Assembly: GCF_011745365.1 (NCBI RefSeq)
Contig: NW_024468911.1
Coordinates: forward strand, 4,458,759 to 4,522,758
DNA from: Cryphonectria parasitica EP155
Lineage: Eukaryota > Ascomycota > Sordariomycetes > Diaporthales > Cryphonectriaceae
Direction: 5' to 3'
DNA: 64,000 nucleotides
In this document: positions 1 through 64,000 of the stretch, in pieces
How positions within the stretch are numbered: the stretch's first letter is position 1
Layout of the letters: every line of letters begins with the position of its first letter
Program-made: the position numbers and the translations under genes
Notes under the pieces: generated by a model
Told to the model about the DNA's origin: nothing
Database searches by the model: none
Seen by the model: the letters and a program-made list of their open reading frames with translations, nothing else

Positions 1-2441
1 CCCATAATGGATCGCAGGGAGCCGTCAGATGCAATCTCCGGCTGGGCGATGAACATGACCCCTTTGTTTATTGTTAAAATCCTATTACAAGTCCTCCTGT
101 TGGACAAGACTATTACTTACAGTAATCGATGGCGTCTCCCTGCAGGTTCACAGGGTTGGCGTGGCGGACATTTAGCTGCAGTTCATCGGACCACGGACGG
201 TGCTCATTAGCAAGAATATGCCACCCGTCTTCCATAGTCTTTATGCTGCTGGGCATGATGATGTCCATCCATGATAGCTCGGACTGACTCTCTCTCGGGA
301 GTCCCGTCATCTCGAAGAAAGTGTCGTTCGCCTCGCGCAGGACACCTTCGGGGCTGATGAGGAACATTCCAAGGGGGGAGAGCTCGGTCATCCGCCGCAG
401 CCTGCTGGCTTGCAGGTCCAACTGCTGGGTCAGATTTTCTGTCGACACGATCAGCAAGGCTCCGAAGCCAACGCCACAGACATACACAATTGCCTCGTGT
501 ATATTGTATTCGCATACCTTTCTCTAGATGCGCGGCCTCAAAGGCATCCCGCATTCGACGAGTCTCCTCTTCAAAGAGGATGGTCGAGGCGAGGGATGTT
601 GCCAACTGCCTGTTGAACATGGCCGCGAATGATTTATATTCGTCGTCATAGGGTCTCCGAGGGTTCACGCCAAGCACGAGAAAGGCTAAGACATTATCGG
701 CATTTGTGGGCCGAACAGGAAAGATGATAGCTTCCTTGCACGGGTCCCCAAAGCCCTGCCACTCAATTCCCTCCAGGAGTGATTCGGGCAGTGTGCCGTC
801 TCGGACCTGCAGCAGAGTAGGTTCCCGAGTGCGCATCGCCTCTCGGAAAGATGGCACAAAGCCCTCCAGACTTCTTCGGAGGTCAAGCTGCGTGGGCGCC
901 GCGATGTGTCCCTCTGGCACGCCAAGAGAGCCTTCAAAGTGGCAGGTCTTGAGAGAGATCGAGGTTTCTGAAGCCGCAGAGGAGAACTCCCCATCGTCAT
1001 CTTCTCCAACCGAGTACAACAGGGCGAATGGCACGTCCCGAGGGTTCTCCCTCAGGCTTTCTAGGACGTATTTCCAGAACTGCTTAACTGTCTTCGCCGC
1101 GCTGGTGCGCTCGCCGATCGAGTTGATCGTCTGCATCCGCCGTGCCTGCAGTACCATCGATGTCGTCTGGAACGGTCCATTATAGAAGCCCGAGAGCTCC
1201 CGAGTCGAGCTGGAGTACACAGGGACATAGGTCCAGGAGAAGTAGGTTTCCTCGAGCATACCGTGCCGGTAAAGAGACACAAAGTCATTGTCCTTGCGCA
1301 CACTGATACCAGTCCGCCCGCACTCCTCAAACAGAGGCCCACAGTAATCCCAGATCTCGGCGAAGAAGTCAGCAAAATCCGTCCCCATCAAGGTTGGATG
1401 CTTATTTCCCGCGACCTCATTTGCATAGGCCTCATTGTATATAACTGTCAACTTGGAGCCCCAGAACAGGGCCACCGGATGGGGGTTGGTCATGACAAGA
1501 TTTGCAATCTGACGAAACTCGGAGGACCATTGGTCCATGGGCCCAAGAGAGGTGGCGCTCCAGTCCACACTGCGGACGTACTGCAGGTGCGTCGACAGTT
1601 GCCCCTGGGGTTCTGGTACCGTCCAGTCAATTGCGGCACGTTCCGGAAGGGTCGCAAGGTTGAGAGAGATGTTCTGCGAGGACTTGGAGTTGCCAGTCTT
1701 GATGGAGCCGCTTGTTGTAGGTTGCCGTGGGTAAAAGATAGGAGACGAGCTGCTCTCCCCAGCGGGAGGGAGGCTGGTGTGTGACAGGTCAAACGCCTGG
1801 GAAGGACGGCGATCATCGCGATCGGCCTGCACTGGACCGTTCCGGCTCCCCGCCTTCTTACTAGAGAGGCTCGCTTGTCCACCACCCGTTGCCACTTCGA
1901 GGGGAGCACCAGACGCAAGATCCAGTGGGGGATCGGGGTCGACTTGCCAGAGCCCCGTGCCGCTGACAAGCCTCCAGCGCTTCCTAACGGTAGATCCAGT
2001 CCACATCAGGTCGTGGTAGATGAAGCTCTGCGGGAAGACGTCCTTGGAGTCGTCGTGTGTCGTAACTCCTGTGACCCAGGCCTTGAAGGCTTCGTGCGTC
2101 GAGTTGGTGGCAGTTGGATCTGCATGTGCATGGGCATCGGCATGGGCATCGCGGCCGCCTCTTGTCGTCGTTGTCGTTGGCGCTGTCGTCTTCGTCGCCA
2201 TCGTCGGGCTGACATGATGTGGGTTGTCGTCGGGAAGGCCATTGTCGCTGCCGAGCACCGCATCAAGAAGTCGTTCGTGCAGGCGCAGGGCGGCATTGCA
2301 AAAGACTGGGCAGATGGCCGTGGAGACATTGCTGCCTGGGTCGTCAGGGTCCAGGTCGAGCACAAAGGTAGGCCTCGGGTCGGCATCTAGGACCTCCTTG
2401 AGTCCGAGGGAATCAAGGCCGTCTTCTATGTTCTCTGCCAT
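1..2441 (-). CDS. PAS/GAF sensor protein, probable hybrid histidine kinase (3' part missing)
   Basis: N-terminal sensory part of a large signalling protein; the gene leaves the window at base 1. Exons read 2441-518, 459-121 and 61-<1, with introns of 58 and 59 nt (donors GTATGC and GTAAGT, both phase 1) that restore one frame, about 774 codons visible. The ATG at 2441 opens an acidic N terminus; residues about 60-260 are low complexity (His/Ala and Thr runs). From about residue 290 a PAS-like region begins (SATSLGPMDQW, then ALFWGSKLTVIYNEAYA), followed by a GAF-like region and, after intron 1, a second PAS (SPLGMFLISPEG, ANDTFFEMTG). The last visible exon ends SDGSLRSIMG, the usual end of a PAS/PAC unit before the linker to the kinase in fungal hybrid histidine kinases. 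Histidine kinase and receiver domains are inferred, since they would lie outside the window. Confidence 0.8.
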
Positions 2442-3044
2442 GCCGGCAGAGAGAGAGAAAGAAGGGATCGACCACCTGCCGCTGTGCCCCCTCAGAGAGG
2501 TAGGGCTCTGGGTGTGGATCCTTTTCCTTCCTTTTTTGCCTATTGATTTGTTCCCTGCGACTTCCTCTGACCCTTTTGTCTGCCCACAGCACGCTGGACA
2601 ACACGTGTATTTCCCTAGGAAGTGCCATCAATTGAGTTAGTAACAAGGTTAGAAAGGAAAGAAGTTTTTCGCTCCCACGCCGTCCTGTCACAGGGCCGCG
2701 TGATGACGTCGGTGTCCATCTGGTGCTGCAGATACGGGAGACGGGGCACGCTGCTTAGTTCCTGGGCTCGGCCGTGGGGTTGCACGGTTGGCCGACCCAG
2801 CGGTTGGCAGAGAAGTGTCCATCGCCAGCGCGCCGGTTTGGGGCAGTACCAGGGTACCACCTGCCCAGGGCCATTAGGAAGACCTCCCCGGTTCGAGAGG
2901 CTAGGACGGTGGTGGAAAAGATGTGCCATAGTAGAAGCTGCCTAAGTACTGAGGTTTACAACTGCGCTAACCTCTTCTGTTCTTTTTAAAATTCATTCAC
3001 GGTCAGCCCGTCACAATAATTCCCATACTAAATCTCGTGCTTCC

Positions 3045-3079
<35 letters not shown>

Positions 3080-3425
3080 CTTTCGAAGAATGCTAGGGTT
3101 CTTGAATCTTGGTACTGTCCATTACGCATGGTAGCAATGCAATTTGGGTTCTTTATTTATTAATCTTTTTGCTTCCAAAAATAACATGTGAATCAGGCAG
3201 GAAGACACTATCACCTGGATTGGAACGTTTAGAAAACGACAACAGCTGTAGTGATGCTGAAGTATTGTGACAAATGAATAAAGTTGAAACCAGTGGGATT
3301 CTAGTTATTCAAAATAAGGCGGTGACCATGCCAAAAGGTAAGTCCATAGCATTGATATAGAATGTACCAAACAAAAATTCAGATCTAAAATTACATTGAA
3401 GCGCTTCCATAGCATCCTGGTTTTC
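2442..3425. other. Intergenic region with (CT)n microsatellite
   Basis: No convincing gene. It is the upstream region of the sensor kinase-like gene and the downstream flank of the deaminase-like gene. It contains an uninterrupted CT dinucleotide tract at about 3048-3076 and an AT-rich stretch after 3130. Confidence 0.6.
3048..3076. repeat. (CT)n microsatellite
   Basis: About 14 uninterrupted CT units. Pyrimidine tracts like this are common in fungal promoters; it lies about 600 bp upstream of the sensor kinase-like start. Confidence 0.9.
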
Positions 3426-4969
3426 TCAGTGGGGGTCTTCTTCGTCTACTGAATACATAGTGGAAGCCATACCAAATACAGAATCTGATGCAATGCTTCC
3501 CGTAGTGGTCAACGATGGCCCTGCTGTCGAATCCAAATTCCAAGGTCGGCGAATTCCCAATCTAGTTTCGAGATCGCGCACGGTCGTCTGTTCCAAATGC
3601 CGACTGAGTTCCCAAAGTAAAACTTTGTGCTTCTTGCGTACTGAGGATATTGAACAGGGCGCTGGCATCCAGGAGGGGTACAGCTTTTGGTGGCTAGCCG
3701 ACACGCTCATCCCGAGTGGATGGCGAGATAGAAACTTGTGGCAGAGAAAACATGCTTTCTTACTTGTACCCATGTACAGTAGCCGAGGAGTCAGCTCTGC
3801 GTGATGATCGTAGAAGCTCAGCAGCTGCATTTCCGCATGGACTGTAAGCGTGTGACGGCAAGCGCGCCGAAATCGCAGCTCTGGATCATCTGTAAGCCAG
3901 ATTTGGCCTAATCGAGACATAAACTGTTCCTTGTTGCCTTCGGACAGTCTTTTCAGCATTGTCATGAGCGCGTCCGGGTTGCTTGTTGCGAAACGTTCCT
4001 GTTCAGGCGCCTGGATAGCTTCGACGTGAATGGAGAAGAAAAGAGATGGCTGCTTCGTAGCTAGCTTGAGCAGCGCTTTCGCAGCAGCGGCGTAACGGCC
4101 GAGCTTGTAGATAAGGGTGACCCAACCGGGAAGCTCTTCTCCGTTAGGACAGAACATCAATTCGATCTGCTCCGAGTACACCCATCTGGCCTCCGACGCC
4201 CATCTGATATGAGGTACCAGTCGAACAGTGTCTTGATTAGGTTCGAGAGATGTCAAAGTTCGAAGGTTGCGGATCCATTGCAGGAACTCGAGTCCCGGGG
4301 CATCTTCAATGAATAAAGTACCGTTTATGCCTTCGAGCGCTTGATCGACAACCTTTTGAATCTCGGGTTTGCAAAGTCTCTGCAGGAGGCTATGGATCTT
4401 GTCTTGGGTAAGTTCAATGATCTTATACAAGATCGCAGGTTCTTGAACTATGGGAATGGATTCTAAAGAGCAAACATATATTAGCTGATGATAGTTTAGA
4501 GCTGATAGAAGTATATACCTTTTGTAGCAACGGCAGTAAGATCATTTAGTATATCCCGGAGGCCGTCTGTCAAGTCCTGGGACACCCCAAGATTGCGAGC
4601 CAGACGCAAGATGGTGCCCGTGGGATGACCCACTTCGAGACAAACCGCTGAGGCACTCTCCGCTCCCTTACTCGACGTTGAACAGATCAGCGCGAATGAG
4701 TCTAAAAACTTCTTCACGAGCTGCTCCTGTTTTCCTGCGTTGTCATGAGGGTGCTTATCAAGACTGTGCGTTGTCGGCTCCCCTCTGACTGGATCGATAA
4801 GAGACAGGAGGGTTGCGACCTGAATGAAGCGGCTATGAGCATCGCCCAGCAGCGTTCGAGCCTGTGTCATTTTCCGAGTTTCTGGGACCTTGTAATTAGT
4901 GTGTTCTAATATGTATGGAACATCATACTCCAGAGTTTTGAGGTACCTTTTTATACTTATATTCATCAT
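3426..4969 (-). CDS. OTT_1508-like putative deaminase
   Basis: Putative zinc-dependent deaminase of the fungal OTT_1508 family (nucleic-acid/nucleotide deaminase superfamily). The C-terminal part carries the metal-site pattern: a His-Ala-Glu motif (TVHAEMQLLSFYDHH) and a following C-x-x-C (KKACFLCHKFL), about 30 residues apart as the fold requires. The N-terminal part (DSFALICSTSS, SASAVCLEVG, TILRLARN) resembles the conserved helical region that precedes the deaminase domain. Two open stretches must be joined: 4969-4519 and one ending at 3426. Donor GTATAT at 4518 is phase 1, but the best acceptor (TTTAG at 4464) is out of phase with the deaminase frame. Either a distal acceptor at 4403 is used (116 nt intron, in frame) or there is a one-base indel near 4440-4442. 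The true start may lie further upstream. Substrate unknown. Confidence 0.6.
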
Positions 4970-6077
4970 TAGCCTAGTGATAACTGATCCGTTGACTAGC
5001 GATATTCAAAAACGAGTTCTACGGAATTGAGTTCAAGACAGACTGTAAGTGGTGTAGTTTCACAGCGCTGAGACAGTTTCATTGTCCCGCTGCTACAAGG
5101 GCTCTGGGTTGAGTGCTTGGAAGGTCTGATCTTCAATTCAACGATAATTGCTAAGGGAGTCTAAGGAGTGCTTGAGGTTCCTTCTCCCTTCCTCCTGTCA
5201 GATCGTCCTAACCCAGCCTTCTTATAGATGGCGAGGGTTACATTGGTAGTAATGCCTTGACGCCCAACTGCTTCAGGTTTCTGCACGTTGGTCAACGTGT
5301 TCACGAACGATTGTTGCCCACTCATCTTAGCTGAGTTAATGTCGATCCACCAGGGCGCTTAACCCGGGTGCTGTCCCGCTAGATGCACCCCAGCCGTGTA
5401 ACACCCGCTACGAAAAGCGTCCACTGCCCACTGCCCCTCGACTTATTGCATGGCTTCCACACAGTATCGCTGAATACCATCCCTTGCTTTGATTGACAAG
5501 GAATAAGTTGCTCGAAAATTGTAGAAAGAAAGGCACTGGTCCTTCCCTGATACAATCTTGCCTCATTTCTGTCTTCACCACGAATCAAGCTTTGGTCGCA
5601 ATTCCGAGTGTCCAAAGCATCTCGGAAAGACTTAGATGGACTGGGCCACAGCTACAATGCGAAACATGATGTGAAGTTGAAGCGCACAAGGCGTGTTTGG
5701 GGGGGGGGATGGGGGACGACGGAGGCTCGGTAAATGGGGCAATAATGTTATGGATGGCCTCTTTTCAGAAAAAGAAAAAGAAAGAAAGAAAAAAAGGAAC
5801 AAAAAGGAACAAAAGATACGAAAGAATTCAGCGTATGCAGGACCGGGGATCCAGCCAATGGCACAAACAGACAACGTGCGGGGTCCAAGGGCATTTGGAA
5901 CAAATTAAGGCACTGCTGGAGTCTTCCGCGACTAGACACTGCTGGTGAACTGCATTCCATTTTGCTTGATTATGTCTCAACCGGCAGGCCTCCTGCAGAT
6001 GTAATGATTCATTGGGTTGCGAAAGTCCAATGTGAATATTCGAACTTGACCCAGCTATAATTCTCTCGGCAGATCAA
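4970..6077. other. Intergenic region, no gene seen
   Basis: Open frames here are short and look non-coding. The region holds a G10 run at about 5699-5708 and a purine-rich stretch (AAAGAAAG type) at 5765-5815. An upstream exon of the deaminase-like gene on the minus strand at about 4995-5080 is possible but not supported by a clear splice site. Confidence 0.5.
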
Positions 6078-6537
6078 TTGCTGTATGTCATTCCAGACTG
6101 TTGCAACATGACTTGTTTATGGACGCCAAAGCTTAGGCAAGACTTTTATGAGGCCATTGAAACACCTTTCTCCATCCCGAAAAATCCATCAGAAGCGGAA
6201 GCTTACCGTGGATCTCTCGAAGCGACCGATCCTTCAACTTATACCCTCCACTTGAAGCACGAGCTTCAGTCAGCGGATCGTGTCGCATTTCTAGCCCATT
6301 CGCAAGAAGCGATTTACGCTGTCTATGTAGCCTGTGTGGAGAAAGGGACAAAAAGCTCGTCACCAGACTCGCAAGGTATTAAAGTCCTTGTACAGCCACC
6401 GTCTCATTGCTGGAAAGATACTAGCTACGTTTCATACGGACGTCCGCCTTGGTAAAGCTTGCATTGTTAGTTTCGGTAACTCTACAAAATACAACGCTGA
6501 CTCCAGGAGTGGATATTTAAAGATGTGTTGGACTTAA
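6078..6537 (+). pseudogene. Possible fragment of an OTT_1508-like N-terminal region
   Basis: An open stretch of about 115 codons (first ATG near 6108) reads SADRVAFLAHSQEAIYAVY followed by VACVEKG. This is the same hydrophobic/Ser/Cys-Glu-Gly pattern as the N-terminal region of the deaminase-like gene at 3426-4969 (DSFALICSTSS ... SAVCLEVG), but on the opposite strand. No deaminase motif follows: the frame closes at 6455, and a second frame (6334-6537) has no recognisable domain. A candidate donor (CAAG/GTATTA near 6374) has no satisfying partner. I read it as a decayed or truncated paralogue; a short intact gene cannot be excluded. The similarity was judged by eye. Confidence 0.35.
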
Positions 6538-7280
6538 ATATAAATCACATGTTGTAGCGACATCGACCATCCTGGGTTGAGCTCCTCGATACGTTCAGGG
6601 CGGCGAGGAGCCGTTATGGTGCGAATAGAACAGATGCTAGTCCATTGAAAGCCTCGACAGAGTCGAGCGCCGTCTGCCTCTATTCTTTCACGGCTCAATG
6701 GATTCCTTGCGAGCGCATGCATGTTGGAACGAAGGTTAGATGGATTTGGGCTTCGAGGAGCAATTGCAAATGTCATCCGCTGTTGTGCTAAAATCTCTTA
6801 CCATGTAGATTACAGGTCTTTGAAGGCTTCTGTAGAAAATTTGAGTCGGCTTCCTTCTTTGAAGAAGTGGTAGATCTCATTAGGTGGCGTTCTGTGCTTT
6901 GTGCAGCGATCATGTTGTAGTTGGGGGATGACTTATAGCGAAGAGACAAGCCGGAAGAAAGATTGACAACGTCGCGAGTCATCGCTATAGCAGTTTTAGT
7001 GGGGCTTGGAACTAGGATGATGTGCTAGTATTTTCACAGTAAATATAAGGGGTAATGTGTTAGTGCACAAACAGATTTAGAAAGGGGACGCGGCTCGTTC
7101 AACTCCGCGGCTGAACTCACAATCAAACCATGCTGACACATGCGACTTCACCTTTCCTCGAGGGCTGTGAGACCCCCGCCTCCACCCCATCATTTAGCAA
7201 TATTATCATTGTTCGAGGCTTTTGTTTTCTCAGCGTTCATTATCAATCTAGAAACAAAAATACAACTCGTCCTTTGTGGA
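6538..7280. other. Intergenic region, no gene seen
   Basis: Short open frames on both strands carry no recognisable motif. The right part is the promoter and 5' leader of the following gene; an alternative in-frame ATG for that gene lies at 7140. Confidence 0.5.
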
Positions 7281-8023
7281 ATGCTCCCCTCATTCACGTC
7301 TCGAGATCGCCTCGTTCGTTATCGCCTCCACCACGATTTTCCAGAGCAAGGATCACAAGAAGCCCGTTTGTGAGATAGACGCACGTAACATGAGGCTTTG
7401 TACTTTGACTGACGCCATTCAGATACGATTTAAATCAGTCCCGATCGCCTCTGCTTCGCCTGCCATACGAGCTGCGCCTGCAGATCTATGAGCTTCTCCT
7501 TGGCGACCGGCAAATCCACATCCGCTTTGTGCCATGGCAATACAAGCGACGAGTGAAGCGCGGTAACACGGACAAGGAGACAGTCAAGGGACATTTTCGA
7601 TACGAAGTCCTACCGAAACGACAAGACCCCTGGGCATCAGGTGTGAATCAGCTCTGGGAAAATGCTGCCACGTCCTTGCAAGCAGCCGGAGCAAGACTCA
7701 CTCTTCTTTCCGGAGTCTGCCGCCAGCTCTATGATGAAACGGCTTTACTGCCCCAAAAGCTCAATATCTGGTCCTTTGAGAGCATGCACATGATGGAGAG
7801 GTACATTCTCAAGGACAACAGAATGCATCTACATCAAAGAAAGGCCATTGAAGTCCTCTACTGCCGGGAGAAACTGCCCAAGGACGTGCACAAGAAGCTC
7901 AAGTGGCTCAAAGCCATCGTCTGGAAAGACGGAGAGAAACTGAGGTGGCAAGATCTCGAGCTATTTCCAGACATTATGTGGAAGGACAGGCAGCAGCTAC
8001 TCGAGCAGTCCTGGCGGTGGTAA
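7281..8023 (+). CDS. 2EXR/DUF7730-like domain protein
   Basis: Two exons, 7281-7369 and 7423-8023, joined by a 53 nt intron (donor GTGAGA, branch-like TGACTGAC, acceptor TTCAG, phase 2), giving 229 residues. Just after the junction the protein reads SPLLRLPYELRLQIYELLLG, the F-box-like LP.E.R..IY signature that opens DUF7730/2EXR domains, which are very common and expanded in filamentous ascomycetes. A later segment (LLSGVCRQLYDETALL) matches the second conserved part (VCRQ.Y.E...L). The rest is basic and Trp-rich. The family has no established enzymatic role; F-box-like protein interaction is the usual guess. The start at 7281 gives a compact exon 1; an in-frame ATG at 7140 would add 47 residues. 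The join is supported because it reconstitutes the motif in frame. Confidence 0.72.
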
Positions 8024-10114
8024 ATCCAGGCGGGCTGAACAATTTTCTAAGTTCCGCATATTTTGGTTTCAGGGGGTCTTGTCTTATCCACGACGCAAGC
8101 AAGTCGGCACTCCGGTACGAAACATGCGAATTGCGCCAGTTGGAAAGCTGGTGGTCCTGGAGTGTATCATCAGGGGCTGTCACAGAGCACGAGATGAAAG
8201 GCCAGTGGTTCCAGACAAATCGCCCGGCCTCCGAAAAGGCAACTGCTTTCACGGACCGCGGACTGGCTCTGTTGCTCCTCCAACACAACGTCTAACACAA
8301 CCAGCATGATGCCGTGCATCAATTTGGACGCCATAGCTGGTCTCATCCTCAGCCCTCACAATCTCAAATCCGAACGACCAAATCTTTACGTCATCAAGGC
8401 AAATGCAACGTCAGTGTACAAACGCAGACTCTCCTAGTTGATGAGTGGGATATCGACACGTAACAGCTCGAGAACCATGTCAATGAAAAGGACTCAAGCT
8501 CTCATGCGCAGTCGAGAACTGTGCCCTCTGTGAGGCAGTTCGTCCACTGTGAAGAGCGATGCAGAATTCATGTCTTCAAAATGCTGCCCTCGACAGCTCA
8601 ATATGTAGTCACCACGGATTACATCAGTGGAGAGTACCTGGACATATGTCAAATCACCAGTTATACTCAGCACAGATGCAGGTTCTGAGGTCCTGTATTT
8701 CTGAAAGTCGTATGACGTTCAAATAAGCTCAAATAGGCTCGGCAGGGTGGTCCACTTCGGGACGGGGTGGAGTGTTGGGGGGGAGGGGTATAGCAACGGG
8801 CCCGGCACCGGGATCAAAATCTATGAACCGCCTGCGGGACTTATCTGCTGAAGCCAGTGGTTTGGTTCTTGTTTATGAATTCAGGTCGATCCACAGAGCT
8901 ATGTCGTTGCTGTGCAAAGGGTCGTCCGGGTCATTGCAACTGGGCGCAAGCTGAGGGGCCATCACGATGATGGCCTTATTTCGTGTGTAAAGGGGCCAAG
9001 CACCATTTTCAGCGTTTCCATCTTCAGAGGAGATGGGCAAGCTACTTCTTGAGTACAACTATCTTGGGCCGATGCACGATATTACTGCTGCGCCGCTTGT
9101 TCAGCTGAGTGTGCCTGAATACCACAACAATAAGCCATGAACATTGATTTGTACCCTCCTGCAAATACTGGTATCAAGTCTGAAAAGGGTTGGTGTTTGA
9201 AGATGATCAAGGCTCGCAAGAACTAAAAATAAAACAAAATCATCACTGTAATTGAATCACATGCAAAGAACCCAAATCAGACTGAGACTCTCTGGGTGGG
9301 GTTGGATGGGCGGAGGGGTTCAATAAGGCTGAAGGGATGCCCCCTGCGGTCCGCGACCAGGTATTTCCAACCTGCAGCCTCCAGCTTGACTCAAAACCCC
9401 CAGTTCAGCTTCACATGCCAGCGTTACGCAGACATCAACTAATCTTATCCATGTCATCCTTATTCGCTTATGGCCACACAAGACTTTCTGCTCTACATTT
9501 TCTTTAGTTATTCACTCTGTGAGTTTAGTATTATTTTTCCGGCGCAGAGGAATTAGTTTGGGGTAGCTCCTGTGCAATCGTTCGTGGGTTATAACAAATT
9601 TATCTAAATATTGCAAAAGGAAAAGCCTTTTGATTCGAGCTTACTCAAGCCTAGTATTTCTGCCTTTCTGCCTTTGAGGTTATAGGCCATTTCCTCAATT
9701 AATTTTCACAATTTGTTAAGAAATGTTTTTGGTAGTGTCTCGGGCGAAAGAACTTGGTGGCAAGTGGTTTGGGGGAAATTTAAACCTGAAAAGGCTAGGG
9801 AGACTGTACGCTTATGTATGCTCGTCACAAAAACGCCGCCTCTGATGCAGCCAATTGGAGACAGAGTTATCAGTTCTCATATTGGGAAGAAGGTGGGTAG
9901 TACGGGCAGCATGGAGCTGACACGACGACAGCAGCCCGACATTTCACCTGCAGTGGCCCCCATGAGAGCCTGCAGCTCAGCCCCGTTCCGGGATTGTACG
10001 AATACTATTGTTCTATTCTCTCTCTGTTCTTTCCTTTTTTTTTTCTTTCCTTGTTTCTTTTCATTCTATGCATTTCGTTGGGAAACCTATCGGTCCCGGG
10101 ATAATCCTGAAATC
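8024..10114. other. 2.1 kb intergenic region
   Basis: No supported gene. Open frames here are short and lack recognisable motifs. The last 150 bases before the HET-ankyrin start are strongly pyrimidine-rich (TTCTCTCTCTG, T-rich tract around 10011-10070), typical of a fungal core promoter or 5' leader. Confidence 0.55.
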
Positions 10115-13100
10115 ATGTCTTCCGATGTAGCAGACCTTCTGAAGATAATCGAAAAGGCCCAGGCACAGGGTCTTTGCCCAAACCGAATCTGGCGGGCCGG
10201 TTCGAGGTTCAGCGGTTGGCGTGCGAGGCTCTTGAAGCCTCTGCAAAGCTTTTGCGACAGTCTTCCAGAGAACGTCCTCTCGCATGAAGACCACTCGGCG
10301 TGCACCCTAGACTTCTGCGAGTTTTCAAGTCGAAACTTCACGGCTGTCAGTCAGTACCACGAGCGATACTCCTACCAAGCAGGGGACCAAACGATAGTTG
10401 CACAGCAACATGGCAGTTCCAAGGTCTGCTTTCCGATCGAGGGCCTTTTCAACGAAGCCTTGTTGGTGAAAGCGGTCGAGTCCGGGAAACTCACCGCTTG
10501 GAACCTCGATGGGACAGCCACTCTAGAGCATCCTTTACCATTCATGGCCATCTCCCACGTCTGGTCAGACGGCACCGGTGCCGGAGCATGGTCCTCGAGA
10601 CAGGTCAATTTCTGTTTGTATAAGTACTTCCGAGACATCGCCGAGAGGTTCTCGTGCTGGGGGATCTGGTGGGACACCCTATGCATCCCTCAGGATCGAG
10701 TAGCCCGTGCAAAGTCGTTGAGTTTCATGGATTTGAACTACGCGTACGCGCGAATCACCCTCGTGCATGACCGCTTCCTTCGCAACTTAATCTTCGAGGG
10801 ACCGGACGCAGCCTGCTTTGCCATTGTCATGTCGGCTTGGTTCACACGAGGCTGGACGGCTCTTGAACTGGCCCGATCTCGCAAAGTGAAAGTAGTCTTC
10901 AAGGACTCAATCAAGGATCTCGACTACGACATTCTAGACAGGGTAGAGAAACACAATATTGCGGCTGGCACTTTACGGAATCTCAGAAATGCGCACGTCT
11001 CAGGAGTAGACGATCTTCTCAATACACTAGGGTCCAGATACACCTCACGGCCCAAAGACCGAGCGACCATCGCCGGCCACCTGGCTGGCATCCAGACCTC
11101 CGTCTCGCAGAACAAAGATACCTGGCAGCGGGACATTTATCAAGACATCCTTAGAAAGGTTGGGAAGGTGTCTCACGAGCATCTTTTCCACAAGTCTGCT
11201 ACTATGTCCGGTGGCTTCAGCTGGTGTCCCGCGAATATTTTTCAGCTTCCCCAGACGGCCATGCGACCCGAGTTAGACGTGAATCAGAAGGGGGAGATCG
11301 TGGGTATCTGGGAGCCTGTCGCGCTGGACGACGTGATTCGCGAACAACTTCGTGAGAAGTGTGTCTGGGGATATCTTCATGAATTGCTCGAGACAAGGGT
11401 CAAAAATGCGATCCAGGAAGAAAACAACAAGCATTTATTGTTGATCGCACCCCTGAGAATTACGAAAGACATGTCTGGAAACAGGGATGTGAGGAACGGC
11501 ATTGTCGTTCGGGTGATGAAGAAAGTCCACAAGGGAGCTAACGTCTGCAAGTGCCAGTTCTTGGGCTCTCTGAACTTCCGCCCTGCGGTTTTGATTCGAA
11601 GAAAGCATGAGACGCAGGTGTTGATCGGTGACACGGAGGGCTGGGAGCAGCTGTACGAGGGCGAGGATTCTTGGGAAATGGTTGTGCGTAGTGGGGAATA
11701 CGGAGCTAAAGAGGTGTGGGACATTGAAAATACCCATGCTGAAAAAGAAGGAAGCCCAACAACTCAAGACCGTACTTTAATAGGGAACTCGACAGATGGA
11801 CCTGAATCAATCTCGCAGTCACAGTCTGTTGAGAATGGCCTTTCCTTCGACATTACACCCAACTGGACAAGGCTCCACTCTGCAGCTTGGCTAGGGAACA
11901 TTCCAGATCTCATCGACGGAGAAGATTTCTGGGGTGCAGCATCGGACAGGTTTGGACAGCAAGCATTACACCTAGCAGCGGAACGAGGGGACACAGTACT
12001 TGTGGAGACGATACTACGCAACGTCAGAAAGGGCACCAGAAGCCTTCAATCCGTTGACAGATGGGGGCGCACTCCACTACATCGGGCGGCATGGGGCGGC
12101 TCCGATGATACCGTGCGCACTCTGCTGAGGTACGGGAGTCGCGCGGACGTCCGAGACAGGCTCGGATTTACACCACTGCACTTGGCAGCGGATATGGGAT
12201 TCGAAAACGTGGTCAAATGTCTGTGTGAGCATGTCGACGTGCGAAAGACAAATTTGGTCAGAGCCAAGGAAGGGCGCGGCCTTACGGCCCTGCACCTCGC
12301 AGCACTCAGCAAACATTACGAGGTGGCTAGCATTCTCATCAAGCATGGTGTTCCTATCAACCTTTTGCAAGGAACCTTCGCCTGGTCAGCCTTGCACTGC
12401 GCTGCGGAAAGTGGCAACGCTGCTACGGTGCGGCTTCTTCTCAATCAGGGTGCTGATCTTTGGAGTGAGGACATTGTCGGCTGGACACCCCTACATCTTG
12501 CGGCCATGGGCGGACACAGTGCAGTGGTCCGCCTGCTTCTGCAGAATGGAGCAGGCTCAAAGGAAACCAGAGACCATCAAGGCTGGTCGCCCATGAATTT
12601 CGCTGTGATCAATGGGCACAGCACAGTTGTCGAAGATCTTGTCAAGTCTGGCGTGTCGCTAGGCGAGGACTCATGGGCGCCTTTGAGGTGCCTGGAGAAC
12701 CTCAAGACAACGATTGGTGCCTCTAGTGAAAGGGAAGATCAAAATTCTCAAGTACCATCAGGTCTGGAAGCCGTGAATAGGTGGCAGGGGGTCGTCACGT
12801 CGTTGAAATCAGGCACTGTCAAGGTTAACAGAGGAATTTCGGGCGACAAGAAGCTCAGTTGGAGCCGCATACATCTGGCAGCTATAGATGGACAGTCCAG
12901 GCTGTCCCTTCTTCTCCTCGATATAAAAGGTGCGGAAACCGATCAGTGGGTCACCGAGGTCGAGGACGACGAATTGCTTCACTACGCCGCCAAGGATGGG
13001 CTTTACGGAACCATGAGCTTGTTTCTACAGCTTGGTGCCAATCCCGATACCAAGGACACTGGCCCGCATGCGCATACGCCGCTTTGGGCTGCATCTCTGC

Positions 13101-14053
13101 AGCACGAAATGCTCATGGTTCGACAACTGCTTGCGAACGGAGCTGACCCAAACGCCAATAGCAAAGACAATCGGACAATACTAACTTGGGCGGCTCTGAA
13201 CGGGAGGGAAAAAATAGTGAAGCTCCTTCTTGAGGCGGGAAGAGTGAACCCCGATGCGGTCGACCAGCATTCGTACTTGTCTCCGATCACATATGCCGCG
13301 TGGGAAGGTCATGAGCCCATTGTACGCCTTCTGCTCGAAACAAACAAAGTTGATATCACCGCCAGGAACAAATCCTTAGGCCGGACACCGCTCTGGTGTG
13401 CGATCAACGGAGGCAACGAGTCCGTGGTCAAGCTCCTTCTTGATGCAGGCAAAGACCTCGACATCGGCTTGAATCAATCAGTAAACTACGGGCATGGCGA
13501 GGAGACGCCTCTTCTGATGGCTGCCAAGAACGGACATGATGGGATAGTCAAGCTCCTTTTGCAGCGTCGAGTCCACCTTCAAGACCCAAGAAATCCAGCG
13601 CGAACGCCGCTATCGCACGCTGCCGAGAGAGGACATGAGAGGGTTGTGAAGCTTCTCCTCGAGTCCAGTCAGGGAACTATGCAGTACAGCACATCCGGGG
13701 GCTGGTCCGAAGCTGGGGTCAATCGCCCTGATCTGGACCTGGAGTGGACCCCACTATTCTACGCGACGCAGGGTGGGCATGAGGGTATTGTTCAACTCCT
13801 CCTCAACGAGGACATCAATGTCGACCGTTTGGACAAACGCGGACGTACTCCGTTGTTCTACGCCGCTATGAACGGATTTGAGGCAATCATTAGGCCTCTC
13901 CTAGACGCAGGCAACGACGTTGTTGATGCGCCAGACTACGCTGGGAAGACGCCGCGTTGGTATGCTGCTCAGAGTGGACATGACAGTATTGTTGAGCTGC
14001 TCGATTCTAGAAGCGGGAAGGGGCGCTGGCGCAAAATTTTCCGACAAAAGTAA
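10115..14053 (+). CDS. HET-domain protein with C-terminal ankyrin repeats
   Basis: Single-exon gene, 1312 residues from the ATG at 10115. The frame is open back to 9713, but the upstream part is only the pyrimidine-rich leader. A HET domain spans about residues 140-260: AISHVWSDG (about 145), WWDTLCIPQD (about 185), TLVHD and RGWTALELA (about 246), the hallmarks of heterokaryon-incompatibility proteins that trigger programmed cell death after nonself recognition. A linker of about 330 residues follows. From about residue 586 to 1295 I count 19 ankyrin-like units (for example GWTPLHLAAMGGH, GRTPLFYAAMNGF), interrupted by a degenerate stretch at about 850-905. The layout is effector domain plus repeat sensor without an NACHT or NB-ARC module between them. 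It ends in a basic tail (GRWRKIFRQK). Partner and trigger are unknown. Confidence 0.92.
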   Translation: MSSDVADLLKIIEKAQAQGLCPNRIWRAGSRFSGWRARLLKPLQSFCDSLPENVLSHEDHSACTLDFCEFSSRNFTAVSQYHERYSYQAGDQTIVAQQHGSSKVCFPIEGLFNEALLVKAVESGKLTAWNLDGTATLEHPLPFMAISHVWSDGTGAGAWSSRQVNFCLYKYFRDIAERFSCWGIWWDTLCIPQDRVARAKSLSFMDLNYAYARITLVHDRFLRNLIFEGPDAACFAIVMSAWFTRGWTALELARSRKVKVVFKDSIKDLDYDILDRVEKHNIAAGTLRNLRNAHVSGVDDLLNTLGSRYTSRPKDRATIAGHLAGIQTSVSQNKDTWQRDIYQDILRKVGKVSHEHLFHKSATMSGGFSWCPANIFQLPQTAMRPELDVNQKGEIVGIWEPVALDDVIREQLREKCVWGYLHELLETRVKNAIQEENNKHLLLIAPLRITKDMSGNRDVRNGIVVRVMKKVHKGANVCKCQFLGSLNFRPAVLIRRKHETQVLIGDTEGWEQLYEGEDSWEMVVRSGEYGAKEVWDIENTHAEKEGSPTTQDRTLIGNSTDGPESISQSQSVENGLSFDITPNWTRLHSAAWLGNIPDLIDGEDFWGAASDRFGQQALHLAAERGDTVLVETILRNVRKGTRSLQSVDRWGRTPLHRAAWGGSDDTVRTLLRYGSRADVRDRLGFTPLHLAADMGFENVVKCLCEHVDVRKTNLVRAKEGRGLTALHLAALSKHYEVASILIKHGVPINLLQGTFAWSALHCAAESGNAATVRLLLNQGADLWSEDIVGWTPLHLAAMGGHSAVVRLLLQNGAGSKETRDHQGWSPMNFAVINGHSTVVEDLVKSGVSLGEDSWAPLRCLENLKTTIGASSEREDQNSQVPSGLEAVNRWQGVVTSLKSGTVKVNRGISGDKKLSWSRIHLAAIDGQSRLSLLLLDIKGAETDQWVTEVEDDELLHYAAKDGLYGTMSLFLQLGANPDTKDTGPHAHTPLWAASLQHEMLMVRQLLANGADPNANSKDNRTILTWAALNGREKIVKLLLEAGRVNPDAVDQHSYLSPITYAAWEGHEPIVRLLLETNKVDITARNKSLGRTPLWCAINGGNESVVKLLLDAGKDLDIGLNQSVNYGHGEETPLLMAAKNGHDGIVKLLLQRRVHLQDPRNPARTPLSHAAERGHERVVKLLLESSQGTMQYSTSGGWSEAGVNRPDLDLEWTPLFYATQGGHEGIVQLLLNEDINVDRLDKRGRTPLFYAAMNGFEAIIRPLLDAGNDVVDAPDYAGKTPRWYAAQSGHDSIVELLDSRSGKGRWRKIFRQK

Positions 14054-15423
14054 TGATAAGCCAATGCGTCCTGGGACGGAGTTCTGGAGGCCTCAATGTC
14101 GATTATCATCTTGTTCTCTTTCCTTACAGTGTTTGTTCATTAGCAGAAATTTCTCAATTCAATAGAATTTATATATAGCCAATGCATATGCAATAAACAA
14201 ATCACATGGCTCGATGGTATCTAGATATGTTGCATAATCGTTCTTCTTACAAAGGCGGCTTCGATCTCTGCGGGCTCCTCAGAACAATGCAGGGAGGAAT
14301 GTTGCCAGCACTTGAAGCTCAAGTGCTTACAAATGATTCTAAAGTTTCACTATACCGCAACTCACAGCCCCAGTGCTGTGGTAGCAGGACAACATCTTGC
14401 CTGCTGTAGCTGCGTAAGGAACTGCGGCAATATTTAAAAGGCAGAAGCCTCCTGGTAGGATGCCGAACAACTTATTCCAGGCTATTGCTAGATTTCATTC
14501 TGGAAGGTGCAATAACTCGAACAGGTCGTCGACTAAAGGGCCCCAAGCAACTTTAACAGATCCCTCACTTGAAAAAAATCATATCTCTGTTCGTTGCCCC
14601 TAAATAGAGCTCACTGAAATAGCAATGCCGCCAACATTGGACACACTTTTGGCTCGGAACACTGAGTCAAAGCACCCACTTTCCGGCTGTCCTGGCCGGC
14701 CATACCACATGTACATACACATACATATTATATATATTTCTATATCCTATTAACCCACTATAATGCAATTCTTCTCGTTGGTAAATAAATCGGTATCGGT
14801 CTCTTTATTCTGACTATTCTTATCGCGATTAACTAAATTTTAAGCCCTTTTGTAATGAGCACTGCAGTAATCCAAAGATTCCTAGAGTACTGATTGGGTT
14901 TATGCTAACAAGAGCAGTGCCAAGTACAGGCCTTGAATACACAAACGCAAATCAAGTCTGACTGCAAGTATTCACTGCCTTTAGGGCTTCCAAGTGTATT
15001 GTGTACTGAGAATTTAGATTGACGACTGAAGAGCTATGTACAATGATCTATCTACTGGTGGTTATGACTGTGGCAATATAACCTGCTCTTCTGTCCTCAA
15101 TATCCTGACTATATGCCGATTCCTCATAGTTGTTCCTTGAATATCTTGACTATGTAAGTAGATAGTTATGATAGCCACTTGTAGCCCTAACCCTGCTTAT
15201 GTCATCCGTTTTCCCGTTCTGCTGCGCCTTCAGAAGGGGTATGCAGTGTATTATTACCTGACAAGGCAGCACATGGCAGCACATGCTTTGCCACTAAGTT
15301 TGCCACTCCATATTTACCTTCGATCTACTTCTTTGAGCAGGCAAACAGCAAATTCCCATTTACAGCTCGCTGGTGCAAGAAGATTAATCCAGCTTTCGTA
15401 CCGCAACGAACGCGACAGCAATC
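14054..15423. other. AT-rich intergenic region
   Basis: No gene seen. It includes an alternating TA/CA stretch around 14705-14745 and several near-identical short AT-rich phrases around 15090-15170. The last part is the promoter of the GTPase gene. Confidence 0.55.
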
Positions 15424-16832
15424 ATGACCAGATTCGACACCCCAGTCCAGTCCGACGACGAGTTCGATCTGCTATATGACGCCGAGTCCGTCAGCGAGCT
15501 CAGTGCCAATGACGTACCAGGTCATCTTCACGATGATCAGGGCCAACGCCACCACCATGTTGCAGAATCCTTCTCACTGTCAAGTCATGGTGCAGAACGA
15601 CTTTCTGGGCCGCATGAAGTTCCCATGATGCCGCAGATGCAAGACGACCATCATGACATCGAACAGGATGACCTGTATACTAGCCCCAGTACCCACGATG
15701 TGACCCCGTCGCCGGTCACAGTCCAGCGCGGTTCAGGCAGCACGAAAGGCCGCATCAACACCGGCCTACAGTATACTAGGTCTATGTACAAACAGCTGTG
15801 GAGCAAGGATGCCCTCATCGCTGTCATGGGGTCAGTATCTACTACTTCTTTACACTATACCACCTAAGTTTCATCAAGAGCAAATGCTGACCTGGACTAG
15901 TATGACCGGTTCTGGCAAGACCACCTTCATTTCGAAGGTGACTGGACGAGACGACCTCCAGATTGGACACGATCTCACCTCTTGTATGGAACTCTATTTT
16001 ACACTAAGATGATTACTTCCTTAACTGACCCCTTTGCTTGCTTTACCGTACATATGTAGGTACTCGAGACATTCAGGTTGTGGAGACCAAGATAGATGGC
16101 CAGACGGTCCGCTTCGTCGACACTCCTGGCTTCTCTGACACAAATCTCTCGGACACAGAAGTCCTGGAGATGATCGCCGACTACCTTGCCGCAGCATACA
16201 AGCAGGAGATGAAGCTCTCAGGTATCATCTATGTCCACCCGATCTCAGACACCCGCGTTACGCACCACACCACCAAGAACCTGGACATGTTCCGCAAGCT
16301 CACCGGCGAGGAGAATCTCAAAAATGTCATCTTTGCGACAAGCATGTGGGACAAGGTGACGGAGAGCGAGGGTGCCAAGCGAGAACACGAGCTCAAGAGC
16401 AAATTCTGGAAGCTTCTCATCGCGATGGGCGCCAAGACAATTCGACACAAGGACACTGCCGAGTCGGCACTGGGCATCGCCCGTGTGCTTCTCCAGAACA
16501 ACAAGCCCTTCTACCTTCAGCTCCAGGAGGAGATGGGCAAAGACAACAAAGCCCTCCGAGATACGGCCGCGGGCCGTGAAGTTGTGCGCGAGCTTGAGAA
16601 GATGAAGGAGGAACACCAACGAGAGATCGCAGAGATGGAGAACCTCATCAAGAACTCAGCCAAGGACAACGAGAACATCATTCAGGCCATGCGAGAGCAC
16701 TACCAGGACAGGTTAAATGAGCTAGAGAGGACGCTGCGTGATGAGCGGCGACTAAATGAAGCGGCGGTGCGGAGCCTCACTGATCGGGTTCATGATCTCG
16801 AGAGCAGACGTGGTGGTTGTAACGTCATGTGA
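15424..16832 (+). CDS. P-loop GTPase with coiled coil and CaaX-like end
   Basis: Three exons, 15424-15830, 15901-15983 and 16060-16832 (introns of 70 and 76 nt), giving 420 residues. Splicing restores the G1/Walker A loop in frame (VMGMTGSGKTTFI) right across the first junction. G3 is DTPGFSDT and a G4-like TSMWDKV follows; this fits the AIG1/septin-like group of fungal GTPases rather than Ras or Rab. The first 120 residues are acidic and low complexity. The last 140 residues are highly charged and heptad-like (ELEKMKEEHQREIAEMENLI), a probable coiled coil for self-assembly. The protein ends Cys-Asn-Val-Met, which fits a CaaX prenylation box with X=Met, so membrane attachment is plausible. 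Substrate specificity for GTP is inferred from the family. It sits 1.4 kb downstream of the HET-ankyrin gene on the same strand. Confidence 0.82.
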
Positions 16833-18189
16833 GGAGGGGTGTTGAGGGGGTGGGATGGGGGGGGGAGGCAAATTCGGAGGGGAGGTGGACAGGGTCTCAT
16901 GGCGTTTCCTGCACCCTCTATATACGTAACGCTTCTTGATAACTTTTGGAGACTGGCGGAGGTGAATCCCGACACAATAGATATCTCTACAAGATTAGAT
17001 GATGAGGCAACGCATACTGGCAAAACATAGTCATAGGTCTTTCGGTTACAGCCAGTCTGACTCCCTCTGATTAGTCAGGTGCCTGAAACTGGAGGCTCAA
17101 TTAGGGCCATAATAAATTTGTGATCTGTCCATGTGTATCTCAACTGAAACTATCGCTCAGCGCTTTTCGGAGCAAAGACCGGTTCACTCTCCACGACAAT
17201 TCCACTGAGAATTGCACTGGAATAATGGGCATAGAGATTTAGAACAGGCTAATTATGAGATTCTCCAAGGAGAACGTAAGGATAGCGATAGGAAGAGAAA
17301 CGTGGGTACAAACTCAGACCTCACGGCTTGCAAGACACCCATCTCAAAATCATTGAGTCTATGACTTGAAATTCGCAAATCTGACATTCCGAAACTGAGC
17401 ACTGGAATATAGTGGCAACTGACAAGTGGAAATGTGAATTGTCTCAGGCCTATTCAACTGCTTTAATCAACTGACCAAATTAGCTACTACTTTACCGGCT
17501 CCTCGGGTAGTGTCTATGGCTTGATTGTCATCATGACACTTGAGAACAGTGTTGTGGACTTTGATATTCGAAGAAAGCATGAGAAGTCCTTCAGAGTCTT
17601 CTTCAATTCAACTCAATCTCAGGTGGAGTTCACCTGAACAAAGGCATTGTTATTGTCATTGAACATGCATCAGTCATGGTGCTATTGAAGTGCAGGTGAA
17701 CCTGATTACAAGAAATAACAGGATTTAAGGTGGTCTCCTAAAGTAGAGAGAGATCTGGTCATCATGTACATGGTTCATTTGATATGTTATGCTTTATGGT
17801 CAAAAGCAACTTGTATTCAACTAATATGACTACCAACTACTGTGTATAGGAAAACAATCCCCACAAGTCCAGAACTGTATGGTCATTCAGGAACATAACA
17901 CCAAATTTGAAGATGCTACCATCACAAAGTTCAATGCTCTCAAGTGAAGCCTACATCGTTTGGACGGGATATGATTTGAGGTAGCTTTGAAAGAAACCTT
18001 ATAGAAACTTGGGTGCTTCCGGAAAGGTCTGCTCTTTAAGATGTTCTCGTCATCTGAAGTCAGCCTCGACAGTGGACTGCCGTTTCCAACAGCCCAGCCA
18101 ACAATACAAAGACTCTTTTTCTCTCCAACCTGAATTGCAACCAAACTACCTACAACTCGCAACTGTCTGACATACCCGAGCAGCCCACC
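16833..18189. other. Intergenic region, no gene seen
   Basis: Starts with a G-rich stretch (16835-16890) after the GTPase stop, then AT-rich sequence. No open frame with a recognisable motif was found on either strand. Confidence 0.55.
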
Positions 18190-19229
18190 ATGAGCGGGCA
18201 CGATCCTGGAAACCCAGAAGTCGACCTCTACAACGACACGATCGAAGACAATCTCGCACCCCCAGGCTGGCCTCTCTACCTTCCAACCAGACAATCGCTG
18301 GATTACCTTGAACAAGCACTTACCGAGGATGGAAACGGGCTCGATGGGCTGAACTTGGCCTTCGACAGGTCATCGACGGTAGTGATCAACCAAGAAGGGC
18401 ACTACGTTTGGTCCTGGCCGGAGAACAGCATCCAAGCCGCCGTTGTTCAAGGGCGACAACCGCATCTTGTCATGCTCCCCTCGGACAACGGCGGAGCCAA
18501 TAACGCATTGGGATCGCAGCAATATACTGTCGCGTTGGCATATGGTCCACCCAATGCTCTTCCCTACCGCTCCGAGGAAGAGCTTGAGCAAGCCTTCGCC
18601 AGAGCATACGCACCGAGAGACAGCCCCAGTGTCAGCCTGCCCAGTGGTATCTCGCCTTTCATGGGACAATACCCCGCTGGCAGTATGAACGTTCTGGCTC
18701 GGCCGGGCCCTGGCTGTTTACACCGTCTACCACCTGAGCAACCAGTATGTCAACCAACCCTCAGCACGTGGTGCATGTGTTACTGATGACTTCCCAGACG
18801 ATTGACCCGCAACTCCTGACGCTCCCTTCCCCGATCGGAATTGCTGAACAAGGCATGCACCAGCACGTCCAATTTCCCAACAGTCATATCGGTCCACCAG
18901 CTGGACGAGGCAGGCGCCCAAATGTCGAGGCTCACGTCAACCATTTGCAACTGCCACCTGGAGGAGGCATGCGCCACCAGGACGCCAAGGTCCGCAATAA
19001 CCAACCCCGATCACCAAGCCGACGCGACGGACGCGCCATTCGAGGACCCACCTGTGCCCGACGTGAACGTCCACCTGAGGGCCGAATGATGGCGACATTG
19101 AGGTCAAGAGCTGTCTACGAGGAGTGGGAGAGACTCAACAATACCCAGGACCGATTGGTGGTGACGATCAGGTCGCGAGCTGCCTGCGAGGCATGGGAGC
19201 GGCTCAACAACCACGGCCAAGGATCTTAG
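18190..19229 (+). CDS. Hypothetical protein with tandem 23-residue repeat
   Basis: Two exons, 18190-18744 and 18798-19229, with a textbook 53 nt intron (GTATGT donor, TACTGATG branch region, TTCCCAG acceptor, phase 0); 328 residues. I do not recognise the family. The N-terminal two thirds are soluble-looking, Pro- and Tyr-rich, with no signal peptide or membrane segment. The C-terminal third is basic and Arg-rich and ends in two tandem copies of a 23-residue unit, RSRAVYEEWERLNN and RSRAACEAWERLNN, with 12 of 16 aligned positions identical. The start at 18190 is in a good context (CACCATGAGC). It could be a lineage-specific gene; a nucleic-acid-binding role for the basic part is only a guess. 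Confidence 0.7.
19095..19211 (+). repeat. Tandem coding repeat (69 nt period)
   Basis: Two adjacent copies within the hypothetical gene, the first from 19095 and the second from 19164, encode the RSRAxxExWERLNN unit. The DNA has diverged at several positions, so the duplication is not recent or has been under selection. Confidence 0.8.
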
Positions 19230-19562
19230 GACGCCAGACTCGAGGGCGATTTGCTTTTCTCATCCCCTGTTTCGACGCACGCATGGGAAATATTGAGTGG
19301 CTTCTCAAAGTGTTCTTCCTTTGGCTGGAGTTCAGGCTAATGGGCTTGTTTTTTTGGTATGGGGCAAGAATCCCCTTTCACTCGGCGCGGGATCATAGCA
19401 TAAATAGATCGATGCGTACCCACTTGACGACGGGCCATGGCTTCACTTTTCACAAGGCTCCGTGGATCAGGTACTTTGAAAACGTGGACACTGCAAGATC
19501 TGATCATGACCAGTTCTATCACACAACATACTCCGTCTATCTATACAGTTCCCTTCCTTCCA

Positions 19563-20965
19563 TCAGCCTTGTACGGCTGGCTTGCCTTGCCTGTCCTGAC
19601 CCTGCGTGAGAAAATCACCCACGGTTTTGAAAACTTTTTCTTTGAGCCCACCACTCTCTAGATGACACATGTGGCTGCCTCCAGCAAACGTGATCCAGCG
19701 CACGCGAGGTATGAGTTCGAAGAAGGGCACTTGAGCGACGTCGTGCGAGGAATCAAACTCGCCGTTGTAGACGAGAGTCGGGGCAGTAACTTGAGGAAGA
19801 CCGGGGATGCTTGTCCAGTCCTTCATCGAGCCATCTCCGATCAGAACTGAACGGCCGTTCCTAGAGAGATGATCACCACACCGGTCAATACGTGTGGATG
19901 CACAGAAAATTCTTGTGGGCAGGGAGGGGTGGTTTGCGAAGATGGCATCATGATGACTTGTGGATAAAAGCAGAGCTGCTGGACTACAGAGCATGAAGAG
20001 AGGACAAGGATCTTGGTTGCAGCACATCATACAAATGCAAGAGCAGAGGAAATGCAAGGGGAAGAGAGCGATATGCCATGACCCATAGCAGAGAATCGCT
20101 TGGTCTCGTGCGTACTTGGAACCACGCGCTATCTGGCACATTTTTCCAGTGGTAAATTTCCAGTGGTAAATCGAGATAGAGGCCATGAGGATGTATAGGA
20201 AATGCACAGTATGCAGTACCAAAAAAAAAAAAAAAAAAGGAACAAAATAAATGCATGCAAAACAAATAGTGAATGGTCACCAACTCACATAGTCTGGTTC
20301 ACAGCTTTGGCTTCGCCGATGTTCTTGAAACTCGGCAATAGCGACGGTGGGAACGGATCATCTCGGCAGAGATACAACTTGTAAAAAGCCATCATAGCCC
20401 CTTGATACGCCGGGCTCTCGAAGTCTTCCTTCTTGAGACAGTCTTCAAGTACCTCCCGCTTGTCTGGCGGCATCTCCTGGATCCTCAGCTGATAGCCCTG
20501 GCTGGAAAGCTCCTTGCTGGCCAGCGCATTGGCGAGCACGAGCTTCTGCAAGCCTCGTGGCCGGCCAGAGGCGAAAGTAACGCCAAACATCCCGCCCCAG
20601 CTTTGGCCCAGAAGATGGAAGCCAGGGCCATCGCGCAGATTGAGATGATCAATGAGATTGTTCAGCTCGGCCACGAACGTAGACTCCTGCCACAGGCTGG
20701 TGTCGCCGAGGGTATCCGGCAGATGTGTTGATGAGCCACACCCGATCTGATCATAGAAGACGACTGGCAAGCCGTACTGCGGCCAAAGGTCCGCCCAAGA
20801 CAGGAGATAGTCATGGCCAGCACCGGGGCCACCATGTGCAACAACCAGGGGCGGGGCGCCACTTGAAAGGTCCCCAACAATCTTGTAATAGGTCGAACAG
20901 GAGATATCCTTCCTCCCGGGAACCTCAAAAGGAAGGGAGCCTTCCTTCGTCGGGAGTTGCGCCAT
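19563..20965 (-). CDS. S33 alpha/beta hydrolase, proline iminopeptidase-like
   Basis: Exons 20965-20289 and 19860-19563 encode 324 residues. The oxyanion motif HGGPGAGHDY, the nucleophile elbow GQSWGG (Ser about 120), an Asp in NGEFDSS (about 260) and a His in GGSHMCH (about 286) give the full catalytic triad of peptidase family S33. These enzymes release N-terminal proline or hydrolyse small peptides and amides; no signal peptide is visible, so it is probably cytosolic. The intron is unusually long (428 nt) but splices cleanly: donor GTGAGT in phase 2, acceptor TCTCTAG, and the codon formed across the junction keeps the family context (QTM then GSMKDWTSIPGL). It is divergent from the UstYa-like gene, with 846 bp between starts, so a peptide-trimming role in the proposed RiPP pathway is possible but unproven. 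Confidence 0.85.
20144..20171. repeat. Tandem 14-bp duplication inside intron
   Basis: The unit TTCCAGTGGTAAAT occurs twice head to tail and exactly. It lies in the long intron of the S33 hydrolase gene, near an A18 run at about 20221-20238. Confidence 0.9.
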
Positions 20966-21811
20966 CGCTGAGCTCGAGGGAGAAAAGTGAGTCGATGACG
21001 AGACTGTTGTAGCGTGATTCGGGTTTTCTTGTTTTGCCTCCCCCCTCCTTCTTCAATAAAGGAGATCCTTCCGGCATCTAAATATCATTTCCTTTGCTTC
21101 TTGAAAGTAGACGCCTCACCTGTGGATCCCTAGGATTCTTTGTTGATGTTTTTGTGTGCTTGTGGAGCGGACCAGAGATCGAAGCAGCAGGTGGGGGCCG
21201 CGATCCGTCAGAAAGGCGCGTGCAAAGTGCACTCTGATGTTGCAATAGAGGAGCATCAGAAGCTAAGGCCAAGGCTTGTCTCCAACGGCGTAGCATTGCC
21301 GCCGCCGCGGCCCCCACGGGTGTGACCTTAGGCTTGCCGCTGAGGCGCAAATTGCTTCGGCTGCTTGCTGGTCTGCAAGAATACATACGGTGAGAAGGAG
21401 GGGGTCAATTTACATAAATTAAGGTAGCATTGCGTTTTGAAATCTGTTCATCTTCCGCGTTTATGGCGCTAAATCAGGATAGCTGGGCTGGGAATCAAAG
21501 TGCTCTTCTAATGTGATACTGTATTACATCTGCTCACCGTGTTTCTTTCCCAGACTAAAGCTAATCATGTAGTATTAAGTGGCATCAGGCATGCTTTTAT
21601 GAGTGAGGGCTCAGATTTCTCGCTTGGCCGTCTCGATCTCCGTCTTGTCACTTCCTTACACAGGTTGACTTTCTCAATTCTCAAAGCCTGCCTTTTTTTT
21701 TCCCCTCCTCTCTCTCTTCTTATCTCTTTCTTTCTTCTTATCGTGTGTCTGCGTGTGTTGTGCCCCTGCATCAGCCTACATTGTTGAGTGTCAGGGTCGA
21801 CCATAGCTAGC
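20966..21811. promoter_or_regulatory. Shared divergent upstream region (S33 hydrolase / UstYa-like)
   Basis: 846 bp separate the two divergent starts. No gene is visible. The UstYa side ends in a strong pyrimidine tract (21690-21760, CT-rich) just before its ATG. A shared promoter would allow co-regulation; this is inferred from layout only. Confidence 0.5.
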
Positions 21812-22930
21812 ATGGCGAACACTGTCTACACCGCGTTGCCACAACACGAAGCCAACGAGGAAAAGGAGAACCCAATCTGGCCATCAACTCGCCGTCCGCT
21901 CTCGCAGCGATGGAGTCGGACTACGGCCTTGTTGAGTGCTCTCCTGCTTAGTTCATTGATAGCAAACTTCGTCTTGTTATATCGACAATTTGTGACGCCG
22001 TGGGATTTGATCAACGAGTTGCCCACTCGATACGGTAATGCCCATCCCTGACCCTACATACCTGGGCTTCTTGGCGGGTCAACACTAACCAACGGATTAT
22101 CAACGTAGCTGGTCTCGTTCGCAACGTTCCCACCAAAATTACACATCACATCGCGTTCGACAGCACGAACCGCACTGAACAGGACGCTGCTTGGGACGAC
22201 AAAGACCTTGAACCATGGACTCATTTCGTTGCCCTTGACGAAGACTACACGATCGATCTGGATTTGCCACATGCACAGAGGTGGCCATGGGACTTGAACA
22301 AGGGTGTATACATCTTAACAGCTGCACACGAGCTCCACTGCGTCGTAAGTAATGCTTTCCATCACGGGACCAGCGCCAACAACGAAGCTTGATCAGCACC
22401 GCTAATTGATCCTCTTTTTGCAGCGCGTGCTCCGTGTTGCCGTTAATGAAAACCACGACGGGGTACCCGAGGAGGAGCAGACATGGGCGTACGCACACTT
22501 GATCCACTGCCTGAACGTCTTGCGTGATACTGTCATGTGCAACGCCGATGATACCCCGTAAGTAATGGCTCCCCCCTTCTGAGAAATTCCAGACTGCCAC
22601 AAAGAGTTGCCTTGGGGGAGTTGGCGTCCATCTACTCTTTACAATCTTGGGCATTCTAAATCATCGTTATATCGGCTGACAATGGTGCTGTCTAGGTTGT
22701 ATGTTGGTCGCTTGCACGAGAATACACACTCCAGCGACCCCAGGGCTGGCATCGGCACAACTAAGATGTGTCGCAACTGGAACACGCTGCTGGAATGGTC
22801 GCGGGCGCGTAGCGCATGCTATTACCCAGAGGACTTTTTCAACCAAAGCTATCCAGAAGTTGAGCGCTACAAGTATTGCCCAGATGGCAGTCGGCCATGG
22901 GAAACTATAGAGGCACCACAGGCGCCTTGA
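21812..22930 (+). CDS. UstYa-like (DUF3328) oxidase, putative RiPP cyclase
   Basis: Four exons: 21812-22034, 22109-22344, 22424-22557, 22696-22930 (introns of 74, 79 and 138 nt; donors GTAATG, GTAAGT, GTAAGT), 275 residues. After a cytosolic N terminus there is one transmembrane segment at about residues 38-60 (LLSALLLSSLIANFVLLY), then a lumenal domain with the two diagnostic HxxHC motifs, HELHC and HLIHC, placed on either side of intron 2. A conserved Cys-rich tail (CRNWNTLLEWS) follows. Members such as UstYa/UstYb of ustiloxin synthesis are membrane-bound enzymes that build cross-links in ribosomally made peptides (dikaritins); other members oxidise small molecules. The gene converges on a small secreted Kex2-repeat gene 492 bp downstream, which makes a RiPP role attractive. 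The start is the first ATG of the frame. Confidence 0.9.
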
Positions 22931-23422
22931 TATATAGCAAGGTATCATCAGCTCATTCTTTTTTTGTATATTATCAACGTAGAGTAGCAATGGAAAATTC
23001 ATCAAATATATATATTTCATAATATTCTCGGACAGTTTTCCGTCGGAATGGTTCTTCTCAATGCAACTTGGGTGTGTCAACGCATGGAAACTTATTTGAG
23101 CAAGAAGCATATTCTGATGACGACCATTCAAGAGATGTCACGTCTCATTAAATTCACAGCGTTGCTGTGAATCGAACACAATGGATCAAAGCTCCGATTT
23201 CAAGGACAATCATAGAATAAACAAAATCATACTGCAGACATGATGTACGATCAATCGCAAGGGCTTTGAAGAAGATGTCATCCCATACATAGTCTTTATT
23301 CTTTGTGAATCCCACGTAAATTGTACTGCTCGCATTGCCCTGTGACTCGTGTGATCCAATTCATTAATAAGACGCATGGCGACACCATCCCTCAATAAGA
23401 TCATGTCTTCTTTGCCATAGTC
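22931..23422. other. Convergent intergenic region, no gene seen
   Basis: AT-rich 3' flank shared by the UstYa-like gene and the candidate precursor gene. No further small open frame with Kex2 sites was found here. Confidence 0.55.
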
Positions 23423-23829
23423 CTACTCAGAGGTACGTTTGTCCTTGAACTCCAAAGCCGGAACCACACCGGGAGCGTCAGTCTCGTCATTGACTGCCGA
23501 ACCATCGCCTCTCTTGAAGTTCAAGGCCCTGACGCCCGCGGCCGTGTCAGTCTCCATGTCCATGTCTCCCTCTTCGCAATCCGCCTCTGCCTCACGTTTA
23601 TTCTTGACTTCCAGGGCCGGCAGCACGGCAGCACCATCAATATTGGCACCTCTTGTAGCAAGAGATGTGCGAACTGTTTTTCATGTCAGCATCCGACTTC
23701 AAGACCAAGTAAAGAAGCCGAGAGAGGTGTCTGTATAGACTTACGCCAGAGAGGTGCGCGAAGAGGAAATGCGGCGCTCAAGGCCACCGCCGAGACGAGG
23801 ACCGCGAGAGGGGAAGTGAAGACACGCAT
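23423..23829 (-). CDS. Candidate secreted Kex2-processed repeat precursor (RiPP-like)
   Basis: Two exons, 23829-23745 and 23673-23423, joined by a 71 nt intron (GTAAGT donor, GCTGAC branch, AACAG acceptor, phase 1); 111 residues. Residues 1-20 form a clear signal peptide (MRVFTSPLAV, then LVSAVALSAA). The mature part holds three imperfect repeats, each ending at a Lys-Arg: PALEVKNKR (residues 47-55), RALNFKR (77-83) and PALEFKDKR (100-108). Acidic spacers between them share an ETD-x-A-x-GV pattern. KR is the Kex2 cleavage signal, and the first KR is followed by EAEA, as in yeast alpha-factor, where Ste13 trims such dipeptides. This architecture (signal peptide, repeats, KR) is that of fungal Kex2-processed repeat proteins, including dikaritin precursors, and it lies beside a UstYa-like gene. 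The core peptide and any product are unknown; no Tyr is present in the repeats. It could instead be a non-modified secreted peptide. Confidence 0.72.
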
Positions 23830-26800
23830 AATGAAGGGTGAGTGAAGTGGTGCTCTGCTTTTGCTTGCGATAACACTGGGCGAACGGGGACACAAGTGAT
23901 GAATGAATCAGAACGGCGGGCCCAAGAACATCTTTGAAGTTCGATTTCGCCGGATCTGCGCAGCCTTATGACTTGTTCCAGGCCTCCATACTATGGTTCC
24001 TGTAGTTCAGGCCATGACTTCGCCCCGGTCGGCCGCTTTGATCAACACATCTTTTGGCGATCTCTTGGTGCAGCCCCCCAGCAGGCAGCCCCCAATCACC
24101 TCATTTGCGAGTGCACTGGTTCAGGCAGAAGCGCCGGCCGCTGCTCCGTCATCAGCAAACGAAGAAAGAAAAAAGAAGTATGCAGGGTCTCGTTACATTG
24201 AGCTTGACATTAGTAGAAGGTGAAAATTTTTCTTGAGACTGCAGGTGAACCCGAACCGGGCTTGTTTTCCTGTCGCACCTTAGAGCCATAAACAAGGCTT
24301 ACCACATCCTTACGGTACGACCTACGTGCACTTGCAGCATGGCACACATAATTGACCGGCAGTTTGCCATCTGGGCCCCAGCTAGTCTTCCTTTTTGCTC
24401 CTTTGATCCACATTTTAGCGGAATGACTGTAACCTGTCCAACATCTATTCGTGATAGACATCATCGAGACGCAGCGATCCAGATCCATGGATCCTTTTGC
24501 TGGGGGCTATATTAGCCAGCGTTATACACTCAGCCTCTAGCCGTGCGACGAGGGTATTTTCAAAAGAAGCTTCGTCTATTACAATTGCGTACCTTCTTAT
24601 CGGAGACATTGCCCCCCTCTACCGTCCCAGACATCAAAGCTTTTTTGACGTAGGCAGCCTTGTTTCCAAAATATTGTGGTAATGTAGTGGATGTAGCTTG
24701 GTGCATCGACTTGGCTGAACACCGTCGCAAGTCTCTTGCCAGCTGTCAGACAACCCCCCCCCCCCTCCCCCCCAAAAAAACAAGAAGCAGAAAAAACAAG
24801 TAAGACAATTATTTGTTTTTAAGTCGCCACGTAATCTGTCCAATGGATTGGTTTGACCCTGTCCGGGTCCTCGCGATCTTCTGCACCTGCCAAATATCAG
24901 TAGTATCGACGAAGGATGAGGTCCCCTGCAAGGTGCAGCTTTTGCGAGAACCTTGCGACCGTTATGACAGAACACGGACCATAAGACTTCGAACATATCA
25001 ACAGCTCTGTATACTGGATAGTTTACGGGGGTGCTTACTGTAAGGCGTGCACTGTGCCTTACGAGAGCTAAAAAGTCGTTGTCTGATCATAAGCAGCTTT
25101 TTGGAGAGGCCGTCCACACAGACTTGGGGGGCGGGCGTCTACTCGCCCGGGGGGGGGGGGGGGCCGGCGCCACACTGTAAAGTATGGGCGGACACAATCA
25201 GTCCTCCTGCAGGCTGCTTCTCGATTTATCATTCAGGCGTACCATACAACTTTACAGGTTGGTTTCCAGTATGTACCAGAGTGAACAATTTCCTTACCAT
25301 AGTAGCTTGAAACGAGCCCCGAGTCCTTGCAGGTCAGGGTTCAGCTGGACCTGCATGTCCCTAGCATGATGTTGTTGTTCAATGCCACCAAAGTCTCAGA
25401 CTAGATGGTGTAGAGATACGACGATTCGAGTTCCGATCTCAAATTGAGACGTCAGTGAAATAGTTTGGTTCCGAGCATAATAGTCTCAGACCCCTCAGAA
25501 GTGCCTTTTGTTTTATATTCAGAAAGAATCAACTCGGTATATAACAGGATAATCACATCATGTCGACTACGTAGATGCTGTGGGGGCCTTGGACGTGTGG
25601 GATGGCTATCTAGGATGCATAGCCTATTGATCATCCATTCGGCCGACAAATCGCTTCTAGGAATGCAATCCTTCTTAAGCTCGCCAACCATTTTCCTCGA
25701 ATCTTTGCCTGGCGTTTATCTTGACGCCTTTTATGTACACGCAGATGACCACGGTGATAGTCCCCTTGCAGCCAATGGTTGCATTATTTGGGATGATGCA
25801 TATGCAGTCAGAAATTAGCAGACGGCACAGCGGAGGGGATCCCGTGCCGTTCACCCCGCCTCCCCTGTACAGACACTAAACGAAGTGCCACGGCGGAACT
25901 TCTGGCAAAGTTCAGTCGGCCCTTTAAACATTTACTTGGGACTTCCGTACACACATGAATTCAGTTGAAATCTAGAGTGCCCATACTCTCAGTTATAGAC
26001 AGTCCAGTACGGTCTCTCATCTTTAAGCCTCTGTCCACTTTTGTTTTTTCCCTTCTGGAGATACACTCCGCGAGCAAAACTATCGCTGAGTGCTGATAGC
26101 CCACCTGTATTCCCAGTGTGCCGCGCTGAAGTAATACAACGCCACATGGCAGGACACCAACAGGTTGCTTACAATGCTACCCGACCATCCAGCCTATCAC
26201 CATTGTTGTTACTCAAAATCATGTTTCTCAGTGAGCTGGATCATTCTTTGACTATACCAAAAATGGTATTTTTCGCGCGGGCCAGTGCAGTTTCGGGTCC
26301 GATGATTGGGGGCGATAGTCTGATTGTTGCATCTCGACCGGTGTCCAGGATTGTCATGGACAAAAGAAAGGAAAATCTGCGCCCTGCGTTCTCGCTCTTC
26401 GGATCCTTGTGAAAATTGTCTTCCTCGTTCCCCCGATACATCGGCTATTTGATCCGGCCCTGGAGGGTTACTTCATCCTTCATGTGTGTCACCACGGGCT
26501 GCATGGATTATTCGGCCCTCTCCCGCTCTATCAGACCTAAGTCTGGAAGATTTCCCTCCCTTGCATCGACAACCAATATCCCCCACCCCCCCTCCTTTCT
26601 CCTCATATTCATCTCTCCCCTGCAACTGCTTTTCCTCAAAGGATTGAAACATGTCGCTGAATTGGTAACCAAAATTGGACAGGAATCTCCGGAGCACGCT
26701 ACATCCTTTACCTGCACCCTCCTACGACCAGGCAGTATTCCGGATAATTGAAGAGGTTGAAATTTGGTCCGAAGAGGACGGTAAAATACGCAGGAAGTGA

Positions 26801-27194
26801 CTTTTAGCGAGCTCGCTTGTTATATGAAACCCTGACCGAGTTGCTGCAAGATGCGGCCAGGAATGTTGGCCTCGTCTTATCCTTCCGTATCTCCTGCGTC
26901 CTGGCGTTAAGCCACTCTCGCTCAGTAGTATTGCACCATTCAGACCGAGGGATTTGATACCTGTTGTGACACTGATTAATAACGTAGTGGGTGGCGTAGT
27001 TAGCTGACCACCTTGAGATCTGAGAGAGGGGAAATGTGAAGGATGCAAGCCCTCTCGTCAAGTAGATCATCCAAAACCCCTCAGCGCCCCCCATCTCCAT
27101 GCCTCACTTGTCGATCCCGCCTGTGTGACTTCCATCAATCACTAGCCTTTCAATCAGATCAAGAAGAATTCTTTTTTCTTTCCTGAAGCCCACC
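23830..27194. other. 3.4 kb gene-poor region
   Basis: No supported gene. Contains a C12 run at about 24754-24765 with a second C7 and A7 tract directly after it, and a G15 run at about 25149-25163. Several open frames of 60-120 codons have no recognisable motif and no coding-like composition. If the RiPP-like locus has further genes they are not evident here. Confidence 0.5.
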
Positions 27195-28625
27195 ATGTCG
27201 AGCGAATCCAAGGATGGAATATTGGCAGTCAGTGGCAGCCTGCTGGGTTTGTCGACGCTGGTCGTCGGGCTCAGACTGTGCGCTCGCAAGCAGCAGAACG
27301 CCAGGTTGATGACCGACGATGCACTGGCCGTTCTGAGTCTGGTAAGCAAGCATCTGACTCGAGGGAGCACTGTGTAACAAGTCAACGAGGCTTGCTGATA
27401 GAAGTGGTTATTCAAAGGTTGCTTTTGTTGGGACGGCGGCGTGTACTTTTCTCAGTAAGTTTCTTTTTCCATACTACATCATCCTATCACATTCACAATT
27501 TACTCGTGACAATATACTGATCAGCTCGTAGTGGTCAAACACAAGACTGTCGGGTATCCCAGTACAGACTTCACTGTAGCGGAAGAATTAGCAGTAGCTG
27601 AAATCGCAGCCAAGGTACGAAGTCTGTCTTGTTTCTGCTCGCGTGTGTCAACGATTGATTAATTCGACCCAGCTCAATGTCGCCTGGGATGTGCTCGGCC
27701 TCACAAGTCTGGCCTGCATCAAGCTCAGTGCCCTCTTCTTCTACAGGCGCGTCTTCTGCATACACGGGTGGCTTGAGGCTCAGTGGTTCAGCATAGCCAC
27801 CTTTGTCACCATTGTGCTCGTGGTCCTATGGGATGTTGTCTTCAGCTTCCTGCCCGGTTTCCAGTGTGGTACACACTTTTCCGCTCTTTGGGATGGCACC
27901 TATGAGACATACTGCACCATTTCCTTCCCGTACCTGTACGGCCTCGCCGTGTCCGACTTCCTCCTCGACGTGTGGATCCTGTTCCTTCCGATCCCTCGCA
28001 TCCTGCAGCTGCACGCGACGGCATCGCAGAAGTCTGGTTTTATCGGTGTCTTTGCCCTTGCGTTCGTTGGCCTTGGTGCCTCGATCACTCGAATGGTGAT
28101 CTACATCCAGGTTGAGAATGGAGGACCTTCTTATTTCCTAACTCATGACGAAGACCGTGAGTAATATCTCCATTGCCTATCATTGGATTAACATAGGAGT
28201 CAACTGCCCAAGAACAACCTACTGACTGGCTCGGCCGCGCAGTGATCGACACGAAATCCATCTACTTTGCAATGCTCGAGATCGGCATATCTCTTATCGC
28301 CGTCAACCTTCCCTCCCTCTGGATGCTCTTCACCTCTGTCACGCCCGAGAAGGTCATCCGCAGCATCCGCAGCGTCATTTCCCTCGGCTCCCTGCGCAGT
28401 CGTGGCAGCAGCCGTGGCGATGTCGACAATGTGGCAGGAAAGGCAAGCACAGCCGGCAGCACACGTCCCAGCGAGTCTTCTGGGAGACTACGCAACGATG
28501 TGGAAGCTCAAAAGGCGGAGGTGTATGCTACACCAGATGAGATTAGGCCACATCAAGAGGAACTAGGAAACGGTGTGCACATTCACAGCACGGTGTCGAT
28601 CCACCATCAGCCATCTGAAAAGTAA
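27195..28625 (+). CDS. Pth11-like rhodopsin-domain integral membrane protein
   Basis: Five exons: 27195-27341, 27418-27454, 27532-27614, 27673-28156, 28243-28625 (introns 76, 77, 58 and 86 nt), all in consistent phase; 377 residues. It belongs to the fungal rhodopsin-domain family (PTH11-like, seven transmembrane). Segments visible in order: SGSLLGLSTLVVGLRLCAR, VAFVGTAACTFL, LGLTSLACIKLSALFFYRR, FVTIVLVVLWDVVFSFLPG, a conserved FPYLYGLAVSDFLLDVWILF, GFIGVFALAFVGLGASITR and LEIGISLIAVNLPSLWML. The family motif D-x-W-x-L-F-L-P-x-P is present (DVWILFLPIPRI). The C-terminal tail is cytosolic, Ser/Arg-rich and charged. Relatives act as surface or nutrient sensors in pathogens (Pth11) or are uncharacterised. 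It lacks the N-terminal CFEM domain of Pth11 itself. Ligand unknown. Confidence 0.9.
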
Positions 28626-29471
28626 GCTGGTGGGACTCACCAAGACAGAAGTTGCCGTGTACAAAGGAAAACAGTTGGAGGGCTTGTGAACGAGTCCATG
28701 GTGAAGATGTGATAAGTGTGGCAGGGCCCTTATACTGCCTAGGTAATAGGGTCTGGGTAGATTTGTTCCTTTACTGGAACCTTAGATGGCTGGACTGTTT
28801 CTTATGTGTGATTGTGTGGACGTGGCGTAAAAGGACGTCATTGAGCCAGGCTATACCCTTCTACATATTATATCTTTGTCGAGATACTGAATAAAACGCA
28901 GATGTTTGAGAACTTTTGTAGTGCCAGGTCGCTTTCCATGCTCGCTGGGGAAGTCACTTTCTTTGAAATCACTGATGAATAGGTTATCGACACGGTATCA
29001 ATGTATTGCCAAGTAGATATATCTTTGCGTTCTGGTAGCGAGGACTGACTTGAAGGGGCTAGATCGTTTAGAGCACGCAACATACTTAGATGCGGCGATG
29101 CGTTCTCACTTTGACGGCTCGCAGACCATGTTGTACAACATGTAGACACAGATATCCTCTTGAAAACAAGAGACGGCATGCAGGATCTCAAGCACCATTG
29201 GTAGGCTGAAGATTGAAAAAGATGTTGATCAATTCTTGTTGACAGGCTTTCCTAGCATTCAGAAATCTCACAAAGGAAAGAATGGAAAAAAAAAAAAAAA
29301 AAAAAAAGGAAGAAGAAAAAAAAAAAGGAAGAAGAAAAAAAAAAGGGGGGGGAGGCAGATAAAAAAGGGACAAACACATGAATCATGAGCTATAGGTACC
29401 TCTTGACTGCAGAACGAACGCTCATACATGCCAGTCAGGGTAGCAGAAAACTTACATTGTTCACTTTATAT
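28626..29471. other. Intergenic region with A-rich microsatellites
   Basis: No gene seen. Holds an A22 run at about 29286-29307 followed by two copies of GGAAGAAG each trailed by a 10-11 A tract, then a G8 run. Confidence 0.6.
29286..29353. repeat. Poly-A / GGAAGAAG tandem repeat
   Basis: Homopolymeric A22, then GGAAGAAG plus A11, GGAAGAAG plus A10, ending in G8. It lies just downstream of the acetyltransferase stop. Confidence 0.85.
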
Positions 29472-30125
29472 CTACATGGGCCATTTCCCCTTCTCCTGGA
29501 GCCCAGCCTTTGCCTTCTGCCAGTCTCTTGCATTATACTTCCAGACCCAGCCCGTAACATTAGCATCGTAACTCTGAGGACCGAAGCTCTCAACGTCGCT
29601 CAAGCCCAGACTCCGAACAGTAGCTTTCCAAGGTTCGTTCTCCGCAGCCGTCTCCGTCCTGAACAGATCACATCCCAGCTCAGCAATGGCGAACTCCATG
29701 AGCGAGCAATACGCCTCGGTACCAAGGCCCTTGCGCCAGTGCTTGTGATCAATCATAACCCCTAGATCTGTAAACAGCTTCTTCTTCTCCTCGGCTTCTG
29801 AGCCGCTTTCACCGGCTGCCGCTGTAGACTCCACCCATTCAAAGCAGTTATAGCTGCCCTGTCCGATGACCTCTCCCGTCTCCCTCAAAGTGATGACCAT
29901 GAAGGCGTTCTTGCCTTCGGGCTGCATAGCCTTCCATCTGCTGAAGCGGCCTCGTAGTCTCTCCAATGTGAGGTCTTTCTCGCAGGGAAAGTAGGGAAAA
30001 TTCTCCGGCGTCTGAAGATATTGAAGAAGGCCTTCTGCATCTGATTCTTGAGCTGTCCTGATTATGAGACGAGGGGAGACTATATCGTACTCGTCGCGAG
30101 GGAAGCGAGGGCCTGAAGTCGGCAT
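29472..30125 (-). CDS. GNAT-family N-acetyltransferase (RimJ/RimL-like)
   Basis: Single exon, 217 residues, ATG at 30125. It opens with the RimJ/RimL-type entry strand (SPRLIIRTAQESDAEGLLQY). It continues with the middle strands GKNAFMVITL and EVIGQGSYNCFEW, and the acetyl-CoA loop in DLGVMIDHKHWRKGLGTEAY, where R-K-G-L-G fits the Q/R-x-x-G-x-G/A pattern. The C-terminal part reads FRTETAAENEPWKATVRSLG, the usual N-x-x-(S/A) helix. Members acetylate the amino group of ribosomal proteins, small molecules or antibiotics; the substrate cannot be told from sequence. No targeting signal is visible. A short acidic Glu/Lys insert (about residues 95-110) is atypical but in frame. Confidence 0.88.
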   Translation of the reverse strand: MPTSGPRFPRDEYDIVSPRLIIRTAQESDAEGLLQYLQTPENFPYFPCEKDLTLERLRGRFSRWKAMQPEGKNAFMVITLRETGEVIGQGSYNCFEWVESTAAAGESGSEAEEKKKLFTDLGVMIDHKHWRKGLGTEAYCSLMEFAIAELGCDLFRTETAAENEPWKATVRSLGLSDVESFGPQSYDANVTGWVWKYNARDWQKAKAGLQEKGKWPM

Positions 30126-32019
30126 GTTTCTCAGAGAGTAAGTATCGCTCGGAAGAGTGGTCTTATCGGTCGAGCCCGGGGCAATGGGAGTATTGTTGTA
30201 GCAAACAGAAGGCTAGGAGATGGAAAGATATAGGGCTCAGGAGTTGCGTCGTGCCTCGGAGGAGCTTAGATGTACTCAGAGACATATGGAATCGCAGTCC
30301 TCTGCGTTACGGCGATTCCAAGAAATGAGCGGGGAGCGGGGGCAAGTTGTGATTATAGATGCCGGAATACCACAAGTTTCTTGTCTTCAAAACATTCGCG
30401 CAATCAGTAATGACTCACTGCCAGTGGAACATGAAGTGGAAGTGGGCCCATCATCGCGGACACAATAGTGAGAATATCCGCAAAGCTCTGCACCATTTGC
30501 ATTCATAAAGTCTAAGAGATTAGATTGGCCTTCCCCTCACCGGAACGAAGAACGATAATTAACCTGAAGTTGGAAGGAGGTACCATAGTAGATTGGTGAT
30601 GAGAGGGGCGAAGGAGGAGACATGTCGCATTGGGATTCTTGAAGGGGGAAAAAAAGAAGATAATGCATTGGTTGGTTCAGAACACTTGCCTCGACCAGCT
30701 CCAGCCGTCTCCAATAACGTAACTCTCTCCATGCGTCCAGCTGAAGGATGGCTAGCGAACCACTGAAAGCCGGTCTACCGCAACCATTCGAGCAGCAGTA
30801 GAGATGAGAATGCCGAGAATCTATCTGCTGGGTTCGATTCAATCAAAATGTCCGGTATGTTCGCCTTTCCTTTTGTTCGTCTTCCATGTCAAGGCTGCAT
30901 CTCAGTGTCATCTCTGACGCTCTCAACCTTGAGTTGTGCAATGGCAGCCACCAAGTAGCCAGATCAACGCTGGGAGCATAAAGACTAGCCGTAATTACCA
31001 GCAATATTGGCATATTGGTCAGTCTCCTCGTCTTTCAAAACCTTACTTTACAAGGCTGCTTAGTCTTGCAATGAGCTCTCTTCGAAACTTGATTCTAGCC
31101 CACGATTGGCTCCTGACAGTAATACAGATGTGTGCCTGTTTCGGGTCAGCCTTCGACTCTTTAAAGGCACCAGTAATGCAGCCACGGAGGATCGCCACAA
31201 GTTTCTGCAGCACGGCCAAAGTATCTGTGTGCTGTAGCAGATCGGTCAATCCAAATGTCCGCTGGACATGGACGATAATAAGCATACATATCCAACGACG
31301 ACATGGCACGTGGCAATGTGCTACACTAGATGCTGGCAGACGTGCTTTCTTTCAAAACAAGCATTGGCCTCGGAAAAGCTTAGTAGAGGCCTGCTCGGAA
31401 AAGATTCCGAAACTTGCCAAATTGGCATCTTGCGGTGGACGTTTGGGTCTGTGCTGACGGGCAGAGGCCAAGGAAGGTCTCTCATGTTTGGGGTCTCGAT
31501 GACTTGCATAGACGTGCATGGAAACATGAACCAATGATATCTCGCTCCCAAGAATTGTTGATTGGGATGATTTGATCGTAATATTGACTGCGCCAGCGTC
31601 GCAAAGCCCCCTCTTACTCGTGACCCGGTCACGGCCCTGACTTGACAAACTGTGAAGCAGCGTAACGATGTGCGCAGCGAAACAATGGTAAAATTAAGAT
31701 AGTCATTGAGTTTCATGAATGCCTGCGTTTGGGTCTCGGGTCACTTTAGGTGAGAAACGCAAGTTGCAGTGATCAGTGCTCAAGTTCATAATTCCAAACG
31801 TTTTCTGCCAGTGTTTATTTAATACCTTTATGCTTGCCACCTACGATGAATTGATTAATTATACTTTGTCTCCCCCATCAACGCATTCACCACTCTCAAG
31901 TCTCAAGGCAGCACAGATACTTATTCTTTTTGGCGCAGGGCGCAACAATTTGCAGTCTTTCGAATCTCAACATTCACTTCTCCATCATCGTAATTGTCGC
32001 GAATTCCTCCTCTATCAAA
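30126..32019. other. 1.9 kb intergenic region, no gene seen
   Basis: Open frames of up to 173 codons are present on both strands but none shows a domain, signal peptide or splice-consistent structure. The right end is the promoter of the Kre9/Knh1-like gene. Confidence 0.5.
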
Positions 32020-32584
32020 ATGCATTCCTCACTCATTGTACCGTCCGCGCTTCAAGCCTTGTGCTTCCTTGCCGGCTTTGCCTCAGGTGCGCGCCACGTT
32101 GCGATCACTCTGCAGATTGACTTCTCACTAACCTGGCCGCATCACAGCTCAGACGGACGGATTCGATGCCATCACGCGTCCCACCAAAAACGAGAGCATC
32201 ACTGCTGGCTCGACAACCCACATCACCTGGGAGTATGATGACAAGTGGCCAGGGGACATCACAATCACGCTCATCGGCGGTAGTAGCCCTTCCACGCTGT
32301 CGCCTGTCGATAATCTCACATGTATGCTTGCTTGCTTAACAACGGCTGATGTCTCGCCAGGCTACACATAACAAGACTAACGTTTGGCAGCGAACTATGA
32401 TAATTCCAAAGGCGATTTTACATGGGCTGTCGACAAGAGCCTCGGTGAAGATGCAACCTACGGTATTCAGATTTACTGGAACACCAACTCCTCGGTATTC
32501 CAATGGTCCAACCCTTTCCACATCGTTGCGTCCAAAGACAGCGGCTCTAGTGTCGCATCACCCAAGACGTCTGTGTCTGTATAA
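32020..32584 (+). CDS. Secreted Kre9/Knh1-like domain protein (short)
   Basis: Three exons, 32020-32086, 32148-32321 and 32391-32584 (introns of 61 and 69 nt, phase 1 each), 144 residues. The N terminus is a signal peptide (about residues 1-22, ending LAGFASGA). The mature part is a Ser-Thr-rich GPI-anchored membrane family (Kre9/Knh1-like) domain: DAITRPTKNESITAGST, THITWEYDD, ITITLIGGSSP, GDFTWAVDKSLGEDATYGI and NPFHIV follow the family order. These proteins are cell-wall or surface proteins linked to beta-1,6-glucan assembly in yeast. The reading stops soon after the domain (KTSVSV), so the usual Ser/Thr-rich stalk and GPI signal are absent. Either it is a short soluble form, or a further exon is spliced in from the region near 32820; I could not find a convincing junction. 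Confidence 0.78.
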
Positions 32585-33497
32585 AATTCCGATGAGGTCA
32601 ACTAAAGACTTATGGGGGGAGGTCATGGTTGAACACGAGAGTCATGGAGTGAGAAGCTGGACTTCCATGCATTGCTTTTGGCTGAGGAGCACGAGAGCTC
32701 AGACCTCATAGCCAATCAATTTACAATGATTTTCCAGTTCTTCTCATCAGGTATGCCACGAACCTGAAGTCTCAACACAATAATTACTTCTCACTACACA
32801 TCCAACTTTGGCTATTCAGCGCCGTCGGAAGTTGCGAGGGATTCAAGGGCTACGGCTGCGACGTCGTCTTCGGCCTGAAAACAAGTCTCCAGCACGTCGA
32901 CTTAGCTGGCCTATATATTCCCGCACGCTATATCTATTACGCCGTCGGCACCCCATGACATTATCGTTCCATGCAGCGGCATCCCTCCGTGCAAGTGCAC
33001 CAGCTGATTGGCGACAGCAGTGGAAGTGATTTGTCAAGCGCCGGACGAGGCTCTCTCCCCGGGCCAGAAGCAACAGGAACCTTGGTGCCTGATGGACCTG
33101 CACGAGGTGGCCGTGCGAGATTGCCCGTGCTTGCTGCAGCAGCCTGGTTCACGTTGCCTCTGTTGTTGCCTGACCCACCACCCACCTTCTCCCAAGGGTT
33201 CTGGTTGTCTCCAAGGGCAGATATTTCCACGGGTGCAATATTGACCCTAGACAGAAAGCTTCATGTACCTACAGTCCAGGCCCTTGACTGATTACCACTC
33301 GATCCCTCGGAAAATGTATGGTTCTTTCCACCTTGTGAGTGATTGAGAAGGAGTTCATGTCTTCTTCCCGCGCACCCGTGCGGCGCAGGGGTCTGAAAAA
33401 CTACCTGGGTTCATTGGACCGTGACGCCTATTGGAGAACACCTATGGCTGCTTTTTCCCATAGTGGAGGGTGCTCTTGCATTGCTTCCAGGAATGTT
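32585..33497. other. Intergenic region, weak coding-like signal
   Basis: No supported gene. The minus strand at 32961-33230 has an open frame with Asn/Gly/Ala-rich, GC-rich codons (for example NQNPWEKVGGGSGNNRG) that could be an exon, but it has no start, splice partner or family. Confidence 0.4.
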
Positions 33498-33653
33498 CTA
33501 TTGCGGTAGTGGTGGAACATTGAAGTAGGTGTTGGTGTAGGCCTTGTTGTAGAAATGCTGGGCCTTGGCCTCGGGCAGCATGTGTGTGAGAGTCCTACGC
33601 CAAAAATCCGTCGCTTTGAGAAGGTGTCTCCGGAGCGCTGGACCATGGGCCAT
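33498..33653 (-). CDS. Possible small protein, 51 residues, unrecognised
   Basis: ATG at 33653, stop at 33498. The peptide is basic and aromatic-rich, with the readings LLKATDFWRRTLTHMLPEAK and HFYNKAYTNTYFNVPP, and codon choice looks like that of real genes in the window (C- or G-ending codons). The frame is open further upstream to about 33790 without a clear need for it. It could be a small stand-alone gene or the last exon of a longer one, with a donor-like GTAAGT around 33820 on the same strand. It has no signal peptide and no membrane segment. I do not recognise a family. Confidence 0.35.
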   Translation of the reverse strand: MAHGPALRRHLLKATDFWRRTLTHMLPEAKAQHFYNKAYTNTYFNVPPLPQ

Positions 33654-34117
33654 GGGTGTAGGAATTCCAGGGGGCGCGCCGTGCGGAAGAAGCTGCGGGG
33701 TGGCCACAATGCAGTGTGCTGGCTTCCCACCGTGTCCTTGACGCAGAATGCGATGGAAATGCGATGGAAAGTCGAGTCTCTCAAGTGTCAATTCATAAGA
33801 TTGAGTGATATTTTGCTACTTACTCGAATATGCTCTTTTGGACAAGTCTGACCAAATGAATCCTGTAGAAGCAGATGACGCGTCGCCTCGGCCTTTGGGT
33901 AATTTTCTTTCTTGTTCGGGGGGGGGGGGGGTGGGGGAGGGATGTGTCAAGAAACGACGGAAAGGAGAAGAGGAAGAATACCGAAACCGAGAACAGATGA
34001 GAAGAAACGAGACCATCAAATCTGATATTCAAATTGGGCCCCTGTTGACGCTCAAGGCAGCTGGGAAACCCTCATCGGGTATGCCACGCCAACACATTCA
34101 ATGCTTAGTCCTACTAA
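33654..34117. other. Intergenic region with G14 run
   Basis: No gene seen. A G14 run lies at about 33918-33931, followed by a G-rich and A-rich stretch. It separates the possible small gene from the 3' end of ctf18. Confidence 0.6.
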
Positions 34118-37100
34118 CTATATCCCTTTCAGAAACTCCTCCAAGGTGAGAGGCTTCCTCACAGCATTATTCAACCCTTCATGGTATGTAACCCACACCT
34201 TGTGCTCTGCTTTCCCCTCACCCTGTCTCTTGCCGTTGTTCCCATCGGTCTCGGACAGCGGTAGAGCCGTCTCGACAATGACGCGCCCAAAAAAGTCCTT
34301 CTTGATGATGGGCAAAATGGGAAATTTTTTCAGGCCGGCGTTCTCCTTGTCATCGGACAGTATATGAATATCAATGGCGACGTCGTCAGTCGTTCCGCCG
34401 GCTTTGAACCGTGCTTGCCGAGCAGCTGCTTCGTGAGCAGCTATCGTCTTCTGAAGTTCCTGGTCGAGAACTTGGCGTACGGCGTAGCGGACAGGAATTT
34501 GAGTAGCCAATACATTGGCTCCGGCAGTCTCAAAAGTGGAGAGCATGTCGAGGTCACTTTCAAAATCGTTAGCACGAGGTCGTCCTATCAATAAGGAAAC
34601 CCTCGCCAGGGAAGGGGGACACTCACGGATCCATCCTGTAAACCCACTGTGATCGGCCTGTCGTGGACAACGAGCTTGCATCCTCGATCTTTCCTTTCAA
34701 CAACGATATGCCGACTTCAGCCAAAACCTCCGCAGCACGGCGGACCATCTCCCTTTCCGTATCTTTTCGAACACTTGCGACAGCTCCCTTATCAGTACTG
34801 CCACCCACAACCACAGGCCTCACATCTGGAGAGATCAGCCGGACGAGGAATGGCAGAAAGTCGGTGGCAATATCCTCTGGACTCCTGAAGGCGCGCATCA
34901 GCGCCGGTGGCAGCTGTCCTTGTAAAGCTTGCAGCAGGGCCCGGTTTTGCTTCTCCGCCTCATAAGCGGAGTAGTCAGCCCGCGGTCCTGTGAAGGGCAG
35001 TGGCACCGAGGGCTCTTCATCGCCTTCTGCGGCTCGCCACTGCTTCTCGTAGCTGGTGTTGGTATGTGGCCGGTGTGGGCTGGAGAACAGATGGTGACAG
35101 GCTAGCACAGGCTGGCTGAGGTAGGGTCCGAGTTCCCATTCTTGGCTTGCAAACAGGCGTGAAGAGCAGGTGTCGTGAAAATGAAGCCACTCGTAGGCCT
35201 CGTTGGGTTTGGAGAGGTACGAGTCGTCGTTGAAATCGCGGTTTGGATATTCAGAGAAGATTTCCGTGATGATACGGTCGACCTCACCGCTTGTATCGAC
35301 CATCTCGCGTAGACGTTCCATGGCATGTTTCTTGAGGTGCTCTGTGAAGCCCAGCTGGGCTTGCGGTTTCTCATGTCGCGTTTTCTTGTCCAGGCTGACG
35401 TCGGCCTGTCTGGGGAAGCCGGCCCCCTCTTGGAAGACGCGGGTGACAATGTCCTTGGTGCCACCTCTGCCGAGCCCTCGTGCACCTCCCCCACCGTGTT
35501 GCAGGTCCTGGATAATGTGTTTGTCCACCCACTGCCGGGTGAGTTGGAGTGCACCCTGGGTGTGTGTCGCCTTGAGCCGGCCTGCAACCCACTCGCCGAC
35601 GACCATGACCCCACGCAGGTCTCCCTCCGCAGCGCTCTCTGCTCCACGCTTGGCATCGAGGCCATTCGACATGCCCCATGCAGCCTCGCAGAGCTTGCGT
35701 GCGGCATCCTTCTCACACGGAATGCCCTCCTTCTCGAAAACTGATCTCAGCCTGTTGACTACGATCTCCACCGACGGCTTGCCAATACGTATGATCTCGG
35801 CAAGCCCCGACTGTCTCAAAGGTCTCAAAGACGGATGATACACATCGTTGCAAATCAGAACGAGAGGCCTCATTTGTCGAAAATCGTCTCCCTTCTTCCT
35901 CCTGCGCGTACCTGTTGTCGACGTCGCTGCAGCTGCGGCATTCTTCTGGTCCGCCAGAAGGAGATCAATCAAAGCCTTGACGAATCCACCATCGCCCGAA
36001 GCCCCAGATCCAGTCGTAACACCATCCACCTCATCCACTACCACGCAGACCGGCCGAGCCACTTTTGCCTTCTCTCCAGGATTGGGCTTAGCATGCTCGA
36101 CAGTCTTGACGCTTTCTGTGCCCAGACTGGTCCTGATCCGGCCTTTGACGACATCCCGACTTCGATCATCGCTGGCGTTGATCTCCATGACCTCGTATCC
36201 TGCCTGTCGCGCGCATACATGTGCGAGTGTCGTCTTTCCCAGACCTGGAGGCCCGGTCAGCAAGAGAACTTTTCTATGTGGCTTCTCCTCCTCTTGCTGC
36301 TGCTGCTGTTGATTTTGGTGTTGTCTTCTAGTACTTGTCGGTCTTTGCTTAGACGAGTGCGGGAAGACGATGGGGTCCCAGCGTTTCAGCCACCGAAGAA
36401 CCTGCCGGTTGGTGAGGTCATCGCCGACGAGGTCCACGAAATTCCGAGCTCGATATTTCTCCGTCCACAACATTGTTTTCCTGGGCTTCTTGGTAGTTAC
36501 AGGCGTCTTTTCTACGGATGGCACGACAGAGCTCTTTTGAGCCGGTGCGTTCTTGTCCGCCCTCCCCGCGGCCTCGATCTCTGTTGTGGCTGCAGTGACG
36601 AGCTGGTGGATATCTATACCATAGTACGACCGCTTTGCACGGCCCTCCTTTGTCCTAGACCGTTCAGCGACCATGTCTTGGTACGACGTGTTGACGGTGG
36701 TGGCACGCTTGAGGATGCCATCTGACTTTCCCGAGCAGGTGACAAAGGCATAACCATCGCGACCGAGTCTCATCTGTTCGTAGGGTTCGTAGGGTCTTGT
36801 GGGAGTGGAGGAAGCCTGGGGCTGCACGCGGTTGAATAGCCGTGCATAGCGAGCCTCCTCCTCGGCATCGAGTTGTTGAACTTGTTCTCTATCGTCTTCC
36901 CGCCTCGCAGTCTCGGTGCTTCCCTCGACAGAACGCGTCTCTGTTTCGCGCATCTCCCGCGGGTCGTCGAGCATGATCTTCTTCGCGGTGGGGCCTTGGT
37001 CTGCTTCCTCCTCTTCGTCGGAGCTGTCCTCGACGAGGAAGCCTCCTGCGGCCCTCGGCTTGGCGATCTCTTTGGGCACATCTCGCGCTGGGAGAGGGCG

Positions 37101-37163
37101 TTTCTTTGGTACCGCGGGCGAGGAGCTGGGCGGATATGCGATAGGAGATGAAGGTGCAGCCAT
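34118..37163 (-). CDS. ctf18: Chromosome transmission fidelity protein 18 (RFC-like clamp loader)
   Basis: Exons 37163-34627 and 34556-34118 (70 nt intron, donor GTGAGT, GCTAAC branch, phase 2) encode 991 residues. This is the large subunit of the Ctf18-RFC clamp loader, which loads PCNA at forks for sister-chromatid cohesion and the S-phase checkpoint. Evidence: a disordered acidic N terminus, then LWTEKYRARNFVDLVGDD (the RFC box before the ATPase), Walker A GPPGLGKTT (about residue 304), EINASDDRS, Walker B VVVDEVDG (about 374) and the sensor-like ICNDVYHPSLRPLR. A long C-terminal region follows (EYPNRDFNDDSYLSKP, YEWLHFHDTCSSR). Intron 1 falls in the C-terminal third, and the spliced reading RMDPDLDMLSTFE is continuous. 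The frame is open to 37295 through non-ATG codons; the ATG at 37163 is the natural start. A glutamine run interrupts the sequence just before Walker A. Confidence 0.95.
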
Positions 37164-37294
37164 GTTTGTTGAGTCAAGATGCAGACTGGTCGTGGAGTTT
37201 ATGGCTGAGAGGTCGACATGAGGACAATTGGAGTTCTGTGGCCAGTATCCTGGGTTTCTTGGTAGGATGGTTGCTGTGGATTTGTCGTGCAGCA

Positions 37295-37300
37295 ACGCGT
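37295..37300. promoter_or_regulatory. MluI cell-cycle box (MCB)
   Basis: ACGCGT, palindromic, about 135 bp upstream of the ctf18 ATG. This is the site bound by the MBF (Mbp1-type) factor that drives S-phase genes in yeasts. Confidence 0.6.
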
Positions 37301-37324
37301 CTGTACTCCCACTCTAAACTCCAA

Positions 37325-37330
37325 ACGCGT
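37325..37330. promoter_or_regulatory. MluI cell-cycle box (MCB), second copy
   Basis: Second ACGCGT, exactly 30 bp beyond the first; both sit in the longer repeat AACGCGTCTGT, followed by CGCGCG. Paired MCBs upstream of a replication-cohesion gene fit G1/S control. Confidence 0.6.
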
Positions 37331-40300
37331 CTGTCGCGCGTCTGACTTAAGTTGTTACCCTAACCCTATAGACGACACGCTCCACCTAAAGACCATTTAC
37401 AGGCCTGGGATGAACTTTTGTACTCTCAGTTGGTGTAGAAGAGAGTAATGAAGTGTGAAATTCACTAGAATCCTTTCAGTTCCTGGGACATCATATTGCA
37501 CTAGAAGAGCTTGCATGACTGTGAGGCTGGTGATTAGACCATGAGTCCCATGTCAGTGCTGGTTGTTTCCTGGTCTGGTCTCAGTCTACTCACCACGAAA
37601 GTCATTTCGCATGGTAATCATTCCCAAAACTCACTCTGGGGGTATCAATCAAATCCCTCAGACCCTTGATTTATGCTCAGTTTGCTGAGTAATAATTCTG
37701 GAACACATTGGAACATGATGACATTGGGGTAGTATGCGCCTCGTTACCATCCCCAAGCTGCCCCTTGATCCTCTTCGTGATGAAACACGGGTGCAATGCT
37801 AGTACTTCTAGAGGCGCATTGTACAATATGACATTGGCCTAGTTCCTTCTTCATGTTTGACAAATACACTGATTAGTCCTAGTAATTGAGGACTTGCTCC
37901 CAATGCTATGCCTGATTCTGCGTAATTCATAAAACACATAAAGAGTCTGGCTTGTCTAAAGAGGGCTCTACAATTGCCTTGGTTGATCATTTGGCAAGCC
38001 AGGGAGGACACCCTGCTATCACTCGAGTGAATGAAAAGAGTTTCTTACCTAATTTTAAGTGAATAAAAACGGGTCCAATCTCCTGCACTCAGTCCCAACA
38101 CCACTTCAGTATAGGCCTATACCACAATCTACAAACTGGCTCCTTACTGGCAGCCATTGAGCCTTCTGCCAGTGATTTGTTTTGACGCTTCATTCTGATT
38201 CATTCAACCCAGAGGGTCCTGAGGTTCCGTGATGCCTCCCACCTCATCACGAACTCAGTCCATTCCAAAGCAGCCGTGTTCGATAGCAATGTAGGTGGAA
38301 CGGCAATCTCTCCCATCACACCGCCGGATTGCTGCTCATATGTACTTATCAGAAGCTAATGCTGGCGCAGATCCCTCGACCAGGAAGCTCGTCAACATCC
38401 CCTTCCTCCACAGCAAAAGCCTGCCCAAGCAGCATGAATTACCATCCTTCAAGCAGAAAGAAGCCCAAGCAACATCCGCGATTCCTGCATACCCATGAGC
38501 CAATTCCAACAGCCCCCTCTGAATTGACTTTTTCACAGACATCATAGTGTGCAATGGTCAATTCTCCATTGGTGTGGCCGGAACCTTATCGACTATCAAT
38601 GGAAGAATCTGCTAAGTCTGAACAAATTCCCCCGGGCTGCGCCATCAGAGAAGATCGAGACACAGATCTTCTTGCCAACAGTCTACTATATCGCCGTTGG
38701 AATCAAAGGACTATCCCAGACCCTACACCTCTGCAGCGTTGCCACCAATAACAACAAACTCAGGGTCGTCAGCAGTCAGGGCTTTAGGTGGCCCCTTTCG
38801 CTAGGTAACGACTCTAGGCTCAGCACACCAGATGATCGGGCCTCGCCGACGGGGGAAGAACCTTTCCGCCTCTGTACAAGACGCAGCAGCGGTACCTACA
38901 ATCAAGAACGACGGATACAACGCCCACATCGTCACAATCTCCAGCCTGCGTTTACCGGTACGCATACTTGCGCTAGATCAAGCCAGAAACCTTCTATAGT
39001 CATCTTCGATGGATAGGAGGAGGATCCGTCAATTCCATATTCATGCTCCTCGATATCCTGGTGGTCCCAGGTGGGCATTGTGCCGGCTAGATGTTTAGGA
39101 GTTTGGGGGGGGGGGGGGGTTAGTCATATCTTGCACTTGTTGGAAACATGGATGGACAAAAAAAAAACTGTATGCACAGATAGATCCTATGGACTCCTGA
39201 CGCGAGACGAAGGCCCCATAGCTGATCTTTTCTATAGAGATGGTAACAAGGACCCTTCTTCTTGTTCCGGTTGCTGTACATCATGCATCTCCCGCCACAG
39301 CCAACTAGTTTTTCTTCTCATCCAGATCATATACCTTGCAGCACAACAAACTGTTGATGCTTCAGATGACCACCAACTTGCCCACCCCGGCTGACATCCT
39401 GATCATTTCGTATGCTTGCCAGTTGGAGCACTTCTTGCTTCTTTGTCAACTTGTTCCAGCCCTTAGATACCAACTGCCAATGCCCTCGAGAGATGTTGTC
39501 ATCACACCTAGCCTGGGGGAGGAGGCTGTGCATCTGAGTGGAGGTACGCCTGGAGGCAACTCATCTTGTTGTTGCCAGGAGAGGTCATCTCTCCTTTGAG
39601 GATCATGGTGGAGGAACTGCAGGGTGTCATGGCTCGGGGGGGGGGGGGGGTTTCCCAGTCCTTTGACAAGACACAAGACACAGTACTGCTCCTTGTTCAG
39701 CTTCACAAGTGGACATCACATGATGGATGATGGCGTGTCTCTGAACTCCCTTCCAGAACCTACAATGTGTCATTCTTCTGTACTTACTCAGCGACAGCAC
39801 ATTCTCAGCCTTGTTGGAATAGTCAAGTTTCGATGCCTGCATACTTGGTGTCGTGACCTATCTGTGCTTAACTGCTTTGAATTTTTGGCCTTTATAATTC
39901 TTCAAAGGGAATATGGTTGAGATATTGCAACATTTAGCATATGTTCCAGAATAGCAACGCTGTTCATTCTTCTTGGGAGCTTTGAGTCCGTTTTCTAACC
40001 ATCATCACATTACTAGAGGTGCTGCTGGGCACATCCCCACCCAATATGGGACTGAAAGTGGCACAACTTTCAGTGCACAGTTAGCAGAAATGCCACTAAT
40101 TACTTCAAACTTGTCTCACAGAAACTAAGTACATTCTTTCCAACAAACCCAGGATTCAGGCCATCATGTCCCTTCCATGTGCTATATTGATTTGCCTCCT
40201 TAGACTTTCATACTGATCCTCTTAAACTCCCCATTAACTCTCAATGACACTATGGCTCTTGATAAACCTTCAAACTATAACATTCAAAGTATAGACTTTC

Positions 40301-40518
40301 TGGTATTACTGTAATTGGCTGTCTGGTGCCGCCCCACTATGGTTCCCTGATGTCAAGCAAGTCCCTCAATCTCCTGCCCACAATGGGTTTTCCTTTGGCT
40401 CGTAATTTTACAATAGCTGAGGGACTCCTTTTTGGCTACCATTCAATCCCCCTGGCTTTCAATACAAGGATCAACTATGCCACCATTTCCGAATAACTAG
40501 GCCATCCCAAGTCACAGC

Positions 40519-40750
40519 CCCAGCCCTGATGCCAGCAAGGAATCCTGACCAGCAGCAAAATTAACAATTGGTTTCCCAACTGTCAGCCAAATAATAGCTG
40601 TTCTTGTAAGTTGAATATTTTAAATATTCACTCCCAAGCTTTTTCCACCACCAGCTCCCCCTCTCTGCGCCATTGAAATCGAGTGACTGGCCGCCGCCGC
40701 CTCTGCGTCAGCCCCTTCCTGAGCCCTGATGCCAGCCAGAATCCTGGCAA
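40519..40750. repeat. Direct repeat pair, about 25 bp
   Basis: AGCCCTGATGCCAGC followed by A-rich then ATCCTG occurs near 40522 and again near 40722, about 200 bp apart, with small differences. Non-coding context. Confidence 0.6.
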
Positions 40751-41247
40751 CCTTCATCATCAACTTGCTCTATTGGATTCTCTGCGAAACTATCGTGACA
40801 GGTACATTGCCTTCTTACACTCTTCCATTCAGCATCATCATTATTAATATCATCATCTTAATAAACTGACGAGGCCAGGCCGTCTTTAGGGATTCTCAAG
40901 CCTCTGCCACCTAGCTTTACTTCATCTCTTCTCAAGGTACTTGGCCCTCTTCCCCCCAACGCACGATTGCCCAGATCTATTTGTCAACTCCTCCATCAAG
41001 AAGCCATTCATGCCTGTCACTATGAGATCTAGGTCTCCTCCCTCCCTCCTGGCGATCCAGATCAAGTCAAAGATCGATCTCGAACACCTCTGACCCGTCC
41101 TCTCAGGTTGCCGAGTCGTTGGAAGGCTACCATCCCGCTGCCCTCAGAAGCAATCCCAAATTCCCCTGACCAACCCAGACAGCAGCACAAGTCCTCGTAT
41201 TTCCTATCTCTCTTTCTCGCCCTGCTAAGAAGACAACAAAGACGACC

Positions 41248-42624
41248 ATGAACTTCCCACGCAACCAAACCCCCGAGTCTCGCGTCAACATGGCCGGCCC
41301 AAACTCTTTTCCTTCTGGCATTCCTGGATACGGCGAGCCTGGATACGGTCCTCGTGGTGTCAACGAGACAAGCCAGCTCCTCAGCGCGCAGTCCAGGATT
41401 TCGCAGCCCCGTCTTCAGACTCCTTTTACCTCCTCGCCCCCTACCATCGCGTTGATGGGCTCGGAGATGCGTGCTCCCATTGACCCGGCTTTGTTCATCG
41501 ACCCAAAACTCACCATGTCTTCAAGCCCCCTCGGTGGTCATGGTGGCCCAGTCTACCCTGGCGGCGGTATTCCCCTGCCCGCCAGCTTTGTCCCACCCGT
41601 CCACGTCGAGCTGCAGCCCAGCCGCATTAAGGATGCAGGCTACACTCGACACCCTGACCCCAACTTCCGCCCGTACGGCCCCAACCAGTGGGTGGACATC
41701 CTATACAACCACACGCTGCTCCGATACATCTCCAAGAACGAGATCACCGACATCAGGAAGCACTGTGAGAAGCTGGCCCAGGCCGTCAACCCCGATGACC
41801 CTCGCCCCGTTCTGATTGATAACGGCCCCTTCACCACCGCCGACGCACAGGCCGTGTGGAAGTACTGCACCGTGTACATCAAGCGGCGCGACCAGCTCCG
41901 CAACAATGTCTCGGCCCGAAAGTCCCGCTCCAGGAAGGACAACGAAGTCAAGCACTGGAAGATGATTGCCCTGGCAGCTGGCGCCCCTGATGTGCCCTTC
42001 GAATTCGATGGCGACGACCCAGCGTACTCCAACGAGGCGCTGGTGCCTCGGGAGACCCAGGATGCCATCAACGCTATGCGAGCCAGCTGGGCCTCTTCTG
42101 ACAACATACAAAAGTCGGTCAAAGACGAGGAGGCTCCAGTCGTCCCTCCTGAGGCCGCGTTGCCGCCAGGCCAGCTGCCTCTTCCAATCTTCGAGGGCGC
42201 CATGCCACCAATTGTCCAAGACGAGAACAGTGCCTCGACTCCGGCCCCTCATCGACCGCAGACACGAGCCACGACCAGAGCGCAGGCTCGTGGTCGTGGC
42301 TATGACAATGGTGTAGGCGATCAGACTGCCGTCGGCGGTGCTCGTGGTCGCGGTCGTGCTCGTGTTCGTAGTCGACAATTAGGTGCAGGTGGTGACCAGG
42401 CTACGGCCGTCCACCACGCGCCACTGCTCACAGCCTCTCCTGTAGATCAGCGGTTGGCCCCCTCGACTGCTTCGCCAGTTCCTCGCGCGGTCCCTCCCAC
42501 GCCTTCCATGATGGACCACCTGCGAAACCAGATGGTCGACAGAGAGGCCAGCCAGGGTTCTGTCCTGGAAGACAGGGAGGAGACCAAGGTGGACTGGAGT
42601 GAGTTCCAGAGTGGCTTTGTGTGA
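41248..42624 (+). CDS. bZIP-like basic-region protein
   Basis: Single exon, 458 residues, ATG at 41248. In the middle (about residues 210-235) is a bZIP-type basic region, RRDQLRNNVSARKSRSRKD: the N-x(3)-A-R-K-S-R spacing is the DNA-contact signature. A leucine zipper is not obvious after it (VKHWKMIALAAGAPD), so dimerisation must be short or absent. The N-terminal 120 residues are Pro/Gly/Ser-rich and disordered; a conserved-looking block (NQWVDILYNHTLLRYISKNE) precedes the basic region and may be the real domain core. The C-terminal part has Arg-Gly-rich stretches (ARGRGYDN, GARGRGRARVR) typical of nucleic-acid binding or arginine methylation. Most likely a transcription factor-like nuclear protein of a fungus-specific group; target genes unknown. 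A second in-frame Met at residue 15 is an alternative start. Confidence 0.75.
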   Translation: MNFPRNQTPESRVNMAGPNSFPSGIPGYGEPGYGPRGVNETSQLLSAQSRISQPRLQTPFTSSPPTIALMGSEMRAPIDPALFIDPKLTMSSSPLGGHGGPVYPGGGIPLPASFVPPVHVELQPSRIKDAGYTRHPDPNFRPYGPNQWVDILYNHTLLRYISKNEITDIRKHCEKLAQAVNPDDPRPVLIDNGPFTTADAQAVWKYCTVYIKRRDQLRNNVSARKSRSRKDNEVKHWKMIALAAGAPDVPFEFDGDDPAYSNEALVPRETQDAINAMRASWASSDNIQKSVKDEEAPVVPPEAALPPGQLPLPIFEGAMPPIVQDENSASTPAPHRPQTRATTRAQARGRGYDNGVGDQTAVGGARGRGRARVRSRQLGAGGDQATAVHHAPLLTASPVDQRLAPSTASPVPRAVPPTPSMMDHLRNQMVDREASQGSVLEDREETKVDWSEFQSGFV

Positions 42625-43940
42625 GGAGCTGTCGTGGAAGAAAGAGCCGCCTGGTGACAAGGGTATACTTCCTACCTCGACACCTCTGCCAGTGTCAAAC
42701 AATCCCAGCTCATGGCGCAGGAGTTACACAAGGACTTAACAGCACTGGGTAAAGCTTGTTCACTTACGACAGCATATCATTGAGTCCTTCTTGGACAGAA
42801 GTCTGGCCCTCTTCTACTCCACAGCCCAAGCTGTGATATTCTGTGATGAGATATCCTGCGACGACAGAAGTTTTGGCTTGATCAGGTCATCTACAATGCT
42901 GGAGGTTTGGGAGCAGGAGTGTCCTATCAAGGACCTTTCACCTTTCTTTATTATCATTATTGTGTTTCTTTCTTCTTTTTGGGAATGCCAGCTTGATACC
43001 TTGATACCCTACATTCTCAATGCTTTGATCATTGGCTTTTAAGGTGGGGACATTTGGGTGCAGAAAGGGCATATCTGGGCGCAGGCTGGAGCAGCGATAC
43101 AATGAGACAAACATGGTCAAGAGGAAAGGAAGGGCTGATAAATTGAAGAAAGACTAAAGGCAGAAACAACAGGACTTGGTTTGCCCTTGGTTGCAGCATA
43201 CAATCTGGAGTTGAAGGAAAAATTACAGCAATGGGTTCCATTTTATTTTGGCCTGTGTGGTAGCTAAACCATGATATCTTGAGCATGGATTGATCTTTCT
43301 CTACATTGCGGCTCCAATGACCCTTCAAGCCGTGGAGTTGACCTGCTTGTGCATGGACAGCTACAACCGACAGCACATTTTTGTCATTGATAAATCACGG
43401 CACGGCATAGCGTTAATGAAGCAACATGAGTCTTTTCCCGCACAAAGAACATCAGAAAGCATCTCTCCAATGATGCCACTGAAAACAGAATGGAAGACCT
43501 TCGGACTCCAGTCATGATTTCCATCAATATTGGTTCTCCATTTTCCGTCTACTTCCCAGATGATTGCCTGTCTATCAGACACTTTTGTCATGGCAAAATG
43601 TGGGAACATCTAATTTATCAATAGAGGGAGAGACAGGGAAAAGGCAAGAGACAGAGAGAAAAAGAAGAGACAAACAAAAGAAAATAGGGAAACAGATCCC
43701 AATCACTCTTCCCGAGGTTGGTTCTTCGTGGTTGTAAGCAATTCTTTTCTCTTTCTACTATTTCTTTATATGGTGCCGATCTTGTGTATGCTGACCCCCT
43801 CCACATCAAGTCGTTTCTATCAAGTATGCTTTCTTTTTATTTCTTTTTCCGACTGATTCTACTCCGATGTCATTCCTCAGGAAGGCAAGCCACCCTCCAT
43901 ATCCTTTTATGGCAAGCAATCCCTTCTTTTCATGCCTCTT
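42625..43940. other. Convergent intergenic region, no gene seen
   Basis: 3' flanks of the bZIP-like gene and guanine deaminase. AT-rich with TTCTTT tracts; no open frame with recognisable motifs. Confidence 0.55.
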
Positions 43941-45437
43941 CTAAGCCCTCTCATGAACAAGCCTTCCCTTGACCCAAACCTTGGTAGTGTTTCGGTCATC
44001 GCCACCAAACAACCACTTGGCCACGATATTATCCCAGCTCTCCCATCCAAATATGTCAACATTCCCAGCATCATGATCCTCATCATCTTCTCCTTCCACA
44101 CCTCCCAGCCCGACCAGCTGCGCATCCCACTCCATACCGACCTCGAACCCGCCGACAATCCCCTCGAGGCCGACCAGCCTTGCGCCCCCGCGGGTGGCGA
44201 GCCACAAGACCTCCTCGACAGTCAGCTTGGTCCGCTCCTTCTCCTCGCCCTCTAAGCCCATGGCAACATGCCGGCTCACAAGACTAGCCTGCCTCGCCGC
44301 CTCCAAAACGCTCGGGGAGTATCCTCCCGAGACATCCGTGCCAAGGCCAACATTGACGCCGTGGTCCAGCAGCCACCGCACCTTCGCCGCCCCGGACGTG
44401 ATGGCCGTGTTACTGCAGGGACAGTGGCTCACGCCGGCCCCCCTCTCCGCCACGAGCTTCGCCTCCTGCTCCGACAGGTGCACCGCGTGCGCAAGGATCG
44501 TCTTGTCGCCCAGCAGCCCAAAGGCGTCGTACACACCCGCATACCCTCTCCCGCCCGCCGTCTCCTGCGGGAACAGCTCCGCCACCAGCTCGCACTCGCC
44601 CGTGTTCTCGCTGATGTGCGTCTGCACCGCCAGCGCTTCTTCCTTTGCCAGGTCGGAGAGCCCCTGCATCGCCGCTGCGGTACAGCTGGGCGCGAACCGA
44701 GGCGTGACGATCGGCCGCACCCATTCCCCTGCCGGGTCGACCGCCCTGGCGTGCTCGACAACCTCTCTGGTCCTCTGCACGCTCTCCCCTGCGCTCTCGT
44801 CGCAGTACCACTCCGGACACAGCTTGCGCTCGTCCATACACACGCGGCCCACCAGCGCCCTCTGGCCCGCGGCGAGACACACGTCCGTCAGCAGGTTTGT
44901 GGCCGCGACGTCCCTCGTGGCAAAATAAGCCGCACACGTCGTCCCGTGCGCCAGGGTGCGCCGCACGCACCGCCCATACACCTTCTTCGCCTTGGCCAGG
45001 TCCTGGCCGAGCGATGCCTCGAGGGGGAACGTGTACGTGTTCAGCCAGTCCAGCAGGGTGGACTTTCCAAAGATGCCGGCGTTGGGGTACTGCGAGGCGT
45101 GGATGTGCGTGTCGACAAAGCCAGGGAAGAAGAACCTGACGCCGCCGCCGTTGTGTCTTTTCTCCTTGCCATCATGATGATGATGGCTTGCTGCTGCCGC
45201 TGCGTCGAAGATCTTGGTCTCCGCGGCGCTCCATCCAAGTCGGACCAGAACCTCGTCCACCGTCCGCGTACGGTCGACGTCTTTCTCCACGGCCACTATC
45301 TTGCCAGACGCGCCCTCGACAAACACAGCCGTGTTGTGCAGGTACTCGAGCTCATCCTGTTGTGAGGTGGGATGAATAAATGTGCCCAGGAAGAGCTGGT
45401 TTGGTGGTGTCGTTTTTGTGGTTGTTGAAGAGCTCAT
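43941..45437 (-). CDS. Guanine deaminase
   Basis: Single exon, 498 residues, ATG at 45437. Converts guanine to xanthine and ammonia in purine salvage and catabolism; cytosolic zinc amidohydrolase. The metal-binding start is PGFVDTHIHASQYPN (about residue 105), the guanine-deaminase form of the H-x-H motif. It is followed by LDWLNTYTFPLEA, the substrate-contact segment RFAPSCTA, the conserved QTHISENTGE, the His of ILAHAVHLSE, SHCPCSNTAI and the catalytic Asp in GLGTDVSGGYSPSVLEA. Length suits fungal enzymes. A His-rich insert near residue 85 and an acidic Glu/Asp insert near residue 455 are lineage-specific loops. It is divergent from no close gene and lies tail-to-tail with the bZIP-like gene. 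Confidence 0.95.
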   Translation of the reverse strand: MSSSTTTKTTPPNQLFLGTFIHPTSQQDELEYLHNTAVFVEGASGKIVAVEKDVDRTRTVDEVLVRLGWSAAETKIFDAAAAASHHHHDGKEKRHNGGGVRFFFPGFVDTHIHASQYPNAGIFGKSTLLDWLNTYTFPLEASLGQDLAKAKKVYGRCVRRTLAHGTTCAAYFATRDVAATNLLTDVCLAAGQRALVGRVCMDERKLCPEWYCDESAGESVQRTREVVEHARAVDPAGEWVRPIVTPRFAPSCTAAAMQGLSDLAKEEALAVQTHISENTGECELVAELFPQETAGGRGYAGVYDAFGLLGDKTILAHAVHLSEQEAKLVAERGAGVSHCPCSNTAITSGAAKVRWLLDHGVNVGLGTDVSGGYSPSVLEAARQASLVSRHVAMGLEGEEKERTKLTVEEVLWLATRGGARLVGLEGIVGGFEVGMEWDAQLVGLGGVEGEDDEDHDAGNVDIFGWESWDNIVAKWLFGGDDRNTTKVWVKGRLVHERA

Positions 45438-46343
45438 CTCGACAGGACAAGAAGCGAGCTGCTCATAAAAAGAAAGAAGAAGAAAAAGAGTAAAGAGAGG
45501 ATTCCCCCTTAAAGAGTGTCCTGATAGGAATGCCGAATGAATGACTGGAGCGAGGGTTGATGTATGGGATATTCAGACGGAGGGAAGAGAAAGAAAGAAG
45601 GCAATTGAAGAAAAGGGTGTGGATTGTCTCGCATATGCGTATTGGTGATGATTCTGTTTGTGTGGCGAAGCCAGTGGGAGCGGCGGAACCTGAGTGGGTG
45701 AATCCAGCGATGAGAAGAAGCGTCTGGGCCCAAGTAGTAAGTACACCACTCGTCTTGCCTGTCAGAGCTCTAAGCCACTATCTTATCTTCTTGTGTCCAG
45801 GCGGTTCCATACAGGGTCTTGCCAGTAGCCGCAGAAGCAGGTAATACTGAAGCCTTGCACTGACACACACACGCACACAGCGCCCAGGGGTTTCTCTCTG
45901 TCTTTTTCTTTCAAGTTTGTTACGTCTCACACAGGAGAGATTTGCCTCAGAAACAAACTTCAGGTGGGATTACACAAAGGGCGGGGAACATGCGCGTTAA
46001 ACAAGCGGGTTGACTTGAGATATTTATAAATGTACTAAGATTTTTCTATCATTGGGTTTCTCTCCCACACACACATCCCTCTAATCCAGTCATAGTGACA
46101 AGTAATGCAATGATCATAAGCAAGAAGAAAACCCAGCAAACACGGCCAACGCCGGCACCCGCACAAACACAACGGAATCCGCCTAGTCCCATTCGCGGCT
46201 TATCAATGCCAGACCCACAACGAGAGATACCATTTCATTGGTCGCCCCACATGAACACAGACTCATGAACCAATGTAAAGCCGCTGAACAAACGCCTCCA
46301 AGAACTCTTGAGAAGAAACAAAAAAGGACTGCGAACAACGAGT
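45438..46343. other. Intergenic region, no gene seen
   Basis: Promoter of guanine deaminase on the left, with a purine-rich leader (AAAGAAAGAAGAAG), and the 3' flank of the FAS beta gene on the right. A CA/AC-rich stretch lies near 45863-45880 and 46068-46076. Confidence 0.55.
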
Positions 46344-49300
46344 CTAATCAGAAGACACACCATTCACGCCGCCAGTACCGTTGAGAGCAGCGACAGGGCC
46401 CGTGCCATCACCCTGGTACGAGTCCCAATTCGCCAGCACATTCGCAATACGAGGCGAGTTGGTCAGTTTGTAGACATCCTCAAAGTACTCCTTGGTCAGG
46501 GCGAATGGCTTGGCCGTGACGTTGGGGATGTACTTGCCCACCAGCTTGGACGGGTCGATGGTCGTCTTGTTGATCTTCTTCAGCAAGAACGAGCGGAAAG
46601 GCTTGACACCACTGCGCAGGAACGTCGAGTGGAAAGGCACGTCGATACCCTTCAGGGGGATCGTGGCAAAGCCCCTCTCCAGCTCCAGGGGCTCGGGCTT
46701 CTTCTGCGTCTCCGACGCAGCCTGCTTGATAATCTGCAGCAGATGCTCCTTCACCTCGTCGATCGAGAGCTCCTTCATCATCTTATCGATGTCGATCTTC
46801 TGTACCTTCAGGAAGTTACAGACGTAGCCGAGGGTGTCGAGGGCCCGCAGGTCACCCGCGCACACGTATTGCATGTTGGCGATGTTGAAGTTGACAATCT
46901 CCAGGAGCCAGCCCGTGGACTCGGCAATGTTGGCCACCACGAAGCGCAGCGCGTCCTCGTTGAACGTCTTAGAAATCCTGCTCGGGTTGACGGCACACAT
47001 AGAGTAGTTAGATCGGCCAGCCTCATCGCGCTCGACGGCCACTTGCATTGTCAGACCACGGTAGAAGACGACCGAGACCAGAGACTCAATGGGCATAACC
47101 TCGGCCAATGCAGCAAGGGCACTATACTCGCCCAGCGAATGTCCAGCAAACGTGCTGTCCCGAGGAACAAGACCCTTCGCCTTCATGTCCTCGAAACTGG
47201 CCTTCTCCATGAGGGTCAAGGCAGGCTGCGTGAATTGTGTGGCTGAGAGCAAGCCGTTCGGGGAGCGGTACGTGTAGGACGGCGTGCTCTCGCTGATCTC
47301 CTTGAAGATACGCTCCGACTTGATAGAGCCATCTGCTGCGACAGTCTCGAAGGTCATCGCCATGTAGTTGGCCCGGATGGCCTTTCCGCGAGGACCACCA
47401 AAGTGGATTGTGAGCTCCTTGGGGTTGTTCCTCACAATGTTGGTAATAGCAAAACCTGCAGTTATGTGTTAGGACTGCTTCCTGGAGAATACAGTGGCGG
47501 TGGACAACTTACCATAGGTATCCATGAGATACTTGTCTGCCCGGTCCCAGACATCCTTGGCCACAGGACTGCTGTCATACAGGCCCATACCCATACCTTG
47601 TTCCTGCGAGCCCTGGCCGGTGAAGACGTATGCCGTCACTGGCTGCTCGACCTCGGCCTCGCCAAGAAGGACCTTCTCCTCGGTCTCCTTGTTGCTAGCC
47701 TCGACCTTGACAATCTTGCGACCAGCGATCATGCCGACGTGCTGCATCTTGACCTGAATGTCATCGTGCGGCAGCACCATGCCAACCAGAGAAGCGTGGA
47801 AGCTACGGACACGGCCAATGTTGTTCTCGGCTGCCCACGTCTCCACCAAACTTCGCACCGCGGCACTCGAGTACATGCCGTGCGTAATGGTGCCAGGGAG
47901 ATTGGCGTAGTTGGCAAAGACCCTGGACACGTGAATAGGGTTGTAGTCTCCCGAGACACGTGCGTAACTCTCGTTGGAGGCAGGGGCCTTCATTTGCAGA
48001 GGAGTCTTGCCGCTCAGGGGGATCGGGTTCTCAAACATCACTGGCTGCTCGATAGAGGAGCCATTGCGCTGTAGGTAGTCAATCACGGGGTTGCCGTGAG
48101 ACGCCTTTTCATGCTCGTAGTAGACAGATGCGATCTGGACAATCTCCTTGGTGGGCAATTCAAGCTCCACTTTGCCACGCGTCTGGACCTTCTCAAACAC
48201 TGTCTTCGACTTGAATTGGACAAAAGTCTCGAGGCGGAACGTTAGGAGTTTGCCGAGCAGATCCATGTCGAGGGCATTATCATCGAGCTGGAACCACTCC
48301 TTGGACCTCAGGACAGCAACATCCTTGCTCGTGGCAAGGTGAATCTGCATCGGAGTCTCTGTCTTGCTCTGGAAGGTGTTCTCAAAATCCGTGTAGTTGC
48401 CACGGTACAGGAACTGAGAAGTGACCTCCATTACATCCTCACCATCACGACGGATGGTGCCGCAGACCTCGACCATCTTCCCCGAGTCTTGGTTGATGAC
48501 TGCATTGACACGAGCAACAGTGGAAAGCTCGTCGCCCTTCTTCAGGGGCTCAGCACCTGGCATCATGCGGAACTGGTTGGACAGGTGCACAAGCTTCAAC
48601 AAATCACCGTCAATGGTGCGAGGGAAGATAGGCTTAGTGATGGCTTTCCAGCCCACGACGATGGCGAAGTCCATCGGGGCGTACATGACCTTGCCTGGAC
48701 GGTCAATGAAGGCTTCACCATGGTTGCCCACAGCATGGACAAAGTCATTAATAGCCTCGCCAGTGACAGTAGCATTGCCTCCATCGAACTTGCCGGAGAC
48801 ATTGGCATCCAAGTCCAGAGCCTCGTCGCCGAACCAGGCACGCCAATAGAACTCCTTGATGCGGTCGTTGCGTCCGTCCATGTTCTCGTGAATAGGAGCG
48901 TAGCCAGCCTCGGGGTGGTAGGTGAACTCAAGAGGCAACGCGACAGGCTTGCCAAGAGCCGTCGTGTCCTTGACCATGTTGACCACAATCTGATTTTGGC
49001 CAACCATCTTGGCCTCAAGAACATCAACGTACTGGTTATGACGAGGCTGCTCCCGAACGGTGATAACAGTCTTGTCGGGAGTGTTTGGGTATGTGATCTC
49101 CACGAACAGGCCACGAGCAGGAGCAAAGATGCGCTTCATCGGGTTGGTCTGGTATTTCTTGCCCTGCACGAGGACTTCAGACAGAAGTAGAGCGTGACGC
49201 CAAGAGCGGTTGGGTCCTGCAAGGAGGGAGAGCCAGTCGTCGAGGGCCGGCAATGGACTGGTGGTCGTGTTCGCGATGCGATAAGTGTTCCTGTTGCTGT

Positions 49301-52300
49301 CATAGGACACAGTGACGCCCTCGAAATCAAGGGGTATCTCGTGATCGACAAGCTTGCCTCCGAAGTACTCAATGGTCGAGATCTTGGCCGCATCGCCTGC
49401 GTAACTGTCGCGAGTCAAGTACTCAATGTGGCCATTGTGAATGCTGTCAAGGATGTCCTTGATCGGCTCGTCAACGACTGTCGAATACTTGGCTGCTGTG
49501 GGGCCCTGAAGGATGCAGGTCCGCCCGACGTCCTGATCGATGACAGCATCCAAGTCTTCAGACTGCCAAAGAGAGTCCTTCTTGAAGTAGAACTCGAAAT
49601 TGTTGTCGAGGGCAGGGATGAATGTAATGGGCTTTTGCGTCGGTCTCGAGCACAGCATCAAGAAATGCTGAACATCCTGGGCGTTGATGATCTGCTTATC
49701 AGCCTCCGGGTAGTGGCCGAGGACCGTCTCGATGATCTCGAAAGGCTTGTCAAGCTGGGTGTACTCCTGCAGGACGTAAACTTTATCGGAGGCAGATGTG
49801 AAGCGCTCCTCGACACGCTGGATGAAATCACCAGTGAGCCTGGCGAAGGAGGGGTCAATCCAGCGCGACTGGTGCTTCACGTAGAGAAGGTCTACCAGCC
49901 TCCTCACAACCTCGCCGTAAGTCATCTCATCCAGGTCGACCGTCTCGCCGGCCTTATTCTTGCCAAACCAGACCTTTTGGAAGTCGTCATTCAGCTTCTT
50001 GATGATGTAAGCTCGGTTCTTCTCAAGCTCGGCAACCCGCTTCTCCTTCGGCAGGCTGAAGATCTTCTTGTCCATCTCAGCCCAGAACTTCACACCGCGA
50101 GTGGCGAGCTTGTGAATGGGCTCACCCATCTCAGAACGGACGGTGATAATACCTCCGGCTGGACCTTGATATGTTTGCTCCCACTCGCTGTCGGTCAGAC
50201 CTTCAGCCTCGATGATCGCCTGCTTAGCAGCCTTGCTGGTGTGAGCTTCCTTAGCAACCATCATCCTGCTGCCGAACAAACATCCGTCGAAAGGCATGGG
50301 AGGATAGCCAAATTTCTTGGACCACTCTCCAGTGATGTATGGGTAAGTGTCCTCGGCACCACCGAAACCACTTCCTGCGACGAGGATGATGTTCTCCTGC
50401 CGGCGAATACGCCCATACATCTGCAGAATCGGCTGGTGGAAGTCCTCGAAAGAGTGGTGGCCGCCACCACGGCCACCAGTCCACTGAAGCATGACAGGGA
50501 ACGTAGGGTTGGCCTTGGCGATGTTGATCACAGCCTGGATGGCGTCAGAGGAACCTGGCTTGAAAGAGATGTGCTTCAGGCCCAGGGTCTCGATGTACTC
50601 ATTTGCGACATCAATAGAGGGCACACCTGCACCGATGGTGAGACCTTCGATTGGCACACCTTCGGCTCGCAGCCGACCGATGAGCGGAATTTGCCAGGCC
50701 ATCGCACGAGGGTTGACGTAGATCAGGTTGATGCCAATGCCACGACCCGCTGGGATCTCCTTCTCGATGTTTCGGAGCGCAGCGGTCATCGAGTTTGGCT
50801 CAAAGTAACCACCGCCGGCGAGCTCGATATGGTATCCAGCTTGCATAGTGGCAGCGACGAAGTCCCATGGTACCGTGCAAGGGGTCATGCCGGCCACCAT
50901 GACCGGAGGAATTCCCAGAAGTCTGCTCATCTTGGTGTCGACGAACGTCTGACCGTTGGTGTTCTTGATCAGCCTGGGGCCGTACTCCTTGACCCAGTCC
51001 AGAGCATACTTGACGGCGTGCTCCTCATCACGGTCAAAGATCTCAGGCTTGTATCCGACCTCGTTAGCAGAGCCGTTGACCTCGCCAGCAAGGATGACGC
51101 GCACGCCGGTGCCCTCCTTGTTACGGCTGGTGAGGACGCCGAGCCCAGAGATGCCTCCTGGGCCGAAATCAAGCACGTGGGTGGCATTGGCAAAGACTGT
51201 TGCCTGCTCCCAGTTGACAGGATCGCGGGTGATCAGACGGACGAGGGTTGGGACAATGTTGCCCTTGGCATCCTCACGCACGTCTTTGCCAGTGTTGGTG
51301 TCGTAGACAGGAATGCCCAGCTGCTTGGCATCGATCTGAATGTCCTTGAGGTCCTCGTCGATCAAAGCCGTCGCCTCAGCTAGGTACTGGCTGTGAAACG
51401 GGGCGGTAATGGGGAGGAAGCGGTTGACGAATCGGACCTTTCGCTGGGTGTGTGGGATGCGAGTCTGGTCGAGACCAGTGGGAGCCTTGACCTTCCGCAG
51501 CTGCAAGTTCAGACCATACAGGGACATGGGTGGGCCAGTGACGACCATGTTTCTAGGGCTGTTGATGAGAGAGATGGAAATGTGGCGGTCCGCAGGAAGA
51601 TATTTGTTTGTCGCGTCAATGTGCTTCTGGACCTCTGCTTGCGAGAGGTCGCGAATGCTGAGCATAGGCGTCGGCGTGCCCTCGCCATTGTCGATCGAAT
51701 CTTGCAGGACAGAGGGTGTCATGGACGTCCTGGGGAATGTCTGCTGGCTGCGCGCACCGATCCAGAAGAGAATTGTCAGAGCAGACTTGACGATCTCAGG
51801 CCAGGACTCCCAAGTGTCGGCCGCGGCAGTAGCTGCCGCCATCACAACACCTTGCGAATGTCCGGTAGTGCCGGAGATCCTCTCTCTGAGGGTTCCAGGG
51901 TGGATACCGAGAGCCTTGCAGGTAACCTCGTAGTGCGCCATCTGGACAAGTCCGATCAACGGGAAGCTAACTGGAGCAGAGATGAGGTAGTCGACGTCTG
52001 GGGTAGCCTCAGGGTGTTGCAGCCAGTTCATGACGTCCAGGCCTTTTGTGAAGAGCTTCTCGGCGGCAGAATCATTGGCCAAGGTCTGCAGCTGCTCGGC
52101 CGAGGACATGATGAGCTCTCCGACGAAAGAAGGGTATGTCTGCCACAGCGCGCGCAGCTCCTCAAAGTATTCCTCAATGTTGCCCTGGCCACCGAAGATG
52201 CTATAGATGACAGCATCTCCCTCCTCAGCAGCCCGGAACAGGGCTGATTGGTGAGGGCGGACCGTCCTCTTCAGTGTTGACCTTGCAGCATAGTAGCTGC

Positions 52301-52712
52301 GCAAGACCTCCAATTTCTTGGAGTCAATGCCCGGAAGAGTAGCTACCAGAGCGTGGGCATCATTGCCCCGCAGGAAAGCGCGCTCAAACTCGTTGAGAAT
52401 GAGCTTCAGCACCTCTTCGTAGGAACCCTGAGCATCGTCCTCGCCCCGCTCGACCTCCTGAGCGACAAAGCCCATGTATCTACCGACCAGCTCGGCTGTG
52501 GAGGATGGCTCATCATCTTGGGCAAGCTCGTCGGTGGGTGGCGGCAGACTCGCACTGAAGCGGTCTTTTAATTGCGAGGCGTGGAAGTGAAGGCTGGTGG
52601 GAACCAAAAAAGAGGTCTCGAGTGAACCGTGGGAGATGGTCAAAGGACGGAGAGAGGCGGAGGATCGAGGGGTTGAGACGCCCGTCTGGGGGCCAGTACC
52701 GGTGCCGTACAT
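46344..52712 (-). CDS. fas1: Fatty acid synthase subunit beta
   Basis: Exons 52712-47513 and 47455-46344 (57 nt intron, GTAAGT donor, CTGCAG acceptor, phase 1) encode 2103 residues, the usual length of fungal FAS beta. Domain order is canonical: acetyltransferase with GTTGHSQG (Ser about 284); enoyl reductase starting at [12 protein letters not shown] (about 607), with a flavin-binding glycine segment [14 protein letters not shown] (about 779); a dehydratase hot-dog segment [20 protein letters not shown] (about 1594); and malonyl/palmitoyl transferase with [15 protein letters not shown] (about 1697) and [13 protein letters not shown] (about 1838). The start [11 protein letters not shown] is the conserved fungal N terminus. 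It forms the cytosolic alpha6beta6 complex with the product of the divergent gene at 56268. The intron splits the transferase domain. Nothing suggests a secondary-metabolism paralogue. Confidence 0.97.
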
Positions 52713-55228
52713 AATGGGGGAGGGGGAAAGGGGTATCGTCTATGAATCTATGGGTGTCTGCTGAATATGGGACGTTAGAAACTGTCTCTCGAGCAGCCTG
52801 TTTGATGAAGTCGCCATGTGTGTTGCAGACTTACATTTTCCGTGGTCTCTCCTTCTTCTGTTCGACAACTCGAAATACTCAGTCAAGAGCTACGAGTACG
52901 TTGCTGGCAAGTAAAGAAAAAAACTGAAAACTCTAACGGTATGAGCACAAGCTCGAGGTCGGCAACTGTGGTGTGAGAAGGATGGTAAGGCTTCAGTTCC
53001 GAGTCTGAAAGTGGGAGAGGATAACAAGGCAAGAGAGATGGGCAGTCTCTTGAAGTGGTCTGTAGAACAATCCTCTTGCAGAAGAGAAGAGGTGGCGGTG
53101 GAGGGGAAGGGGAGGCTAGAATTGGATGATGGCCTGGGATGGGACAATCTTGATCAGTGGCCCAGCAGGAAGTTGAATCGGGCAAAAGGGAAGACGCGAC
53201 ACCAGTCAATGTTAGTGTCAGCCTGGCACACTCAGAATTGACAGCTCGTATCTAAACAAGATGAAGCTTTTTTCCTCTGGGCGTTGAATCCATAATCCAA
53301 CACATCAACATCCCTCAAACCTCAAGAAATTTCCCAACAATTCATCCAGTTCTTTTACTGCTACTGCACCCTTGTGCAGGGGGGTAGCGCACTACCTTGC
53401 TCCCCAAGGGTTCATGCCACTAAAGCCGGAGCCGCTTACGGCTGGATTCGCCCCCACTACAGCTTTTTTTTTCTCCTTCCCCTACCTCTGGGGCTCTTCT
53501 CCTAGATCTTAAATCCACTGGGTCGACCTTGATCAACTACTGTTACTAGGAATGCCCTATGCATATTCTTACAATGGTACCCCTATGATTTCAGGGTCCT
53601 TCATTGCAACTCTGTCCTCATTTTCATCTTGAATGAATGTTCATGTTCATACTTCTTTTGAACCCCTCTCATTTGCCTCTTTGAGAGGCTTTGACATCGT
53701 AGCTGTCTCTCATTGTCCGCCCCTGTGTATTTACTTATTTACACTAGGATACCACCCACAATCTGCGTCATTGTTCTGAGTAGCGGCCAACGTACTCGGT
53801 ACTTAGTACATTGACCCCTGGGCACGTTACAATCAACTATCAATGGCCTAGAAGACTGACTTCCCGGCCGGCCGGAGCAGACGAGGAACTACAATGGCGC
53901 CCGGAAATGCAATGGCACCTTGGCAAGAAGGTGGGACGGGTAACTAGAATTGGAAACCGATGCATCGGTTGCAGAGATCCTGTAGAATCCGATTCAGCAT
54001 TGTCCTCTTATGCACCAGACCTCTGAGACTCAAATCTATGTACTAATAATGACAAGCGACACCAACACGCTGCTGGATCGAAACAGTGATGAATTTGGAT
54101 CAGTCCCCAACCTCTGCTGCAAATGGTTCAATGAGTTTGTGCTGAGAATCAGCCCAGAACTTCCGTTTCCAGCTTTGGAGGCCCAGCACTCAAAGACGTC
54201 CACTGGTGTGCGCAGTGCATTCAGAAGGTATACAGCTCAAGGAAAGGGTATCGTAGAAACGGCGAGGGATCCAATCACAATGTAGCATCTTGCGTTACCA
54301 TTTGGCCGAGATTATCTTTCAGTACTTACTTGGCTATGTAATCAGGTAGCTCGAACGAGCCAAGGCAAACAGCCGCAGGCGGGGTGACTTTTCCCCCTTT
54401 CACCAGCACTGATCCGAAGCAAGAATGAAAAGGGCATGCACACTTGGGCTTCGGCAGGTTCATAAGGAAAGCCAGGTCAAGATCTCGTAAATATACAGGG
54501 ATAAAAGATAGAACTGCAAGCGGGAGTCAGTTCGACATGAAGTGAAGGTCTTGGACCCGGACGAAACCGGGACGCCCATGGGAGATCCAGTCAAAAGGTA
54601 CCACAGTACTTTTTGTCTCGGATTCCTAATAATAATCACTGGACAGCGAGACTTGGCCGGCTCTCTGTGATATCCACCTCTCCCCGCGCTCACGTGCTCA
54701 GCCTTGCTGCTAGATGAGGCTGGCCGGAGGGGAAGAGGAACACGGGCCATGGTTCTGGCAGGTGCCAATGTGTCTCGATAACGATAACGATAAAGCTCAA
54801 GTGTGATGAGCCCTGCAACGCTGCAGAGGAAGCAGGAGCTTGGGCATCAAAGAGACCCCGCGTCTAGCAACCTTCAGAGCCCCTCCATTCTTCATGTTCT
54901 GCAGCGCTCGGAGATAGTTGTCCGTCACAGCAATCGAGGTGGTCCTCGGACGCAACCTCGTCGCAAGAATAGCACCGATGAATTGCCTTGCGATGACTGT
55001 CAGAAGAATGCAGATAAAGATGCTGGGGTGCCCAGCAAAACGCCGGCCAATGGTAGACGGACCGAGAAAAGTCACGCAGCTATTGAGCCTCCATTTCCCA
55101 TCGCTGATCCGGGGTTTCTGGGGGAAGAACTGGGCCCAACTTATCGTGATACGTAGCCGTTGAGATGCTAGTAGTTAGACGAGATAGAAGCGACGAGGCT
55201 GACCGTCTTTGGTGGCGTGATCCGAGTG

Positions 55229-55263
<35 letters not shown>

Positions 55264-56267
55264 AAAAAATTGATGAGAACTTGAGGATAAGTTTGGTGAA
55301 CCGCTTGTTGTGAAGGCGCTGTAGGCTGACTGTAGTGGAATGGCAAAGTTACGGTGGGGCGAGCCTTGCATCTGTGGGGTTGCATCGAGTGGATGACAAG
55401 GGCTGCCGTGCTTCCAGGACCCTGAGTGTGGCCCCAGATTAACTTTCGTACCGAGAACATGATGCGGAAAGGACAGCCCCTGATTGGCGTGGAAGCCCCG
55501 TGTAAATAAAATCTGCCCCAAACTTAGCTCCCAACAACGGCTGAGCAGAAGCAGGGATCATTCTCCAGGGCAATCGCGGGACCTTCTCAACAATGCTATG
55601 CGTTCATCTTTTGGGGGGGGGTCTCACTTTCAGAAATCTTTGCTAGCAAGCACCAAAGAGCAACAGAAAGGACGGACAGAAGGAGAACTGCTAAGCCCGC
55701 ACCTGTCTCATCTTCATGCTTGGTGAGTAAAGCCCCAGTTGTTGAAGTTGAATGCCCTCGCTTCCTCCTCGACACTGCCCTTCGATTGTCTTCCCACTCC
55801 TCCATTCCCCTGCTTCCAAATCACCAGCAGTGCAGACAACAAGGAAGAAAATCCCTAGGCCTGCTCATTTGTTTCCCTCTTGTCCTTGATTCATCCTCCT
55901 CCCAATCTGAACATCACCACCCCTCTTTCCTTGATGCAGCCAGCCTTGGGGTTTAACGTGGTCGACCACCAAGTAGAAGCTTGAACATCAATCTAATACC
56001 CACGGTAGCAGTTTCATTCTTCCTGCCTCCGTTTCTCGACTAGATCCTCCGAATTCCACCTCCTCCCTCGCTCAGGAACTCGAGAGTCAGTAGAGGCTTG
56101 AAGGTCAACCTAGATTTCCTCCATACAAAACGACGAACCATATTCCATTTTTCTTCGACGATACCCACTGTTGGTTCTTGAGCATACTTCACCGCCCTAA
56201 GAACCCGCGAATAGACCCCGTTTTTACCCTCCGACAACCGCATAGACAAATTCCTTCACCTGCCATA
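52713..56267. promoter_or_regulatory. Divergent FAS beta/alpha intergenic region
   Basis: 3.55 kb separate the two FAS start codons. No gene is supported; open frames of up to 117 codons (near 54803-55156) have no motif. The alpha-side end (about 55740-56267) is CT-rich and looks like a promoter plus long 5' leader. A single CCTCGG, the core bound by FarA/FarB-type fatty-acid regulators in aspergilli, is at 54944-54949. An A30 run at about 55229-55258 sits near the middle. Such head-to-head placement of FAS genes is common in Pezizomycotina and allows co-regulation. Confidence 0.55.
55229..55258. repeat. Poly-A tract (A30)
   Basis: Thirty consecutive A, followed by CCTG and a further A7. Longest homopolymer in the window; could be a nucleosome-excluding element in the FAS intergenic region or a relic retrotransposon tail. 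Confidence 0.9.
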
Positions 56268-59200
56268 ATGAGACCCGAAGTTGAGCAGGAGCTCGCCCAT
56301 ACGCTCCTCGTAGAGCTCCTCGCATACCAGTTCGCCTCTCCCGTGCGGTGGATTGAGACTCAAGATGTCTTCCTTGCCGAAAAAACCGCTGAGCGGATCG
56401 TCGAGGTCGGTCCCGCTGATACTCTCGGCGTGATGGCCAAGAGGACGCTCGCCTCCAAGTACGAAGCCTTCGATGCTGCGAAATCAGTACAACGACAGAT
56501 TCTTTGCTACAACAAGGACGCCAAGGAGATTTACTACGATGTTGATCCCATCGAGGAGGAGCCAGAACCAACACCAGCCGCTCCCGCCGCTGCCTCAAGC
56601 AGTGCAGCCCCTGCTGCTGCTCCCGCCGCTGCTGCACCAGCACCGAGCGCTGGTCCGGCTGCGCAAGTTCCAGATGCCCCAGTCACTGCTATGGACATTG
56701 TGAGGTCTCTGATTGCCCAGAAGCTGAAGAAGTCCTATGCCGAGATTCCTCTCAGCAAGGCCATCAAGGATCTTGTCGGTGGTAAGTACAGCCCAGATGG
56801 TCGCTTGGCATGCGATCGAGGAGCTCACACGCTTTTTTCACAGGCAAATCTACTCTCCAAAACGAAATATTGGGCGACCTCCAAAAAGAATTCGGAACAA
56901 CACCCGAGAAGCCAGAAGACACCCCCCTGGATGAGCTCGGTGCGTCCATGCAGGCCACCTTCGACGGTAACCTTGGCAAGGTTTCTCAAGGCCTAATCGC
57001 CCGTCTCATCTCCTCCAAAATGCCTGGTGGCTTCAACGTCACATCTGCACGCAAGTATCTCGAGACCCGCTGGGGCCTAGCTTCGGGTCGCCAGGATGGT
57101 GTGCTGCTGCTCGGAATCACAATGGAGCCAGCCACTCGATTGGGCTCCGAGGCCGACGCCAAGGCCTTCCTCGACGATGTTGCACAGAAGTACGCCTCCA
57201 ACGCCGGTATCAGCCTGACAACGGCTACGGCTGCTGATACTGGTTCTGGCGGCGGTGGCATGATGATGGATCCGGCCGCCATCGATGCGCTCACCAAAGA
57301 CCAGAGGGCACTCTTCAAGCAGCAGCTCGAGCTAATTGCGCGGTACCTAAAACTCGATCTACGTGCTGGTGACAAGGCGTTCATCGATGAGCAGAAGTCG
57401 ACCAAGGTTCTGCAGGCTCAATTGGACCTGTGGAGCACAGAGCATGGCGATTTCTACGCGGCTGGCATCGAGCCCTCCTTCAACCCCCTGAAGGCCAGAA
57501 CATACGACTCCTCATGGAACTGGGCCCGCCAAGATGCGTTGACCATGTACTACGATATAATTTTCGGGAAATTGCAGGTTGTCGACCGTGAAATTGTCAG
57601 CCAGTGTATCCGCCTCATGAACAAGTCCAATCCGACACTCCTCGAGTTCATGCAATACCACATCGACCACTGCCCCACGGAGCGTGGGGAGACGTACAAG
57701 CTGGCGAAGGACCTGGCAACACAGCTGCTCGAAAACTGCAGGGAAGCTCTAGCTGTTGATCCTGTCTACAAGGATGTCGAGTTTCCCACAGGACCTCGCA
57801 CAACAATTGATCTTAAGGGCAACCTGAGTTATGAGGAAGTGTCACGTCCGGACTGCCGAAAGCTGGAGACTTATGTCCAGCAAATGGCTCTCGGCGGCAA
57901 GATCTCTGAGTACCCTGCCAGGTCCAAGGTGCAGAGCGAACTTGGTCGCCTGTACAAGCTGATCAAGGCGCAGCACAAGATGGCCAAAGGTTCTCAGGTG
58001 GAGCTCAAGAACATCTACAGCGACGTCATTCGCTCCCTGAACATGAACGAGAACCAGATTTTGAAGGAGGATTCGAAGCCTGGCCTTCTGGCCAAGAAGG
58101 TTGCCAAGCCCAAGGGCAAGACCGATTGCATCCCGTTCCTTCACCTGAAGCAAAAGTCCATGAACGGCTGGGACTACAGCAAGAAGCTCAGCAACGTCTA
58201 CCTTGACTGCATGGCGGACGCAGCCAAGAACGGTATCAGTTACGCTGGCAAGTACGCCCTCATGACTGGCGCTGGTGCTGGATCCATCGGTGCCGAAGTC
58301 CTGCAAGGTTTGATTCAGGGCGGTGCCCACGTTATTGTCACCACCAGTCGTTTCTCTCGCCAGGTGACCGAGTACTACCAGGCGATGTACGCCCGCTATG
58401 GTTCTCGTGGCTCACAGCTCGTGGTTGTGCCCTTCAACCAGGGCAGCAAGCAAGATGTTGAGGCTCTGGTTGACTACATCTACGACTCCAAGAATGGCCT
58501 GGGTTGGGACCTTGACTATATTGTCCCATTTGCTGCCATTCCCGAGAATGGTCGTCAGATTGATGGCATTGACTCCAAGTCCGAGCTGGCTCATCGTATC
58601 ATGCTCACCAACCTTCTTCGCCTGCTTGGTTGTGTCAAGACACAAAAGTCAGCCCGTGGCTTCGAGACTCGCCCCGCGCAAGTCATGCTTCCTCTCTCAC
58701 CCAACCATGGAACCTTTGGTAGCGATGGTCTCTACTCAGAGTCTAAACTTGCTCTTGAGACCCTCTTCAACCGATGGCACGCTGAAGATTGGGGCAGCTA
58801 CCTCACCATCTGCGGCGCTATCATTGGCTGGACGCGTGGTACCGGTCTCATGTCGGCGAACAACATCGTGGCCGAGGGAGTCGAGAAGTTTGGCGTGCGG
58901 ACATTCTCGCAACAAGAGATGGCTTTCAACCTGCTGGGTCTGATGTCCCCTCAGGTCGTCGACCTGTGCCAGATGGAGCCTGTCATGGCGGATCTGAACG
59001 GTGGGCTGCAGTTCATCCCTGATCTGAACAAGGTCATGACCAAGCTTCGCAAGGATATCACAGAGACTAGTGAAATCCGCAGGGCTGTCAGCAAGGAGAA
59101 TGCTTTGGAATTTGCCGTCATCAACGGCTCAGAGGCCGAGGCGCTTCACAAGTCGAGGAAGATCGAGCCCCGTGCCAACATCAAGTTTGAATTCCCTCCT

Positions 59201-61950
59201 CTGCCTGACTGGAAGCAAGATGTCGCTCCTCTCAACGCGAACCTCAAGGGTATGGTCGATCTGGACAAGGTTGTGGTTGTCACTGGTTTTGCAGAAGTTG
59301 GGCCATGGGGCAACTCTCGTACCAGATGGGAAATGGAGGCTTATGGTCAATTCTCACTTGAGGGCTGCATAGAGATGGCTTGGATTATGGGTCTCATCAA
59401 GAACCACAACGGTCCTATCAAGGGCAAGCCATATTCTGGCTGGGTCGACGGCAAAACTGGCGAGCCAGTTGATGACAAGGACGTCAAGGCCAAATATGAG
59501 AAGCAGATCATCGAGCACTCCGGTATCAGACTCATCGAGCCTGAGCTTTTCGATGGCTACGACCCCAACAAGAAGCAACTGCTTCACGAGGTCGTCATCG
59601 AAGAGGACCTGGATCCTTTCGAGACCTCCAAGGAGACTGCCGAAGAGTTCAAGCGTGAGCACGGAGAGAAGGTTGAGATCTTCGAGGTCACCGAGACGGG
59701 CCAGTACACTGTCCGCATGAAGAAGGGAGCTGGTCTCTGGATTCCAAAGGCCCTGCGGTTCGACCGTCTGGTTGCAGGCCAGATCCCCACGGGCTGGGAT
59801 GCCAAGCGTTATGGTGTTCCCGACGATATCATCGAACAAGTGGACCCAGTTGCCCTCTTCGTCCTCGTATCTACGGCCGAGGCGCTTATTTCTGCCGGTA
59901 TCACGGACCCGTACGAGTTCTACAAGTATGTCCATGTTTCCGAGGTTGGCAACTGCGTTGGCTCTGGTATGGGAGGAGCTGCAGCTCTCCGAGGTATGCA
60001 CCGGGACCGGTTCCTCGATAAACCACTGCAGAACGATATCCTGCAGGAGTCTTTCATCAACACCATGGCTGCATGGGTCAATATGTTGTTGATTTCCTCT
60101 TCTGGTCCGATCAAGACGCCCGTTGGTGCTTGCGCGACGGCTGTTGAGTCCGTCGATATTGGTTATGAGACTATCATGGAAGGCAAGGCCCGTGTCTGCT
60201 TCGTTGGCGGCTTTGACGATTTTGGTGAGGAAGGCTCTTACGAGTTTGCGAACATGAAAGCAACCAGCAACGCCGTCGATGAGTTTGCTCATGGTCGCAC
60301 ACCTAAGGAGATGTCTCGGCCTACCACCACCACCAGGAACGGCTTCATGGAGTCTCAAGGATGTGGTGTCCAGGTCATCATGACTGCCAAGCTTGCTCTC
60401 GATATGGGAGTCCCCATCCATGGCATCCTCGCTCTAACTACAACCGCTTCGGACAAGATTGGTCGTTCTGTGCCGGCTCCCGGCCAGGGTGTGCTGACAA
60501 CGGCTCGCGAGAACCCTGGCAAATTCCCGTCGCCTCTGCTTGACATCAAGTACAGGAGGCGCCAGATCGAGCTCCGCAAGAGCCAGATCAAGCAATGGGC
60601 TGCTAATGAGCGGGAATACCTCGCCGAAGAAGTTGAGGCCATGAAGTCCCAGGGCACCGAGTTCGACGAGAAGTCCTACACTGTCGACCGTGTCCAGCAC
60701 ATCAAGAAGGAGGCCGAGAGGCAGGAGAAGGAGGTTCTGCGCAGTTTTGGCAACAACTTCTGGAAGCAGGACACCAGCATCGCTCCCCTCCGTGGAGCTC
60801 TGGCTACATGGGGTCTCACCATCGACGACCTTGATGTTGCCTCTTTCCACGGTACTTCCACCAAGGCCAACGACAAGAACGAGTCGTCTGTCATTTGCCA
60901 GCAGCTGGAGCACCTGGGCCGCAAGAAGGGCAATGCCGTGCTGGGTATCTTCCAGAAATATCTCACCGGTCACCCCAAGGGTGCCGCAGGTGCATGGATG
61001 ATGAACGGTTGTCTGCAAGTGCTCAACACCGGTCTAGTTCCAGGCAACCGCAACGCCGACAATGTTGACGAGGTCATGGAGAAGTTCGACTACATTGTGT
61101 ACCCCAGCCGCAGCATTCAGACCGATGGCATCAAGGCATTCTCCGTGACCTCTTTCGGTTTCGGCCAAAAGGGGGGCCCAGGCCATCGGCATCCACCCCA
61201 AGTACCTCTTTGCGACTCTCGACGAGGCCACATACAGGTCTTACAGCACGAGGCTCGCCGCCAGACAGAAGAAGGCTTACCGTTTCTTCCACAATGGCAT
61301 GATCAACAATACCCTCTTCGTTGCTAAAACTCATGCTCCTTACACCGACGAGCAGCTTAGCTCGGTCTTACTCAACCCCGATGCCCGTGTCACCGAAAAC
61401 AAGAAGTCGGCCGAGCTTACCTTCCCCTCCAATTTCATGTCGCTGTCTAGGAAGACCATCGAAGCGGAGAAGGAGATGACTGCATACGAGACGATACAAG
61501 AGCTTGCCGCGCAACTGCGGACCAAGCATTCCAACGTCGGTGTCGATGTTGAGGATATCCCCAGTTTCAACATCGAGAATGACACTTTCATTGAGCGAAA
61601 TTTCACGGCAAAGGAGATCGCGTATTGCAAGAAAGCCTCGCAGCCAAGGAGTTCTTTCGCCGGCAAGTGGAGCGCGAAGGAGGCCGTCTTCAAGAGCTTC
61701 AACGCTCCCAGCATGGGTGGCGGTGCTCCCTTGATTGACATCGAAGTACTGAACAACGAAAATGGTGCTCCTGTCGTCCATGTAAGTTCACATTAGCCAA
61801 CAAACATTGTGCTACAATTTCTGACTAGAGTAACAGCTTCACGGTCGCGCTGCCGAGGTGGCCAAGGAGATTGGCGTGTCGGACATCAGTGTTTCCATCT
61901 CCCACGCAGACAGACAGAGCTTCGCCATTGCTCTGGCTAAGCTCGAGTAG
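56268..61950 (+). CDS. fas2: Fatty acid synthase subunit alpha (one-base frameshift)
   Basis: Exons 56268-56781, 56844-61781 and 61837-61950 (introns 62 and 55 nt). With one base removed from the G6 run at 61171-61176 the protein is 1854 residues, normal for the family. The start [20 protein letters not shown] is the conserved N terminus. An Ala/Pro linker (about 105-140) leads to the acyl carrier domain, with pantetheinylated Ser174 in GGKSTLQNE; intron 1 splits the codon two residues before it. Ketoreductase: [19 protein letters not shown] (about 644). Ketosynthase: catalytic Cys in [12 protein letters not shown] (about 1268), [12 protein letters not shown] and [13 protein letters not shown]-terminal phosphopantetheinyl transferase: [21 protein letters not shown] and [16 protein letters not shown]; its last 38 residues are in exon 3. 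As given, the frame breaks right after SFGFGQKGG and would end at 61327 without the transferase. Confidence 0.95.
61171..61176 (+). other. Frameshift site in FAS alpha (G6 run)
   Basis: The run AAAAGGGGGGCCC contains one G too many for the reading [14 protein letters not shown]. Upstream and downstream of it the protein is intact in two different frames, so this is a single-base indel in a homopolymer. Confidence 0.85.
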
Positions 61951-64000
61951 ATGGCTGACTATGCGAAGACTGGAATGAGAGCGGATGTACTTATGTAGGG
62001 AGATGTGCTTGCCAGGCGTTCTGGAGGACTCGTTCGTTTTGTGGCTGTTTCCAGATGTTGCATGGCATACTTGAAGGTGTATCGGTATTATGTTTGCCGA
62101 TTTGTTGTGAGGCTAGAGAAGTCTCATTCATTTCAAAAGAGAGACGCAAAATACAACATAGAATACATCATTCAGCGGATGCAAGAGCCTTGCAAATTCA
62201 AAATTCATAGGACTGTTCAACAATGTAAATTACAAATCACTTACCCTGCGCTGCGTATTACCATCCTGCCTTGGCTGCGGTTGACCTTACATATCGATAT
62301 GCTCTTATTGATGTCATTTCCACGCTTCCAGCAGACCTACGAATGTCCCCAGGTTGCTTGATTCCGCTTATTGTGTGTTCAGGTACTCATATTTGAAAAG
62401 CACGGCACCGTCCTGCCTCCAGTTCGCATTTTCAACTTGACCCTAATAGCCTCAATGTGCAAATTCTATTACTTAAGTAATCTCGAGAAGGGCGGATGTG
62501 GAATTTCTCCCTCCCTCCTTGCAAGCAGACGTTGGGAATCGACAGAATCGTCCCTTCTGCGGTCAGCTACAGTGTAATTAGTGGATGCTTCCATCTAGAG
62601 TACTACACAGTCCCGTTCCAAGTGCTTAAGCCAGGGGTGACCCAGGCGGTAGCCAATAACAACGCTGCTACTACATCCACCCGCGCTGAATAGGCAGTCT
62701 GCAGCCTTGCGTACTTCTAATCTTGCCCTCGAGAAGATGGTACACAAATTCATGCTTTGTTACATGCAGAGAGCTGTATTTAAAAAACATGCAAGTCTTG
62801 GGTGTATGGATTTAATACTTGAAGTCATCATTCGATATGACACGAGCGTCGCAGAGCCAAGAATGATGTATATGAACGCTCGTATTCTTCCGGCTGCTGT
62901 TGTTATAGTTACGCCCATTCACGGCCACCGTAGGACTTGAGAGAGTAGTACTAGACAGGCTTCGCATCGTTCTTTTTAGCCGTCCACACATCGGGCCAGA
63001 TGATATCAATTATCATGGCAAATGTTTGGTGTCTATCATATCTTGCAATTTTACATATATTAAGGGTGTGTAATTTTAGGGTGCCAGGTCAGTAGCATAT
63101 GCCTTCAAGAATTAGACAATAGGCGTAAGAATAGGAGCGGGATCAGATGGTCGACGCATCGTATGAAGTACGAGCTGTACTGAGCTCATGGAGTCTGAAC
63201 AAGGGCAAAGAGCAAGCAGCCGGGAAAGACTCCCGTGTAAACCGTTCAATGAGCAATACATCTCACCGTCGTAGACAAAAGACAAGGGTACTATTATATT
63301 TTAACTTGATTTACTCCTTGCTGCTAACTGTGAATGCTCAGCCAATGAGCGAGTCCAGATGTGTAGCCCAATCAATTCCAGAATACGCAAATGGACTGGT
63401 TTCATTGCAGTACATAACATGACGTGACTTGGAGCTGATCTCACTAGATCCACGGAGAGGTGATAATATACTTGCCCAATTCACGTTCCGTCAGAAGTCA
63501 CTAGGAGTAATCATATAATTAGTGAAGTTGGTGAGAATGATGGAATCGAAAACTCGAAATGCGATATTTGATGATCTATCAATAAGCAAATATGTTTAAC
63601 TTTCGCTTGAATCTAAGTAGTTAGAGGTCCTTTTGAAATGACGAATTATGGTCTGACATGTGCCTCTCCAACACCTGCGGCGACCACACAACGTTTTCAG
63701 GTTGAATGACTCCACGTTTAGATGCACCTCACAAGTTAGGTGACGTTGTTTAACAGTCTCCTCGCCACCGTGCGGATGCATCGGTAGCGAGATAACACAT
63801 CTCTAATTATTGGTCAGCGAGAGAGGGGGATCGGCTCAAGTATAAGCCGAAATCAGAATGGGTGAGATCTTGGAGATCATAAAAGCACGTACTTTGAAAA
63901 AGAACTCATGTGTGCTTTCTCTATTGGGATACTTTCGCTCAGTGGATACCATCATATGTATCCCATGAAGAGTGTTTCTTTAAGATGGCCAAGTCAGCTC
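61951..64000. other. 2 kb region without visible genes
   Basis: 3' flank of the FAS alpha gene, then AT-rich sequence with many stops in all frames. Open frames of up to 118 codons (near 62005) carry no motif. No RNA gene or repeat array was recognised. Confidence 0.5.

What the first reader, a model, noticed from the sequence alone, without database searches (positions are those of the whole stretch)
21812..23829. Candidate new RiPP (dikaritin-like) locus: UstYa-type gene facing a Kex2-repeat precursor
Seen: a four-exon UstYa/DUF3328 gene with both HxxHC motifs converges, 492 bp apart, on a two-exon gene for a 111-residue secreted protein with three imperfect repeats ending in KR (PALEVKNKR, RALNFKR, PALEFKDKR). 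Known: ustiloxin, phomopsin, asperipin, victorin and epichloecyclin loci pair a signal-peptide/Kex2-repeat precursor with UstYa-type enzymes. Inference: the repeats carry the core peptide, perhaps the Val/Pro-Ala-Leu-Glu/Asn-Phe-Lys segment. The core does not match any of those I know, so the product would be new. Weak points: only three divergent repeats, and no Tyr.
Basis: partly seen in the sequence, partly recalled or inferred. Interest (0 to 1): 0.88.

Follow-up and report, generated by a model that had tools for sequence, protein, structure and literature searches.

The report
Likely fungal modified-peptide mini-locus
A fungal genome carries a small gene for a secreted protein with repeated cutting sites, beside a gene for an enzyme of a family known to modify such peptides, so the pair probably makes a small modified peptide of a known general kind.

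Summary
A four-exon UstYa gene (21812-22930, +, 275 aa, two HxxHC motifs) converges, 492 bp apart, on a two-exon gene (23829-23423, -, 111 aa) for a secreted protein with three KR-ending repeats. The repeats exceed chance (0 of 200,000 shuffles for the KR-pair statistic). A scan for signal peptide plus dibasic repeats over 295 kb (window and flanks of 17 other UstYa loci) gave five genes: three precursors near other UstYa genes, this one (lowest-scoring) and one stray hit. Best reading: a degenerate-repeat Kex2-processed precursor in a new member of the UstYa-associated fungal RiPP kind, not a dikaritin in the strict sense: no Tyr, only two repeats closely alike, no transporter, regulator or second UstYa recognised nearby. 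A proline-iminopeptidase-like gene lies head-to-head with UstYa and could trim the peptides (inference). The UstYa's nearest paralogue lies in a three-UstYa cluster where no repeat precursor was found. Protein-database and literature calls all failed, so conservation, placement against characterised enzymes and novelty of the core are untested. Real Kex2 precursor about 0.85; UstYa acts on it about 0.6.

The parts
21812..22930 (+). UstYa-family oxidase gene, four exons (21812-22034, 22109-22344, 22424-22557, 22696-22930), 275 aa, N-terminal hydrophobic stretch, HELHC and HLIHC
   Evidence: splice enumeration; coordinates re-checked; PF11807 E 5.9e-21; motifs and hydropathy
23423..23829 (-). 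Candidate precursor gene, exons 23829-23745 and 23673-23423 (stop included), 111 aa, signal-peptide-like N-terminus
   Evidence: hydropathy 2.76; no Pfam hit; no second match in own genome at E up to 10
23594..23620 (-). Repeat 1 PALEVKNKR (residues 47-55)
23510..23530 (-). Repeat 2 RALNFKR (residues 77-83), degenerate
23435..23461 (-). Repeat 3 PALEFKDKR (residues 100-108)
19563..20965 (-). Proline-iminopeptidase-like alpha/beta hydrolase, head-to-head with UstYa (846 bp between start codons); model exon 1 20965-20289, exon 2 19860-19563, 324 aa. Membership of the locus is inferred
   Evidence: Abhydrolase_1; TIGR01250 134.1 and 24.0 bits on the two exon frames, each below its 167.65 cut-off; PDB proline iminopeptidase E 1.2e-41; exon model is my choice among the nine printed (GTGAGT donor)

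Best explanation
The small gene encodes a secreted precursor that the Kex2-type protease cuts after the three KR pairs, giving short peptides with acidic leaders whose C-terminal part is VLPALEVKN, GVRALNF or VVPALEFKD. The membrane-anchored UstYa enzyme next to it oxidises the conserved ALxF/V segment before or after cutting, and exopeptidases, perhaps the neighbouring proline-iminopeptidase-like enzyme, trim the ends. It is thus a minimal UstYa-associated fungal RiPP locus. Shown: gene structures, domain, motifs, repeats above chance, similar loci in the same genome. Inferred: Kex2 cutting, modification by this UstYa, trimming, and that there is a stable product.
For: Clean splice sites and signal-peptide-like start. 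Repeats beyond chance. The scan for signal peptide + at least two KR/RR sites with shared flanking 3-mers gave 5 genes in 295 kb: L015, L017 and L024, each 1 to 5 kb from a UstYa gene, this gene, and one stray at window 45380 that starts inside the reverse strand of the amidohydrolase ORF; the same scan gave 0 on the reversed sequence and 11 hits in 40 dinucleotide shuffles, about 0.28 per 295 kb. Of 18 UstYa loci that I grouped from the list, 4 have such a gene. Repeats 1 and 3 differ at 4 of 6.0 synonymous but 2 of 21 nonsynonymous sites (Fisher p 0.011). From residue 22 on, the two Phe residues lie at the same place in repeats 2 and 3. The K-(D/N)-KR ending resembles K-(E/D)-KR in the 12-copy precursor L017.
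Against: This gene has the lowest score (2 shared 3-mers) of the five, below the stray hit (4). Two of three repeat pairs show no constraint (p 0.37 and 0.56), and the pair that does was picked for its likeness. Repeat 2 is poor. No Tyr. Among the window ORFs scanned no transporter, tyrosinase, methyltransferase or regulator was recognised near, and no second UstYa is listed in the window. The UstYa's closest paralogue (support 0.978, 57 of 149 columns identical) lies in a cluster of three UstYa genes with Methyltransf_2 and MFS ORFs where no repeat precursor was found. 14 of 18 UstYa loci have no such gene by this scan. The hexamer score of the small exon (17) is near that of an antisense ORF inside UstYa (14).
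Confidence: 0.6

Rival explanations
1. The small gene is an ordinary Kex2-processed secreted peptide precursor (signal or defence peptide) whose products are not modified; the UstYa gene beside it belongs to something else.
For: Precursor features do not need UstYa; the genes converge and so share no promoter; UstYa groups with a paralogue whose cluster has no repeat precursor found; 14 of 18 UstYa loci lack such a gene by the scan.
Against: Four of the five genes of this type in the 295 kb lie near UstYa genes, though most of the searched sequence is UstYa flank, so this is not a genome-wide rate; shuffled sequence would give about 0.5% per 5-kb neighbourhood and about 8% over 18 loci (my arithmetic).
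Confidence: 0.27
2. The small gene is a secreted acidic protein that acts whole, and the KR repeats are remnants of an old duplication or are not cut.
For: Only three degenerate repeats with long unlike linkers; a single well-conserved pair.
Against: Three KR sites are rare by chance in this composition (0.29%) and each ends a related segment; very small and without a Pfam hit at E up to 1.
Confidence: 0.1
3. The small gene is a mis-predicted ORF.
For: No transcript or homologue data; modest hexamer score.
Against: Signal peptide, canonical intron with branch site and in-frame repeats coincide; the reversed 295 kb gives no such gene.
Confidence: 0.03

Closest known systems
Dikaritins with several UstYa-type enzymes (ustiloxin, phomopsin) - recalled, no paper could be opened
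   Same: Signal-peptide precursor with repeats ending in KR; neighbouring UstYa-family enzyme with two HxxHC motifs
   Different: Here three degenerate repeats, no Tyr, one UstYa, no transporter, tyrosinase or methyltransferase recognised nearby
Asperipin-2a locus (recalled)
   Same: A single UstYa-type enzyme beside one repeat precursor
   Different: That core is rich in aromatic residues (recalled); here only Phe, and only in two of three repeats
Victorin locus (recalled)
   Same: A core without Tyr (recalled)
   Different: Several UstYa-type genes and other enzymes there (recalled); different core
Precursor L017 5678 (+) in the same genome, 12 repeats of the type EEEAPAYVWASVNKEKR
   Same: Signal peptide, K-acid-KR repeat endings, UstYa genes nearby
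   Different: Many near-identical repeats with Tyr and Trp; three UstYa genes and a GNAT ORF
Precursor L024 4613 (-) in the same genome, two repeats RSYLIV(A/S)ADEEP
   Same: Few repeats per gene, intron just after the signal peptide, UstYa genes nearby
   Different: Core follows the basic site and has Tyr; five UstYa genes plus a further UstYa fragment nearby

Membership tests
UstYa-associated fungal RiPP loci (broad) | Secreted precursor with signal peptide | tested here: met
   hydrophobic N-terminus, hydropathy 2.76, cleavage-like site; crude rule, not SignalP
UstYa-associated fungal RiPP loci (broad) | Repeats each ending in a dibasic Kex2 site | tested here: met
   three KR-ending segments, beyond shuffles; repeat 2 weak
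UstYa-associated fungal RiPP loci (broad) | UstYa-family gene nearby with two HxxHC motifs | tested here: met
   PF11807 E 5.9e-21; HELHC 148, HLIHC 178; 492 bp away
UstYa-associated fungal RiPP loci (broad) | Near-identical core in the repeats | tested here: inconclusive
   7 of 9 residues between repeats 1 and 3; repeat 2 shares only ALxFK with repeat 3
UstYa-associated fungal RiPP loci (broad) | Product is an oxidised or cyclised peptide made from the precursor | not testable with these tools
   needs LC-MS with gene removals
UstYa-associated fungal RiPP loci (broad) | Pairing kept in related genomes | not testable with these tools
   no relatives held for this genome; protein search off
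Dikaritins in the strict, Tyr-cyclised sense (definition recalled) | Tyr in the core | tested here: not met
   no Tyr from residue 22 on; W28, F81, F104 only
Dikaritins in the strict, Tyr-cyclised sense (definition recalled) | Two UstYa-type enzymes and further tailoring or transport genes | tested here: not met
   one UstYa listed in the window; recognised neighbours are a proline-iminopeptidase-like hydrolase, a fungal rhodopsin-domain ORF and a GNAT ORF; the ORF scan was partial, see full report
UstYa enzymes known to act on peptides | Phylogenetic placement with characterised peptide-acting UstYa proteins | not testable with these tools
   no characterised sequences available; no UstYa in the PDB by sequence at E up to 1; own-genome tree only

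The most novel reading that the evidence does not exclude
A minimal three-gene RiPP pathway (precursor, single UstYa, proline-iminopeptidase-like trimming enzyme) in which UstYa works on a Tyr- and Trp-free AL(E/N)(F/V)K core, implying a reaction on aliphatic, Phe or Lys side chains rather than a Tyr ether, with the N-terminal Pro-Ala end worked on by the dedicated peptidase.
Probability: 0.18. Interest if true: 0.62.

Novelty: new member of a known kind. Interest (0 to 1): 0.42.

Why it matters
If true it adds a peptide family with an unusual, Tyr-free core and few repeats, suggesting that genome miners who ask for many identical repeats miss loci. The genome is also a good yardstick: at least 18 UstYa loci (my grouping), with precursor-like genes ranging from 12 near-identical repeats to none found.

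Tried and rejected
Second member of the precursor family elsewhere in the genome: none by protein search. A degenerate pattern for PALE(F/V)K(N/D)KR with up to 2 mismatches gave 4 matches: the two repeats here, L012 (in-frame stop within its 26 bases) and L013; L013 was read and judged non-coding by eye, not tested further. Relatives of the precursor in prokaryote genomes: 96 pattern matches, none confirmed; UstYa in phage records: none. Solved structures: none for UstYa or the precursor. Rfam and tRNA scans of the window: none. The tyrosinase matches lie outside the window. Proline-iminopeptidase paralogues are not in the UstYa stretches that I fetched. A precursor like this one in the cluster of the closest UstYa paralogue: none found; a 43-aa secreted ORF without KR sites was found instead.

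Full report
The window is a stretch of a 43.8-Mb, 17-contig genome held as G000 (contig 3, 4458759-4522758); its introns and genes such as the two fatty-acid-synthase subunits are those of a filamentous fungus (inference). No tool named the species.

Observation. Enumerating splice sites printed two UstYa models that differ in one donor; the one with the GTAAGT donor has exons 21812-22034, 22109-22344, 22424-22557, 22696-22930 and 275 aa. It matches Pfam UstYa at E 5.9e-21 over residues 32-236, with a hydrophobic stretch from residue 38 and HxxHC motifs at 148 and 178. On the other strand, 23829-23745 plus 23673-23423 gives a 111-residue protein with a signal-peptide-like start, a 71-bp intron with GTAAGT, CTGAC and CAG, and three KR-ending segments. 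A second acceptor giving 103 aa was the best-scoring model for this start (the score of the 71-bp version was not printed); both keep the repeats. The coding ends are 492 bp apart.

Is it more than chance? In shuffles of the 90-residue mature part, three or more KR appear in 0.29%, the observed likeness of two KR-preceding segments in 0 of 200,000, and the longest self-match in 1 of 1,500. The middle repeat does not contribute: its ungapped scores with the others are negative. Repeats 1 and 3 differ at 4 of 6.0 synonymous and 2 of 21 nonsynonymous sites (p 0.011), but this pair was chosen for likeness; pairs with repeat 2 show nothing (p 0.37, 0.56). The hexamer score of the exon (10.2, 17) is weak evidence, because an antisense ORF inside UstYa scored 14.

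Yardstick in the same genome. One search lists 36 UstYa exon matches, which I grouped into 18 loci including this one; one search adds a weak match at C2:3998456 that I did not fetch or count. I fetched 10 kb (19 kb for four clusters) around 16 of the other 17, and 7 kb round the last plus 24 kb of further flanks: 295 kb with the window, small overlaps included. A KR-only scan at score 14 or more found four ORFs: two textbook precursors (L015, L017), a frame overlapping a repeat gene in L028, and this gene. A second scan asked for a signal peptide, an optional canonical intron, 45-320 aa, at least two KR/RR sites, and shared flanking 3-mers. It gave 18 candidates, five of them with two or more shared 3-mers: L015 (12), L017 (12), L024 (4), window 45380 (4) and this gene (2). 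I take window 45380 as spurious, since it starts inside the reverse strand of the amidohydrolase ORF and is K/R/E-rich, although the low-complexity flag did not mark it. The same scan gave none on reversed sequence and 11 in 40 shuffles. L024 shows that a precursor of this kind can have only two repeats. So 4 of 18 UstYa loci carry such a gene; 14 do not, within the stretches searched and under this rule.

The UstYa gene among its paralogues. A tree of merged exon pieces from 28 UstYa genes (one further fragment, L024 2683-2808, was left out) puts it with C3:2292 (support 0.978; 57 of 149 columns identical). That paralogue lies in a cluster of three UstYa genes with a Methyltransf_2 ORF and MFS ORFs. 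No repeat precursor was found there; a 43-aa secreted ORF without dibasic sites (L029 8622) lies between the UstYa genes. This neither supports nor refutes a peptide substrate for the window enzyme.

Neighbours. Head-to-head with UstYa, 846 bp between start codons, is an alpha/beta hydrolase of the proline-iminopeptidase family; its two exon frames score 134.1 and 24.0 bits against a cut-off of 167.65. Its paralogues lie elsewhere, outside the UstYa stretches fetched. Since two repeats begin Pro-Ala, a trimming role is attractive but only inferred. To the right the next recognised gene is a fungal rhodopsin-domain ORF at 27598; no transporter, regulator or further tailoring gene was recognised near. 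Coverage: of the 22 ORFs selected, 18 were scanned with Pfam, one more (18820-19086), and 23426-23680 as part of the precursor; 2758-2955 and 56094-56993 were not scanned, nor were three extra small ORFs selected (32132, 34121, 56259).

Reading. The best account is a small UstYa-associated RiPP locus: precursor, one UstYa and perhaps a trimming peptidase. What it works like and what it is are kept apart: it resembles dikaritin loci in layout, but the Tyr and multi-enzyme features recalled for strict dikaritins are not met, so it is filed only under the broad kind. The chief rival is an unmodified Kex2 peptide gene that lies beside UstYa by chance, with a look-elsewhere chance of about 8% from shuffles over 18 loci (my arithmetic), which understates real background because genes are not shuffled sequence.

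Limits. No relative, transcript, characterised UstYa sequence or paper could be consulted: protein search off, literature calls failed. All statements on ustiloxin, phomopsin, asperipin and victorin are recalled. Whether the core is new is therefore untested.

The odds did not need to change.

Noticed in passing
L017 5678-6460 (+) (G000 C8): Precursor with 12 repeats of the type EEEAPAYVWASVNKEKR, 4.6 kb from the nearest of three UstYa genes, with a GNAT ORF: a textbook UstYa-RiPP locus.
   Followed up: partly
L015 6818-7431 (+) (G000 C6): Precursor with six 25-residue repeats of the type DENWNAAAWSNFVKSYVDGAEEAKR (the last without KR) near a UstYa gene, FAD phenol-hydroxylase-like ORFs and an MFS ORF.
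   Followed up: partly
L024 4613-4017 (-) (G000 C4): Two-repeat precursor (RSYLIVAADEEP, RSYLIVSADEEP) followed by a second repeat-bearing reading frame (own start not seen), in a cluster with five UstYa genes; a PKS-like ORF lies in L036 1443-5426 (-).
   Followed up: partly
L028 631-1839 (-) (G000 C1): Secreted-looking protein with 14 copies of REPHHQGKGKKNNGRD, no Pfam hit, about 2.8 kb from a UstYa gene; cut sites would be single Arg rather than KR. Too long for the scan.
   Followed up: no
L029 8622-8836 (+) (G000 C3): 43-aa secreted peptide gene (MKITLILAYLMTALGVVARP then VEDSDEAVAYPASVDQSWIDSQT) without any dibasic site, between UstYa genes of a three-UstYa cluster; possibly a single-core precursor, its AYPASV resembling AYVWASV of L017.
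   Followed up: partly
L022 7399-7971 (+) (G000 C7): ORF with eight copies of a DTTEGVVT-type repeat, no KR, near a three-UstYa cluster; the strand and frame that are real were not settled.
   Followed up: no
window 9686-14050: Large ankyrin-repeat protein with a weak HET (heterokaryon incompatibility) domain.
   Followed up: no
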